Assembly: GCA_021014945.1 (NCBI GenBank)
Contig: MU266405.1
Location: forward strand, 1 to 64,000
DNA length: 64,000 bases
Direction: 5' to 3'
From: Leucogyrophana mollusca
Taxonomy: Eukaryota > Basidiomycota > Agaricomycetes > Boletales
Positions 1 through 64,000 of this stretch are shown here, piece after piece. Position numbers and translations under genes: made by a program. The notes under the pieces were generated by a model. The model saw only the letters and a program-made list of their open reading frames with translations, was not told the DNA's origin and ran no database searches. Every line of letters begins with the position of its first letter. The first letter of the stretch is position 1.

Positions 1-1165
1 AAACCGTCGACAAGCTCCTCGCCGACCCCCTCGCCGCCGCGCTCATCAAGTCCCTCAACCCCAACTTCACCGCGCCCGCGCGGCCATTCACGCGCATGTC
101 TTACACCGACGCCATCGCGTGGCTCAATGCGCACGGGATCATGCGTCCGCTCGAGGAGTCTGAGGTCGCCCCCACCTCTGACCCCTCTGACTCCACCTCT
201 GCCGCCAACTCCTCCGACGCCAAGGACTCCGACGCCAAGGACTCCAAGGACGCCGCCAAAGACGCGAAGGACGCAAAAGACACCAAGGAACCAGTGATGG
301 TCCCCCACGCGGTGGGCGACGACATCGCGGAGGCCGCGGAGCGGCAGATGACGGACATCATCGGGACGCCGGTGTTCCTGTACGGGTTCCCCGCGGAGCT
401 GAAGGCGTTTTACATGAAGAAGATGCCTAGGGCAGAGGGTGCGGGAGAGGGGGGGCCGGTGTGCACGGAGAGTTGTGATTTGCTGATGCCGGGCGTGGGC
501 GAGATCGTCGGTGCGTGTGTTTCTCGCGTGGCTCCTTCGTTGCCCGTTGTGGCTTCCGTTGTCTCCCGTTGTCTCCCATTGTCTCTCGTCGTGGATTATG
601 GGTGCTGATTGCGTGTTATTTTGGTGCACAGGCGGCTCGATGAGGATCGCAGACATGGACGAGCTGATCGCGGCGTACAAGCGCGAGGGGATCGACCCCG
701 CGCCGTATTACTGGTACACGGATCAGCGCAAGTACGGGACGTGCGAGCATGGGGGGTATGGGCTTGGTGTTGAGGTGCGTGTGCTGCTGTTTTGATTCCT
801 TTTGCTTGTGTTTTGGTTCCCTTCCGTGTCCTTTCGTGTCCCTTGCCTTCCGTTTTGCTTCCCTGCCGTATTCCTCCCTTGCGTATCCCTTGCGTATCCC
901 TCCGTCCCCTCCCTCCCATCCCATTTTGCTTTCCTTTCGTATCCCTTCCCTCCCCTCCCCGACCAAGAACCCCACTGACGCGCCCACCCCAGCGCTTCCT
1001 CGCCTGGCTCGCGGGGCGGTATACCGTGCGCGAGTGCTCGCTGTACCCGAGGTGCGTTGTGTGGTCCCGTTGTACTGGCTTGAGTGGGGGGCTGACTGGT
1101 TTCTGGTTTCTGGTTTCTTGTTTCTTGTTTCGTGGTTTAGGTGGCCGAGTCGCGCGACGCCGTAG
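1..1165 (+). CDS. DED81: Asparaginyl-tRNA synthetase, cytosolic, 3' part (5' end outside window)
   Basis: Charges tRNA-Asn with asparagine in the cytosol. Only the class II catalytic C-terminal half is present. Exons 1-510, 632-774, 993-1051 and 1141-1165 join in frame to a TAG at 1163-1165. Residues read through the conserved [21 protein letters not shown] region, [31 protein letters not shown] and the motif 3 arginine loop GYGLGVERFLAWL, ending [10 protein letters not shown], which is the usual AsnRS end. A low-complexity Ser/Asp/Lys/Ala-rich stretch encoded at about 170-290 enlarges the catalytic domain just before the [11 protein letters not shown] segment; yeast and human enzymes have little there. 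Frame is open from base 3, so no start is visible. AspRS is excluded by the Asn-type motif 3 and C-terminus. The identification is firm. Confidence 0.95.
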
Positions 1166-1706
1166 ATTCGTGTGCTCGTATCGATGTATATGGGTGTGGG
1201 TGCGTGTGGATGGGGAGTTGGGATGGGACGAGAGTTGTGTTGGGGTGGGGTGGGGTGGGTGAGATATCACAGGTGTTCACTAGACGTGCGCGGAGGATTG
1301 GATTGGATTGTGGTTCCCGATTAGATATAGGATGGAGGATGGAGGCCCGGAGGCTAAATTTGCTTACTTGTTTGTCTGTCTATCTGTCTGTTGGATGGTT
1401 ATTGTTGTTGTGTGTACTCTCGAATTCGATTGCATGTCACGGTATGTGTACGGTTTAGTGGGGACGAGTGCGGGCGATAAGGATAAGTTGGACTCAGGTG
1501 TGGATGGTAAAGTAGACTCGATTGCAGATGATAGTTAGATTCAACTGTGATAGGCTAGACCCGTATGTAACTCTGGGTATTTTTTGATAGCACTCGACTG
1601 ACACAGCGAGGGCTCCTCGCTGGCGCCGACAAGGTACAATGAGCTGATATCAGCATTGCCCTCCCCCCTTCCCTACACATATACCCCTCCCCAACCCACC
1701 CCACAC
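1166..1706. other. Convergent intergenic region, AsnRS/DPH5
   Basis: Holds the 3' UTRs of two convergent genes. GT-rich stretches at about 1195-1260 and 1370-1420; no ORF with an ATG and codon structure, no RNA gene recognised. Confidence 0.6.
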
Positions 1707-2837
1707 CTACCCACCCACCCCATACACCTCCCGCGCCACACGCTCCCACTCCTCCGCGTCCAGCGCATACGCGCGCGCGTACTCCGCCTCGAGGTCGTGC
1801 AGGCGCTTCCCGACGAGGACGAGGCTGTGGAGGGGCGCGCCGAAGGCGGCGGGGGGCGCGGCGGCGAGGGCGGAGAGCGGGCCGGCGGTGATGCGTTGGC
1901 CGGTGGTGGGGGCGGAGGTGGAAGTGGAAGTGGATGTAGAGGTAGAGGACGGGGAGGCAGATATGGAGGTGGAGGTGGAGGCAGGGGAGGAAGTGGAAGT
2001 GGGCACGTCGACGCCGCCGACGCGGGAGAGGGCGATGGCGAGGGTGGAGTGCGGGGAGAGGACGCCCTCCTGGCGGATAGCCTCGATCTCGAGAAGCTGG
2101 GAGACGGCCTGGGGGATGGACATGTAGCGCGGGGGCTCGTAGATCTTGCGTCCTCTGTGTAGGGTGAATACTCGTAGCTCCTAGATGAACGGGGGCGGCG
2201 ACGCACCTGGCGAGATTCTCCTCGCTCTGCTCCTTGACCTTGATATCGAGGAGGACGAGGGTGTGCAGTCCGAGCTGTGCGTTCTCCTTGATGCGGTCGT
2301 AGAATGAGTCGGGCTTCCATGAGTCTGTGAAGAATACGAGGGAGACGGTCTGGCCGAAGTTGTAGAGCTGGAGGCCGCAGGCGCCGACGGCGTTCAGGAT
2401 CGAGGCGTTGTGGATCACCTGCGTCGGGATATCCAGGGCACGGGCACGGAGGAGGATGTCGATGTGCGTCGTCGCCCTAAGCGTGATTGAGTAGGCGGTG
2501 AGTGGGCGGGAGGGAAGGGACGTACCCGAATGGATCGCCGACGACGAGGAGGGCGACGTTTTCGGTGTGTGCGTCTCTGAGGATGTCGTCGCTCTGCGTC
2601 TCGACCATGTCCCGGTCCGCGACGATCAGCTCCTTCCCGTAGAACGCTTCGAGGCGCTCTTTGTGGACCATCAGGATGCTCGTGTACGCCTCGAGGTACA
2701 CCCGAGACGACGATTTCACCGCCTACATCCCATCGATCGTCAGCTCAGCGCCACGCCCGTCGACGGGAGCGCACCTCGAGACCGCGGACGGTGATGTCCT
2801 TTTCATCGCACAGCCCAAGCCCGATAACGTACAACAT
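1707..2837 (-). CDS. DPH5: Diphthine methyl ester synthase
   Basis: S-adenosylmethionine-dependent methyltransferase that builds diphthine on the histidine of elongation factor 2. Four exons (2837-2775, 2722-2526, 2476-2207, 2154-1707) give 325 aa. The N-terminus [21 protein letters not shown] is the family's opening strand and helix. It is followed by [12 protein letters not shown], the GDPFG loop, a [22 protein letters not shown] block and [27 protein letters not shown]. These are all diagnostic. A Ser/Thr-rich low-complexity insertion (about 1890-1990) lies near the C-terminus and makes the protein about 30 aa longer than average. The start codon is fixed by the universally conserved N-terminus. 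Divergent from ERV2, with start codons 42 bp apart. Confidence 0.96.
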
Positions 2838-2879
2838 CGTGGTCACAGTCGGAGCCACCCGCCTTGCACCCGCACCCCG
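2838..2879. promoter_or_regulatory. Compact bidirectional 5' region of DPH5 and ERV2
   Basis: The DPH5 ATG (2837, minus) and the ERV2 ATG (2880, plus) leave 42 bp between them. At least one 5' UTR and core promoter must therefore overlap the other gene's transcript. No TATA box is visible in the interval. Confidence 0.6.
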
Positions 2880-4607
2880 ATGATCTCCCGCTTCGCCCGC
2901 TCCTTCCTCGCAATAGTCCTCGCTCTCGTACGCACACATTCGCTATCACAGCATATATAAGCGCACTGAATAATATTAATCAAATCACGCAGTTCCTCGT
3001 CGCCACCCTCGCCGTCCTCCACCCCCCGTCCCGCGCCTACATCGAGCCGCTCACAGGCGACTTCTTTGGCGAGGGCGGCGTAGAACAGGACCTCCAGCAC
3101 GTCCCACCATCCAGCCATGGCGGCGTCATCATGGCGAAGCTCGGGAATGAGACTGCAAAGTACGTTCGTTGATGTTCCATGTGCGCCGGTGCTTGCTCAC
3201 GCGGGACGGGACAGGGCAGAGCTGGGGCGCGCAACGTGGAAGCTGCTGTGAGATCCTTTTTCTTTCTGATTCGGAGAGGCAATCTATTGATGTGGACGTG
3301 GATAGACACACTATGACACTCCGCTTTCCCGAGGTACGTGCTCCCTCGTATCATGTACTACTACTGCTCTCCTCACTGGCCCTCCTCCCTACCTTCACAC
3401 ACAAACACACACCGCCCAGCACCCAACCCAAGACGAGCGCACCGCCCTCTCCTCCTACTTCCACCTCACCTCCCGCCTCTATCCCTGCGGAGAATGCGCC
3501 GCCGAGTTCCAGGAGCTGCTTCGTCGCTTCCCGCCCCAGGTGCGTGCGCTTTCTTTGCGTTTGCGTTGCGCCTTTCTTGCGTCTGCGTTGCGCTTTTTTT
3601 GCGTCTGTGTTACGTTGGGGTCCGGTATATGCGTCGTGTTTGGTTGGGGTCAGGTGGGGTGGGGTGTATGCGTGGTGCGGGTTTGCTTGGTTGCTGGGGT
3701 GATGCGCTGTGTTGGGCGTTGGGGTGTGCGCTAGGACGGGGATGGGGTCTTGCCTGCTTCGAGAGGCATGCAGAGTTTCGACCCTTCGGAAACACAGAGC
3801 TTCCGTCCCTTCAGAGGCACGCAGGGCTTCTTCGCTGCTCAGTGCACGCAGGGCTCCCCCTGCTGCTCGATGCATGCAGCCCCCCTCCCCCCTGCTACTC
3901 GATACACGCAGAGCCCTCGTCCCTTTGAGATCCATCCATCCATCCATCCATCCACACACGCATATATACATACTCGCACACACGCACGCACGGTTTCTCT
4001 ACTCAACACCCCGCTGACACTCCGCCCGCAGACATCGTCGCGGCTAGCGGCTAGCCTGTGGTGCGTCTCCCTCTTTCCCGCTCTGTTTGCTTTCTTATCG
4101 TGCTTCCCTTTCCCTCCCTCGTGCTCCCTTCCCCCTCCTCCTTCCTACTCCCTTTCTCTTATAATCCGCCACCACCCCTCCCCCTACCACGCCACGCCAC
4201 CACGCCACGCCACCCTCCACCCCATCCCCCCTCACCCCACCCCACGCCACCTCAACGCCCACACCCACACCCACAGGCTCTGCACCCTCCACAACGAGGT
4301 CAACGCCCGTCTCTCCAAGCCCGCCTTCGACTGCGCGCACCTCGACGCGACGTACGACTGTGGGTGTGGCGAGGGCGAGGCGGGGTCGCCGAATGCAGGT
4401 TTGGGGTCGCTGAATGCAGGTGAGAAGGCGCGGTCGTCGGACTCGGACTCGTTGGCTGCAGGTGAGCGAACACGGCTCAGACCCGCCCGTGCGGTGGCTT
4501 ATGGTTTATCGTCCACCACAGGAGCAGGAGTGGACGCGATGGACCTCGAGTGGGACCCGACGAGGGATGGCGTGACGGGCGTGGGGCTTATCAAGGGCGG
4601 GCGGTAG
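2880..4607 (+). CDS. ERV2: ER FAD-linked sulfhydryl oxidase, Erv2-like
   Basis: Passes oxidising equivalents from oxygen to protein disulfide isomerase in the ER lumen. Exons 2880-2927, 2993-3159, 3215-3247, 3306-3333, 3420-3539, 4032-4060 and 4277-4607 give 251 aa. Residues 1-30 form a signal anchor (ARSFLAIVLAL joined to FLVATLAVLH across intron 1). The Erv fold follows: AELGRATWKLLHTMTLRFPE, the active site YPCGEC (C115, C118), the FAD-binding LHNEVNARL and the CAHLDATYDCGC tail. The signal anchor and the C-terminal CGC point to Erv2 rather than mitochondrial Erv1. A further 60-nt in-frame stretch (4462-4521) has GTGAGC...CACAG borders and may be spliced or retained. Introns 5 (492 nt) and 6 (216 nt) are long for this window. 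Confidence 0.92.
3755..3955. repeat. Degenerate tandem repeat and (CCAT)n inside ERV2 intron 5
   Basis: Units of about 35 bp built on GGCATGCAG / GGCACGCAGGGCTTC / TGCACGCAGGGCTCC / ACACGCAGAGCC recur from about 3755 to 3915. A run of CCAT units follows at about 3932-3951 and then CA-rich sequence. Confidence 0.6.
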
Positions 4608-5544
4608 CCTGGCGCGTCGGGATTGGGCTGGGATTATATTCAGTTGCGGAGTAGCGGGCGCTGGGGAGTGCGTGTATGTATACCCTATTTATCTTTGCTA
4701 TCCATCTATTGCTGTGGGTCGGTTGGGTTGGTGTGTCGCGTGCCGGCGCCGGGGTAGAGGGCACACTCACGAGGGGTTTTCCTTTTCGTGCATGTTCTTG
4801 ATTAGTGGCTCAAGGAAGCCTATGCGACGCAGCGCCCCCTGGTCTCGGAATCTTGCCACCCTGCAGCTGATAAGTCGTCGAGGGAGTCAAAAGCCTGCAG
4901 CCACCCAGAACGTCAACAGCCACCTCTGCCTCTTGCCCTCACGTTGAAGTTCATATGGCAGGGCACAACTTGAAGTAGACTCGATGATACATCGTTGGCT
5001 ACGCCTCACTCCACGTCATCTCTGGACCCCCGAGCTTCGAGCTTCGGGTTCGATGTCGACCCACGCACGTAGTGGTTATTACTTATACAACCAACTCAAG
5101 TTCTAACCGCATCTTGCCTGGAAGCTTGAGCACCTCGGGGTATCAGCTCAGTATGTGTCGTTTTGCCATCGCGGGCGAACACGATTCGGAATTATGGAAG
5201 TGGCCGTTCACATGTGAGCCCTCAGCCAATGCCCTCCTCGCACTGCGTTCCCTCGAGAGGAACAGCTGGTTGCTGAACGCGCTACCCAAAATCGACGAGT
5301 CTACCACCTTCAAGCCGCTAGCGCTCTTAGACTTCAGGCTTTCCTCGTCATGGTCGAGCTCGTCACACGCCTGCGGACTTTCGAGACATTGATGGATATC
5401 ATGGTGGCGGAGAGAACATCGATGATTGTCGGGTGTGGACGGAGGGCTGCTCTACGGGGACGTTCTGATCTCGGATGAACACCTCTAGCTTTGCTGCTAT
5501 CGTGTGGAACCAGAACAAGAAGAACAAAGGGAGGACAAGGGTAG
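4608..5544. other. Intergenic region with a dispersed-repeat segment
   Basis: About 4670-4765 resembles 18785-18910 (shared TATGTATACCCTAT-like start, GGGTCGGTTG core and GGGGTAGAGGGCACACT-like end). The rest shows no ATG-initiated coding sequence with support. Confidence 0.45.
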
Positions 5545-5630
5545 ATATCATAGTGATACGGAACGGGAGGTAAAGTCGGAGCAAGATCCACCACAACTTC
5601 TCCGCCGCTGACTATTACTAAGCCGTCGGG

Positions 5631-5640
5631 CTATATATCC
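5631..5640 (+). promoter_or_regulatory. TATA box of paralogue A
   Basis: GGGCTATATATC(C/T)CTCC is conserved between the two duplicated promoters (the other copy is at 8171-8180), each 80-95 bp before the ATG. Confidence 0.6.
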
Positions 5641-5716
5641 CTCCTTTTTCTGAAGTCCGAGTCTCGAAGTGCCACTGACGGTGTTCCACTGTCTACGTGT
5701 TGTCAAAACATCCACC

Positions 5717-6346
5717 ATGGCAAACCTCGGGAACGTGACCAAAAAGCTTCGCTTTCTTCCCCAAGACCCCAACAAGGGCTACACATCGGAGGTATGGGTG
5801 CTTTGTCCACCAGCCCGAGCACTCACAATACAGTACCCTCGCCTCCAGGACCGCGAAATCAGCTTCAGCCCACGCATGCAGCCAATGGCCCGGCTTCCCC
5901 GCTCCCTCGTCCCCACATCCAAATCCCCACTCCAGCCGCCGCGCTTCCACTACGGCTGGCTCATCAACGTCGACCACGTATACGAGTGGGCCAAAGCGCA
6001 CGGCCACGTGCGTTTCTACGAGGAGATGGAGGACGACGTAGAGTCGAGCAAGGAGCTCACCCTGTTCCGGAGCGTCTACGACGTCTGTAAATCCCTGGGC
6101 GTCCCGTTCCCGCGCGGGCTGTCCGTCGTCCCGGTGCAGACCCCGGATGGGCACCCGTATCTTGTCTCGATAACGACGAACTATATCCAGGAGATGCCTC
6201 CCTCGGACGTGCGCGACGCCCTTCGGGATTTCTACACTGGAGGCCGCGCGGGGCCCGGGCAGTGGTGGTTGGATGTGTACCATTGGGTATGGAAACGACA
6301 GGCCGTTCGTCGACCGAAGAAAAAGAAGTCGGTGGCAAAGCCGTAG
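5717..6346 (+). CDS. Orphan 195-aa protein, tandem paralogue A
   Basis: Not recognised. Exons 5717-5791 and 5834-6346 with a 42-nt intron. The intron also reads open, but the paralogue's intron is 41 nt and would shift frame, so splicing is well supported. The protein begins MANLGNVTKKLRFLPQDP, has a proline-rich stretch, then HYGWLINVDHVYEWAKAHGH, an acidic EEMEDDVESSKEL helix, a strand-rich middle (VVPVQTPDGHPYLVSITTNY), a WWLDVYHWVWKRQ segment and a basic tail (KKKKSVAKP). No signal peptide or membrane segment. A TATA box (CTATATATCC, 5631-5640) lies about 80 bp upstream. Function unknown; probably a lineage-restricted family. Confidence 0.8.
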   Translation: MANLGNVTKKLRFLPQDPNKGYTSEVWVLCPPARALTIQYPRLQDREISFSPRMQPMARLPRSLVPTSKSPLQPPRFHYGWLINVDHVYEWAKAHGHVRFYEEMEDDVESSKELTLFRSVYDVCKSLGVPFPRGLSVVPVQTPDGHPYLVSITTNYIQEMPPSDVRDALRDFYTGGRAGPGQWWLDVYHWVWKRQAVRRPKKKKSVAKP

Positions 6347-6420
6347 TTGCGGGAGGTTGTGGCTCGGATCATTATAGGAGCTATACTCAGGCCGCAGGCC
6401 GCCCACCACCCCGTCACTTG

Positions 6421-7192
6421 TATGTATAGTCGCAGGCCGAAATCCTGAACAAGTCATCTGGTGGTTCCGATACATCGTCAGTAGCACCTAGGAGTGGGCG
6501 CCCTTTTGTCCTCACGCTCGCGGTCAACGACTCGCCATTCGTGAATAGGTATGAACTGGAAGCGTCTTCGCTCACCTCGTAGGCTCCGTGGTACCAGCAG
6601 CGAGCATGCTGATCGTCGAGCCGGGACCAGCTGCTCGGACACCCACTCTGCATCTGAATGCGACCGGCATTCCCTTCAGCTGCGCTAGCACAAAGTGATA
6701 GCTCCTTCCTTCCTTGGAAAACACCCCAAGAGTACTGCAGCGTCCACCCTTTTGTCCTGGTAGTCTCCGATTCACCGTACTGGGACGTGAGTTATGGAGG
6801 CCTTCATGATGAGCCGAAAACTTGATGGAACACAAATTATGAAAGCTAGCTACCATCGCGCGCCGAAGGCCTCTCCGAATTTTGTTTTCCTCAAGGGAAG
6901 CAGCCGGGACAGTGCGAGGATGCGGTACCAAAATTCGACAAGTCTACTGTCTGCCACCCCAAAGTCATTAGCGTTCTCCACACTTCCGTCACCGTGGCCA
7001 TCGCAGGCAGCTGCGTTCTCGTCACAAGTCCGGGACTGTGTCGGCTTCATCACTAGTGCAAGTGCGCAGTACGGAAGGACCCTTTTCTCGCAAGGGCCTT
7101 AAAAGCGAGGGAGTTTGAGGCCAATCCCAAGTATCAACTCGAGTACCACTCATCTCAGTACAATTACCAAGCCCCTTTACTCGAATCTTAGC
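6421..7192. other. Intergenic region between the duplicates, left part
   Basis: No gene supported. A TATA-like TTAAAAGC at about 7099 may serve the small secreted peptide gene that starts at 7193. Confidence 0.5.
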
Positions 7193-7414
7193 ATGCGCTT
7201 CATCACCACTGCCGCTCTCGTTGCCCTGCTTGGTGTCCTTGCTGCCGACGTCGAGGCCTGCAGGCAAGGCCGCTACCCCATCCTGAATAAATGTGTGCGT
7301 GTTCCAACCTGCTACCTCCGCTGTATTTGGTGGCTGAGGTCTGTTGTTCTCTGTGACTAGTACTGCCCGTCAGGCAGGGATGTTGAGGTTGGGACTTGTG
7401 ACTTGGGAGGCTGA
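7193..7414 (+). CDS. Small secreted cysteine-rich peptide
   Basis: Not recognised as a family. Exons 7193-7294 and 7361-7414 (intron 66 nt, GTGCGT...GACTAG) give 51 aa. Residues 1-22 are a clear signal peptide (MRFITTAALVALLGVLAADVEA). The mature peptide CRQGRYPILNKCYCPSGRDV plus nine residues has four cysteines and ends CDLGG. Without splicing the frame runs into intron sequence and stops at 7360. Such peptides in fungi are candidate effectors or extracellular signals, but nothing here proves a role. It sits alone between two duplicated orphan genes and is not itself duplicated. Confidence 0.55.
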
Positions 7415-8099
7415 TGCGTGAACTCACGCGGAAAGGTCTGTTCGTCGTCTCTTTCCTTCGTGGGCGAATGAGACTTATCGTGATGGTAGCACTGCGGTCG
7501 GGGTTGCGGAAATCGGCGGCGTGGGCGCGATATTCGACTGAACTGTATGGGCTGGTGCAGGAGTTGTGAGACCGGGGTCAGCGTCGGGTGATTTCCGCAA
7601 CGGCTTTACTTTCACCGAATGTCCTCTGAAATCAGTTTTCTCCGAATCAATTCTATGTTGTACACCTTGATGATCAGTGCGTTTGGCGGTTTCTCGCCTG
7701 CACTCTATATGTGCTGCCTGGGGCCGACCGCCTCACGCTGCGGGAAGTCACATAAATCGTTTGTGATCAATGCCCAGAGCACTTTTAATCAGTGGCGGAA
7801 GTAAGTAGTGAAAATCAATGTCGAAACAGGCTTCCGAGCTTTGATCCCAAATAACGCCACGACACGACGATCCATTTGACCTGTGCGGGCAGCACTGCGA
7901 AATCGGCACGGCGTGTGGTTTGTTTCGCCGGCTCGGATGGCGATGCAGTGGAACTGTGGAAGAGGTGGCCGAACAAAGGTAGATTAGTGATACGGAATAG
8001 CTGGGTTCCGGGTAAAACCCTGGAGTTTTGAACAGAGGGCATTTTATACCGGTTTTAAAACATGTATTTAACTGTACAAAACTCGAGGCCCTCTGACGG
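7415..8099. other. Intergenic region between the duplicates, right part
   Basis: No supported gene. The longer antisense frames here have no homology that I recognise and no promoter evidence. Confidence 0.5.
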
Positions 8100-8970
8100 T
8101 CATATCGGAACGGGAGGTAAAGTCGGGGCAAGAATGACCACAACTCCACCGCAGCTGACTAAGCCGCCGGGCTATATATCTCTCCTTTTTCTGAGGTCCG
8201 AGTCTCGAAAGGTCTCGAAGTGCCACTAACGGTGTTCTGCTGTCGACGTGTTGTCAAAACATTCAATGGCAAACGTTGGGAATGTGACGAAAAAGCTTCG
8301 TTTTCTTCCCCAAGACCCTAACAAGGGCTACACATCGGAGGTATGGGTGCTTTGTCCACTAGCCCGAGCACTCACATACAGTACTCTCGCCTTCAGGACC
8401 GCGAAATCAGCTTCAGCCCACGCATGCAGCCAATGGCCCGGCTTCCACGCTCCCTTGTTCCCTCATCCAAATCTCCAATCCGGCCGCCTCGCTTCCACTA
8501 CGGCTGGATCATAAACGTAGACCACGTATATGAGTGGGCCAAAGCGCATGGTTACGTGCATACCTACGAGGAGATGGAGGACGATGTTGAGTCGAGCAAG
8601 GAGCTCACCCTGTTCCGGAGCGTCGATGATATCTGTGAATCTCTGGGCGTTCCGGTCCCGCGTGGGGTTTCCATCGTCCCGGTGCAGACCCCGAATGGGC
8701 ACCCGTATCTTGTCTCGATAACGACGAACTATATCCAGGAGCTGCCTCCCTCGGACGTGCGCGACGCCCTTCGGGATTTCTACACTGGAGGCTGCGCAGA
8801 GCCCGGGCAGTGGTGGTTGGATATGTACCATTGGGTATGGAAACCACAGGTCGTTCGTCGACCGAAGAAAAAGAAGTCGGTGGCAAAGCCGTAGTTGCGG
8901 AAAGTTGTAGGTTTGGATCATTATAGGAGCAATGCCCAAATCGTAGGCCGCTCCCCACCTCGTCACTTGT
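8100..8970 (+). repeat. Segmental tandem duplication, copy B
   Basis: Second copy of the 5545-6420 unit, in the same orientation. An extra GGTCTCGAA in the 5' UTR and a one-base-shorter intron distinguish it. Confidence 0.85.
8266..8894 (+). CDS. Orphan 195-aa protein, tandem paralogue B
   Basis: Exons 8266-8340 and 8382-8894 with a 41-nt intron (GTATGG...ATACAG). Without splicing the frame is lost, which confirms the exon boundary in both copies. The protein is the same length as paralogue A, and most differences are conservative (for example FYEEM to TYEEM and VYDVCKS to VDDICES). Coding sequence is better conserved than flanks, suggesting both copies are or recently were constrained. No catalytic motif, signal peptide or membrane segment seen. 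Function unknown. Confidence 0.8.
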
Positions 8971-9790
8971 ATATATATTCAATTCATCTATTCTTGTCTG
9001 GCTACAGCTGTTGAGTTTGTTGGGGCAGAAGGCCACCGTTGGGCAGATGCTGGGGTAGAGGGTGTTGCGCATCCTCAACTCGGCTGACGACAAATACGCG
9101 TGCGCCGAGTGGACGGACTCTGAACGGTATCGCTGTGTGCCCTTGAAATCTGGACGCCAAGCAGATTTTTTGACCCGGATTTGCGTTCGTGATAGCTGCG
9201 GCGCTGTCGAGTGTACTCGAACGCGACAACCCAGCTGGACCGCGTTGCGCTACCGAGCCACTGGCCACTCGATCGACGAGGTCCAAGTCCTCCTGATGAC
9301 CTGGATAGAGGGGCAGATCGGACGCGACAGTGCTTTTCCCACGTCACGGCGGATAACCTCTCAAATCTCAGGAGCTTGCGACTCATACTTTACAGCTTCT
9401 CTCCACAACAACCAACTGCTCCAGTAAACAAGAAACAAGCCCCCTCTGCACACACATCAAGCTCTGTGCACTACATATACGGCGGGTACGTGAGCCCACG
9501 CGCGAATTATCACGGATACCTCCCCCACACAACCGATGCCTAGCAGCTGAAACGCGAGTCAGAACCCCGCATGGGATACATGACTATTTCAGTCTTTGCT
9601 GAGGATATCTCATTTCAGAATACAATCGCTCAATTCGACAGACTAAACATCGGTGATACATGTGCATTTCACTTTCACTAAACTTGGCCCCAGCTCCATG
9701 GCACAGAACCACGGGATCATGGCACCCCCTACCTGTAAGTGAAGTAGTTTAGCCCAATGACATCGTCGGGATGACTTGAAGGAGTTGTCC
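8971..9790. other. Intergenic region with a dispersed repeat
   Basis: About 8985-9440 aligns loosely with 18835-19170 in the same orientation: shared GGGGCAGA blocks, CGCAACAGCTCAACTGGACC-like core, GGGGCAGATCGGACG and the AAGAAACAAGCCCC end. No coding sequence supported. Confidence 0.5.
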
Positions 9791-10390
9791 CTACTTGTAT
9801 TGGAGAATCTGGATGGTGCAGTCATCGTGGGACGCGTCCGCCCGGTCCTCAGAGATGACCTGGAAGAGGAGAAGCACGTGTTGAATATCACCGTTATTTT
9901 CGCATTCAACTCGCAGCTCACCGTCGCCACGAGGAACTCCATCGGGTAGTCCGGCTCGGGCTGCTTCTGGATCTGGAAACGAAGGCGGTCGTCAATCAAC
10001 ATGCAAGAGAAGCACAGCGGTCTCGAGATGGACTCACAGCGAGAGGGCCGACCATCTTCGAGATGTTCCAGCTTCCGCTGCCGTTGTTGCTGCTGATCGT
10101 GACCAACACGGTCGCTGTGAAGTTGAAGGGCCCGAAGGACCAGTGCTCGCGGTTGTTGAATACGTTCTTCAAATGGACCCTAGTGCCTTGTCCTTCGAAA
10201 GTGGCGGACGTGAGCGGGCTGCCGTCTTTGGTGACCTCGATGAAGGCCCTTTGCTCGTAATCGGCGTTGACGACCTGGCACGGTCGGTTGTCAGTCGCTA
10301 ACGCTGAAATAGAGCAAGGCATTCGCTTACACCAGCGACGAAGCCGCGGTATCCGGGTTGGAGGGTGAAGCTGACGGGTGTGCTGGACAT
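9791..10390 (-). CDS. LecB (PA-IIL)-like fucose-binding lectin homologue, cytoplasmic
   Basis: Exons 10390-10331, 10274-10038, 9972-9922 and 9859-9791 give 138 aa with no signal peptide, as in cytoplasmic mushroom lectins. The N-terminus SFTLQPGYRGFVAGVVNADYE, the middle ATFEGQGTRVHL strand pair and the C-terminal SEDRADASHDDCTIQI match the order of landmarks in the calcium-dependent LecB/PA-IIL fold. There the final acidic loop binds two calcium ions and sugar. Here that loop keeps E, D, D and D, but has Ser and Asp at two positions that are Asp and Asn in the bacterial lectin, so metal binding may be altered. The C-terminal Trp/Gly end is replaced by QYK. A TATA box at 10490-10484 fixes the start: an upstream in-frame ATG at 10480 would lie at the transcription start. 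Family assignment is from memory of the fold's landmarks. Confidence 0.6.
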
Positions 10391-10483
10391 GATGATGAAG
10401 ACGAAGACTGAAAGGCTGAGTTCAAGAGCGAGTAGATTGCTGCTGTGGTGGGTTCTGGGGATCGAGCTGTCCTCTTCCAAGGG

Positions 10484-10490
10484 CTTTATA
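10484..10490 (-). promoter_or_regulatory. TATA box of the lectin gene
   Basis: CCTATAAAGCCC on the minus strand, about 95 bp upstream of the ATG at 10390. Confidence 0.55.
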
Positions 10491-12404
10491 GGGGAAGAAA
10501 CAGGAGCTTGAGCTCCGCTTCAACACGACGACTTCGTCGATGCGAATGTCCATCAACAAACGTGAACTGGACAAAGGGTCGACGGCGCTGTGGAATGCTC
10601 AACAGCATGAATGGATGAATGACGGTGTCCTGTCTTCGTCCCTCGGGTCCCTGCCCTGGGGCATGGAAGCTCGGATAATGATAATCTCGTCAGGGGACGA
10701 TCAATCACGTACTCGGCAGCGCACCCCATCGAGGAAATGGCCCCCCCAAGGTCCATTAAAAGCACGGCATTTGCTCCAGCCTCCGGTCTGTATTAGTACC
10801 CGTTATCCGTTTTACTGACGAGAATGCCGTTCACAGGGTGTTTCTTGCGTACAGTTGCTGACGTCCGTAAGTGTGCTGCAACAATGGCACGTTGGTCGGG
10901 CGGGTTCCTTGAAAGCTGAGTTGGCTTTGTGCGGGCTGTGTGCAGTGGGACCACAATTACCACAAATGTTACCCGGGGGTGATATTTAGCTATATCTTGA
11001 TTGCCCCCACACAAGAGATAGCCCTGAATTGTATATTCAAGAAACGGTTCACTAGCGTTCCCAGCCAGATGGGCCGGACACGCGTCTGAGAGCGGCCACG
11101 GTCCAGGGGGCCGTTAAATTGACTCTTGGGTTTGTGGGCTCTCCAATGAGCTACTTGGGTATGGTTGCGCACGTGGGCTCTTGCCAAGGTCAGCTTCCAT
11201 TCAGCATGACAGGGGGAATACGTTCGTCCACAGAAGAACATGAATATTCTGCCCGCGCTAGCAGAGAAAGGCAGCGCGCATCTCTTGGATCGCCCGAAGT
11301 AGTCGGACTGGATTGGGTGAATTAAATCTCTCGACGCCGTTACCTTGACGGGAACCTCCATAGTGAAGCGCGAAAGTTCCAGTAGGGGCAAAAATCGCTG
11401 CGCACTCGACATGAATTGAAAGCGTCCGAGTGATTTCACCGAGAACGTATTAATAGTATGGAAGGGTGAGGAAACTGGGCCATAGCTCGGGAGACGGGTC
11501 CCTGAAGACAGTCGATAGCTAACAAAGTGCCCGTTCAAGTCGACGTGTTATAGAATCTTGAAGATCAATGACATGTCTAACCAAGGTTTGGTCGACGTGA
11601 CTGACAAGAACTCCGTGAACGAAGCGGAGAATGTCGGAGTCTGACCTGTTGAGCTGCATGTGGCTTTCGCACAACTGACTGGACGCTCAAGGCATGTGTA
11701 ACGATGTCAAGCTCTTGTGCCAGATACCAGTAGCACTGACCTGAGGACATCTGCGCTAGCCTATTGTCTATTTTGACGACTTCTTGTACCTCACTAGAAC
11801 ACTTCGCAACCGGAGCACGGTTACGACGTCGACTCGATTTGGTCCGCATCATCTGACTGCCATGGGTCTTCTCAGACAAAGTACGCTTGGGGCCAGGCTT
11901 TGGCATCTTCTCGTCGGACTGTCAATCAACGGGAACTCACGTCTCCAGAGATCGGAGCTGCTAGACTTTGTAAACATTCTGTGAATCATTCCTTTGGCAC
12001 ACGTTCTTCAGGGTGGTTCGAAGGACGGACGTCATTTGGCCAACGTGAACTGGTAAAGGGTCGATCTTGACGCTCAACAATAATATTGACAGCCTGCGTA
12101 ATTCCTCTATCTGGAACTAAGTTCGAGTCCGTCTCGAAGCTATTTGCCTCGAGTGCCGTTTTATTCGATACTGAGCGCATGCTCATCACGCCTTCAAAGC
12201 GGACGCGAGCAGCTCCCTTGCCGCTCTGCTGCCTTAGTGTTAAGCATCTGTATCTGGACGATCGCCGTTCTCCGCCTACATCCAACTAATTTACCAAGTC
12301 CGCCGAGCGTGTACCCATCAAACTCCAAGCAGGGGCCAGAAGTTTTGTCGTTTGTGTGAGTGATGGTCCTCATCCGCGTCGATTAATCAAGAATGCTGAT
12401 TGCC

Positions 12405-13440
12405 CGAACTTTCAGATCGTCCATACTGGCTTTGCATTTACAGTCACACATCCCTATGGGCTAATAATCGCCCAGACCCTGCCGGTCAACCTCGTAGATC
12501 TTTTTCTCTGACGACGCTTTACTCCTCGATCATGAAGCATTATCTCCATAACCACAACTGCTTCTCCGAGTCAACCGAAAATCCACCGCTTCCCATGACC
12601 ACTACGCCAGTGCGCTGTGCCGGCAAAGCTCTGATTCTGATGGGTTATTACACTCTTGCCTTGTATTCGCCGTCGCCCCGCGCCACAGATCTAAGGGAAT
12701 GATCGATAACCCGCTTAAATTCATGCACACGAGGAGCAAGGCATCACGACATCCCCTGACTCTGACACTGTCCGTGCGATCGCATTTCTTTCGGTCGACG
12801 AACGCGAACGTGCGTTGACGCGGGATGGAAGTCGAAGCTCGTTACAAGCAGCCCCAAGAACGGCCGCATCAGGAAACTTGGGCAGTCCTTGCATGCTTTC
12901 GCGTTACCTACCAGGAACTAGAACCAGAGGGACTTCGACTCGTCCTCGCCTCGGTGCAATATTCGGCCCCCAGTGGGTTATTGTTGCACCTGCCCCTCTA
13001 ATGCTTTTGTTTTGAGGCTATCGCACGGCTACCAATGACCTAGAATGTCGTCTGGGTGTTCCCCGGGCGCGTTGCCAATCTATAAGTCTTCCTGCTCTGC
13101 TTAAAGGGTAAGCTTTACGATTGGACGTTTACCACGAGGGCTTCGAAGGTGTAGGCAGTACTTACACGCACATCGGCGGGATCCCGACTGCATAGATGTC
13201 GACGAGTCGATTAGCTGTAGTAACTTGTCAACCTGTCTACAAGTCGGCATTGTAGTGGCATGGAAAACGAATGAATCATGCTGCTGAGCTTCGACTTGGC
13301 CATCCACACGAGACTTGGCTATGGCATTGGCATATTTTCGCGAACCGAACTTAAGCAACGGGCGTCCGAGTCTCCACGACAGCCGATGCTTGAACTCCAA
13401 GCACGGTTGATTGGGGTATGCTGACAGTGAGTATAGTGAT
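12405..13440 (+). repeat. Dispersed repeat family R1, copy 1
   Basis: Corresponds to 19668-20425 in the same orientation. Shared blocks include TTTGCATTTAC, TTTCTCTGACGAC, GAGTCAACCGAAAATCCACC, GTGCGCTGTGCCGGCAAA, CTCGCCTCGGTGCAAT and CCGAGTCTCCACG. Indels are frequent, so the copies are old. Confidence 0.75.
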
Positions 13441-14484
13441 TCATGAGCTGGTGTGCGGATTACATGATCATCGAACTGGTGCTAAATATTAACGCCCCCT
13501 CCTCCCGATACTTCGCGTCCAACCCGCCCGGTAGTATGGATATGTCGAAACCCCGCATAGCACGCGGCCGCAGGTCTGTCCTCCCCATTCTGGGTGTAAT
13601 CAAACTAACCAACCGCTAGCTGATTTATAACTCGACCCCCGATCCGTAAGGCGCTCCCGTCCATTTTTCCTCTTCCCGGTCCCAGAGATTCCTTGAGCCC
13701 CTGCCACGCCCTCGTGAATGAGGTGGGAGTCGAGGTCCAGTCTAGGCGGGAGTGGTGGTTTGTGCAAAGGACGAAATCGAGCTTCATTGAACTTCCGAGA
13801 TGATGATTGTGAGCCTTTTGTTTTGAGGCGGCGGGCTGGGTTTGAAGTCGTGTCAGAGACTACACGTACATGTGGACCTGCATGGCCATCGTTGAATTCA
13901 TCCCTCGCTCGACGGCTCGGGGTGCTTCGTCGGTGCTGTGTATGCAGTGGACGTCGTCGCTGGGGGACCGCGACTATACACATCTGACCTCAAGTGGAGA
14001 GGTCGTAGCGGGGGACCCACGATGTGTGGCACCAGTCCAAAGGGCTGATACGAGGTGAAGGAGGGGGCCTTCTGCTTGTTCTTGGTGAGGTCGACGGAGA
14101 TTAGCTCGTAGGAATCTTCTTCTCCTTGCAGACGACGGCGATGCGGTGCGTGCTGGTCAAGAGGCTGAGACCATATATTTCAAAATCGTGCCTAAAGTGT
14201 ATTCAAGGGAGATCGTGCGGAGTGGGATGGAGGGGGGATAAGGCGCTGCAGCGCCTAGTCGACGACCTGGTGGCTCTATATATGACAGGCATTCGGCGGG
14301 CGCAGATGTGGCGTGTCAGAGCCCGTGGTGGATGGGATCAGTGGCGCGCTCGGTATGGTCCTGCGCAGTCGGACGAATTTCAAACGCCTTGCTAGATGGA
14401 CAAGGAGTGCGATACAATCGACCGAAAGAGTCGGATTGATGCATCATGATTGGTCAGACGACCACGAGCACACCGTCGCTTGGA

Positions 14485-14625
14485 CGAGGTTGGCGCTGGT
14501 TGGCGCTGGTTGGCGGTACATATCTACCATGATGCCGCGTGATGGTAGTCGAACCAGGAGTGGGCCTCTTGACCGTGACGGGCCTTTGCATCAGACAAAG
14601 CTTGAGAAATATGATAAGCGTAAAC
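14485..14625 (+). repeat. Direct repeat R2 left of the CHAT gene
   Basis: TTGGCGCTGGTTGGCGG..ACATA, AGGAGTGGG and GACCGT..GCCTTGTATCAGGCAAAG-like blocks recur at 17805-17930 in the same orientation, so the CHAT gene lies between two copies. Confidence 0.65.
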
Positions 14626-14794
14626 AAGGTGGATAGTTATAGAGCTCCGTCTAGGTTGGCGACAAAGGAACTTTGGTCCCAACAATATGATCGAAGCTCA
14701 ATCCGAACTGAGAGGAATATCAGTGAACGTCAACGTTGCGAGGACCATTAAAATTGACCATCAATATCGAACGCAGCATCGTTATCAAACGGTG

Positions 14795-17688
14795 TTAAGC
14801 CCCGATGTGAATGAACACGATCCTCTGCTCGAGGGGGACTGCTTTCTTGTCCACCGTCCGCATAGCTATGTTCAGTGACGCCGCCGCCTTCGTGTAGTCC
14901 ATCCCGTGCTCGAACATGCTCTTGTAGAACGCCGAGACCATGTGGTGAGCGATCTCGTCGTCGACACCCCACATCGTCCCGATCACGCTCTTGAACCCCG
15001 CAAACTGCATCCCTGCAGCTAGATGGATCACCTCGTCCGGTGTTTTCGCATCCCCAACCGCAGTGTGACAGGCGGAGAGAAACGCGAACTCTGGGTGAGA
15101 GATATCCGCACGAATGATGTCGAGAAGGGAGAGGGGCTTGTCGTGCATAGCAAAACACGAGTTAAAGGCCTGAGTCGCGTCTTGTTTACCGTGGCAAGCA
15201 AGGTGAACCCAAGAGTTATTGCAGAGAGCGTCCAGCGCCGCGCGTTTCGTGGCAGCAGAATCGGTTAGACGCGTGGAAGATATAGATGATGGCAATTGGC
15301 GTAGAACGAGGTCAAGTTCCGTATTCACCGTGAGGAGCTCCTTTTCAAGAATTCCGCCACCGGGCTTTGCTTGACCAATTGCGGCGAACTTTGGAGTGAT
15401 TATCGAGGCTGCGTGGTTGTCCCTCCTCGTCCTGATAAGAGCCGACAACGTTGGAGTGTATGATGTGATATATAAATCGGACAGGCCCAACTCGCCCTTG
15501 CGGTATGGACCGGCAGCATGCAATGGCAGTGATGTAAACTTGGACGCCGGGCACAACCAGATCCGCGAAGCCGCTGGGACCTGAACGTCCCCCAGCGCAC
15601 GGACGATGGGACACACGACGAGAACCCAAAGCGATCGTAGTAGAGAGAATAACTGATTCCGCCTGCCACCCTCGTGCCCAGGAACACTAGAATTTGAACG
15701 AGTCTTCAGTAAATGAGCGAACTCCGAGTCTAATTGAGTGACGTCTCGCAGAGTGATTTTTCTAAGGGGTACGTGATGCGGAGGACCATCCCGGAGAATA
15801 ATGAGTGCATCGCAGGAATATTTGCTAGCGTTGATCACAACAACGGGACCTTCAATAGAAGCCTGCTGGAGATCAGAGTAGAGCGGAGGTAACAGAAACC
15901 GAGAGAAACCCTCCACCTGTCGTACTTCGTACACGACGGAATCCCATTCTTCGGCCAGGCGTCGGTGACGTCGTGCTTCTTCGTCGCGAGCATCAATCTT
16001 CTCGTTATACCGCTTTCCAGACAACCTGTCAAGCTCCGAGCTGATTCGCTGAAGATCTATCGCCAGCTTTTTGCCTTGTGCGCTTGCATTAGAAAGCTGC
16101 TGGAGAGGCGTCCGGAGATTTGCCATCTGTGTCCATATTATTCCCCTTCCCTGCTCCAGTAGTTCCACTGCAGTACTAGGCTCGTTGCGACGAAGAGCGC
16201 AAGATACAGCACTGGCTGCTAAGGAGGAAGAGATATTTTTGAGAAGTTCATGGCGCAATACAATGGAGGACCTGGTGACGGTGTGGCGGTCGAGATTGTC
16301 CAACGATGCTTTGTAGGCGTTCAATGCAGAAACATGGTCAAATCTCTCTGCCGCTCTAACCCATGCCAGCGAGTACTCGAATTGGGGCCATGAACCGCAA
16401 TATGTGTTCGTGGAGGCCAGTTCTTGGTACCGCAAGGCGATATCGAGGTCTGCCCTGTCGCCGGACTGGCCGAATCGAGCGGCAAGGGTAATAGCGAGGT
16501 TGTTCAGGGATGCGGAGTAACAGAGGTGCCCTGGTGGATGCAACACGAGGGCTGCACAATCCAGTTCGACGGCTTTGTCCAAGTCGGCTCTGTCCCCGAA
16601 CTGATGAAATCGATTGAAAAGGGCGGAAGCAAGGCTGCTCAACGACACAGAGTGACTGGGATGCCCTTGTGGACACAATGCTAGGGCTGCACGATGGAGC
16701 TCGATGGCCTCATCCAGGTCGGCTCTGTCGCCAAACTTGTTGGATCGATTGGAAAGGGAGACGGCAAAATTGTGCAGCAAAATGGGGTGACCAGGATGCC
16801 CTTGTGGACACAATGTGATGGCGGTACGATAGAGCTCGATGGCTTCGCCCAGGTCAGCTCTGTCACCGAACTGGTCGAATCGAGTGGCAAGGGTAGCAGC
16901 GAGGTTGTTCAGGGACATGGGGTGATTGGGGTGCCCTGGTGGATGCAACACGAGGGCTGCATAATTCAGTTCGACGGCTTTGTCCAGGTCGGCTCTGTCC
17001 CCGAACTGGTGAAATCGATCGCAAAGGGCAGAAGCGAGTCTGTTCAGCGACAGAGAGTGACCGGGATGTCCTTGTGGACGCAATGCTTGGGCCGCAAGAT
17101 GGAGCTCGATGATTCCGTCCAGGTAGTCTCTGCCACCGAAACGGGGAAATCGAGTGGAAACGGCGAGAGCGATGTTGTTCAGGAACGCGGAGTGATGGAG
17201 GTGCCCTGGTGGAGGCAACGTGAGGGCTGCATGATTCAGCTCGATGGCTCCGTCCAGCTCGACAGTAGCTCTTGATTCCCGAATCGCCTTGTCTCCTCTA
17301 ACGTGACCCGAGAGCACCGCTTTCAAGCATTCATGCGGACCAAGCACAATGTATGATCCCTTGTTTGCTCTCCTGATTTCATACCAATATGGTCAGGCTA
17401 TGTGCGGATGCTGAGTCGAGAAGACGTACAGTGGAAAACCAGCGTTCCATTCAACGGTTGACTGGCTGGGCGATGGTATTGGCTCGGCTGTCCGTCTCCC
17501 CTTTCCGTCCACCTCGACGACACCGTAGAAGCCCGTGGGGTGCTTATCAGATGGAGACGACCCAGTAGCTTCGACAACTGTAACAGTTCAAGTAAATTTC
17601 TGAAAAGAAACTCGGTCAATATCTCTGCGTACTCACCTGTGAGCGATAATTCTATTGTTCGTTCGGTGGATTCAATATCGCCAGGCAT
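14795..17688 (-). CDS. C2-TPR-CHAT caspase-like protein
   Basis: Exons 17688-17637, 17577-17430 and 17372-14795 give 925 aa. Residues 1-67 resemble the C2-like N-terminus of fungal TPR-CHAT proteins (MPGDIESTERTIELSLT, then FYGVVEVDGKGRR and VEWNAGFPL). About residues 90-330 are at least five tetratricopeptide units of about 42-44 aa built on LDKAVELNYAAL..P.GHP..SLNNLA..L..RF.QFGDRAD. A helical linker follows, then a C-terminal CHAT domain (caspase HetF-associated with TPRs) with the expected catalytic pair: His794 in HLACHG and Cys835 in FLSACHTAVGD. CHAT enzymes are clan CD cysteine peptidases that cut target proteins, often in cell-death or defence systems; the target is unknown. The first two exons are needed, because the long exon has no ATG at its start. 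TATATAC lies about 45 bp upstream (17737-17729). Confidence 0.88.
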
Positions 17689-17728
17689 CTAAGATCACTA
17701 TCACGAAGTAAACTGGCCGTTAGAGATG

Positions 17729-17737
17729 TATATACCG
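17729..17737 (-). promoter_or_regulatory. TATA box of the CHAT gene
   Basis: GGTATATAC on the minus strand, about 45 bp before the ATG at 17688. Confidence 0.45.
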
Positions 17738-17804
17738 ACGAAACGGGGGGTATACCACGGTCATTTTTTGAGGTCCGACACAGGATGTCAGCTCGACTGT
17801 GGGT

Positions 17805-17930
17805 GCGAGGCGGCGCTATTTGGTGGTACATATTTACCTTAGTGCGTTTTAGTCAATCTAGGAGTGGGACTCTGGACCGTCAAGAGCCTTGTATCAGGCA
17901 AAGGCAATTATATAACCTTGTCCGCAGGGC
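17805..17930 (+). repeat. Direct repeat R2 right of the CHAT gene
   Basis: Counterpart of 14485-14625. The two copies bracket the CHAT gene and its promoter. Confidence 0.65.
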
Positions 17931-18119
17931 AGAATCACAGACAGAACCTTGGCTTTGAACGACATAAATCACTGCGACGACAAGCGATCCCATCGGTACA
18001 CTGCTCTTGTCGTTAGTCTCAGGTTAATGGGCTTGAGCGTTAGGTGTGGTGGAGACAGACCACTGAGCTTGTGAGTATTTGATTTTCAGATGAGGACTTG
18101 ATGTCGCATCAGTTGCGAC

Positions 18120-18330
18120 CGTGCGGGAGGGCCTACTTCGATCTGGCGGAGTGACCCGGAGCGGAGATACCGTAACTCGTGTATGACGGGACCTCTCTTT
18201 TCCTTTCCTTTCCTTTCTCTTCATCGTCAGGTTTGAAATTGGGTTGGCGTTGGATGGGAATGCGACGAGGAGTGGGCGCTGGGAGCTGCAGCTGCTGCAC
18301 GTGTTCGTTAACCGGCGGCATTTGCTTATG
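18120..18330 (+). repeat. Dispersed repeat R3, copy 1
   Basis: GATCTGGCGGAGTG, GGAGATACCGTAACTCGT and TTGGCGTTGGATGGGAA-like blocks recur at 21555-21705. Includes a pyrimidine run (TTTCC)n. Confidence 0.6.
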
Positions 18331-18784
18331 TGCCAAGGCGGCATTCGCGTATTCGCTAGTCTCGATACCAGACGTTTTAGGAAGCGGAGTTGAAACAACT
18401 GGAGCGGGCGCTTCCTAGAGGAAGTGACAGCGCCCCGGATTTTATCCGCACTTCCTAGAGCGGCTGGCACCGAGACTACGTATTCGCCACAATACTAATT
18501 CACAATTCCAACCTCCATAGCGTCTCCCATCTCAGAATTCAACCCACGCTGCGCTGCTATTCGCGTTATCGGGGCCAGGACTTGGTGCGCCGAATGCGAT
18601 AGCAGAATACAAGTCACTGAGAGGTACGGGGCTCAACTCTTGAACTACTGACATCGTTCTTACTGGTGTACTCTTCTCATATCTTTACAGAGAGCGCAAC
18701 CCCGTCCAAGACCCACTTGCCCGGCACACCCAGAGGACTCGCCTCGGCATGCTACAAAGAGGCACCCGAAGTCTAGGTCGGGCT

Positions 18785-19170
18785 GCTTGTATGCATACCC
18801 TATCCATCCATCCTATTTCACACCACTGCCCTTGATCGCGATCGTGGGTCGGTTGAGGTGTAGGGCGCCGGTACCAGTGTTGGGACGAGGCTGGGGCAGA
18901 GGACACTGCACAACCCGGCTGTCCGAGGCCGACTACAAGTGCACGTACATTTTCAACTCGGATTGGTGTTCATGTTTGTGTTCGTGTTGCCTACGGCGAC
19001 GTTGTGCGCGTACCCGGACGCAACAGCTCAACTGGACCAACCAGTCACTGGCGCCGTGATCGCCCAGGACCCGGGGCAGATCGGACGTCATAGTACCTCC
19101 CCCACGCGACGAAGGGTAACCTCGCGTGAAGACTCCACTCTTCTCTGGGGTCCGCAACAACCAGCCGCCT
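18785..19170 (+). repeat. Dispersed repeat R5
   Basis: Left part matches 4670-4765; right part matches 8985-9440, including GGGGCAGATCGGACG and CAACAACCA...AAGAAACAA. A composite or longer parental repeat. Confidence 0.55.
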
Positions 19171-19309
19171 AAGAAACAAACCCCTTCAAATACCTCAATC
19201 CAAGCACCACGCCCATACAGTACCAGTGAGTATCGCGATATCATGTTCCAATCATCCCAGCCGCCAATACCAATAGCACCGGCCCTCCTCCCCCAGCCGA
19301 CGTCCATCT

Positions 19310-20425
19310 ATCGGAACTCAAGTCGGAATCCCGCATAGCACCGCGGCCGCTCGTCTGTCCTCGCTGCCCGGGTTGCAAGTATGCAAGTGTCGATAAACTG
19401 CTATACTCCACTCGAAAAGGCAGGCGCCCCCTCTCGTGCTCTGTTCTTCGCATTCCAGGTCCCGAGCCCGCATGCGTTGGAATCGACATGCGGAATGGCA
19501 GCGCGGGTGGCGGATGGGCACATATTCAGTGGGAGCAGCCGTGCGTCGTTTGGGGCTGGCGTGGCGAGGGGCGGCGCGGCGTGGAGGGCATGGCAAGGGA
19601 CTTGGGGCTCGGCCACGATCAGGCCGACGGGCGCTGGTGCCTTTTCGCGATGCCTAGCCGAGATCGTCAACGCTAGCTTTGCATTTACGGCCACACCCCC
19701 CTATGAGTGGATGGTTCAGCGTCGCCTCGTACGTCTTTCTCTGACGACCCTTTCGCTCTTCGATCACGAAGTATTCTCTCTAACCATAACTGCTCCCCGA
19801 GTCAACCGAAAATCCACCGCTCCCCGCGATCGCTACGCCGGTGCGCTGTGCCGGCAAATGCTCTGAATCCAATGGGTCATTGCACTACATTCTTGCGTTG
19901 TAAACGCCGTCCTTCCGCGCTAGAGACCGAAGGGAACGGTCGACTATATGCTTAAACCCACCCACACGAGCAGCGAGGCATCACGGCACTCTCTGACTCT
20001 AGACCGTACTTTCGTCGGCTGATGAATGTGAACGTGCGTCGACGAGCGATGGAGCCCGAAGCATGTTACAAGCAGCGTCAAGAACGACCACCAGGAAACT
20101 TGGGCGGTACTTACAGGCTTTTGCGCCACCCGGACCCGGGGGGACGTCGACCCACCCTCGCCTCGGTGCAATGTTCGGCTCCCAATGAACCATCGCCGCG
20201 CAGGCCCCCGATGCTTTCGTTTCGAGGCCGTCGCGCAGCTCCCGCCGACCTAGCACTTCGCCAGACGTGTTGACGTTCTTTACGGTTGGATGTTCACTAC
20301 GATGGCTTTGGACTCTTGGATGGTGTGGCGGATTTCCGCGGGTCGGCGCTGGGGGGACGGGCTTCCGAGTCTCCACGCGAATTGCAGGCACGATTGATTG
20401 ATTGATTGATTGGGGTATGGATAGT
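19310..20425 (+). repeat. Dispersed repeat family R1, copy 2
   Basis: 19668-20425 matches 12405-13440. 19325-19365 (CCCGCATAGCACCGCGGCCG) matches 13550-13575, but in a different relative order, so one copy has been rearranged. Confidence 0.7.
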
Positions 20426-20511
20426 ACTTGTGAACCCCTGAACAGAGGGTAGTCACGTGTGCTCGTGGCGTTCCGACGGTTCAACCTGCCAAGTCGTTTT
20501 CCAGTTTGCTC

Positions 20512-20520
20512 ATATATATC
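20512..20520 (+). promoter_or_regulatory. TATA box of the peroxiredoxin-like gene
   Basis: CATATATATC, 57 bp upstream of the ATG at 20577. Confidence 0.5.
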
Positions 20521-20576
20521 TATCACGCCTTCACCCATCATCGATCAGCTCCAAATCAACACCCACCACAACACCA

Positions 20577-21245
20577 ATGGCCACCCAATCGCAGCCCCCA
20601 CCCAAAGACTACGCCGCGCTCCCGCCCAACCTCCCCGTCCCCCAAGACGACGGCGGCGCCGCCCACCTCCCCTCCCGCCCGGTCCCAGCCTCGATCTCCC
20701 TCCGCGCCACGACGGGCGCGGAGGTGGACCTCCACGCCGCGTCCCTCGAGCGCCCCGTGCTGGTGTTCGTGTACCCAAGGACGGGGCTGCCTGGGGTTCC
20801 CGATCCGGATGGATGGGACGATATCCCCGGGGCGCGGGGCTGCACACCTGTTCGTATTATGACCCTACGCGTCGTTGGCTCAGACGAACACACGCTGATT
20901 ATCATTATCCGATCATACCAGGAGCTTTGTGCTGTGCGGGACTCAATCACCGCTCTCCTTACCCTCGCGCCCAATCTCGCGATCTTCGCGCTCAGCACGC
21001 AGCCCACGGCGTACCAAAAAGAGGTAGCCGAGCGTCTGCATCTCCCGTACCCCATTTTGAGCGACGAGGGCCGTGCGCTCGCGGGGGGGTTGGAGCTGCC
21101 GACGTTTGAGGCGGGCGGGGAGGTGTTGTTGAAGCGGATCACGATTTTGGTCAGGGGAGGGGTGGTTGTGGGCGTAAACTACCCGGTGTTCCCGTCGGAC
21201 CAGGCAGCTAAGCTGGCTGAACAGTTGCTCAATGGCCCCTCGTGA
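20577..21245 (+). CDS. Peroxiredoxin-like protein (AhpC/TSA, PrxQ/BCP type)
   Basis: Thiol peroxidase fold that reduces peroxides with the help of thioredoxin. Exons 20577-20849 and 20922-21245 give 198 aa. The 72-nt intron is a multiple of three and open, but removing it joins GARGCTP directly to ELCAVRDSI. This restores the compact active site CTPELCAVRD with the peroxidatic Cys in GCTP and a second Cys three residues on, as in PrxQ-type enzymes. Upstream come FVYPRTG and WDDIPGARG; downstream come IFALSTQ, LPYPILSDEG and the final strand-helix LLKRITILVRGGVVVGV. No signal peptide. Fungal members of this branch are often annotated only as peroxiredoxin-like; activity has not been shown for most. 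Confidence 0.85.
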   Translation: MATQSQPPPKDYAALPPNLPVPQDDGGAAHLPSRPVPASISLRATTGAEVDLHAASLERPVLVFVYPRTGLPGVPDPDGWDDIPGARGCTPVRIMTLRVVGSDEHTLIIIIRSYQELCAVRDSITALLTLAPNLAIFALSTQPTAYQKEVAERLHLPYPILSDEGRALAGGLELPTFEAGGEVLLKRITILVRGGVVVGVNYPVFPSDQAAKLAEQLLNGPS

Positions 21246-21957
21246 GCCTTAGCATCAGTCGCCCCCTGTCGATCTGTACTATTTGTGCAACTTCGAAGAG
21301 TTCTCGTCCCACGCGTTTATGGGCTTCCTGCCCTATGTGGTGGCCTGTATGTCAGTGTGCGCTAATTGAATTCGTCGACCGTACGTATCACCTCGACGGC
21401 TCGGGGGCTTCGTCGCTGGGGGTGGGTCTGCGTCGAGGTGACTGTAGTCTGTATGGAGAGATCTGATCCCGAGTCCGCGGCGTTATCAGCGGCGCCTATC
21501 ACTGTATGATTGCGTTTTGTATATATGGAATTTATAGAATTTAGTCAAGCTTAGATCTGGCGGAGTGGCACTGGGTGGGGATACGGGGGCGTAACTCGTT
21601 TCTCTTTTCCTTCATCTCACCCTGGTTTGTATTTGATCATGAGTCGGCGTTGGATGTGAAATACACGTGAGTGCTCAATTCTGGTTTGGCGGCGGGGGGC
21701 GGGAGGTGCGTGGGGCTGTACGCATTCGTCAAGGTCAAGGTGGGGTTGAACACATTTGGCCAACCTCCATCTCATCACCACGCTGAACACACTGCGCTGC
21801 TAATCGTGCTATTGGGCCCAGGACCTGGGATAGCGGGATACACTGAGGTACAAGGTACGCGTATAAGAATTGGCGGCCTGGGTGCTATATAACCTACAGA
21901 TTGCGTGGATGGCTTTCACTACGTGCATGGCCAGCCCTCCTCACTGCCTCCGCTTTG
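21246..21957. other. Convergent intergenic region with repeats R3 and R4
   Basis: 21555-21705 is R3 copy 2. 21730-22010, which runs into the panB 3' end, is duplicated at 23795-24075. No gene seen. Confidence 0.55.
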
Positions 21958-22010
21958 CTAGCTCTCCTCGCTGCCCTCGCCTGACGGTATCTTACGCTCG
22001 GCGGGCGGCA
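21730..22010 (+). repeat. Repeat R4, panB 3' flank copy 1
   Basis: TGCGCTGCTAATCG, GGGCC.GGACCTGG, AATTGGCGGCCTGGGTGC.ATA and AGCTCTCCTCGCTGCCC recur in the same order at 23795-24075, and its first part also at 18500-18640. Confidence 0.7.
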
Positions 22011-22920
22011 CCCAGCCCTGATCGCCCTCCATCTCCAGCAGCCTCTCCCACTCGCCCTCGTCCATGCCATAGCTCTCCTTGGCATCAGGAAAGCTCCCAT
22101 CACTAACAGCACCAACAAACCCCCTCACGCCCCTCGCAACCTCCGCGCCGACGTCCGCAAAGCGGCGGACGAACTTCGCCTTGTGCCCCTCCCACGTGCC
22201 CATGACGTCGTCCCAGACGAGGACCTGGCCGCTCGTGCCGCTGCCGGCGCCGATGCCGATGGTGGGCACGCTGAGGCGGTGGGTGATGTAGGTCGCGAGG
22301 GGCGCGGGGACGGCCTCGAGGACGACGGCGAAGGCGCCCGCGTCCTGGAGCGCGAGGGCGGCGTGGAGAATGGGGCGGGCGGTCGCGGCGGTGCGGCCCT
22401 GCACGCGGTAGCCCGATAGGGCGGTGTGGCGCTGCGGGAGCAGCCCGACATGGGCCATGACAGGGATGCCGACGGCCGTGAGGGCACGTACAGTATCCGC
22501 GACCTCCGCGCCGCCCTCGAGCTTCACAGCCTCGGCAGCGCCCTCGCGGACGATGCGCACGGCGGCACGGACGGCGTCGCGGGCGCCGGTGTAGTACGTG
22601 CCGAAGGGCATGTCGGCGACGAGGAGGGGGGAGGTGGTGCCGCGTGCGACGGCGCGGGCGTGGTGGATGAGCTGGTCGAGGGTGAGGGCGGTGGTGGCGG
22701 GGAGGCCGAGGGCGACTTGGGCGAGGGAGTCGCCGACGAGGGTGATGTCGACGGGGTGCGCGGAGCAGGCGCGGGCGGTGGGGTAGTCGTAGGCGGTGAG
22801 CACGGAGATGGGGGTGCGCTGGCGGTGGAGGGACTGGATTGTGGTTTTCTTGCGCGGCGGGGCCTGCGGGCGGACGCTCATGGCGCGGGCGAGGACGAGG
22901 GGTATGCGTGGGGGGGCCAT
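21958..22920 (-). CDS. panB: 3-methyl-2-oxobutanoate hydroxymethyltransferase (intact copy)
   Basis: Ketopantoate hydroxymethyltransferase (yeast ECM31): adds a hydroxymethyl group from methylene-tetrahydrofolate to 2-ketoisovalerate, the first committed step to pantothenate and CoA. Single exon, 320 aa from the ATG at 22920. An in-frame stretch continues upstream but has no ATG. Landmarks in order: KKTTIQSL, ISVLTAYDYPTA, the metal loop LVGDSLAQVALG, ADMPFGTYY, VKLEGG, VMAHVGLLPQ, AFAVVLEAVP with the catalytic Glu, and TIGIGAGSGTSGQVLVWDD. The N-terminus is rich in Arg and Ala, consistent with mitochondrial import. This is the only complete panB of three panB-derived loci in the window. Its 5' flank is duplicated before the gene at 36600. 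Confidence 0.96.
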   Translation of the reverse strand: MAPPRIPLVLARAMSVRPQAPPRKKTTIQSLHRQRTPISVLTAYDYPTARACSAHPVDITLVGDSLAQVALGLPATTALTLDQLIHHARAVARGTTSPLLVADMPFGTYYTGARDAVRAAVRIVREGAAEAVKLEGGAEVADTVRALTAVGIPVMAHVGLLPQRHTALSGYRVQGRTAATARPILHAALALQDAGAFAVVLEAVPAPLATYITHRLSVPTIGIGAGSGTSGQVLVWDDVMGTWEGHKAKFVRRFADVGAEVARGVRGFVGAVSDGSFPDAKESYGMDEGEWERLLEMEGDQGWVPPAERKIPSGEGSEES

Positions 22921-23075
22921 GGTGGACGTCGTCGTTGTGTGTGAGATCGGACCATTGGGATATTTGAATTTGAGATTATCGAGTGATCGTGTGCGAGAGG
23001 GAATGGCCAATGAGCACGTGATATACGCGTGATTATCTCATTCTTCCCACGCCTCTTTTCTTTTACACTTGGAGT
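22921..23075. promoter_or_regulatory. panB 5' region, duplicated at 36511-36599
   Basis: About 22995-23070 (GAGAGGGAATGG, GAGCACGTGATATACGCGTG, TTCCCACGCCTCTT) is nearly identical to 36505-36585, upstream of the plus-strand gene at 36600. It contains a CACGTG E-box. This suggests an ancestral head-to-head promoter that was split. Confidence 0.7.
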
Positions 23076-23234
23076 CAGCCCGCTATAATCACGCTATACA
23101 GCAATCAAGCTCGCCCAGCTATGCAGCAACTTTCACTTTGGAACTTGGAGCGGTTCGTTTATGCCATGGAGACTTCGTGAGTGATTTGGGAAACTTCAGC
23201 ACGCTGAGGCTCTGAGGCCACTGCTCGTATTGCA

Positions 23235-23690
23235 TCACACGTAAGGAGTGACGCCAGTCAGCTCCGACCAGATTCTGGAGAACACGGCTGTTACAGGCCA
23301 AATCAAGAATACCGAGAAGACGCGTGCCATTCCAACGACGTCATGCTGGGCGCGGGCGAGTAGGTGGAAAGAACGATCAAGGTAGTCTTCATCGAGTTCC
23401 GTGAAGGCAATTGGGGTGAACACGAAGATGGGATAGGCCCCAAGCGGCCCCTCGGTACACGAGAGGACGAACTCGACGGGGTGATAGGGTGATGCATAAG
23501 TGATCCATACCTGCCTCGCCGCTGCGAATGCTTCACCACTGCGCTCAAGGTTGAAAGCTTTTACCACGTGAGGGAGGATGGTGTCAGCGGTACCGGCGTG
23601 TTGCCTCGACGTCTCCCACACTTGGAGTGGGATCGCAGAGGGTGAATAGTGTGTTTGAACAGATGAGGAGGTGTAAGTACGAGTAGGCAT
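23235..23690 (-). pseudogene. Truncated GNAT-like acetyltransferase fragment
   Basis: The ATG at 23690 opens a 151-aa frame. EFVLSCTEGPLGAYPIFVFT, DYLDRSFHLLARA and RVFSVFLIWPVTAVFSRIWS resemble the N-terminal half of a basidiomycete family of GNAT-type hypothetical proteins. The acetyl-CoA-binding C-terminal half is missing: the frame stops at 23235, and next to it is the duplicated panB promoter. Probably a remnant cut by rearrangement. An exon beyond a hidden intron (a GT follows ELTGV) cannot be fully excluded, but nothing suitable lies before 23100. Confidence 0.4.
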
Positions 23691-23794
23691 GGGTGAGTTG
23701 TCCTCGAAATCCTACACTCGGAGGGTTCCCGGGCCGGACTCCCACGATAAGCTGGCGAGTGGGAGGAGGGTTTCGTCAAAATAAAAATCACCTC

Positions 23795-24075
23795 GTCTAC
23801 TTATAACGCCTCTCATCTTGCCATCGTCAGAATTAACCCCACGCCGTGCTGCTAATCGCGTTATCGGGCCGGGACCTGGAGCACTGAATGTGATAGCGGG
23901 ACACAAGTCTCTGAGAGGTATGAGGTGCGTGTATGTGAATTGGCGGCCTGGGTGCGATATAACCTACAACTGCGTGGCTAGCTTTCACTTAGCGCTACCT
24001 GCATGGCTAGTTCTCACTACGTGTATGGCTAGCTCTCCTCGCTGCCCTTGCCTGACGGTGTCTTATACTCAGCGG
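23795..24075 (+). repeat. Repeat R4, panB 3' flank copy 2
   Basis: Matches 21730-22010 including the last codons of panB. Shows that the relic at 24030-24220 arose by duplication of the intact locus in the same orientation. Confidence 0.7.
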
Positions 24076-24220
24076 GCGGCCTCGAGGACGACGCCGAACG
24101 CGCCCGCGGCCTTGGCGGTGAGGACGGAGATGGAGGTGCGCAGGCGGTGGAGGGAGTGGTTTGTGGTTTTCTTGCGGGGCGGGGCCTGTGGGCGGAGGGT
24201 CTTGGCGTGGGTCGACATTA
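24030..24220 (-). pseudogene. panB relic with two internal deletions
   Basis: Minus-strand reading gives the panB N-terminal piece (LRPQAPPRKKTT, SLHR, ISVLTA). It then jumps straight to AGAFGVVLEA, about residue 186 of the intact protein, and then to the 3' end region shared with 21960-22010. More than two thirds of the coding sequence is gone. Cannot encode an enzyme. Confidence 0.8.
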
Positions 24221-25860
24221 GATGGCACCTCGTCCGTCTTCGTGTCCGCACCCATCACCCACCAGAAAGTCACCCACCACCATTTCGATCTCTCCCAAAC
24301 CTCGTTCATGGATTCCCTCTCGCTATCTGATCATTGATGCCACCCACCACTCAAAACAACACCAAGGACCTCCGCATCTCCCATCTTCCGGGTTCCATTC
24401 GCTTCCAATGCCGCGCTCTTCAGCAATTTGGTTGGCAGTGATACCGAAATGCCTGGATGGGTCGCGAACCGATACTGTTGCCGTCCTCTCTGGGGACAGC
24501 AGTAAGAGGGCATCGATCAATGTCTGATCCTTGCCGGCGAAGGTTTGCCTTGACCGATATTCGTCACGGTACGCACAAACTCGGCGCCATCATGTTATCA
24601 TGATGCTGCTGGATGTTCCGTCGATAAACGGGCCTTATATGCCTTTCGTGGGAGAGCACTTCAGCTCAGAGCTGAGTTTCTTGCGCCTCGGAATTACAAA
24701 CTCACCTTCGCTGAATTCGGCAACGACCGGACCTATTTATAGTTATGCTTTCTTTCCATTGGCGGACTTGGGATCCGGGAGCATCCCACATCGGGACCAA
24801 AATCAGCTCTCCGTCTCTCGTCCCGTTTTCCTGCGTTTCCTCGAGACCACTCCACACCTCTTCGACCCTTCCGCGATCCGGCCAATCAACGTAGCTGCGG
24901 CTGTCCTTCACGGCCTTTCTTAGAGCTCTTCACTACCCCGTCGAGAAAGGAGGGTTTTGCGTTCCAGACGGCATGAAGGCCAGGTCCGTGTGGCGGTCAA
25001 GGGGAAGAGGGCGGGCGGGGATGAGAAGTATGGCACTGTTCGTAGGTGGCTGAGGCGACAGTGTCACTCCTGCATTTCCCCCCGCGAAGCGGTAGAGTGC
25101 GATAGCAAGTAAAAATGGATCGTATTCTCTGTACGATAGTACGATACACACGCAACGACCAGGACTACGACCGGCGCGAGCCCGGAGAGTGTGTGATAGC
25201 CGAAAGAACATGATAAGTAAGCTGGGTAAAGTTCATTTCTGCTTCTCAACCGAAGCTGACTGCTTCGACGTCGCGCTATCTAGAATCCCGCCAGCTTCGA
25301 CACTATCTTTCTGCTGCACTCGCGGCGAACCCGTCGTATCGAGATATTTGTGGGCCGCGGTCATTTTTTTTCTTATCACCCACCCGCTTTGATCCCATTT
25401 GCTGGCGAGTGGACTCAGATGTGGACGCACAACACACGTTCGTTGTCCCAGCTGCGCACTGGGCAGCTATGTGGGACAAACTGAGCCCAATCCCGTGTAT
25501 TCACAACGTCGATACGCTAACCACCAATGTCCTGGCCTTGTTTTTCAGGTGCCCCTGGTCGTCGATTCATGGGCCGGCCACTGTCTCGTCATTCACACGG
25601 ATGATGCACGGCCGTGTACATTGACGCGTCCACGGACACTTCGCTGGAAACGACACTCGCGCCCGTCTGAAAACTAACCGCCTATCCCAGACTGCGATCG
25701 AACATGATGGAGAAGTAGCGGATACGCCTTCCTGCGACGATATGGTAAATGTAGTGCCACCCGAGAGCCATAGATAAATCAGCCCGATGTCCGATACAGC
25801 GCCAAAAATGGAGGCGGAAACGCACTGTTAATCTCGGGACCCCCGACGTTCCGATAATCT
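24221..25860. other. Intergenic region with possible gene debris
   Basis: A minus-strand stretch at about 24535-24325 reads plausibly (IDALLLLSPERTATVSV, HFGITANQIAEER), but has no start, no further exons and no family that I recognise. The rest shows nothing. Confidence 0.35.
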
Positions 25861-25910
25861 CGTTCAAATATCCCTGCAATGGTCCAATCTGACATACGAC
25901 GACCCTCATC

Positions 25911-26050
25911 ATGGCCCTCCTCACCACCACGGCCCTCCTGCCCCGCCTGGCCCCCCCTCGCGCGCCCCTCCTCGCGCGCGCCATGAGCGTCCGCCCCGCG
26001 GCCCCGCTGGCCAAGAAAACCACGATCCAGTCCCTCCGGCGGCAGCTCAC
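25911..26050 (+). pseudogene. panB: Split panB copy, 5' fragment
   Basis: The ATG at 25911 encodes an N-terminus parallel to the intact gene (LARAMSVRP, KKTTIQSLRRQLT), then runs directly into the left terminal inverted repeat of the 9.55-kb transposon. Its upstream TTCAAATATCCC...ATGGTCC also matches the intact gene's flank. The matching 3' fragment is at 35606-36198. Confidence 0.88.
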
Positions 26051-26195
26051 TATGACGGTCAAACTGCACTTTAATTAATTTTAGCGCGCGCATTTTTGTA
26101 CTGAAATTTGCGCGCGAACATCATTTCATTCGATAAAAAGTATCTTAGTTTAACACTAATGGACCCAAAGCATAGTGAGGGGTGGTGGATGTGAA
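26051..26195 (+). repeat. Left terminal inverted repeat of the large element
   Basis: TATGACGGTC to GGTGGATGTGAAT. Compared with the right end it lacks about 35 bp of GCGCGC-rich sequence after TTTTAGCGCGCGCAT. Confidence 0.88.
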
Positions 26196-26774
26196 TGCAC
26201 CAGCATATCATCAATGGTCTTATAAGTAACGTTTAACAAGCCAAATATATTACAGTAGCCCAAGAGGAGGGCAAAAGTAGAATGCCGAACACGAAGGTCA
26301 AGGCTTTGCCATAGCTAACCCAGTGTCCGGAGTCCTCCCGAGAACAGCCGAGCACTTTGAGGGCAGGATTTCGAGAGTTTGTTCAGTCGGGCACTAAATA
26401 CTATACTTTAGGGCACGAAAATAAAGAGGACAACGAGGGCTTCCGGATGGTGCCCATATGTCCAGGACTTTGTGTTATGTGTACGAAACTGTGGGCGAAA
26501 GTAGTGGAGCACCGTGGAGGCAATAGTGCTAAGTATCACATGACCAGCGCGACCGTGGCGCGACGCGCTCACTTCTGTTTACCAAGATCTATCTCTCCCA
26601 TGTCGCACACTTGTCGTGCCATCCCTGCGCCGCCCGCTCAGTCAAGCCTCTGCTAGCGTCGATCATGAAGTCCGCTAATAACCCCCAAATTTGCCCCGCC
26701 ATTCTAAAGGGCTCACCTTCCGAGCCATGAAATTGCCCTGCCGCTGGTTGTTGCTCGTCAGCGCGGTTCCCGTG
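26196..26774. other. Transposon 5' subterminal and leader region
   Basis: AT-rich compared with the host. No ORF supported before the ATG at 26775. Confidence 0.5.
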
Positions 26775-29700
26775 ATGAGCGACCAATGGAGCTCACAGAC
26801 CACCAAGGTGGATTACTGCAGGTCAAATTCTGCTACTGGCATAGCTACCCCCTTGTTTCCAGGTCTGCTTGACCACTCTACCGAGCAGCCCCCCAGCACT
26901 TCTTCCAACGCTGGTTGCACAGAGGTGAGTCGAAGTCATTTTAATCTGATAGTTAGCAAGTTCTGATAGATGCTTCCTGTGTTTCTACTAGACCTCTTGT
27001 GCAGACCAGACACCCGGAAACGCTTCCAGCCACCCACCGGAAACGTTCTCGTCGTACCGGTCTGAACATTCACAGGTCGCTCCCAATGTACACAGCTACT
27101 CCACGATACCACTCGATAGTGAAACGTCTACGATGCCGTTTGCCCCGTACGCCCCCACGGACGCTTTTATCGACAGTACATCATCTCAGCCTCTCCCCCA
27201 ACCACCAATTCCAGTATCTTCGTACTCGTATGGATTCGGTGCTTCCACGTCTTCGGGAATGACATTCGGATTACCCCCAAATCCCCCTTCCCTGCCTTTC
27301 GACATTGTTTTGCACGCTCTCCCCTCGACAACACCGACTACACCATCCTATGTATGCCCGTCACCATCGGCAGGCTTACAGCAGGACTTTCAGCGTTCTG
27401 ATTTGACACCGGCAACATCCTTTTGGCTTACCGCTCACGCTGGCCAGTTGCAGGATCAAACCACAACACGACAACATTCATCAATGACATTCTTAAACTC
27501 TGTGTCCGTGGATAATGTGTCAACACCGTTTGATTCTTCGACGCTGCAATGGGATTCGAATGGCAGAGGCGGTCGGCTGCGGGTCTGCTGTCCTAAATGT
27601 GGCATCTGGATAGGTACAGGGTCTACGAAACAGAGCAATGTTGGACCGTTACAGGTCCACATGAATGGGTCGAAATGTCGAGAGGTTCCTCGACATGAGA
27701 TGAACCTTGCGAAGGAAGTGCGTAAGGCATGCTTTCTTCCCCAAGACAAGCCCGTGCACCGATGTGCTCCGACTTCACATCAGCGTGTGTTGTCCTCGAC
27801 CTCATCTTCGACCTTGGGGACTCCCTCATACACCGGCAGCCCAGAACCTACCCCACCCCCTTTGTGGGAGAGATATCTCACCCCACCGTTGTCTCAGCAA
27901 TCAGATCCTCATTCCCAGTCGTCGGCACCTCCGCAACCCGTTATATCGGCGGCTTGTCCAGGTCTTCACGTGCAATGGCCAACAGCGCATGTGTGGAGAG
28001 ACTATCCCTTCCACCGGCACGGAGATCCTGCCCTCTCTCCTGGATACAGGCTTTACAGCATCAACTCGACTGGCAGTCTTCACACACGTGCCGAAAGCTG
28101 CAGTTCACTTGCGCTCTCTGACGGCACGCCGTGTGATGAGTGTCGACAGATAGCTATCACCGTTCAGCGCCTCGCATTACTGGCTGAACATGCGGAATCG
28201 AATACAAACCATCGGTTTCTCAGCTACTCTCAGATAAGCCAACGCCTCTGTGATACTGTGGCAACCCTCGGGCGATGGAAATTAAAGGTGCGTAGGTCCT
28301 AACATTCTACGAGTTTGTAGAGACCGACTATGTCTTTTACAGGCTGTGTCAGTTGGACGCAAGTGTGCTTCTGTGCTATCGAAGCTGGATGAAAGCAAGC
28401 AGCTACTAATGATGATTGCCTCCGGACACATACCTCGAGTTCACCGACTGCTCGGGCAGGCTATCAAGGATGGTGCTGGTATCACGGCGATTGTTGCAAA
28501 ACTCGAAGACTCTTTGACACGCACGCACCAAGCGCGACGCAGTTATCAAGCACGTGGATACGATGAAGAGGACTTTAACATTTCGCTGTTGGTGCTCCGA
28601 CTTGGCGGACGCAAGCTCCTATATGCGCTCAGCCGATACATCGCAATTCCCTCTATTCGAGCACTTCAGCGTGCGCGTATTTCAACACGAATCATGCCTA
28701 GTTTCGGCACCCCCAAGCTAGATGATATTCTTTTCAACATTCGGTCAGTCCTGTTGCCACGCGCCGCTCACCTCGACGAGGCAAGCCCTTTTCATAGTGG
28801 AATGTCTATCATGTGGGACGAAGTCAATGAAGAAGACGTTGCGTGCTACTTCCCTCATGCCGATTGTGTTGGAGGACTCTGTCGAGAGCATTCGGACAGC
28901 GTTAATCTGCGGCTGTCCACATTTGACAGTGCTGTTGCGATTGCCCGAGGCCTCGCGGAGGGCACTGTACACTACGGTAAAGAGGCCTCGGTCATTGCTG
29001 TGGGTTCATTTGGTAAAGCCCTGCGAGGAGCATTCCCTATTGTGGTGTCACCTACGTGCAAACGAGAGACACCGTCTGAATCTGCGGAGCTACTCACCAA
29101 AGTCATCTCCGGGTGGCAAGAAGCTGGGGAGAAATACTTCGGACCTATCTGGTCTTTTGCTTCCGATGGTGATGCAGGTCGTCGTGCAATGGTCTATCAG
29201 CTGTTTATGAAACATGACATCGACGTGAAACACAAACTGTACAAGTACCTCGGCGGCCTTCGCGGTCTCAATCTCTGTGTCGGGGACCACGACATTACCG
29301 GTGATTTTGATTGGAAACACGAAATCAAACGTAAGTGCAACATTATGAAGGGTTCTTGTTCAATCTAACGTGCTCTGTGATATAGGCATTGCTCGGCTCC
29401 TCCGCACGCAAGAAGGTCTGGTGATCGGAAAGACAATCATCAACCATGATACTCTTCTTCGCCATCTCCTCCGTGATAAATCTCGCACCACCTCTTCCGT
29501 GGACCTTCTCTTGCGCCCGGATGACTCCCAAGACGTGCCACGAGCAATAGATCTTATCGATGCAGTTGGTTCTCTATCAACACTTGCTGCTGACGAGTGC
29601 AACCCTACCGAGCTACAGGAGCTCCAGGCTATCTACGTTATCGGAGACATGTTCACGGCATTCATGCACCCTTTCATTCAGCCCGCATGGTCATTGTCCG

Positions 29701-32161
29701 AGCAGATCACGGCGCTGAGCAAGTATGCTCACATGGCCTGTGCGCTGTTTCGCGAGTTTCGGGTCAACTTCATGCCTTATCAACTTTACGGCGACACACA
29801 AACTACGGTCAAAAACATCCTTTTCTGTGTCGCAAAACAACAGGAGATGGACGGTGACAAACCCTTCTATATATTCTGGGCGGGCGATGATCGGTTGGAA
29901 GTCCTATTTGGGCTGACTCGTATGCAAGGCGGTCACAACCCAAACTTTTCTTTCAAACAACTGCTGGACCGCCTTGCTGCTGCCGTCGACATTGGTGCTG
30001 TATTTGCACGACACCCTGAGCTAGATCAAGGCCATCGACGCATCAAGGTCACGCGAACAGAACATGCCGACCATCTCAATCCAGAATCTTGGCTTGGCGA
30101 TGTTACAGCGAACTCGGTCAATCTGACGGAGGCTTGGGTCAGAGGGCGTAATCAGGCTGAAGCAGCCCTCCATACGATAAACATTAATCCCAGATTTGTG
30201 GATCTCTTCGACGTCAATCGCACCACTGACATGCTGAAGCCCTTCGGAGACGGAAAATATCCTGGTGTTTCTACCGCATACGACAGATCGGCTGAGGTGG
30301 TGGCATCGCCTGGTGACTCCAGTACCCTGGTTGCCGGAAACGAGGATTCCTCGACAGCATCCGATGATCTTGTACTGATTGACACCGGATCGGACAAATT
30401 TGACCCAGAGGCAGACAACGGTGATTGTGAAGACCCTCCGCTGGTCGTAACAAACCCAGAACCTGTGCTTCATCCGGTAACTGTCACACCTCAGTACGAC
30501 GAGGAGGACGTAGTCGATAACCAAGATGTGACCATTGAAGATGCCTTGGACGAAGGAGAACGCCTTGCACTACCATCTGTAGTCGAGCACTCTTCGGCGT
30601 GGGTGGAACACAATGGGCAGAAGATCCACAAGGCATCTCTTTGCCGGCTGGTTGTGAATCCCGAATGGATACGCAAATCACACGAAAGATGTCTGCGTGT
30701 TCGAGGATGGACATCAGATCTAAAGCCGAGGAGCCTCAACTCGGACAGCATTGTTGATGGCAATTCCTTTGGCGTCGGTGAACTCTTTGCAACCTTGATT
30801 CGTTGCGGCGAAACAGTATCCCTCGCGGTTTTGAAGAGCATTGACATCGAAGAGAAAGGGAGTCGAGTTGGACGTGTCAACTGCCGGAGCTTACCGCACG
30901 CTGTTGCTGGCATCAAGATTGTTGGGCAGATTCTCGATATGCGCATGATCCCACTCCCTGCCATCTCGGGTGATTGCACTAGCACTGCGAGCGCTACTGA
31001 TGACTCGGTCAGCTGGCTATGGAACGGCTCGTTTGTCAAGCTCGACCTCGATCAACGAAACCCAGTACCGGTTGGCAAAGCCGCACGCAAGACGATTGCC
31101 GTCAAAGTTGGTAGCCCTATGTGCCTTCCTGTTAACCCTCGCATCGGCTCAGTCATGGAACGCTTATCCCCTTCTGAACACCCTGAACTGAACAATGCTG
31201 GGATAACATGGGAATTCCTCCAGTCCGAACTGGACGCTGTAATAGAAGGCTTGTGGGATGCAGTCAAGGTGTCGAAGTCACTAGGCCTCTTGCCACGATT
31301 CAAAGCCGACTCTACATTTCCGTATCGAGATAGAACAAAAGGTATGTTTATGTTGTTCAAGTCTACATAGCTAGAGCTTCATCTCACCACTCCGCATTTG
31401 ATAGATATCCCTGCTCTCGTGTCTGACGATGGATGCCGGGCACTCCAAAGCCAGAACGACCCCGCTGTTGGCAAATTTCGCTGCTTTCAGTGCCTGAAAC
31501 TGGTCGACTTGAAGAAAGCACGCTCGCACGTTGGAGAGCACATCTTGAGGTTTATGCGAGGTATCAGTGAAGAGCTGTCAGGTGATCCAGTAAGTACCCA
31601 AAGGTGTGCCGTATTGCAGAGATTCGACTGAGCTATTCTCAGATCCAAGGTCCCGAACCTTGTGGATTTTGTGGCCGCTCCGGTATCTCTTCGTGCAACG
31701 AGGTTTTCTTAACCAGCGGAAGTAGCCCTCAAGCTCAAACTAACTGTGCTTATGCTTCGAAATTCCACTACGCGCCGAGCTTAAAGTCGACATCTACATC
31801 TCCTTGCACAAATGTTCCAATCCGCTGCCAAATACCCGGATGCAGCGCCCTAGTCGATAAACGCCATACTGCCATTTGGAAGTATAACATGCCCGCCCAT
31901 ATTCTCGCAGCCCACAAGGACTACTCGCCGGATGGAATTCTTCCTGGAATGCCAATCCCTTCAGAGATGACAACGAGCATGCTGATCACATCGGAGGAAG
32001 AGCAGTGGCTGCGGATTCCGAAGGAGAATATCCCACCGAAGGTTACTCCCCCAGTATCCCTCGCCTCGGAACCAACATCGGCCAGTGTCACCCGCGCGAA
32101 ACGTTTGCGTGTTGACTCGCGAACTGTGCCCAAACCGCCGTCAAAGAGGAGCAAGAAGTAA
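26775..32161 (+). CDS. Giant transposase, RNase H-like (P/hAT-like layout)
   Basis: Exons 26775-26924, 26992-28287, 28343-29330, 29386-31341, 31405-31589 and 31643-32161 give 1,697 aa with no stop or frameshift. The N-terminal 480 residues are Pro/Ser-rich with a zinc-binding CCPKC (249-253)...HMNGSKC. The core has the spacing seen in P-element and hAT enzymes: Asp757 in FASDGDAGRRA, Asp803/805 in TGDFDWKHEIKR, a helical insertion (about 815-975) and Glu983 in DDRLEVLFGLTRMQGGHNPN. An acidic linker follows (about 1080-1180). The C-terminus has further zinc motifs (CFQC..HVGEH, EPCGFCG, CQIPGC...HILAAH). I recall similar unannotated proteins from other Agaricomycetes. Transposase function is inferred from this layout and from the flanking TIRs. 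Confidence 0.78.
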
Positions 32162-32536
32162 GTTACCATAGTATTGATTCTTTCACCGTACAAATTTACT
32201 CCATTGAAAATTTATTGCTCGTATATTTGACTCCTACATATACATACAATGTAATGATGCATGCATCGATGCCCCCTCATACTAGTACCTCGAGTTTCCC
32301 CTCTCGCCGTTGGCTCTGTCGTGTCTAACTCGTCGGCCCATGACTTCATATACTCCTTTTGTGGTTAGTCGTTACCTCTAGTGCTTTTTGGGAAGGCTCT
32401 GCCCCCAGTCCTCGGGGTCCATTTTTTTTCAGACCTTCGTGTCGAAAATTTTGTTTCTGCCCTCCTCTTGCAGTAGCCCTTGAAGACTTGAAGAAAATTT
32501 GCAAGTCCGAGCTTTGTAAGCTTTATACTCTGGCTA

Positions 32537-32559
32537 CAGTTGATTATCTCATAATGCAT
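32537..32559 (+). repeat. Pogo terminal inverted repeat, left
   Basis: CAGTTGATTATCTCATAATG and onward; differs from the right end at one base over 23. Confidence 0.85.
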
Positions 32560-32667
32560 AACCTGGGTTCCCGCCTCCAACCCATGCGTTATGAGAGTTA
32601 TGCAACATGGGATCATCACGTGCCGTGACTGTAATGTGACATCCTACTATAGTGTGACAGCGTAAAT

Positions 32668-34810
32668 CTAAGACGTCCAAAATGCACCCAGAGTTGCCTG
32701 CTTGGCACGCTTCGACTCTATCCGACGCAGGTGACCACGGAAACGGCGCAGTTGCTTGGATAGCTCCAGACCGACCTCCGAGTTTGCACCATCATAGTGA
32801 ATGCACACACTCTCGAGCTGCTGGCAAAGGTCAGTGATCTCAGCAACACTGAGCTCGGGTACCTCCTCCTCGCCATCATCAGAGTCCGAGTCGATCTCAA
32901 TCACCTCTCCACGGCTGATAGCAAGTTGACGACGTGCTTCCGCAGTAATTTCTGTGTCACCGCCCTCGAACCTGTATGGTGAATCACCGACCTCCCGCTC
33001 CTCAGGTGGGTCAACCATTTGTTTGATGGTTGGGAGATCTCCGAAAATACGGTTTCGTTTTTTGAGATCATGGACTGATTCCATGAGTTGTCCCTCCAGA
33101 GCGGTGACTTGTGGTGCGGGAGCTTTCGGTCGAGCCGGAATGCGTATGGTTAACTTTGTCTGCTGAGAGGACCGTGCCTCCAATTTCTCGACGGCCTCTA
33201 AGGCGGCGGTGGCATCACCTTCTGCGTTTAAAACGGCGTCGAGTGCCGGTTTCCAGTCATCATTGTTAAATGCGACACCAAGTAATTCTGCCAGGTGCAC
33301 TTCAGCTTGAGGATAGGTCATGCGAGTTGTTGCATAATCACGGATAATTTTCCAAGCCGCAGGATTCGCGTGAGTTGAGTCCATTGTAGAATTAGGTGTC
33401 GATAATTCAGATCTGTGACACGAAATCAGTAAGAAAATTGATACAACTTGAGTGGGACCTACGGTTGAATACCCGCATGATCCCAGCAATGCTTGATTGT
33501 CGAAGGTTCAACGCTATCCCAGGCATCTTTTGCCATCAACATCGCCTCCAAAAGATTGATCTTGTAGATATCCCGCTCTCCTGCCTCATCAAGATCAATG
33601 GCCCGTCTACAGAAACTGCGTCGATAATGTGCTTTCACACATCGGATAATGCCCGCATCGAGAGGCTGCACGAACGACGTTAAATTGGGCTCAAAGAACT
33701 CCAGGTCGATGTTGCGTGGCTCATACGAGGTGTTATGACCAGAGAAGTTGTCCACGAGAAGGCAGATGTGTCTGTTTTGCCTACGCATCATGATGTCGAG
33801 CATTTTGATGTATCTGTGCAGTGGTGAGCACTGAACTTACTCATCCGATTTAAGCACAACTCACTCTTCGAAAAATTCTGATGTCATCCATGCCTTCTTG
33901 TTATTGCGATAATAAAACCCTCGTGCTTGTGGAGTCACTTTCCTGAAGCAACGCGGGTTCTTGGATTTCCCAATGTAGAAAACAGGGAGCTTCTCGGTGC
34001 CGTCTGCATTGCATGCAAAGGCAAGTGTGATTCGGAATTTATCTTTCTTCTTTCCACTCATCTGGCGTGTTGCAAGACCACGGTCGGGAGGAGCACTACA
34101 AAATGAGGTCAGTCATCACCTGCGAATGGAGATGCAATCACTCACAATGCAAACAAACTCGTCTCATCAAAATTGAATCGATCTTTGGGACGGTACTTTG
34201 CCAGGACTTTCTGAACCCGTAGCCGCTCAATTTTGACAGCTTCGAGGTCCACAGAACCTGCCTCGCCGTGCCTCCGATATTCTTTGATCTTGTAAGCTTT
34301 GCAAAACGAAGCCACCCACCCCTCACTCCTAACCCTCTGCTCTTCGGGGACCTGGAGCTCATCCTCAAATCTCGTGCGTTTCTCACGAAGCATCGGCCCA
34401 TTAACAGTCTCACCCTTCTCCTCCATATGACGGACCCATAGGATCAGCGACTTTTCGACATCTGCCCTGGTGACGATGCGTGGTCTTTTTGCTGACAAAG
34501 CATTTGGGTTGTCATGCGCATGGGCTTCCACTTCGGCTCGCTGCTTGAGCTTTCGTGACAGCGTCGACTGCATGAATAGTAAAGCCCCCTCTGCCCGAGT
34601 TCTGAAGTGTTCCGCAATGTCGCCTTGTGAGACATCAGGGTGGCTGTCTATGTAAGCAAAGACAGTCAACCAGTCGTGAAATGTAAGATTTTCATGCCGC
34701 TTTGTCTGTTTTGGTTTCATTGATGTTGCTGGCATGTTCTTGGACTTATTCTTCGGCTTGCGGTTGTATGGTGCTGGCTTCGGTCGGGGTTTTCGAGCAA
34801 TGGCAGGCAT
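32668..34810 (-). CDS. Pogo-family transposase (Tc1/mariner, DD30D)
   Basis: Cut-and-paste transposase inserting at TA. Exons 34810-34146, 34095-33865, 33813-33463 and 33412-32668 give 663 aa without a break. Residues 40-180 hold two helix-turn-helix DNA-binding modules of CENP-B type (LTFHDWLTVFAYIDSHPDVS...; RSEGWVASFCKAYKIKEYRR). The DDE_1 core has Asp215 in FNFDETSLF, Asp320 in LLVDNFSGHN and Asp351 in QPLDAGIIRC, that is 30 residues between the second and third Asp, as in pogo and Fot1 relatives. The C-terminal 240 residues are helical and acidic (EIDSDSDDGEEE). The frame also opens with a GTG six bases before the chosen ATG. All catalytic residues are present, so the copy may be active. 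Confidence 0.92.
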
Positions 34811-35070
34811 TGTCACAGTGGAAGGGTGTAGAGCACTCAGCAGGAATTTTATGAACAGTTTTCTTATTGTTTCAACATCCCTGAAACTCTTCGAGGTACA
34901 GCAGTTCTAGATTTGTGAGTCGAGGTCTCAACCGTCTCCCTGAGTTGCACATCTGATAATGCATACTCGGCTCGATCTCCCTATGCATTATGCATTATGC
35001 AATATGCACGCCGCCCGACATGGTTCCTGCCCAAAACCCATGCAATACGAGATTTATGCATTATGAACTC

Positions 35071-35093
35071 ATGCATTATGAAATAATCAACTG
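35071..35093 (-). repeat. Pogo terminal inverted repeat, right
   Basis: Reverse complement starts CAGTTGATTATTTCATAATG and is followed outward by TA. Confidence 0.85.
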
Positions 35094-35284
35094 TACTTCC
35101 ATACCCACCACACTTACTGTCACTTACTGTCCCTCTTGTCTCACTCCAACATATCCACTAATTTACTATGTATTACTTTTGGGGCACTAGTTTTATTTTG
35201 TGAGGTATGGATAGTGTGTGTGTTGTGCGAAGATTTGGCTACTGATTGCTCTATATAGGTCATCTGTTACTATATACAATACGA

Positions 35285-35380
35285 GACATCTTAGCTGACT
35301 TGGTAAGTCGGCCTACAAGTTCGTTTGCCTGCGCCGAAGGTCCCACGTTCGATCCCTGCTGTGGACTAATTTTTTTTCTC
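35285..35380 (+). ncRNA. tRNA-like Pol III transcription module
   Basis: An A-box-like TAGCTGACTTGGTAAGTCGG at about 35292-35311, a B-box-like CACGTTCGATCCC at about 35343-35355 and a run of eight T at about 35370-35377 have the spacing of a tRNA gene or SINE head. A D-arm can pair, but I cannot fold a full cloverleaf with acceptor stem and anticodon. A tRNA pseudogene, SINE head or element-borne RNA are all possible. It lies inside the large element, between the pogo insert and the right TIR. Confidence 0.45.
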
Positions 35381-35414
35381 TGTCATAATGTCAAATTCAC
35401 TTTCTGATATCTCT

Positions 35415-35605
35415 GATATACTATTCACATCCACCATCACCCCTCACTACGCCTTGGGACCACTATTGTGAAATTAAGATACTTTTTATCGAATGAAATG
35501 ATGTTTGCGTGCAAATTTCAGTACAAATGTGCGCGCGAAATCGAATATGCGCGCTAAGTTAAATGCGCGCGCTAAAATTAATTAAAGTGCAGTTTGACCG
35601 TCATA
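35415..35605 (-). repeat. Right terminal inverted repeat of the large element
   Basis: Reverse complement of the left end, with an extra GCGCGC-rich block (35535-35565). Confidence 0.88.
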
Positions 35606-36198
35606 GGATCGTCCGCGAGGGCGGCGCGGAGGCTGTGAAGCTCGAGGGCGGCGCGGAGGTCGCGGGGGTTGTGAGCGCGCTCACGGCCGTCGGTATTCCC
35701 GTCATGGCGCACGTCGGGCTGACCCCGCAGCGGCACACCGCCTTGTCGGGCTACCGCGTGCAGGGCCGCACCGCCGCGACCGCCCGCCCGATCCTGCACG
35801 CCGCCCTCGCGCTCCAGGACGCGGGCGCCTTCGCCGTCGTCCTCGAGGCGGTCCCCACGCCCCTCGCGGCGTACATCACGCACCGCCTCAGCGTGCCCAC
35901 CATCGGCATCGGCGCGGGGCGCGGCACGCGCGGCCAGATTCTCGTCTGGGACGACGTGATGGGGACGTGGGACGGGCACAAGGCGAAGTTCGTGCGGCGC
36001 TTTGCGGACGTCGGCGCGGAGGTCGCGGGGGGCGTGGGGGCGTTCGTTGGGGCGGTTACGGATGGGAGCTTTCCGGATGCGAAGGAGAGCTATACTATGG
36101 GCGAGGGCGAGTTGGAGAAGCTGCTGGAGATGGAGGGCGATCAGGGATGGGTGATGCCTGCTGAGAAAAAGATACCGTCGGGCGAGGGCAGTGAGTAA
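35606..36198 (+). pseudogene. panB: Split panB copy, 3' fragment
   Basis: Resumes at the codons for IVREGGAEAVKLEGG (residue 123 of the intact protein) and runs open to a TAA at 36198. Residues equivalent to 37-122 are absent from both fragments, so transposon excision would not restore the gene. The remaining 197 codons are still in frame and close to the intact copy, so the event is recent. Confidence 0.9.
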
Positions 36199-36510
36199 AG
36201 CTGCCAGGCGAGGGCATTGTTATCAGGAGAGGAGCAGCTTCCTCAATGGGACTTGGACATTGGGCAGCTTAGACTGACTTTGTGAGATTTTTAATGGGAA
36301 TGTTTTTGTGGAAGAAAATCTGGAATATATTTCTGTGCATATAGACTTCAAATCTACAGGAGAAAATTCGAGGGTTACCTCGCAGATGCTGAGTGGTGAG
36401 CGAATGATGTTGAGCTAGTGCCTAAGTTCGGAATACGCAGCATTAAGTCCAAATCACAGTGGGTTTCGAGAGTCAGGGGCCTTCACGAAAACTGGAGAGC
36501 CCCACACCCT
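36199..36510. other. Intergenic region after the split panB
   Basis: No gene or repeat recognised. Confidence 0.5.
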
Positions 36511-36599
36511 ATGTGAGAGGGAATGGGCAATGAGCACGTGATATACGCGTGATTATCTCACTCTTCCCACGCCTCTTCTCTTCTCTTTTACCACAAACA
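36511..36599 (+). promoter_or_regulatory. Promoter region shared with the intact panB flank
   Basis: GAGAGGGAATGGGCAATGAG, CACGTGATATACGCGTGATT and TTCCCACGCCTCTTCTCTTC, near-identical to 22995-23070. The CACGTG E-box and pyrimidine tract lie within 70 bp of the ATG. Confidence 0.65.
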
Positions 36600-38880
36600 A
36601 TGCCACCCACCGACCACAGCGACCCCGGCATCGACGAGAACGACCCCGACGTCGACGAGAACACCCCCGATGGCGACGAGAACGCGCTCCCGGTCGCCTT
36701 CACAACGCACACGGGCAAATCACAGCCCCTCCGCGACATCACGGACGAGTTCTTCCACCCGCCCTCCCCAACGCCCGCCTCGAGACTCAAGCCCCGGCCG
36801 ACACCGCACCGGTCCACGCCCAGCCAACCACACCGGCCCAAGAAGCCGAAGAGCCGCGCCTACCCACACGACCCCCCCAACTGGCACGTCCCCGCGCCGT
36901 CGTCCCTCCCGCCGTCGTCCCCCCTCCCGCCGTCCACCTCCCAGGACTACGTCCCCGCCCCCGACTCGGACCCGTTTGGCTTCCTGGCCGCCGAGCGCGT
37001 GATCCGCCAGCGCAGACAGCGCGAGAGGCAGGTCCCCACGAACGAAGAGGACATGGACGATCTGTACCTCGATCCCCCGCCCCCGCAGCCCGCCCCATCG
37101 CGGCCTGTCCTCGCACCCATCCTCGCATCCGCACCCGTCCTCACGCATGACCCCGCCCCCGTCCTCAACCCCACCCGCACACGTGACCCCCTCCGCACCC
37201 CCCGCAAACGCAAGCGCCTCCCCCCGAATCCAGACCTCGATCCCGACGTGAGCGACGACGAGGTGTACACCCACCTCGACGCTGAGGACCCCCCGAGCAG
37301 TCCGTCCCCGATTAAGCCGTCTGTTGCGCGCCGTGGTGCACGCGCACCGCGTACCCCAGATCGTCGTGCACCGCGTACCCCTGATCACCGTGCACCACGT
37401 ACTCCCGATCGCCGTGCCCCACATACCCCCGATCACCGTAGACACGCACCAGCCAGCCGCGTCCTCACCCCTTCTAATCGAGGACCCACCCACGCCCGTC
37501 CCCCCACCCCATCCACTCACGACCACGACCACGCTTACGCACTCCTCACGCCCTCCACCCAAGGCTACCTACACACGCCCTCCACGCCATCCCCCAGAGG
37601 CAAAGGCAAGGCAAAAGCCACCCAGCCAGTAAGGCCGAGGAAGAGGGCTAGGGTCGATCTGGGTGTCGGTGGGAGTGGTGGTGGTGGTGTTGGTGGGAGT
37701 GGTGATGCTGGTGGTGGTGGTGGTGGTGACGATGATGGAGGAGGCGACGGAGACGATGGAGGCGGCAGGAGCAGCATACGCAGTCCGGAACAGATACAGC
37801 AGCAGGACACGCGGACAGTCGGGGCGGCACCCCCGCGGCAGACTCGGCGAAAGGTCGAGGTGGTGCTCCCGCGCCTGCGCGCGCTGACGAGGCGGGGGGT
37901 GCTTGCGGGAACTGCGACGTCCGCTGGTGCTCACGCTGCGACGTCTGCCGGTGCGTCCGCTGGTGCTCACGCTACGGGTCCTGCTGGCCCCTCTACGAGG
38001 CGGGGCGCTGGTAAGGGGCGGCGGGGCGGTAGCGACGAGGGCGGTAGTGAACAAGAGCAGGACGAACGCGAAGGGGAGCAGGATGAAGAGGATGGCGAAG
38101 TGGAGCATGACGACGAGGAAGACGAAGAGGGCGAGGAAGGTGAAGAGGAAGAAGAAGAGAGCCCGAGGATGATGACCCGAGCCGCTGCGAGGAAGTCTGC
38201 GTCCCAGCCCCAGCTCGCCCCCAAGCCCACGTCCAAACCCAAGCTCGCGTCCAAGTCCAAGCCCCAGCCCGCGTCCGCGCCCAAGCCCAAGCCCAAGCCC
38301 GCGTCCAAAACCCAACACGCGCCGACGCCCGATCCCGATCCCACGTCATCCCCAACAAAGTCCACGCCTGCGTCTAAAACCGCGTCCAAAGCCCCAGCAA
38401 AGTCCGCGTCCAAAACAAGAACCAAGCCCAGGCCCACGCCTGCGTCCAAAGCCGCCAAGGAGAACGCGCACGCGAGGGCGAAGGCGAGGGCTAGGGACGC
38501 GGCTAAGGCCAAAGCTGCGTCCAAGTCCAAGTCGAAAGTCGCGTCCAAGTCGAAAGGTGTGGATGAGGCAGGGAAAGGGAAAGCGGCAGGAAAGGGAAAA
38601 GAAGCAGCGAAGGGCAAGGCGAGAGCGCGAGCTGCCCCCCTGGACGAGGTGGACGACGGTCCGCGTGAGGTGCGTAATTCTTATCCCCCCCTCCCACCTT
38701 TCTCTTGTACCTCAACCAAATCCCAAATCCAAATCCCGAATCCAAATCCCAAATCCAATTCCAAATGCAACACTAACCAACCCCCCGCAGAAATACGAAT
38801 CCGAGCGCCAAGCGCGCCTCGCGTACTTCCGCAAGCTGGACGGGTACGAGATGCAGGTGGAGAATGTGTATGTTGTTTGA
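36600..38880 (+). CDS. Disordered basic/acidic protein, possible fungal sororin
   Basis: Exons 36600-38669 and 38791-38880 give 719 aa. The N-terminus has GKSQPLRDITDEFF and an FGF motif (126-128, in DSDPFGFLAAERV). Then come a Pro-rich region, an RTPDRRAP-type repeat (37345-37440), a Gly/Asp stretch, a Glu-rich block (about 500-520) and a long Lys/Ala/Pro/Ser region with a KEN box (620-622). The last exon encodes RQARLAYFRKLDGYEMQ and VENVYVV. In vertebrate sororin an FGF motif binds PDS5, a KEN box allows APC/C-Cdh1 turnover, and a short conserved C-terminal motif contacts cohesin. The same three elements in the same order suggest a sororin-like role, but each motif is short, so this is a hypothesis. 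The gene itself is clear. ATG at 36549 in the same frame is an alternative start. Confidence 0.6.
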
Positions 38881-38907
38881 GCGTTGTGGGGTGGGGACGG
38901 GGCATGG

Positions 38908-38917
38908 NNNNNNNNNN
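38908..38917. other. Assembly gap (10 N) with overlapping contig ends
   Basis: Sequence after the gap (GGTGGAGAATGTGTATGTTG...GCGTTGTGGGG) repeats the end of the preceding gene (38855-38895), so the two contigs probably overlap and the gap is artificial. Confidence 0.9.
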
Positions 38918-40624
38918 GGTGGAGAATGTGTATGTTGTTTGAGCGTTGTGGGGGGAGGGAGGGGCATGGGGGAGGGAGGGGCATGGGGGAAGGGGGATGA
39001 TGGAGAAGGGACGGGGAGGGGTCGCGCGTGTCCCACCCGGCGGGGAGTGTTGGGAGGGATGTTGGGTGCGTTGGGGAAGGAGGGGAGGGCGCGTCCTCGA
39101 GCAAGGGGCCTAGGTACGCACAGGCACTCGATCCGTCTTGCCACCACGCACCATCCTTGTCGCACTCGAGGTCCTGTTGGCAGCACGCGCCCGGCCCCGT
39201 TGTCGTTGTCCGCGCCCTACCTTGATATACGGCAACACATACCGCGTCGCCGGTTTTGATTATCCTCGCTCGTTGGCGTTAATCTTAACGTTATTCATTT
39301 CCATTTCCTGTGCTCGTTGGTGTTTTTCGTCGAGTTTTGATTATCCTCACTCACTCGTTTTTGAATCCGAGCTCCCTTGGTTTTGGTTACAGCTAGCCTT
39401 GCCTTGCCTTGCATGATTACGGGTACGAGGTATAGGTAGTGGTTGAAATTCCAGAGTCCGGATTGCCGTCCGCTAAATGCATGTATTTCTATTCTCTACG
39501 CCGGCAGGCCTCGTGTACTTTTACTTGTACTGCATACCTACATCCTACCTACGTACCATATATTCTCGCCGAACGAATTTTAGATGCTCCTTGCTGCGGT
39601 TCTGGCCGGGGGGGGCGTTGGGGCGGAGTGGTGAGTGGGGTTGCAGACTGGAAATTACACTCAGCCCCCCTGAGCCTCGAGTCCTCTTCGACGCGGAGTC
39701 GAAGGTGGACACTGCCACTTAGCCTTGAGCTCGACCGTTCCAGTGAACACCGCGCGTTAGTTAATTCGTTTTGGCTCCCTTTCCGATTCGATGATGTCTA
39801 GGGGCGCCGTGGGACCGTCGACTTGGGCACTACGGGGTAGCCGTCGACTTGGGCGCCATGCATGCGCACGAGAGGTCCATGCATGCGTACGAGGGATCCA
39901 TGTACGCGTACGAGGGATCCAAGATGCCCTCGCCCCCTCCAACACTCCGCCCACCACAGTCAAAACGCGGAATCCCGGGAAACGAGCGCAGCGCACCAGC
40001 TCTAGGACAAGTCCAAGGAGCGAGGCACCTACCGCTGATATTTCGGAGGCTGGTGTGGGGATCGGCATCCCCCCTCCAGGACCCCAACGAGGACTTCAAG
40101 ACGCCTCAACAACGCCGTCAAGTAAAACAGACCACTTGTCAGTACTGTATCAAACACTCTACCTGCAACCAATCCATCACATCGACCTGCAGCTAATCCA
40201 ACACATCGACACACCTTGAACGACACACAACTTGACGACGCCGGCAAGCATAATTAAACCAGCGGCGCCAGAACCATGATTAGCAGATGGCCTACGGGTC
40301 GGCGCGAGACCGATGATTTGGGGGGGCCCGCCAAAATCGCTTGAGTACTGGCAACTGGCACTCGCCTTGCTGGGGCGATGGTAATATGACAAGCTCCACA
40401 TCGATTGACGGTCGTGGTGCGTGGATGTGACAGCAGATCAGGATATGTATGACATGCCAGCGACATGCCCCACCTTGATATTTGTGATATATGCACCATT
40501 CAAGCCGAACAACACTCATCGCACATCGCACATCTCCCATCATCGGTCAGTTTTACTCGTTCCCGCCCCCTGCAGCCCCAGCTCACTCACCGTACTCCCA
40601 GTGGCACCACATCCCACATCCTCA
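38918..40624. other. Intergenic region, 1.7 kb
   Basis: Begins with the duplicated contig end and G-rich GGGGCATGGGGGAGGGAG repeats. TTTTGATTATCCTCRCTC occurs twice (39256, 39336). A minisatellite lies at 39856-39918. No gene supported. Confidence 0.5.
39856..39918 (+). repeat. 21-bp minisatellite, three units
   Basis: CCATGCATGCGYACGAGRGRT-type units at 39856, 39877 and 39898. The unit length is seven codons. Confidence 0.75.
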
Positions 40625-41120
40625 ATGCTGCTCTCCACGCTCGTCCTCGCAGCCCTCCTCGCCGGCCCCACCACAGCCAGCTACTGCCGCACCAAAAAAC
40701 CGAAACCAAAACAGACCTACGAGCTCACGTTATTCCCACACATCGACTGCAACCACCACACGCACGGCGCCAGCGACCACTTCCACGGCACGCTGAAGCC
40801 AGACCCGCAAGAGGGCGTGGACAAACACCATTTGTCCCCGTGCCTCGAGATGAAGAACGTCTCGGAGGCGAAGTCGATTGTGTTTAGCGCGGTGAGCCGG
40901 GAGGTGCAGTTGGTGTTCTACTCGGGGCGCGGGTGTATGGGGGGTACGGGTGAGTGGGTTGGGCTTCTGTGTGGTGTGGGCTGATGGTGATGATGTGTAA
41001 TTTGTGGTAGTGGCGACTTCGGGGTCGTATGCTACGCCTGATGGCGTGACGGAGTCGCTCGAACCATATTCCAAAGCAGTACCGAAGTCGTGGCAAGTCG
41101 GGATATACGGAAAGTATTAG
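40625..41120 (+). CDS. Small secreted protein, 144 aa
   Basis: Not recognised. Exons 40625-40949 and 41011-41120 (61-nt intron, GTGAGT...GGTAG). Residues 1-18 form a signal peptide (MLLSTLVLAALLAGPTTA). The mature part begins SYCRTKKPKPKQTYELTLFP, includes a His-rich HHTHGASDHFHG stretch, a strand-rich middle (SIVFSAVSREVQLVFYSGRGC) and the C-terminal YSKAVPKSWQVGIYGKY. Four cysteines lie in the mature region. It looks like a beta-rich extracellular protein, but no family can be named. Confidence 0.7.
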
Positions 41121-42108
41121 ATACGCGAGCCCTAACTTTGAACGAGTAAACGTGCGGTAGGCGATGCAGCGACGGAGTAATCGTGTTGTGGTATAGGACG
41201 CACTGTGTCTGTGCACAGGGCACCTTTGTTTGTCTTCTTGCTTGCGATTGTGAGCTTCGCGGTCATACGAGAAGCCGAGGCGAGCAGTCGCATGCTGATC
41301 TATGCGCGGCTATTGTCTGGTATCGCATTTCGGGACATACAAGCTGGAACGCGAATCGTGTTTCCTGCGGTACTGCATGCTTTTGCAAAAGCGGACTAGT
41401 ACGGGTAGTCGGGGCTTGGTGAGGTTCGGGCGTTGATAGAGTTGCTGCGTGCCAGTCAGGTGTAAGAGGACGAGCGCATGAGACACACAAACGCTTGGAG
41501 TCTACGTCGGTGTGGACTTGGATTGACACTGTGTACATCTGACGCGCTTCATGAATTACCGAATATGCCTTCCGCGCCATACGCAGTCACCAGAAAGATC
41601 GAACCAAACAGTTGATGAGTGTGGTATTGAACGAGTAACCCACCCGGCGCGGCGAGGCCAGTCTCAGGGCAAGATGCTGCGGCGAACATCCAGACCGAGC
41701 CAGCGCCATCCATCAATACATTCCCTGTTTTCTCAACTCGAGTGTTTGAAGTCGAATAACAGCTCCACGACTGGCTCGACATGGCTTGGGTCCAATGATC
41801 ACCTTTCACCGGCAGAACGCAAAACTTCGTACATCCGCCTGGGCCATCGGTCTAGGGCGTATGCCTTGAGATTCGGAACGGATGGGGGGAACTTGACATC
41901 TCCCATAACGCAAGAGACCGCTCGAGTACGGGTAGTCGTTACTGGCGAAGTTAGGCCTTGCATTTATGTACATGCTCGACCCCCCTCCAGCGACCCCCTT
42001 GTTAATAGCCGTGAGATAACATTGCCATTTCTAACTCTCACCCCTCCAGGATTTTTGGGTCTGCAGACTGAGGTGAATGCTGCCCTCTGGCACCTGAGAA
42101 CGGCCAGC
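41121..42108. other. Intergenic region before KRI1
   Basis: An open frame at 41205-41399 reads like a signal peptide but starts with GTG and has no ATG. Nothing else noted. Confidence 0.5.
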
Positions 42109-44653
42109 ATGTTATCAGACAGTGATTCCGATGGCGAGGACCTCCACAAGCTCACCGTTAACGAGCACTATGCCAAGGCATTTGAATACAAAAAGGAGCG
42201 CGAGGAACTCGCCAAGTGTACGTCCTACAGTCTTTCCACTAACCACATCCTACCTCTCATCCTCGCCTGATTTTCTTCTCCTGGGGCCTAGTGAAAGAAA
42301 AATACGGATCCGACTACGGCGAGGACGACGAAGAAACCGACTCCGAGGACGCTGAATCGGAAGACGAAGATGGCGAAGAGCTCACGCCCGCCGTAGACGC
42401 TGCTATCCTCCGCACGCTTGCCAGGATCAGACGACGGGATCCCGAGATATACAATTCGGGGAAGAGCATATTCGAAGGTACGGCTTCTACACACGCCGCT
42501 GTCTCTTCCGGTCGACTTAGGGGGACTAGAGGAACAGGATCGCACCGCTGAGCGGGAGGCCGTGGTGCAACGGAAAGTCAAGGATAAGGTGCGTGGCTAC
42601 GCGTCAATATATAGGGCTAGGACCGTGATACATTTTATTTCCTTGGATTAGTCGAAGCCAGTAACGATACGGCAGGTTGCATTGGAATCAGCCCTGCATG
42701 CTACCTCACGTTCTCCCTCGCCGGAGCCCCTCGCCCATGTTGAAGAACAGCGGATGCTCCAGGACGAGACGCGTGCGGCCTTTCATCGTGCTGTTGATGG
42801 AGACGATGATGAAGACGATGGACTATTGGTTCCACGCGAGAAAACACGCGACGAAGTTGAGAGGGAAGAGGAGGAGTACCGAGCCTACCTGGAACGCGAG
42901 GTTGGCGAGGATCTTGGGGGCTTGGTTGTCCTTGAGGATGGAGGGGCTGGATCTGTTGATGTGGGGCTAGAGGACCGCGGTGAGGAAAGTGGTTCCCCGA
43001 AGAAAAAGAAAGGTAAAAAGAAGGAGAAGGAGAAGGAAAAGGGAAAGGGGAAAGATAAACAAGAAACGGATCACGAGTTCCTCATGAAGTGAGTACAGCA
43101 GTGTTCAGTGATATGAAAAAGACGACTGAATGGCATTGCTCAGTTATATTCTCAACCGAGGATGGATAGACCGGACAAGCCGACGTGTGCCTACATACAA
43201 GGAGATCACTAAGGCCAAATCCAAATCCAAGAAAAAAGACGACGAAGGCTCAGATTCTGGTGAAGATGTCCAGATGGAAGAGGGCGATGGTGACGCTGGC
43301 ATTGTGGAGGAGGACGAAGAAGAATTTGAGGAAATTGCGGAGCGCTTTGAAACATCTTACAATTTCCGATTCGAGGAGCCGTAAGTCCAACATCCCTTTC
43401 ATCCACCTCTTTTCATCCAGGGCCTCATGTTATGATACAGTGACGCTGCTACAATCAAAACTTTCCCGCGTGTACTTCCGTCAACCGTACGGCGAGAAGA
43501 CACGACACGCAAGGACGCACGCGCACGGAAGAAAGAGCGCAAGGAGGAGGAGCTGGAGAAGAAACGGGAGGAGGTGAGGAGAATGAAGGCGCTGAAGATG
43601 AAGGAGGTGAGAAGGCGGCTGGAGAGGATAGGGAGAGAGGGAGGTGTCGGAGAGGACGATGGTATGCCTTCGCGATTGTGAGACGGCTCCCACACTGACT
43701 TATGTCCGTGTACAGGACTTGCTGAGCTAGATTTGGAGGGAGACTGGGACCCAACGGCACATGACGCGCAGATGGCGGGGCTGTATGGAGAAGGCGATGG
43801 GTCGGAGGTTGACGAGGAGAAGCCGACTTGGGACGACGACATCGATATTGATGACATCGTGCCTCCTGAAAAGGACGAGGCATCCTCGTCGAAGAAGAAG
43901 AAAAAGGAGAAGAAGAAAGATAAAAAGAAGCGCAAAGACACTGAGGAGGAGGACGGATGGGGCATGGACGTCGATGCTATGGACGCTGACATTCAGCGGG
44001 ACGACGCCGAAGAGGAGTGGGATGGTACTGAAGAAATGCGGAAGCGGAAGCTCGAGGAGTACATGGATGAAGTCTATGGACTCGAGTTTAACGACGTCGT
44101 ACGTTACCCCCTCTCCTCTCATAACGTTCGCGCCCATATTGAATCATACCGTACTTAGGTCGCCGGTATGCCAACACGCTTCAAATACGCCACAACAGCC
44201 CCGCAGACCTTCGCGCTCACGCCCGCCGAGATCCTCATGGCAACGGACCAAGAACTGAACCAGTACATGAGCGTGAAGCGCTATGCGCCCTACCGCGCAG
44301 AGAAGTGGGACCGGGACCGTGGTGAACGGTTGAAGGAGTTTAGGGATAAGGTGAGAGAGCGGGTTGGGGGCAGCGGGTTTGCGGATAAGAAGGATGGGAA
44401 CGGAGGAGAGGAGAAGCCGAAGAAGCGGATGGGCAAGAAGGAACGTCAGCGGTTGAAGGCTGCGGCTGAGGGGGCAGCAACGGAGGGCAAGAGCGGGGCC
44501 GTTGCTCCGGAGAAGAGTGGAGAAGCGAAGAATAGGAAACGCAAAAGTGAGGATGCGGAACAGGCACCGGGCGACGAAGACGGACCTGTTGAAGGGGAGG
44601 ATGGTCCGAAGAAGAAAAGGAGAAGACGGCACAAAAAAAGTGCTCAGCAATAG
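42109..44653 (+). CDS. KRI1: Ribosome biogenesis protein Kri1
   Basis: Nucleolar protein needed for 40S subunit assembly, working with Krr1 in the small-subunit processome. Exons 42109-42217, 42292-42477, 42530-42588, 42652-43088, 43144-43380, 43441-43661, 43716-44098 and 44159-44653 give 708 aa. Typical of the family: acidic N-terminus (LSDSDSDGEDL), KYGSDYGEDDEE, YILNRGWID, the FEEPDAATIKTFPR block followed by basic RKDARARKKERKEEE, DDIVPPEKDEA and EEYMDEVYGLEFNDV. The conserved C-terminal module is RFKYATTAPQTFALTPAEIL...DQELNQYMSVKRYAPYR. It ends in a Lys/Arg tail that suits a nucleolar protein. The splice choice at 42529/42530 (GGGGACTAG|AG) is set by frame continuity. Confidence 0.93.
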
Positions 44654-44967
44654 GCTTGATGTTGTATATTTGACTCGACTTTCATACAATACCATCACTC
44701 TCAAAATCACTGTCGTGAAACCAACATTCTCTGAATCCTTGTAGGCATCGCAAACCGTAAGTATGTACGAAGTCCAAATACAACTACAAAATTAGTACCG
44801 AGAAAAATACGAAGTAGATCTACACTAAGGAAAGCGTTATATAGTGGCTACAGGTGTAAGGTGACAGTGGGTGTCGAAGTCCAAGTGGTGTCAACAGTGA
44901 ATGAGGTGTCTATTGGAAAAAGTCTGTTCTCATATCTGGGCATGAAGAAAGGAAGACAGGCCAGTCA

Positions 44968-46635
44968 TCATGAAGAGAGTTGGCAAGACCCACAACCACC
45001 GCTAGCGCTCAGTCCCGTATTCTGCAGTGAGCAGCTCTTCAGCGAGGAAGAGGAGCAGAGAGAAGTTGGGACGGTCCCAGTGAGCGCGGTGTTGTTCTGA
45101 AGGGAGAGGATTTGGAGAGATGGTGGGAAGGTAGAGGGGAGTGGCGCTTGAATGTTGTTGGAAGATAGGAGGAGTTGGGTGAGCGCAGAGAAGGTCGATA
45201 TTGAGGAAGGGATGGTGCCAGTGAGAGAAGTGGACGAAAGATCACTGTCGATGGTGATGTTAGTTACCAAGGACGAGATATAAAGCGTGGGCAGACGTAC
45301 AGGAGCTGCAGGGATGATTGGAGCGACGAGCTGGAGGACAGGGAGGACAGGGGGTTGCCCAGCTGTTGCGAGTTCACGACCCTATCATTTTGAGATAAGC
45401 GCTGGTTTAATGAGCACATAGGAAATGCGGGCTTACAGATTCTGCAGAGAGAGTTGCGTAAGGGTTGATGGCAATGACGTGCCCATATTAGCATTATTGA
45501 CCAGCGTAAGTGTCGTCACGGCCTTGAGAGATGAGAACAGGCTGTCTGGAAGGGACGTGATAGCGGTCGCTTGCAGCTTAAGATTGGCAAGCGCAGTTAG
45601 GTTCGTGAATGATGAAGGGAGTGCTCCGGCTGCGGTGGGGCAGTCAGATACAGATGCTGCGAGGTAATTACATGCCCACATACCTGGGATACTGTTTCCT
45701 CCGATAACTTGCAGGGATTCTAGGCCCGTGAGACTCCCTAGTTCGTTGGGTAGTGTGGCCGGAACGCCGGGGAACGTTAGTTGGCTGAGGGATAGTTAGC
45801 AATGTCGTTCGACTAAATTCGTGACAAGGACGTACAGAGACGATACTCTTCCAGAGCCATCACAAGATACCCCCGTCCAAGCGCAAAATTTGACATCCTG
45901 TACCCAGCTTCCATTTCCCAGCGTAGCCTGCCCGTTAGCGTTGGCAGTGTCGAATATCCCTCGCAGCCCACAGAACTGGATGGCGTTGATAACTTGTTGG
46001 CCATCCTGGGTGTTCGTAGATGTGAAGCTGGACGGAACGCCTTGCAATGTAGGCAAACAGGTCGAACAAGGATACGAAGACGGGTCTGATGGCGCATTGA
46101 GCGTGTACTGAGACAAGCACTGCTGAGCGTCGACGGAGAGAGAGTAGGACGAGCTGGAGCTGGAGGTCCCCGTGGATGTATTCGGTGTGGAAGTCATCGA
46201 CAGTACGCGAACGTTGAGGAAGATGGTGTTTCCGAGCAAGAACAATAAGATGATGATTAGGATAAGCAGACACCACGTCCTGCGTTTGCGGTGCTTGTCC
46301 TTCTCTGCATGGCAATTGCAACGCCGCTTTTCTACGTGCAAAGGAGGCCACTGCGATAATCGTGGTTCTTGTATTGGAACCATCTCTGGCTCTTGACCAA
46401 ATGTTCTCAAGTCGAAGAACAACTTGGTAAAACGGTCACGGACGCTGGCAGAGCGCGGCGTAGACGGCATGCCCGCCTCGATATCTTTCGGAGACGATTT
46501 CCGCATGAAGGATTTGACCGAAGAGCTGAAGCGTGAAGGAGTGACTGTAGACGCTGGAGAGAACTGTGATTTTTCGATATGTATGTCGGCAGTTGGTAAA
46601 GAGATTGACAAGTGTTCTCGGAATTTCGAGCCCAT
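44968..46635 (-). CDS. Single-pass membrane protein with extracellular leucine-rich repeats
   Basis: Exons 46635-45836, 45784-45684, 45629-45437, 45381-45301 and 45244-44968 give 483 aa. The N-terminal 120 residues are cytoplasmic, Ser/Thr- and basic-rich. A transmembrane helix at about 121-142 (WCLLILIIILLFLLGNTIFL) follows, then a Ser/Thr-rich stalk, a Cys-containing capping segment (CSTCL, FCAWTGVSCDG, like plant LRRNT caps) and four to five LRRs (LPNELGSLTGLESLQV, LPSSFTNLTALANLKL, GTIPSSISTFSALTQLLLSS and on). There is no kinase domain. Type II topology with LRRs outside suggests a cell-surface binding or wall-related role. Such L-domain proteins are common in Agaricomycetes but poorly studied. 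Confidence 0.82.
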
Positions 46636-46973
46636 GAGTATCGTGGTAGTTGTGGTAAAATAGAGAGAAAGAGAGAAAACGAGTCCAAGCGCGCGTCCTT
46701 ATGGGCGACAATGCTGCGGTGATACATCTTTGCACTCGAAGTTAAAGCCCTTGACGAGAACAATGAGCTATTGCCGAGCTCACCTGCAACAATAAACCGG
46801 GATCAGCCACCCCGCCCAAAAAGGCAAGTCCATGCATATTTACAGCTATTTGTACAAGCCGAGGTATTTTTATTGTTTTTAATTTTAAGTATTTCCAGGC
46901 ATTTATTTTTGGTTCCTTCCGTCCCACGTATATTATTCTAATCACCGGCTTTCGTCTTGGCTGACGATGATTC
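46636..46973. other. Divergent intergenic region, LRR gene/palB
   Basis: Shared upstream region of two divergent genes. No clear TATA box or other element. Confidence 0.5.
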
Positions 46974-49900
46974 ATGGCACGCCAGCCGTTAAAGACGTTC
47001 CAGGATGCTGAAGTATGTCTGGGCTTTATTCGTCCTGTCGTCCTGTCATTCATGTCAAGCTTAGGCAACGTACGCCAGGGCTGCCAAATATGAACTTGAA
47101 AGCAATTGGAATCAGGCTTTCCGCCTGTATATTGAAGCAATAGAGGCCTTTCTCCATCTCAGTCGTATCGGGGCCGACGAAGGACTGCGGCGGAAGTGCA
47201 AGGCCAGCGCCGGCAAGGCTCTGGAGCGGGCAGAGAAGATCAAGTCCATCAGGCGTGAGCTTGCCCCCGTGTCGATAAGTCATTTTTCAGAGCGCAAGTC
47301 GAGACCCTTCCATTTATCCTTGATTTGGGGCTGAATGAAGTAATAGAGCAACAGTTCTACGTCCTTAAAAAGTCATCCCTGATCAACAATGTGAGGTATC
47401 CCCTGTGGAATGAACCGTCAGGACAGACTCCTCAGGATTCAGCGTTTGGGTGAGCTCCATTGACCACAGGCAGTTGTACCACAATCAATTATACCGCCCA
47501 GTTCTCTGAGTAGGCAGCCTACCTCATTCGTCTGGCGGAGACCCAACGAAGCGATTCCTGGTGCTTCCATTGGGTCCACTTCCCTCCTGCCAGATGATAT
47601 CAGACAGAATACAGTTAACGATTGCTCGGTATGCGCTTCTATCGCAGTATGCATTGAACACAATAATCGTATGGGATCAAAGGTACGGTTGAAACATCAA
47701 GTGTACATCACTTTTTGACTGTCAGTGTGGCAGCTGCTCATGTCCAATCTATTCCCCCAAAACGATGAGGGCATCCCCGTTCTTTCCGAAACAGGAAAAT
47801 ACGAGCTCAAATTCTTCGTCAACGGTGACCATCGTCGCGTATGTGGTTGAGCCTGTGAGGTTACTCATGTTAACGTTCTTCAGATTTTCTAGATCGGTCC
47901 GTGTGGCTCGTCGCTGTATATAATCTGGACTAAGACCGTACTTTGCAGTCGTTGATGACTATTTACCATTCAACGAGCACGGCACACTGATGGGTTTATC
48001 CACCGGTGCCAAGAAGCAGCTATGGCCATCCTTGGTAGAGAAAGGGGTAAGTGAAACTTTTCTGCTAACCTGCTGGTCTTACTTGTTCGTAGTATATGAA
48101 GTTGATGGGGGGCTATGATTTTCCCGGATCGTAAGCATCGGTCCTATCCTTCTGGAGCCAATTCATAACGGTCATTCCAGTACTTCTGGCATCGATCTAC
48201 AGTAAGTATACCGTGTGCGTCGTCCAGACAAAGCTCATTATATGCGCGCAGTGTACTTACAGGTTGGGTACCGGAACACGTCGAGATTCAAAGGTGATGC
48301 ATCCATAGAAAGGGTGACCCTCAAGCTGATCGGTCTATAGCGCAACATTTGAACGGGAGAAGACTTGGTCTCGTGCAATTTCTGCTTTTATGAAAGGTAC
48401 GGATTTGTTCTCGGCGCCAGATCGTCATGCATATACATGTGTTTCCTCATAGGTCATTGCGTTCTCACCCTTGGCACTGACGATAAAACGAGTGGGACAT
48501 ACCTGCACCTTGTACCCTCACACGGATACGCAGTAACAGGTATGGCCACCTGCACAATATGTTTTGCTTGGGGCGCTGAATCTCGTAGATGTCCGAGAGA
48601 CGGGTGGCGAAAGGTGGATGACACTTTTAGACTCCCGGATATGTTGCCCCCAGAACGACAGCGGGGGATCACGGTGTCCTGGGGCAGGTACTTTAACGCC
48701 ACACTTGAGTGCGTGTATAGACTTGACCCGCCTTTTGTGTCTGACGGCCTCCACACCAGGAGTACTGGACGTGTCGTGGGACGATGTATGTGGGCTGTTT
48801 GATGGTGTTTACCTCAGCTGGGACCCAAGCATATTCAAGCACGCGATCACTTTTCACGGGTAAGCCGAATTAAATTAATATTAACCTTCGCACTCATCAG
48901 TGCACAGGATATGGAAGCAGAAGACCACAGAAGAGAAATCGCAGTGTATGTCTCAGGCATCGTATTGTCATGATTTCTAAGATGACCCGTTTGCTCTAGC
49001 CTCGAATCATCACCTGCTTCTGCGATACCAGGCGGGTGAAGAAGATGCAGACCAAGAAATATGGGTGCTGCTCACAAGGCATCTGTTCGATAGCCACCGA
49101 ACGTCGGAATACATCGCTCTCAATGTACAGAACCAAGACGGCGACGATGCGGCCGGAGACCCTGGAAGGATTGCGACCAAAGTAATTTTCTATGCCTCCA
49201 CTAATTATACTTGCTGACAGGGGCTCTAGGGAACTTACACCAACGACACGCACGTACTTGTAAGACTCTCAATTCTCGAACTGACCCGTGAGCTGGACAG
49301 TGTTGCTATAGGTTCGAACTCGAGCAGAGCAAACATCGGGTGCTCTTGGGCTCCTCGCATGCTATGACGGCCCTTCAGAAGAGGTTTGTTTCACGGTGAC
49401 CGCTTACTCTTCCCGTAAGATTTCTTGGGATACAACGATACCGTCCCCACCCTATACTGCTAAGGTGCTGTAGTCAATGCCCTACTGATTATCTACCCTA
49501 ACTAAACTTTCTTGTAGATCGACGGTACCCTGACGAGCAAGAACGCTGGTGGTAACTGCACGCATCCGACATACATGGTCAATCCCCAGTACCATCTCCA
49601 GATACACCCAGATCAGAAAGGTGCACAATATGCGGGTACTAAGGCCGGCGTAGTTTTTGCCGTTCAAGGACCCAGGGACATGCCGTTGAATATCACGGTT
49701 GTATGGTCCTCCGGCGAGCGGACGGTAGAGTACGGGATATCTATTTTTGTCTCAGCACATTCTAACGGTCTCCTCGCAGGCTATCTCAGAAAGAAGTAGT
49801 TGCCAATTCTGGAGCTTATACCTACGGTCACGTCAGGATAGCAACGAGTCTGCTAGGTAATGTCGCGTGCTCTTGAAAGGCATCAAAATGGAGGATTAAA

Positions 49901-50525
49901 CCTCATTACAGCTGGGGATTATACGGTCATAGTATCAACATTCGAGCCCAACCAACTGGGCCTTTTCAGTGTTCGAGTAGAAAGCGAGCGCCGATTCGAA
50001 CTCAAAGCGATACCTCAAGAAGGGGCTGGCATGTATAACAGGGTCGTCCGAGGAGAATGGTAAGCCGCAGGGACCCTGATTGTGAACCGCGACCAATAAA
50101 CGCCTGCAGGGATGCTGATACAGCAGCGGGAGGACCAAGTTATGGGCGTTACCGCTTCAACCCGCTTTATGAAATCGTTGTTCCCACTACAACAGTATTT
50201 GGGTATGTGGGCATTCCGCACTGGGTGGCACGGTTTTGATTTAACGTGTCACAACAGGGCTCGCCTTCAGGTAGTGAAAGCATCTCCCCCTGTCTCTATC
50301 AGCCTTTCCCTCTTCTCGACGTCTGCTTTGGATCACTGCATAGCCGCATCTGGCCCCTACTCCGACGCAATATCTGGTGTTGATATCCCAATGCGGTCAC
50401 TGTCACCCGGGAAATACTATCTCGTGCCATCCACATATAGTCCCGGGATACAAACGCAATTTAGGCTCATCTCCTACAGCTCAGTGGCAGGAGTAACCGT
50501 TACACAACGAAGGGCCGGTGCCTAA
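46974..50525 (+). CDS. RIM13: PalB/Rim13 calpain-like cysteine protease
   Basis: Processes the PacC/Rim101 transcription factor in the ambient-pH pathway at ESCRT-III-coated membranes. About 23 small exons from ATG 46974 to TAA 50525. The N-terminal MIT domain (ATYARAAKYELESNWNQAFR..., exon 2) binds ESCRT-III. The protease domain starts FVWRRPNEA and has Cys161 in VNDCSVCASIAVC, RRIVVDDYLPF, STGAKKQLWPSLVEKGYMKL, GGYDFPGS and LTGWVPEH, then the catalytic His in PSHGYAVTDV. The usual Asn-Pro-Trp after it reads LLDSR here, so the third catalytic residue is uncertain. The C2-like tail includes GTYTNDTHVLVRTR, AGGNCTHPTYMVNPQYHLQI and GDYTVIVSTFEPNQLG. Intron 2 is GC-AG, and a 4-nt exon (47893-47896) is needed for frame. 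Exon borders at 48690-48763 and 49857-49893 are less sure. Confidence 0.9.
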
Positions 50526-52335
50526 ACTTTGGCTGCAGAGGAGCGGAAGCAGGGAGAGGAGAGGAGGAATTCATTGACGCGTTTGAGAGTCGTTCGAGAG
50601 GGATTAGCCTGCGGGCAGGACGAGATTATCCACTGTAAACGTGTTTTGATCATTTGTTTATCTATTGCTATCGCTTGCTCTCAATGTATTCAATCGGTTT
50701 TTGGGGATTGTAATACGCACTGGGGACTACGAATTCACTGTCTTTGCTAATGAGCTGCCCACGATCGTCGAAGAACTTTGAGAGAGCAGCGAGAGCAACA
50801 CCAATACTGGCGTCTGTTCCTGTTTCGCAGGTGATACACACCTTGCAACCTGCTCCCAGTTGAGTCTGGATGAAGTTCATGGTCTGCGGCAAGACGGTCT
50901 GCAGATAATGATGTTGCCCTTTCTTTCCCTCCGCGGTTTCAACCCGCATTACACGTGACTGGCAAGAGCTATTTGACTCAATGGCCAACGTAGATCCGGC
51001 AGAGACCAAGTGAAGAGACGCAAATCCACCGTCATCGAGAAGGCTGGCTGCAGATAAATGTACAGGCAAATCAGCATTGGCGCACAGTGATATTAGACCC
51101 TTCACGTGGGTGATGGGGATTGGGAGAACGGCTCCTTCGCCGGGATTGTCGACTGCGATCGGCGATAATGATACAAGGGAGCGAATCAAAGCAGGCAGCT
51201 CAGATCGAGTTCTTCGTAGGATCTCATCGCGGTGTTTCCAAAACACCCCGGGAGTCAGCCCCTGAAACACAAAACTGAGGGTGGCCGAGATACAGCGGTA
51301 GATAAAGAACAGACCATGCTCCATAGTTCGTGGTCATCTCCAGAGCCCTGGATGTACGCAAATCCCGCGTTACGTCTCTCGAGTCCATCCACGACCTGCT
51401 TGGAGGCGGAGACACATATTATCGGATAGAAGCGCTTCTGATCTGGAGAGAGCTTAGGGAACGCGGTGCTCGATGGGGTAATCCATATTGGCCTGAGAGG
51501 CAACTTGAGCTCAGGCAACTGGTAGAATGACCTCTGTTTGATTCAGGTTGGAGGATATGCGAGAACAGTGATGTAGCAACCCTTACTACTAATGCATCGG
51601 CCCAGGCGTCCAGCTTACTCTCGATCTGGTCGTGCTCCTGTGCGCTGACTACACCTGGGGGAGTGTAAAGCTTTCGATTCCAACTTTCGGCAAGTAGGTC
51701 CGGGGCCGAGGACATCTTCAGGATAGCGCGGTTGATGACTGCACACCAGATTGGCACGGTTTTCGAGAGTGCGTCGGGCATACGCTTTCCTGCTCTGGTG
51801 GAGTCTACTAGCACGATCCTAATCCTCGAAAAGATTGGCCGCTCCGGTATCGAATCTTCAAATAAAGAGCACTCACCCTTGATGCTCCAGGATGAGGGGT
51901 AGGATGTGCAGGTTGGGCCTCCGGAGATTGAAGCTCCAGTTATTCGTGTGTCCGTCCGTAGACTTGAAGTACGCGGACTGCTTCGAAGCCTAAAAAACGC
52001 AACGGTCATGGTAGAACGCCTCAGAATGTCAGAGACAAGTGAGTCATCCTTACGATGTCCGGATCTGTATACCAGGCCCCGCAGCGCATGTTGGCTAGAA
52101 TGACATGCTCTCAAGACCACGACCTCTTGTCGAACCCAGCGAACTCACGAAGGAGAGGCAGGGTCGGATAGGCCCTCTGCACCTGTCGAACGAACGCAGC
52201 ATCCTCCGCGATCGAGTGTACCCGGTTGTAGATATCCTGTGACTCTTTTCGAAGTTCCACAAACGCCTGCGTTTCTGCTTTTCTGGGCTGGAAATCACAA
52301 TGCTCGTCCGACCAGGTACTGGGCTCGCAGTCCAT
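50522..52335 (-). CDS. RIT1: tRNA A64-2'-O-ribosylphosphate transferase (initiator tRNA)
   Basis: Adds phosphoribose to A64 of initiator tRNA-Met so that it is excluded from elongation. Exons 52335-52149, 52094-52054, 51989-51877, 51818-51587, 51533-51315, 51261-50721 and 50661-50522 give 490 aa (yeast 513). Landmarks: ELRKESQDIYNRVHSIAEDA, LPLLPNMRCGAWYTDPDI, AYFKSTDGHTNNWSFNLRRP, VDSTRAGKRMPDALSKTVPI, YIQGSGDDHELWS and GLTPGVFWKHRDEILRR. Then comes the dual-specificity-phosphatase-like C-terminus (VCITCETGTDASIGVALAAL, LQWIISSCPQANPSRTTLKR, VNEFLLS). An apparent in-frame TGA near 52112 falls inside intron 1. The stop codon overlaps the palB stop on the other strand. Confidence 0.92.
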
Positions 52336-52830
52336 TGATACAGCACATATGTTAGTGAGATCACAGGATGGTAGAGGTCGATTGGCAGCAGAGGATCATG
52401 ATCTGGACTAAGTCAAGTTAATTGAGGAAATTTACGCTGACTAAGCTAAATCTTGTAAACCTGTCGATGTGAATCTTCAAGTGATTTCGGTGAGACGGAT
52501 TCGGGTGCCGGACCCCGAAGGCTTGCTCTTGTGGATACACACAATAAGTATTGCAACCCGACCAGTACATATACCACCTATCAACAGCTCAGTAGCAGTG
52601 AATCGCCGACTGCGTCACTCTTTCAATATTATTGTCAGCTATGTGGTTTCCAAGCCCCTTGACTGTCTTCGCACTCCCCGGGGCTGACGAGTCAATAGTA
52701 GTGCAGGGCACACAGTTTACACTTATCTTCATCTGGGCCTGATGTCCGATGTGCGGAAGAAATATGATGTTATTACCAGGCTTACAACAAAAAGCTTGAT
52801 GCAACCCTTGAGTCGTTTCAGCAAGCTCAC
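52336..52830. other. Upstream region of RIT1
   Basis: No confirmed coding sequence. A minus-strand stretch at about 52860-52800 (LESEFVSLLKRLKGCIK) could be a terminal exon of the next gene, but no consistent splice joins it. Confidence 0.4.
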
Positions 52831-52899
52831 GAACTCAGATTCCAACATGTTATCTTCTGACTTGGGGGCTTGCGGGGAATTGGACTCTGAGGCATGCAC

Positions 52900-54195
52900 C
52901 TCACGCGCTCTGCGTATACTTCTCTTCGGTGGCGTCTTGCACTTTTTCTACTAGGGTGCAGATGAGTGCTTCGCCATCGCGTGCCTGTCCATCCATCGTG
53001 GATAGCCCAGCATGGATGGTTGCGAGTGGAGGCACTAGGCGTCCATCGCAGCTGCACAAATGAATCAAGGTTGAGAGCAGTTAGCAGAGACCTGCTGGAT
53101 CAGATACTCACTTCGTCTAAGGCTTCTTCCCGGGCTGCCATTAAGGCAACCTGATCGGAATCCTACGCGCGCTCCAATCTTCACGTCCACGGAGATGCTT
53201 CCGCTCTCTTCATGATTTGATGCATTAAGAAGACATTGAACTTCATCCATGCCTGTTACGTTGTCGAGATCGATTATTGGCTGTGGTAGGTGCCGTTCGT
53301 AAGCGGTTTCTTCAGCTGTCTGGACTAGCCCTTTGTCATTGGGACGTTCTGACCCGAATGCCCTCTGGATTATTTTTGTGTTTCCGATGTACAGAGATGG
53401 GTGCGAAAGTGAATCGCCGGCTTCATCGACTTTGCGTGTTTGGCTTTCGAGCGTTGCGGCAACCTTGGAGCGCCAGTCTTGTAATGACGATAACGATGAT
53501 CGGAGGTTGGTGAGATGCAAAAGACTATGCAAAGACTCCGATACCTCGGGATCAATGTGTAGTACTTGGGTTACACTGTGGGGAACACCGGCAGCTAGTG
53601 TGGTGCGTCGGCCTCCAAGCGCATGAGTCAGGTCAGCATCAAATAGGAAATATCTACCTGTATAGACAGTCATATTGTCTCCAGGCTAGGTCCCTATCTA
53701 TGCTTGGTATGGAAGACTGGAGCCCTATTCGACGCCAACCTGATGAAAAATAATATTCAGGTTCGGTACATTGGTCCACGAGGACAAGTGGTCACTTTGA
53801 TTAGCGTAGATGATGACACAGGAGATGAATTTGCTCCTCTAGAAAGATGACTTCTGAAAGGATACATTCAGTTTTCGACCTGCGAAAAGAAGGCGCCTCA
53901 CCCTCTGAGCCCTCAATGGTGTGCATACGGGACACTTACCTCAAGCCGGATGGCGCCGAATAACCAGTAGGTGCCGTTGCAGGTTCACCAGCGTCTAACT
54001 TCTGCTCCTCGATGAGACGGAGCAAGACAATCTGCTTCAAACTGGTGTCCGATCGATCAACTACTTTTGACAGCCCACAAGATGACGAGCACGTCTCGGC
54101 TTCCTCCCGTTCAAATGCAGTCCGCTGCAGTACAGCTCTTACAGCATCTAATTTTTCCGCGAAAAGGGCGCCCGTCTTGGTATCAGCATCGAACT
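52900..54195 (-). CDS. Unrecognised multi-exon coiled-coil protein (ends uncertain)
   Basis: Not recognised. Minus-strand exons that keep one frame: about 54195-53940 (FDADTKTGALFAEKLDAVRA... to TGYSAPSG), 53880-53819 (TECILSEVIFLEEQIHLL), 53739-53660 (RRIGLQSSIPSIDRDLAWRQ), 53582-53277 (SVTQVLHIDPEVSES...) and 53184-53129 (DSDQVALMAAREEALDEV). The last piece is about 53020-52900 (PPLATIHAGLSTMDGQ...KYTQ). Long amphipathic helices, no catalytic motif, no signal peptide. The first exon is not resolved: the ATG at 54249 needs an implausibly short intron to reach the first good exon. The 3' end could extend past 52900. Splice phases agree for the internal exons, so a real gene is likely, perhaps a structural subunit of some complex. 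Confidence 0.45.
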
Positions 54196-54249
54196 GACTG
54201 GCGAGTCAGGAGATACTTAAGTTGATGACCAGCTAAAAGATCGAGCATG

Positions 54250-54639
54250 TTTGCGCCCGGCGCGTATGGACTGAGATAGTGAAAAGTAAGAAAAACGTGA
54301 TCGCCAATAAACTCGTCGCGTCGCGGTCACGTGCGGCCCTATCACTGTGGCCTGGCAACGGTCAACGGCAAACACGTATTGAATCCAAGAATAAACCGCG
54401 GCTTACTTACTGGACTTGCCCCTTGCAGACGGAGATGTATTTTCTCCTCCTTAGACTTATTTTCTTTACTCATTCGAAGCCTTCGTTGTTCGCCTTAGCT
54501 TGTCCTTCCAGGGCTCGCAATCACATTCGTTTAGTTCCAAATCCTTCTTTCCGGTGGTCTATCCAGGCCAGAGCTCTACAAGTTGAGCTCTTGACGCTTC
54601 TACCTGCGCCTGGCCTTTCTTCAGAGCATCGTCGACCCT
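54250..54639. other. Divergent intergenic region
   Basis: 5' region of the membrane-protein gene at 54640. No gene or repeat noted. Confidence 0.5.
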
Positions 54640-55949
54640 ATGGTCGCTCCAGCCCGGCAACGACTCTCATCGAGTAAAACGCTATCCTTCTACCTGGCTG
54701 GCGTCCTCGTCGTCAGCTCGGCACTGCAAGGAGTCGCAGCAGCTTCATATACGCAAGATGCACAGATGTTCAAACGCCTAGATGACCCCAACATCATTTT
54801 CAGCAACGCGAGCGGCACCACCGAGGTCTACAGTGGTACAACCGGAGAGCAGATCCCTCAAGGGAGTGCCTCCGATGGCAGCGGGAGTGGATTCTCGCTT
54901 CCTGCTATTCTTTGGATTGCTTGCTCCTTCACGATTGGCGTCCCGCTCATGCTTGCTGGTATTCGCGGCTGGCGGTTGACCACAGGTGCTGCGATCGCTA
55001 TTTCAGCTGCTCTCTGCTGTATGATCGTTCCTGTGCCTGCCGAGCGCATGACGCACTGATGCAACTACTATTTTAGCTTGGGCGGTCTTTGTGAACATGC
55101 TCGACTCCATCGGAATATCTGACCTTGCTCTGACCATCTTCGTTCTCGCCCTATCTATCCTGGGATTTTGCGTGGGACTCCTCCAGCTTGGTCGGCTTGC
55201 AGGGATCTTGCTTCTCGGCATTCTCGGCGGCCTCTCCCTTGCCATCCGCATCGTCTTACTGCGCAAAGGGCTTCTGGTTGCCGGCGACGCTGTCTTCTTC
55301 GTCAATTGGCTGTTGATTGGTGCATTTGGTCTTGCGAGCGGTCTCCTTGTTGTCTGGAGACAGCGAGCTGGGATCGTGGGTCGTTTATTTTCCTCTATAT
55401 TCGCCGATATTGATAAATGACATCAGCTCCTGGGATGCTCCTCGGCGGGCACTTTCCTCTGCGCACTAGGTATCGACCTAGTGGTCAACAAGCAGTCAGG
55501 GATGAGTCGCGGCCTTCGATTCCTCTTCGACCGCAATGCATATCACGCTGCTGTGCGCCCTCCCTGACTCTTCTATGACGCTAGTGTGCTCACCGACAGA
55601 ATCCTAGGATGTCCTGGACACTGGGTACAACCCACCTATATCAACGCTAATTATGCTCGCGATCTCCATTTCACTCACGTACGTCTAACACTCACATTCC
55701 TCCGAGTATCCATTCCTCACAGAACTCCGTAGGCCCGTTTTTGCGTATGCTCAACATAGATTGTTTCCTCATCCGTTTACCCGGTCTCGCCGGGTAGACG
55801 TGGAGCTATGTTCGACGTCTGAGGACCGCGCCGACGCCGAACCGGAGGAACCGAAACCGATTAGCACAGGGACTTCTCGCTTTAGTTCCGACACATCCCC
55901 GCCTTCCAGTCCGGAAACACCTCAATTCAACAAAGAGGTACCGATTTAA
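54640..55949 (+). CDS. Multi-pass membrane protein, DUF4203/TM7S3-TM198-like
   Basis: Exons 54640-55018, 55077-55375, 55427-55552, 55608-55678 and 55733-55949 give 363 aa. A signal peptide (LSFYLAGVLVVSSALQGVAA) is followed by a short Ser/Gly-rich lumenal part. About six transmembrane helices come next (LPAILWIACSFTIGVPLMLA, ALTIFVLALSILGFCVGLLQ, AGILLLGILGGLSLAI, WLLIGAFGLASGLLVVW...). The family's signature ALGIDLVVNKQSGMSRGLRF, FDRNAYH follows, then GYNPPISTLIMLAISI and a Ser/Glu/Pro-rich cytoplasmic tail (SSDTSPPSSPETPQFNKEVP). Function of the family is unknown. The frame also runs open without splicing over exons 1 and 2, but the conserved segments need all four introns removed. Confidence 0.85.
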
Positions 55950-56552
55950 TTTTACAATTACATGGACTTGGACATTGCAATCATCGACGCAGCTATTCCT
56001 GTTCTCCCCCACACCCGTCACGTGTTAAGCATCCTCTACCCACCGATAGCCTCATCGCGCCTGATTTCTTCATTCAGCATACCATCAACGTACAGTTTTT
56101 TTCATCGCGGACTTCTTCTACATACACCCACCCCGGATCTACATATATTACTTACATAGTCACTTTTAGATTTTTTGGACGACTCGAGGGCCTATAGATG
56201 ACATCGTTTTACGCATTGTTCGCGGACGAGAACAGCTGGAAGCCGATCACCTCCCCTCCGACATGTGGAGACATCGTAATTCCCCCTCATAGACGTACAT
56301 CTACCCTTTCAAAGCGGACGAAGAGCGGAGCCTGCCTGCAAATCCCTGGCGATGAGGCAGTCGACCAAGACACCAAGGATCGGGACTAATGCGGCTAATG
56401 CCGAAAACGGATACGCCCAGCCCGAATTCACATGTTAAATCCGCTCCGAGACTCGAGACATGGTGCAGATGAACCTCCTTTACTTTACATTGCTGAACTA
56501 CCAGCCCCAATAATCCACACCCATAGACTGAGAAGGATCAGGAAAGAGTGCT
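55950..56552. other. Intergenic region before the carrier gene
   Basis: An open frame at 56198-56389 (MTSFYALFADENSWKPITSP...) has an ATG but no support from splicing, domain or length. Nothing else noted. Confidence 0.45.
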
Positions 56553-57801
56553 ATGTCACGATCGGCAAACAAGAAACCAGTGGGCTTCGCCACACATCTC
56601 ACTGCGGGTGGCCTGGCCGGGGCGATGGAAGCGGTAAGCTCTGCAATTTGTGTAGGAGGGAGGTACTGACAGCGCGCGATGGACCAGCTATGTTGCCAGC
56701 CTCTCGATACCATCAAGGTCCGGATGCAGCTGTCGAAGTCTGGAATGGCCCCTGGGGTATGTGCAGAGAAATTTTCCTGCATGAGCGCGATGTTAATTTA
56801 TATCGCTCAACAATCAACCTGCAGACAAAGCCACGGGGTTTTATCGCCACGGGCATCCTCATTGTAAAACGGGAGACCCCCCTCGCGTTGTACAAGGGTC
56901 TAGGGGCTGTCCTAGCTGGGATCGTCCCCAAGATGGCTATCCGTTTTGCGAGCTTCGAGGCATACAAGGGCTGGCTGGCTGATAAGGAAACTGGGAAGAC
57001 GAGCGTCGGAAATATATTTCTCTGTACGTTAGGCCACTCTGCTGTTGGTCGAAAGCTGACGTTGCGATAACGAACAGCGGGGCTTGCCGCTGGAACGACG
57101 GAGGCGGTTGCGGTCGTTTGTCCAATGGAGGTTGTAAAGATCCGGTTACAGGCCCAACAGCATTCTCTCGCGGATCCACTCGAAGCTCCGAGATACCGCA
57201 ATGCGGGACATGCGGTATACACGATCGTGCGAGAAGAGGGCATAGCGACGCTCTACAGAGGTGTTTCACTCACTGCTTTGCGACAAGCGACCAATCAAGG
57301 TTCGATTATACCCCCGCTTGTTCTATTGCGTCTGCAAACTAGACACTGCTTTAGGCGCAAACTTCACTGCGTATCAGGAAATCAAGAAGCTGGCGCATAA
57401 ATACCAACCTGAACTGAAAGACCTACCATCGTATCAGCACATGATCATTGGTCTCATCTCCGGCGCCATGGGTCCGTTTTCCAACGCACCTATAGACACG
57501 ATCAAAACACGTAAGTCCTCTCTCTACCATTTCTTGCAATGGATTTATACCAGGCAATGTCCGCCATCAAGGATTACAAAAAGCGACAGCCACCCCGGGT
57601 ACGACTGCCTTCCAGCGGATAATGGCTATAGCAGCGGATATGTGGCGGCAGGAAGGCGTCCGGTCATTTTACAAGGGTATCACACCGCGGGTGCTAAGGG
57701 TTGCGCCTGGACAGGCTATTGTGTTTGCGGTATACGAGCGGGTGAGTGGGATCATCGAGAAACTTAAGGTGACAGAATCGGAAGACCATTATACCGAGTG
57801 A
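56553..57801 (+). CDS. SFC1: Mitochondrial succinate/fumarate carrier
   Basis: Inner-membrane antiporter (yeast SFC1/ACR1, Aspergillus acuL) that brings succinate from the glyoxylate cycle into mitochondria in exchange for fumarate. Needed for growth on acetate or ethanol. Exons 56553-56633, 56688-56756, 56825-57023, 57078-57299, 57355-57510 and 57572-57801 give 318 aa (yeast 322). Three mitochondrial-carrier repeats show PLDTIKVRMQ, PMEVVKIRLQ and PIDTIKTRLQ. Between them are FIATGILIVKRETPLALYKG, GIVPKMAIRFASFEAYK, YRGVSLTALRQATNQGANFT and FYKGITPRVLRVAPGQA, which are specific to this carrier. Six transmembrane helices expected. The start matches the family's short N-terminus (KKPVGFATHLTAGGLAGAME). 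Confidence 0.94.
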
Positions 57802-58159
57802 TGGACGGAGGCGTGGAAACACTTGAATCTTAAAGACATACGGCGATTTGTACCTGGGATGGCTGTGCATATAGTAGTATGGAATCTGTCTTGGTAGACT
57901 GGTAGTCACTATAGCACAGCAGGATGTACGAGTGGGGGATGGTTTGAAGTTGCGCCCTTCAGCGTGCTGACCCAATGCAAGTAGTAGCAAAATAAAAGCA
58001 AGAAGGTGAATGAAGAGGTGAGGTGAGAAATATCTATTCGGAGCTGTTCGGCCCGGTGGCGCGAAGTGATATTCCACCTCCCACCATCCCATTCTCGAGT
58101 CGGCGACGACAGCGTCATCACTGCGAGACTAGCAGAGTGTAGGGGAAACGATTCTTCAT
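57802..58159. other. Intergenic region, SFC1/FSH1
   Basis: 3' UTR and promoter sequence. Nothing recognised. Confidence 0.5.
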
Positions 58160-59439
58160 ATGGCTGCCACGAGAAAGGTTTTGATGCTGCACGGGCAAGC
58201 CTGAGTCATTGCGAACCACTCACTGTGAATTGGAAAAACTCATACCACATTGTAGGTATGGCCAGAATGCAAACATCTTCAGTAGACGAGTGAGTTCATA
58301 TTATCAAGCTCGAAGTAACGAGGCCATTCTTACATCTCGTATGCGCATCAGCTGGGTGCTCTGCGAAAGTCGATGCCAAAAGATATAGAACTTGGTGCGT
58401 AGTATGAGCTACCGCGTATCGTATACACCCCCGGATTCAACAGCTGACCATACACCCCAGTATTCATCGACGCCCCACTGATTCTTCACCCAGTCGATCT
58501 CGTTGGATCGTCGGCTATCACGGCCTTAGGAGCCCTAGGTGTACCAGAAGCGGCTTCTGACCCAAATATGACACCCCGTGCATGGTGGAAATCCAATGCT
58601 GATCGAACGGTGACCCATGGCATGGAAGAGTCGCTTCTTCTTTTGAAAGACACACTTAGTCGGAATCGGTACGATGTAGGTGATTCGCTTCATTATGCGA
58701 AGTCAGATTCTCAGCATCAGCGTTCTCCATTGCAGGGTGTCTTTGGTTTCAGGTGTGCTTTGAATGTCCACATATAGCTTTTCGTCTGAACCCTAGCCTA
58801 CGGGTACATTCAGTCAAGGTGCAGCCATGGCCGCATTGTTGGCAGCATTGGTTTGTCGTTCATCATTTCACGCATCCCTGTGGGTTGTGTGACGCTCAAT
58901 TTTGCCTCAGCTAGAGAAGCCACACTTATACCCTCCGTTTTTGATTAACGAACAACCGCCACATCCGCCGTTGTAAGCTTGTGTACTTGTCATTCACGTG
59001 CTCGATCTCACCGTCCCCGTTTTTGTGTCCAGCCAGTTCTGTGTGGCAGTGTCAGGATTTAAGCCGTCTTGGTCTGTCAGCGCCGAGATCTTTGGAGCCT
59101 CGTACTCCACTCCCACTCTGCACGTCCTCGGAAGAACCGATGTTATAGTCGTCCCGGAGCGGTCACAAGTCCTCGTTGACTTGTCAAGTAATAAGAGAGT
59201 CGAGGAACACGATGGAGGTTTGTTCAACCCTCCTTTACTAGTCATATTGGATGTATTTTCACGCCTTTTTGGTGATCCCAGGTCATTTTGTGCCCTCCAA
59301 GGCCAACTGGAGGACTTTTATGCGTGAATACTTGCGTGATCCGCTGGGCAACGTACCCTCCCCTGGAACGCGCTCGCAAACCGATTCCGGCTCGGTCACA
59401 CCAGACGTATCAAACTTTCGTCCAGGAGCCAATCTTTGA
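58160..59439 (+). CDS. FSH1: FSH1-family serine hydrolase
   Basis: Small alpha/beta hydrolase of the yeast Fsh / human OVCA2 type, probably a carboxylesterase; substrate unknown. Exons 58160-58194, 58256-58289, 58352-58394, 58461-58675, 58736-58752, 58814-58850, 58911-58972, 59033-59217 and 59282-59439 give 261 aa. It begins MAATRKVLMLHGYGQNANIF. The nucleophile is Ser115 in VFGFSQGAAMAALL, the acid is likely the Asp in HVLGRTDVIVVPERS, and the His is His211 in GGHFVPSKANW. WWKSNADR follows the usual lid position. A Ser/Thr-rich tail of about 40 aa follows the hydrolase core. Intron 1 uses a GC donor (GG|GCAAGC); with a GT donor the HGYGQN motif cannot be formed. Confidence 0.9.
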
Positions 59440-60876
59440 TGTTACTTCCAAAGGTGTCGTAGCCAGTTAGGTACATATCCCATTCGTTGCTCATCGACTC
59501 GGTGCTAACGGGGCTCCATTAGACAGTGACCTGTGCATTCGTTATCGGCATCCATTTGACACAATTTTCGGTATAGAATACGGTTTTCAAGCGGCTTTGG
59601 GCGCATACCATCTGATGATCGCGTTGTTGACCACGTTTCTGCGTACTGGCTGTCCTCCTTGATGCCTAACAGCTGGTGGTGTATCTCATGTCTGACTAGT
59701 CTTGTACTGTCGCTGTCGAACGATCAGCTGATAGACTTCATCATGCAGCCAGAATGTTCGCGTCCCCTCCGAGTCGTGCCCTGTACACATGACTGTGGTA
59801 TACCCAGCGGAAAAGCCGGTCTACCACGATAACCCCCCGCCATTAGGGTCATTTCCCGGAAGAAGCCCTTAAGAGCAAGGACCCCATTCCACAGGCAAAG
59901 CTTCCAGACACACTTGCATTCCATGTGCCTCGTTCACGTGACTAACGATACATGAGAAATATGGAACTCCAAGTCTTCCTCTGTTCCAAGCACGCGCGGG
60001 GTCGTTTTCGATGCGGAATGTTTCGAGTCTTCCGCGATAAGGCTAAGTGTATGTTTCCATTCACGGATGCATTAAAGCACCCCTAGTCTTCTAGTCGTCT
60101 CGATCTGAGATCATTGCGCCCCCCTGGCATTATCCCTTTACAGCTGTACCTGCCCCGCGCTACTTCGTATGCCATGCTGATTGAAGGCTTGCATTCTTGC
60201 CTTTCCGTTTTTGCTCAAGAGCCTGAGGGACAATCGGACTATAATCGGGATGTAAGGGTTAACGCCAGAACCTCAGAAATGGGCAAACCAGGAGAAGCTC
60301 CACCCGCTGACTCGCACCAGTTTCGCAGACCAATTTGTTGAGGGTTCGTCGGCTCGGTCTACAGCAGTACACTGGTGAAACCCTTAGCTTAAAGGCGATG
60401 GTGGGACTGTACAGTGGTGGAATCATAATAATTTTGGGCATGACTAGATGGTAAGAGGTGGTAGGCACTGATTTGGGTTGACTTTATCAATCACCCTGAT
60501 CTTCGTATCACAGATGTTCTATTGATAATAATATCGGGTATCGCTAAGCCGAACCTGACGAGTTATCTCGTTGTAGCAGGAATGCTGGCTAGTGGGGGCT
60601 CACGAAGGCAGCGTGCACTGAAATATTCCCGCATACGAGCAGTCCACGTTGTCTACTGCGATCGCCGCCTTGGCGGGTTGGGTTGGGCGTGAAGAGTAGG
60701 GTGTGCCAATGGCAGTGACAAGATATTCCTGGGTCACAGATGTGACTGATTTAAGCGTTACAAGTATGTGCATCATTTCCCACGATAGCAACACAGTAAA
60801 CAGTAGCATACACCAAACGTTGCAGAAAGGGTTCTTCGACTTTCTTTCTTTCTTGCGTTTGACGCGTTCGGTGTAT
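59440..60876. other. Intergenic region, 1.4 kb
   Basis: No supported gene on either strand. The few ORFs over 60 codons lack splice and family evidence. Confidence 0.5.
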
Positions 60877-63800
60877 ATGACGATGGCCACTTGGACGCCC
60901 CAGCCCGCTGCCTTGCAGGAAATCCTAGGAACGATACGCGAATCAACCAATACTCAGAACAAAGTACAGCGTGTTATTACTCATGTATGACCTATTCTTT
61001 CAAACACCCCGATCTCCGCGTTAACCCATTCCTCTCCAGAAATTGAACAGCTTCACGCGCGCTCCAGACTACATAGCCTATCTGGCTTATATCTTGACCT
61101 CCTTGCCACAAGAGGAGGAGCCAATTCGGACTATAGCCGGGTATCTGCTCAAGAACAACTCGCGTTTGATCCTCAGTGCATCTCTGGAAGTGGTGCAATA
61201 TGTCAAGACATCTGTGCTCCAGACATTCTATGATTCACCTCCTTTGATCCGTAATGCCGCTGGTCAGGACATCGTGGCTTTCCTCGGCGTCCTCGAGCCC
61301 AGGAATTGGCCTGATTGTCTTCAGCAATTGGTCAACATGCTTGATTCCCCTGATATTGAGCAACAAGTGGTGAGTCAACAAAAGCAGTCAGTGATGGTGT
61401 CAGGGACGTGATATCGGCAAACGGCGGAGTCGGCTACCTCTCTCGTGCTCTTTATACGTACGTGTTACCTGAAGGTCCAGCAGCCGAAAATATTCGCCGT
61501 GCTCGAGACTTTGGTCGTTCTACTGCTGTTTGCAGATGTCTGGAATTTGGCTGCTCCGTTGTGCATTTGGTCCTCCTTTTACATTTTTTAGACTTGCGAT
61601 TGGGCTCTACATCGGGACTGACCCATGAACATACTTCTAGGCTGCTTTTGGTGTGTTCGAGAGAGCTTGCGAAGATTTCCCTCGCAAAATGGACGTTGAG
61701 ATCAACGGAACTCGCCCCCTGGACTTCATGATCCCGAAATTCCTTCAACTTTCAGAACACCCGAACTCGAAAATGCGCGCGCATGCCGTTGCCTGTCTTT
61801 CCTATTTCGTACCAATTGGCTCGCAGTCGCTATTCGCACATATCGACACCTTCATAGCTTGCCTGTTCAAGCGCGCGTCGGACGAAGAATCTGTAGTTCG
61901 CCGTCATGTCTGCCAGGCCCTCGTCCTACTCCTCGCTGCTCGTCCCGAGAAGCTCATGCCTGAGATGTCGAACGTTTCCGAATATATGCTTTACTCTACC
62001 AAAGACAAAGACGAGAGCGTGGCCCTCGAAGCCTGCGAGTTCTGGCTGACCTTCGCCGAAGATCCCGATTTGGCTCCGTACCTGCATCCCCTCCTGGCCA
62101 GAGTCTCGCCGGTGCTACTTGACTGTATGATCTACGGGGAAGATGACCTCATGTGGTTGGATGCGGAGGCTGAAGATACAAATGTGCCCGACAAAGAGTC
62201 GGATATCAAACCACGTCACTATGGTGGCAAAACCCATGGGCTGGAACGAGATGCGCCAACGAATGGTGATGAAACGAAACGAGGGGCCTACGGTGAAGAA
62301 ACGATAGATGATGACGACGACGATGATTTCGCACTGGATGATGAAGAGTTCGCTGATGAGATGTCCACTGAGTGGAACTTGCGGAAGTGCGCTGCCGCTG
62401 CGCTCGACGTATTGGCCGTTCGGTTCGGCGCTGAGCTTATGAATGTGCTCTTGCCCCATTTAAAGAACAAGCTCTGGAGCAGCGAGTGGTTGGAGAGAGA
62501 GAGCGGGATTTTGGCCCTCGGCGCCATGGCAGAGGGTCAGTGTTTTGTCTATTGCAATTGGGTGAAAGTCTGACTTCCGTGTTGGCTAATTACAGGTTGC
62601 ATCGATTCTATTGAGCCCCATTTGACGACGCTCATTCCTTATTTGATCAACACACTGAATGACACCAAAGTACGAGTACCTCGCAGACCACATCCGTGGT
62701 CGATATTGATCTTGCTTTGTGTAGCCCCTTGTACGGTCCATCACGTGTTGGACGCTGGGCCGTTATGCCAGCTGGTGCACCCAGCCGATTTCAGATGAAC
62801 ACAAGAACCAGTTCTTTGTACCAACAATGGAAGGTGTAAGTCTTCGCTCCTTGTCTTTACCATTGTTGAGTGCTCAATGTCATTGCAGCTTCTCCGTATG
62901 GTTTTGGACGATAATAAACGAGTTCAAGAGGCGGGTTGCAGCGCCTTCGCAACTTTGGAAGAAGACGCGGGGCCGGAACTTGTGCCCTATCTTGAGCCTG
63001 TCCTGCGGAATCTGGTGTTCGCGTTTGGCAAGTACCAACATAAGAACATCCTTATCCTCTACGATGCAGTTGGGACCTTGGCCGACGCGGTGGGACGCGC
63101 CCTGCAAAACTCGACTTACGTCGAAATATTGATGCCGCCGCTCACTGAGCGTTGGTCTAAGTTGCTGGACGACGATGAGGATCTGATTCCCCTCCTTGAG
63201 GTTGGTGCCGCTCAGAAAACAGTGCCAAATGCCACGGCTAACGGTTTAACCCCAGTGTCTTGCGTCTGTCACCATCGCTATGGGGTCTGCGTTTGCTCCG
63301 TACGCTGGACCAATTTTCCAGCGATGCGTCAACCTCGTGCATTCGTCTTTGCTGCAATATCAAGCTTACCAACAGAACCCGGAGCTCGACGAACCCGACA
63401 AGGCTTTCCTTGTTGTATCTCTGGATCTTTTGTCTGGCCTTGCCCAAGGCATGAGCGGAACACTGGAGCCACTCATCTCGCAAACACAGCCAGATTTGCT
63501 TGCGCTCCTGACTGTGTGCCTTAAGCACCCGCAGGCACCCGTAAGACAATCCGCCTATGCTCTTGTCGGCGATCTGGCCATGGGGTGCTTTGGCCTGCTC
63601 CGCCCCCACTTGCCTGGCATTATGGAGGAGTTGATCCTGCAGCTCGACCCCGAACCCAAGGTTGAATTCATTAGTGCCTGCAATAATGCGGCCTGGTCCG
63701 TTGGTGAAGTCGCCTTGCGATATGGACAAAGTGAGTTGGTTTACCGCCCTGTTGCTTAGCACCCACTGAGACGACATGTTACAGATGAGCCTGAATTCCA

Positions 63801-64000
63801 GCAATGGGTAGTTCCGCTTATTTCCCGTCTCATCCCCATTCTGTTGCATCCGAAAGCGCCACGCAGCCTTCACGAGAACGCTGCTGTTTCCATCGGCCGT
63901 ATCGGCTTGATGCATCCCGTCCTCGTCGCTCCCCATCTGCCGGAGTTTGCACAGTCGTGGTGCCAGGCTTTGTACGAGATTCGAGATAATGAAGAGAAGG
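60877..64000 (+). CDS. KAP104: Transportin / karyopherin beta-2, 5' part (runs off the right edge)
   Basis: Nuclear import receptor for PY-NLS cargoes such as hnRNP-type proteins. Exons 60877-60984, 61040-61369, 61641-62535, 62596-62669, 62725-62835, 62889-63200, 63256-63730 and 63785-64000 (continuing). HEAT repeats throughout. Diagnostic parts: [34 protein letters not shown], the acidic H8 loop ([20 protein letters not shown]) that displaces cargo with Ran-[48 protein letters not shown] and [20 protein letters not shown]. The start [17 protein letters not shown] fits the family, and the ATG at 60883 is an alternative. Intron 2 is 271 nt, far longer than the others in this gene. The C-terminal HEAT repeats are outside the window. 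Confidence 0.95.

Follow-up and report, generated by a model that had tools for sequence, protein, structure and literature searches.

A probable P-superfamily transposon nested within an older, unrelated element in the mushroom Leucogyrophana mollusca

Among the closest described systems is the P element of Drosophila. Its transposase (PDB 6p5a and 6pe2) shares with the protein that we describe here a D/D/DxxH/DxxE signature and an RNase H fold, predicted in our case, with a helical insertion after beta5. Both elements have 8-bp target-site duplications (TSDs), a terminal repeat with an additional inner inverted motif, and internally deleted derivatives. The fly P element has 31-bp terminal inverted repeats (TIRs) and separate 11-bp internal repeats, as given in PMC7776569, which is unlike the arrangement in the mushroom element. 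THAP9 and the zebrafish P-like transposon Pdre2 also have the catalytic triad and the DxxH pattern (as described in PMC8230255). The 13-bp TIR and 8-bp TSD given for Pdre2 in PMC7776569 resemble the 13-bp outer part of the TIR in our element, but Pdre2 has 400-bp spacers, whereas the inner motif of the mushroom element lies less than 40 bp from the end. In fungi, 8-bp duplications accompany P-1_PSt and four families from Melampsora that were described by Cantu et al. 2011, who stated that the P superfamily had previously been unknown in any Dikarya (PMC3164196). As described there, these rust-fungus elements (in Repbase, P-1_PSt, P-1_MLP, P-2_MLP, P-N1_MLP, and P-N2_MLP) are similar to the mushroom family, as placed here, in being fungal P elements with 8-bp TSDs and in having both autonomous and non-autonomous forms; the comparison is by description. 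Searches of openly accessible full texts brought up no description of P elements from Agaricomycetes, for which a Repbase entry may nevertheless exist.

We analyzed a window of 64,000 nucleotides of Leucogyrophana mollusca (contig MU266405.1 of assembly GCA_021014945.1). From the sequence, an earlier note had proposed that positions 26051-35605 are a single 9.55-kb DNA transposon. Analysis of the window shows three elements in one nest (Table 1). We consider it highly probable that the large gene belongs to a cut-and-paste transposon of the P superfamily at 26261-32470 and encodes its transposase, and that this transposon inserted into an older, unrelated element. We are less certain of the assignment to P than of the element's boundaries.

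Table 1. Features of the nested interval and of the large gene, in window coordinates
Feature	Position	Strand	Basis
Outer element, left arm TATGACGGTC	26051..26197	+	inverted repeat; outside the P-like element
Left TSD CAGTAGCC	26253..26260	.	flank comparison
P-like DNA transposon, 6,210 bp	26261..32470	+	inverted ends and perfect 8-bp TSD; boundary type also at C448, C437, C156
Left two-part TIR: CAAGAGGAGGGCA, spacer, ACACGAAGGTC	26261..26299	+	inverted-repeat search
Exon 1, from the start codon that we chose	26727..26924	+	splicing of open frames
Exon 2	26992..28287	+	splicing of open frames
N-terminal C2HC zinc motif, aa 266-295	27589..27678	+	motif scan
Exon 3	28343..29330	+	splicing of open frames
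Catalytic Asp 1, D657 (WDEV)	28817..28819	+	alignment column 209
Catalytic Asp 2, D773 (SDGD)	29165..29167	+	alignment column 323
DxxH motif, D821-H824 (P-type [C/D](2)H)	29309..29320	+	alignment; motif as given in PMC8230255
Exon 4	29386..31341	+	splicing of open frames
Catalytic Glu, E999, with Asp three residues earlier	29898..29900	+	alignment
Beta-rich domain past the part alignable to P transposase	30561..31340	+	weak BAH/Tudor/chromobarrel-like matches
Exon 5	31405..31589	+	splicing of open frames
C2H2 zinc-finger motif, aa 1506-1525	31482..31541	+	motif scan
Exon 6, coding part including stop	31643..32161	+	splicing of open frames
Second C2H2-type motif, aa 1603-1632	31826..31915	+	motif scan
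Right two-part TIR	32432..32470	-	inverted-repeat search
Right TSD CAGTAGCC	32471..32478	.	flank comparison
Pogo-type transposon within the outer element	32537..35093	-	HTH_Tnp_Tc5, DDE_1; TA both sides
Outer element, right arm	35423..35605	-	inverted-repeat search

The inner pair of ends almost certainly marks the true boundaries of the gene-bearing element. Its tips (CAAGAGGAGGGCAAAAG... and CAAGAGGAGGGCAGAAA...) match at 13 of 14 letters, and a second block common to both ends, ACACGAAGGTC, occupies positions 29-39. When we scanned the entire window for TIRs that match at 12 of 14 letters and have an exact 8-bp TSD beside them, we found four pairs; five shuffled windows gave none. The four pairs were 26261/32470, two within the palindromic outer arms, and one at 24088/35840. 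The 9.55-kb length was wrong: the inner ends, flanked by their TSD, give 6,210 bp.

The earlier note was right that the element carries an intact gene of six exons. We find that these join at GT-AG sites into an uninterrupted reading frame. Its product is 1,713 amino acids from the ATG that we chose; the previous length of 1,697 would fit an ATG 16 codons downstream. The N-terminal zinc motif and the C-terminal zinc-finger motifs that had been reported were both found. No Pfam family matched the window protein at E <= 1, which agrees with the reported lack of KDZ, Plavaka/CACTA, MULE, or pogo features, although very diverged members of these families could escape such a scan. (The pogo domains in the interval belong to the neighboring element, not to the large gene.) There was also no match to THAP at E <= 1, either in the window protein or in 28 relatives. 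The N-terminus, which is putatively DNA-binding, is not a THAP domain, and this distinguishes the mushroom protein from the Drosophila transposase as well as from THAP9 and Pdre2. It further differs from the Drosophila enzyme in its C2HC N-terminus, its beta-rich domain, its C-terminal zinc fingers, and its size (1,713 amino acids versus the 442-456 residues visible in the P structures).

The proposed catalytic triad (D757, D803 or D805, and E983, in the shorter numbering) was partly correct. D757 is D773, which is the second Asp of the triad, and E983 is E999, but the first Asp is D657. D803 and D805 correspond to D819 and D821; D821 begins the DxxH motif and does not belong to the triad. The residues D, D, and E and the [C/D](2)H motif after beta5 occur in the alignment (84 of 91; 83 of 88) and in the window protein, and in 88 of 94 alignment rows an Asp precedes the Glu by three residues (D528 in the fly). 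In the predicted structure, which was modelled for a relative and not for the spliced window protein, a wholly helical insertion splits the RNase H fold between beta5 and alpha4, and the Drosophila P transposase has this arrangement too. The structural alignment with P transposase has 12-13% identity. Transib and RAG1 were the second-best structural matches, and Hermes was also among the matches.

The predicted fold, the signature residues of the superfamily, and the 8-bp target duplications lend strong support to the guess that the protein is P-like. The statement that it fits no fungal superfamily is probably wrong: P fits, and P elements are on record from rust fungi (PMC3164196, as cited above). 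Searches of PDB sequences with two profiles and two single proteins gave no relevant match at E <= 10, and did not hit the fly enzyme. The TNP-like matches, in two relatives, fell below the curated cut-offs, and each came from just one of the 28 relatives; there were none in the window protein. In P0035, no single stretch of the TNP-like match passes by itself, and in other relatives, unrelated families score as well or better (for instance SCRL, E = 2.2e-4).

It is unlikely, but deserves the most weight among the alternatives, that these proteins form a separate superfamily that has only its general architecture in common with P. The absence of a sequence match to P above the curated cut-offs, the low identity in the structural alignment, the missing THAP domain, and the additional C-terminal domains would all suit this explanation. 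A divergent hAT transposon is much less probable. In enzymes of the hAT superfamily, too, the RNase H fold contains a helical insertion, and their elements have 8-bp duplications and often CA ends. The element's 8-bp TSD and its CA...TG ends suit hAT, as does the appearance of Hermes among the structural matches. Because an 8-bp duplication and CA-type ends are common to hAT and P, the ends alone are not decisive. Neither the hATC region nor any other hAT model matched the window protein or the 28 relatives at E <= 1.

To identify other copies, we searched the organism's own genome (32.3 Mb in 545 contigs) with the protein core. There were four coding loci besides the window (C397, C448, C210, and C306), of which C210 and C306 are fragments. 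The copy in C448 extends from 2783 to 8389, with CAAGGGGCAACCAA ends that match at 14/14 letters and the TSD ATATGCCA. Only two of the five coding loci, the window and C448, have ends with a TSD; around C397, C210, and C306 we did not find convincing ends, only pairs matching at 10 of 14 letters. We also searched the genome for the pattern of the ends (backward controls gave no matches). This identified a 1,658-bp derivative at C437 10585-12242, with the TSD TCCTCCAA, which lacks the middle of the element and is otherwise 86-89% identical to the window element. This level of identity suggests past rather than very recent movement. A 678-bp MITE lies at C156 43957-44634, with the TSD GAATGTAC and with ends that are 72-78% like those of C448. 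The four insertions (window, C448, C437, and C156) have four different perfect 8-bp duplications. The earlier note had proposed looking for 8-bp duplications at other copies; they are found beside ends of the inner type, and not beside the outer repeats. Further loci with ends of this family are on C356, on C51 (described below), and on C399, where a non-coding locus bears one end only.

At C51 (L037) 84002-84519 is a 518-bp MITE that belongs to the P-like family. Its flanks form a 289-bp inverted repeat (99.65% identical), and the MITE is at the exact center of this repeat. We did not find a direct TSD; the flanks are inverted instead, and the sole direct repeat, a possible one of 3 bp (CTT), lies outside. 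Possible explanations are a product of aberrant transposition, a composite element of the fold-back type, and an artefact of the assembly. In C306 (L022), a 172-nt inverted repeat (78%; local positions 1780-1951 and 7153-7324) surrounds the fragment of the P-like core and reaches the end of the contig. A local alignment with the outer arm in the window showed no relation. In C437 (L036), open frames that by eye resemble a retroelement integrase and a chromodomain adjoin the deletion derivative, from local position 3728.

The outer TATGACGGTC repeats, which had been described as long TIRs (145-190 bp), are real. Their initial 45 nt are identical, and their 19-nt tip had no matches in 100 shuffles. 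They do not bound the gene-bearing element, however, and it is not through them that the protein is tied to a mobile element, but through its own ends. We saw no direct duplication beside the outer repeats, although the two letters at either extremity of this pair could conceal a TA. If the P-like and pogo elements are removed, keeping a single copy of each target duplication, then by coordinate arithmetic about 778 bp are left, so the outer element is small and has no visible gene. The pogo-type element, which was absent from the earlier description, has inverted ends CAGTTGATTAT and encodes HTH_Tnp_Tc5 (E = 4.1e-10) and DDE_1 (E = 3.1e-21) in the Pfam scan. The remaining explanation, that the interval is one 9.55-kb transposon with the TATGACGGTC repeats as its ends and the large gene as its transposase, has next to no probability and is already contradicted by the inner ends and the copies: although the gene does lie between these repeats, so does the pogo element, gene-proximal ends with a perfect TSD lie inside them, the copies in C437, C448, and C156 terminate in the inner type of repeat with the TSD directly adjoining, and elsewhere in the genome the outer arm is matched just once at E <= 0.001, by a single end (C103:3777-3821) on a contig that is not among the protein matches to the transposase core. 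Therefore, the two kinds of ends are separate. Whether homologs carry the outer TIR had been suggested as a check; for the copies whose ends can be located, the result is against the outer repeat. Nesting of three elements can mislead about which ends pair with which gene.

The ends of the outer element, with TATGGCGG in the C103 copy, bear only a loose resemblance to the TAYGG..CCRTA of IS3EU (as given in PMC12730594). The outer element also interrupts one of two copies of panB (ketopantoate hydroxymethyltransferase), which are in inverted orientation and 82-88% identical: one at 22084-22845 (minus strand) and the interrupted one at 25948-26050 and 35606-36202 (plus strand). The interrupted copy lacks 259 bp that the apparently intact copy has (22555-22813).

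To examine relatives in other genomes, we used a protein search (with residues 499-1130 as the query) and a profile search, both of which scored only the candidates that shared most words. Among the candidates scored, the protein search found 40 proteins and the profile search found 106, 10 of which were already known from the first; together they are P0001-P0136. All 40 matches from the protein search bear the names of what we take to be Agaricomycetes. The organism name is missing for 7 of the 106 profile matches, and we recognized no rust-fungus proteins among the named matches of either search. In both listings combined, Mycena olivaceomarginata has nine entries and Mycena leptocephala has six; many diverged copies in some species are expected of a transposon. 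The proteins of the family are listed as hypothetical in the databases, almost all without a Pfam domain. P0136, an unnamed, alanine-rich metagenome protein, is only about 23-26% identical to P0016, yet it keeps the DES, TDGD, DEHH, and E motifs as well as C-terminal zinc-like motifs. This suggests that the family may extend beyond Agaricomycetes; P0136 is perhaps from a non-fungal eukaryote.

The transposase would use its zinc motifs to bind the two-part ends and would pair both ends, and D657, D773, and E999 would then cut and join the DNA with the help of metal ions. Insertion with an 8-bp stagger, followed by repair, would yield the duplication. The helical insertion probably serves as the GTP-binding domain does in the P element, and might likewise use GTP. 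The transposon may be active at present.

Fungal P elements were already known; the mushroom family would be a broad, THAP-less, multi-domain branch. A bolder scenario, which we consider possible but doubtful, is that mushrooms hold an old and large branch of the P superfamily, so far unclassified, in which another zinc motif replaced THAP and a BAH/Tudor-like histone-reading domain was added after the catalytic core, so that chromatin marks would steer integration. The ends, target duplications, deletion derivative, and MITEs provide material that is directly testable. For long mushroom proteins that were known only as hypothetical, our analysis supplies a probable mechanism and the correct element boundaries. 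It would also extend P elements, whose best-known examples come from flies, to a broad range of Agaricomycetes.
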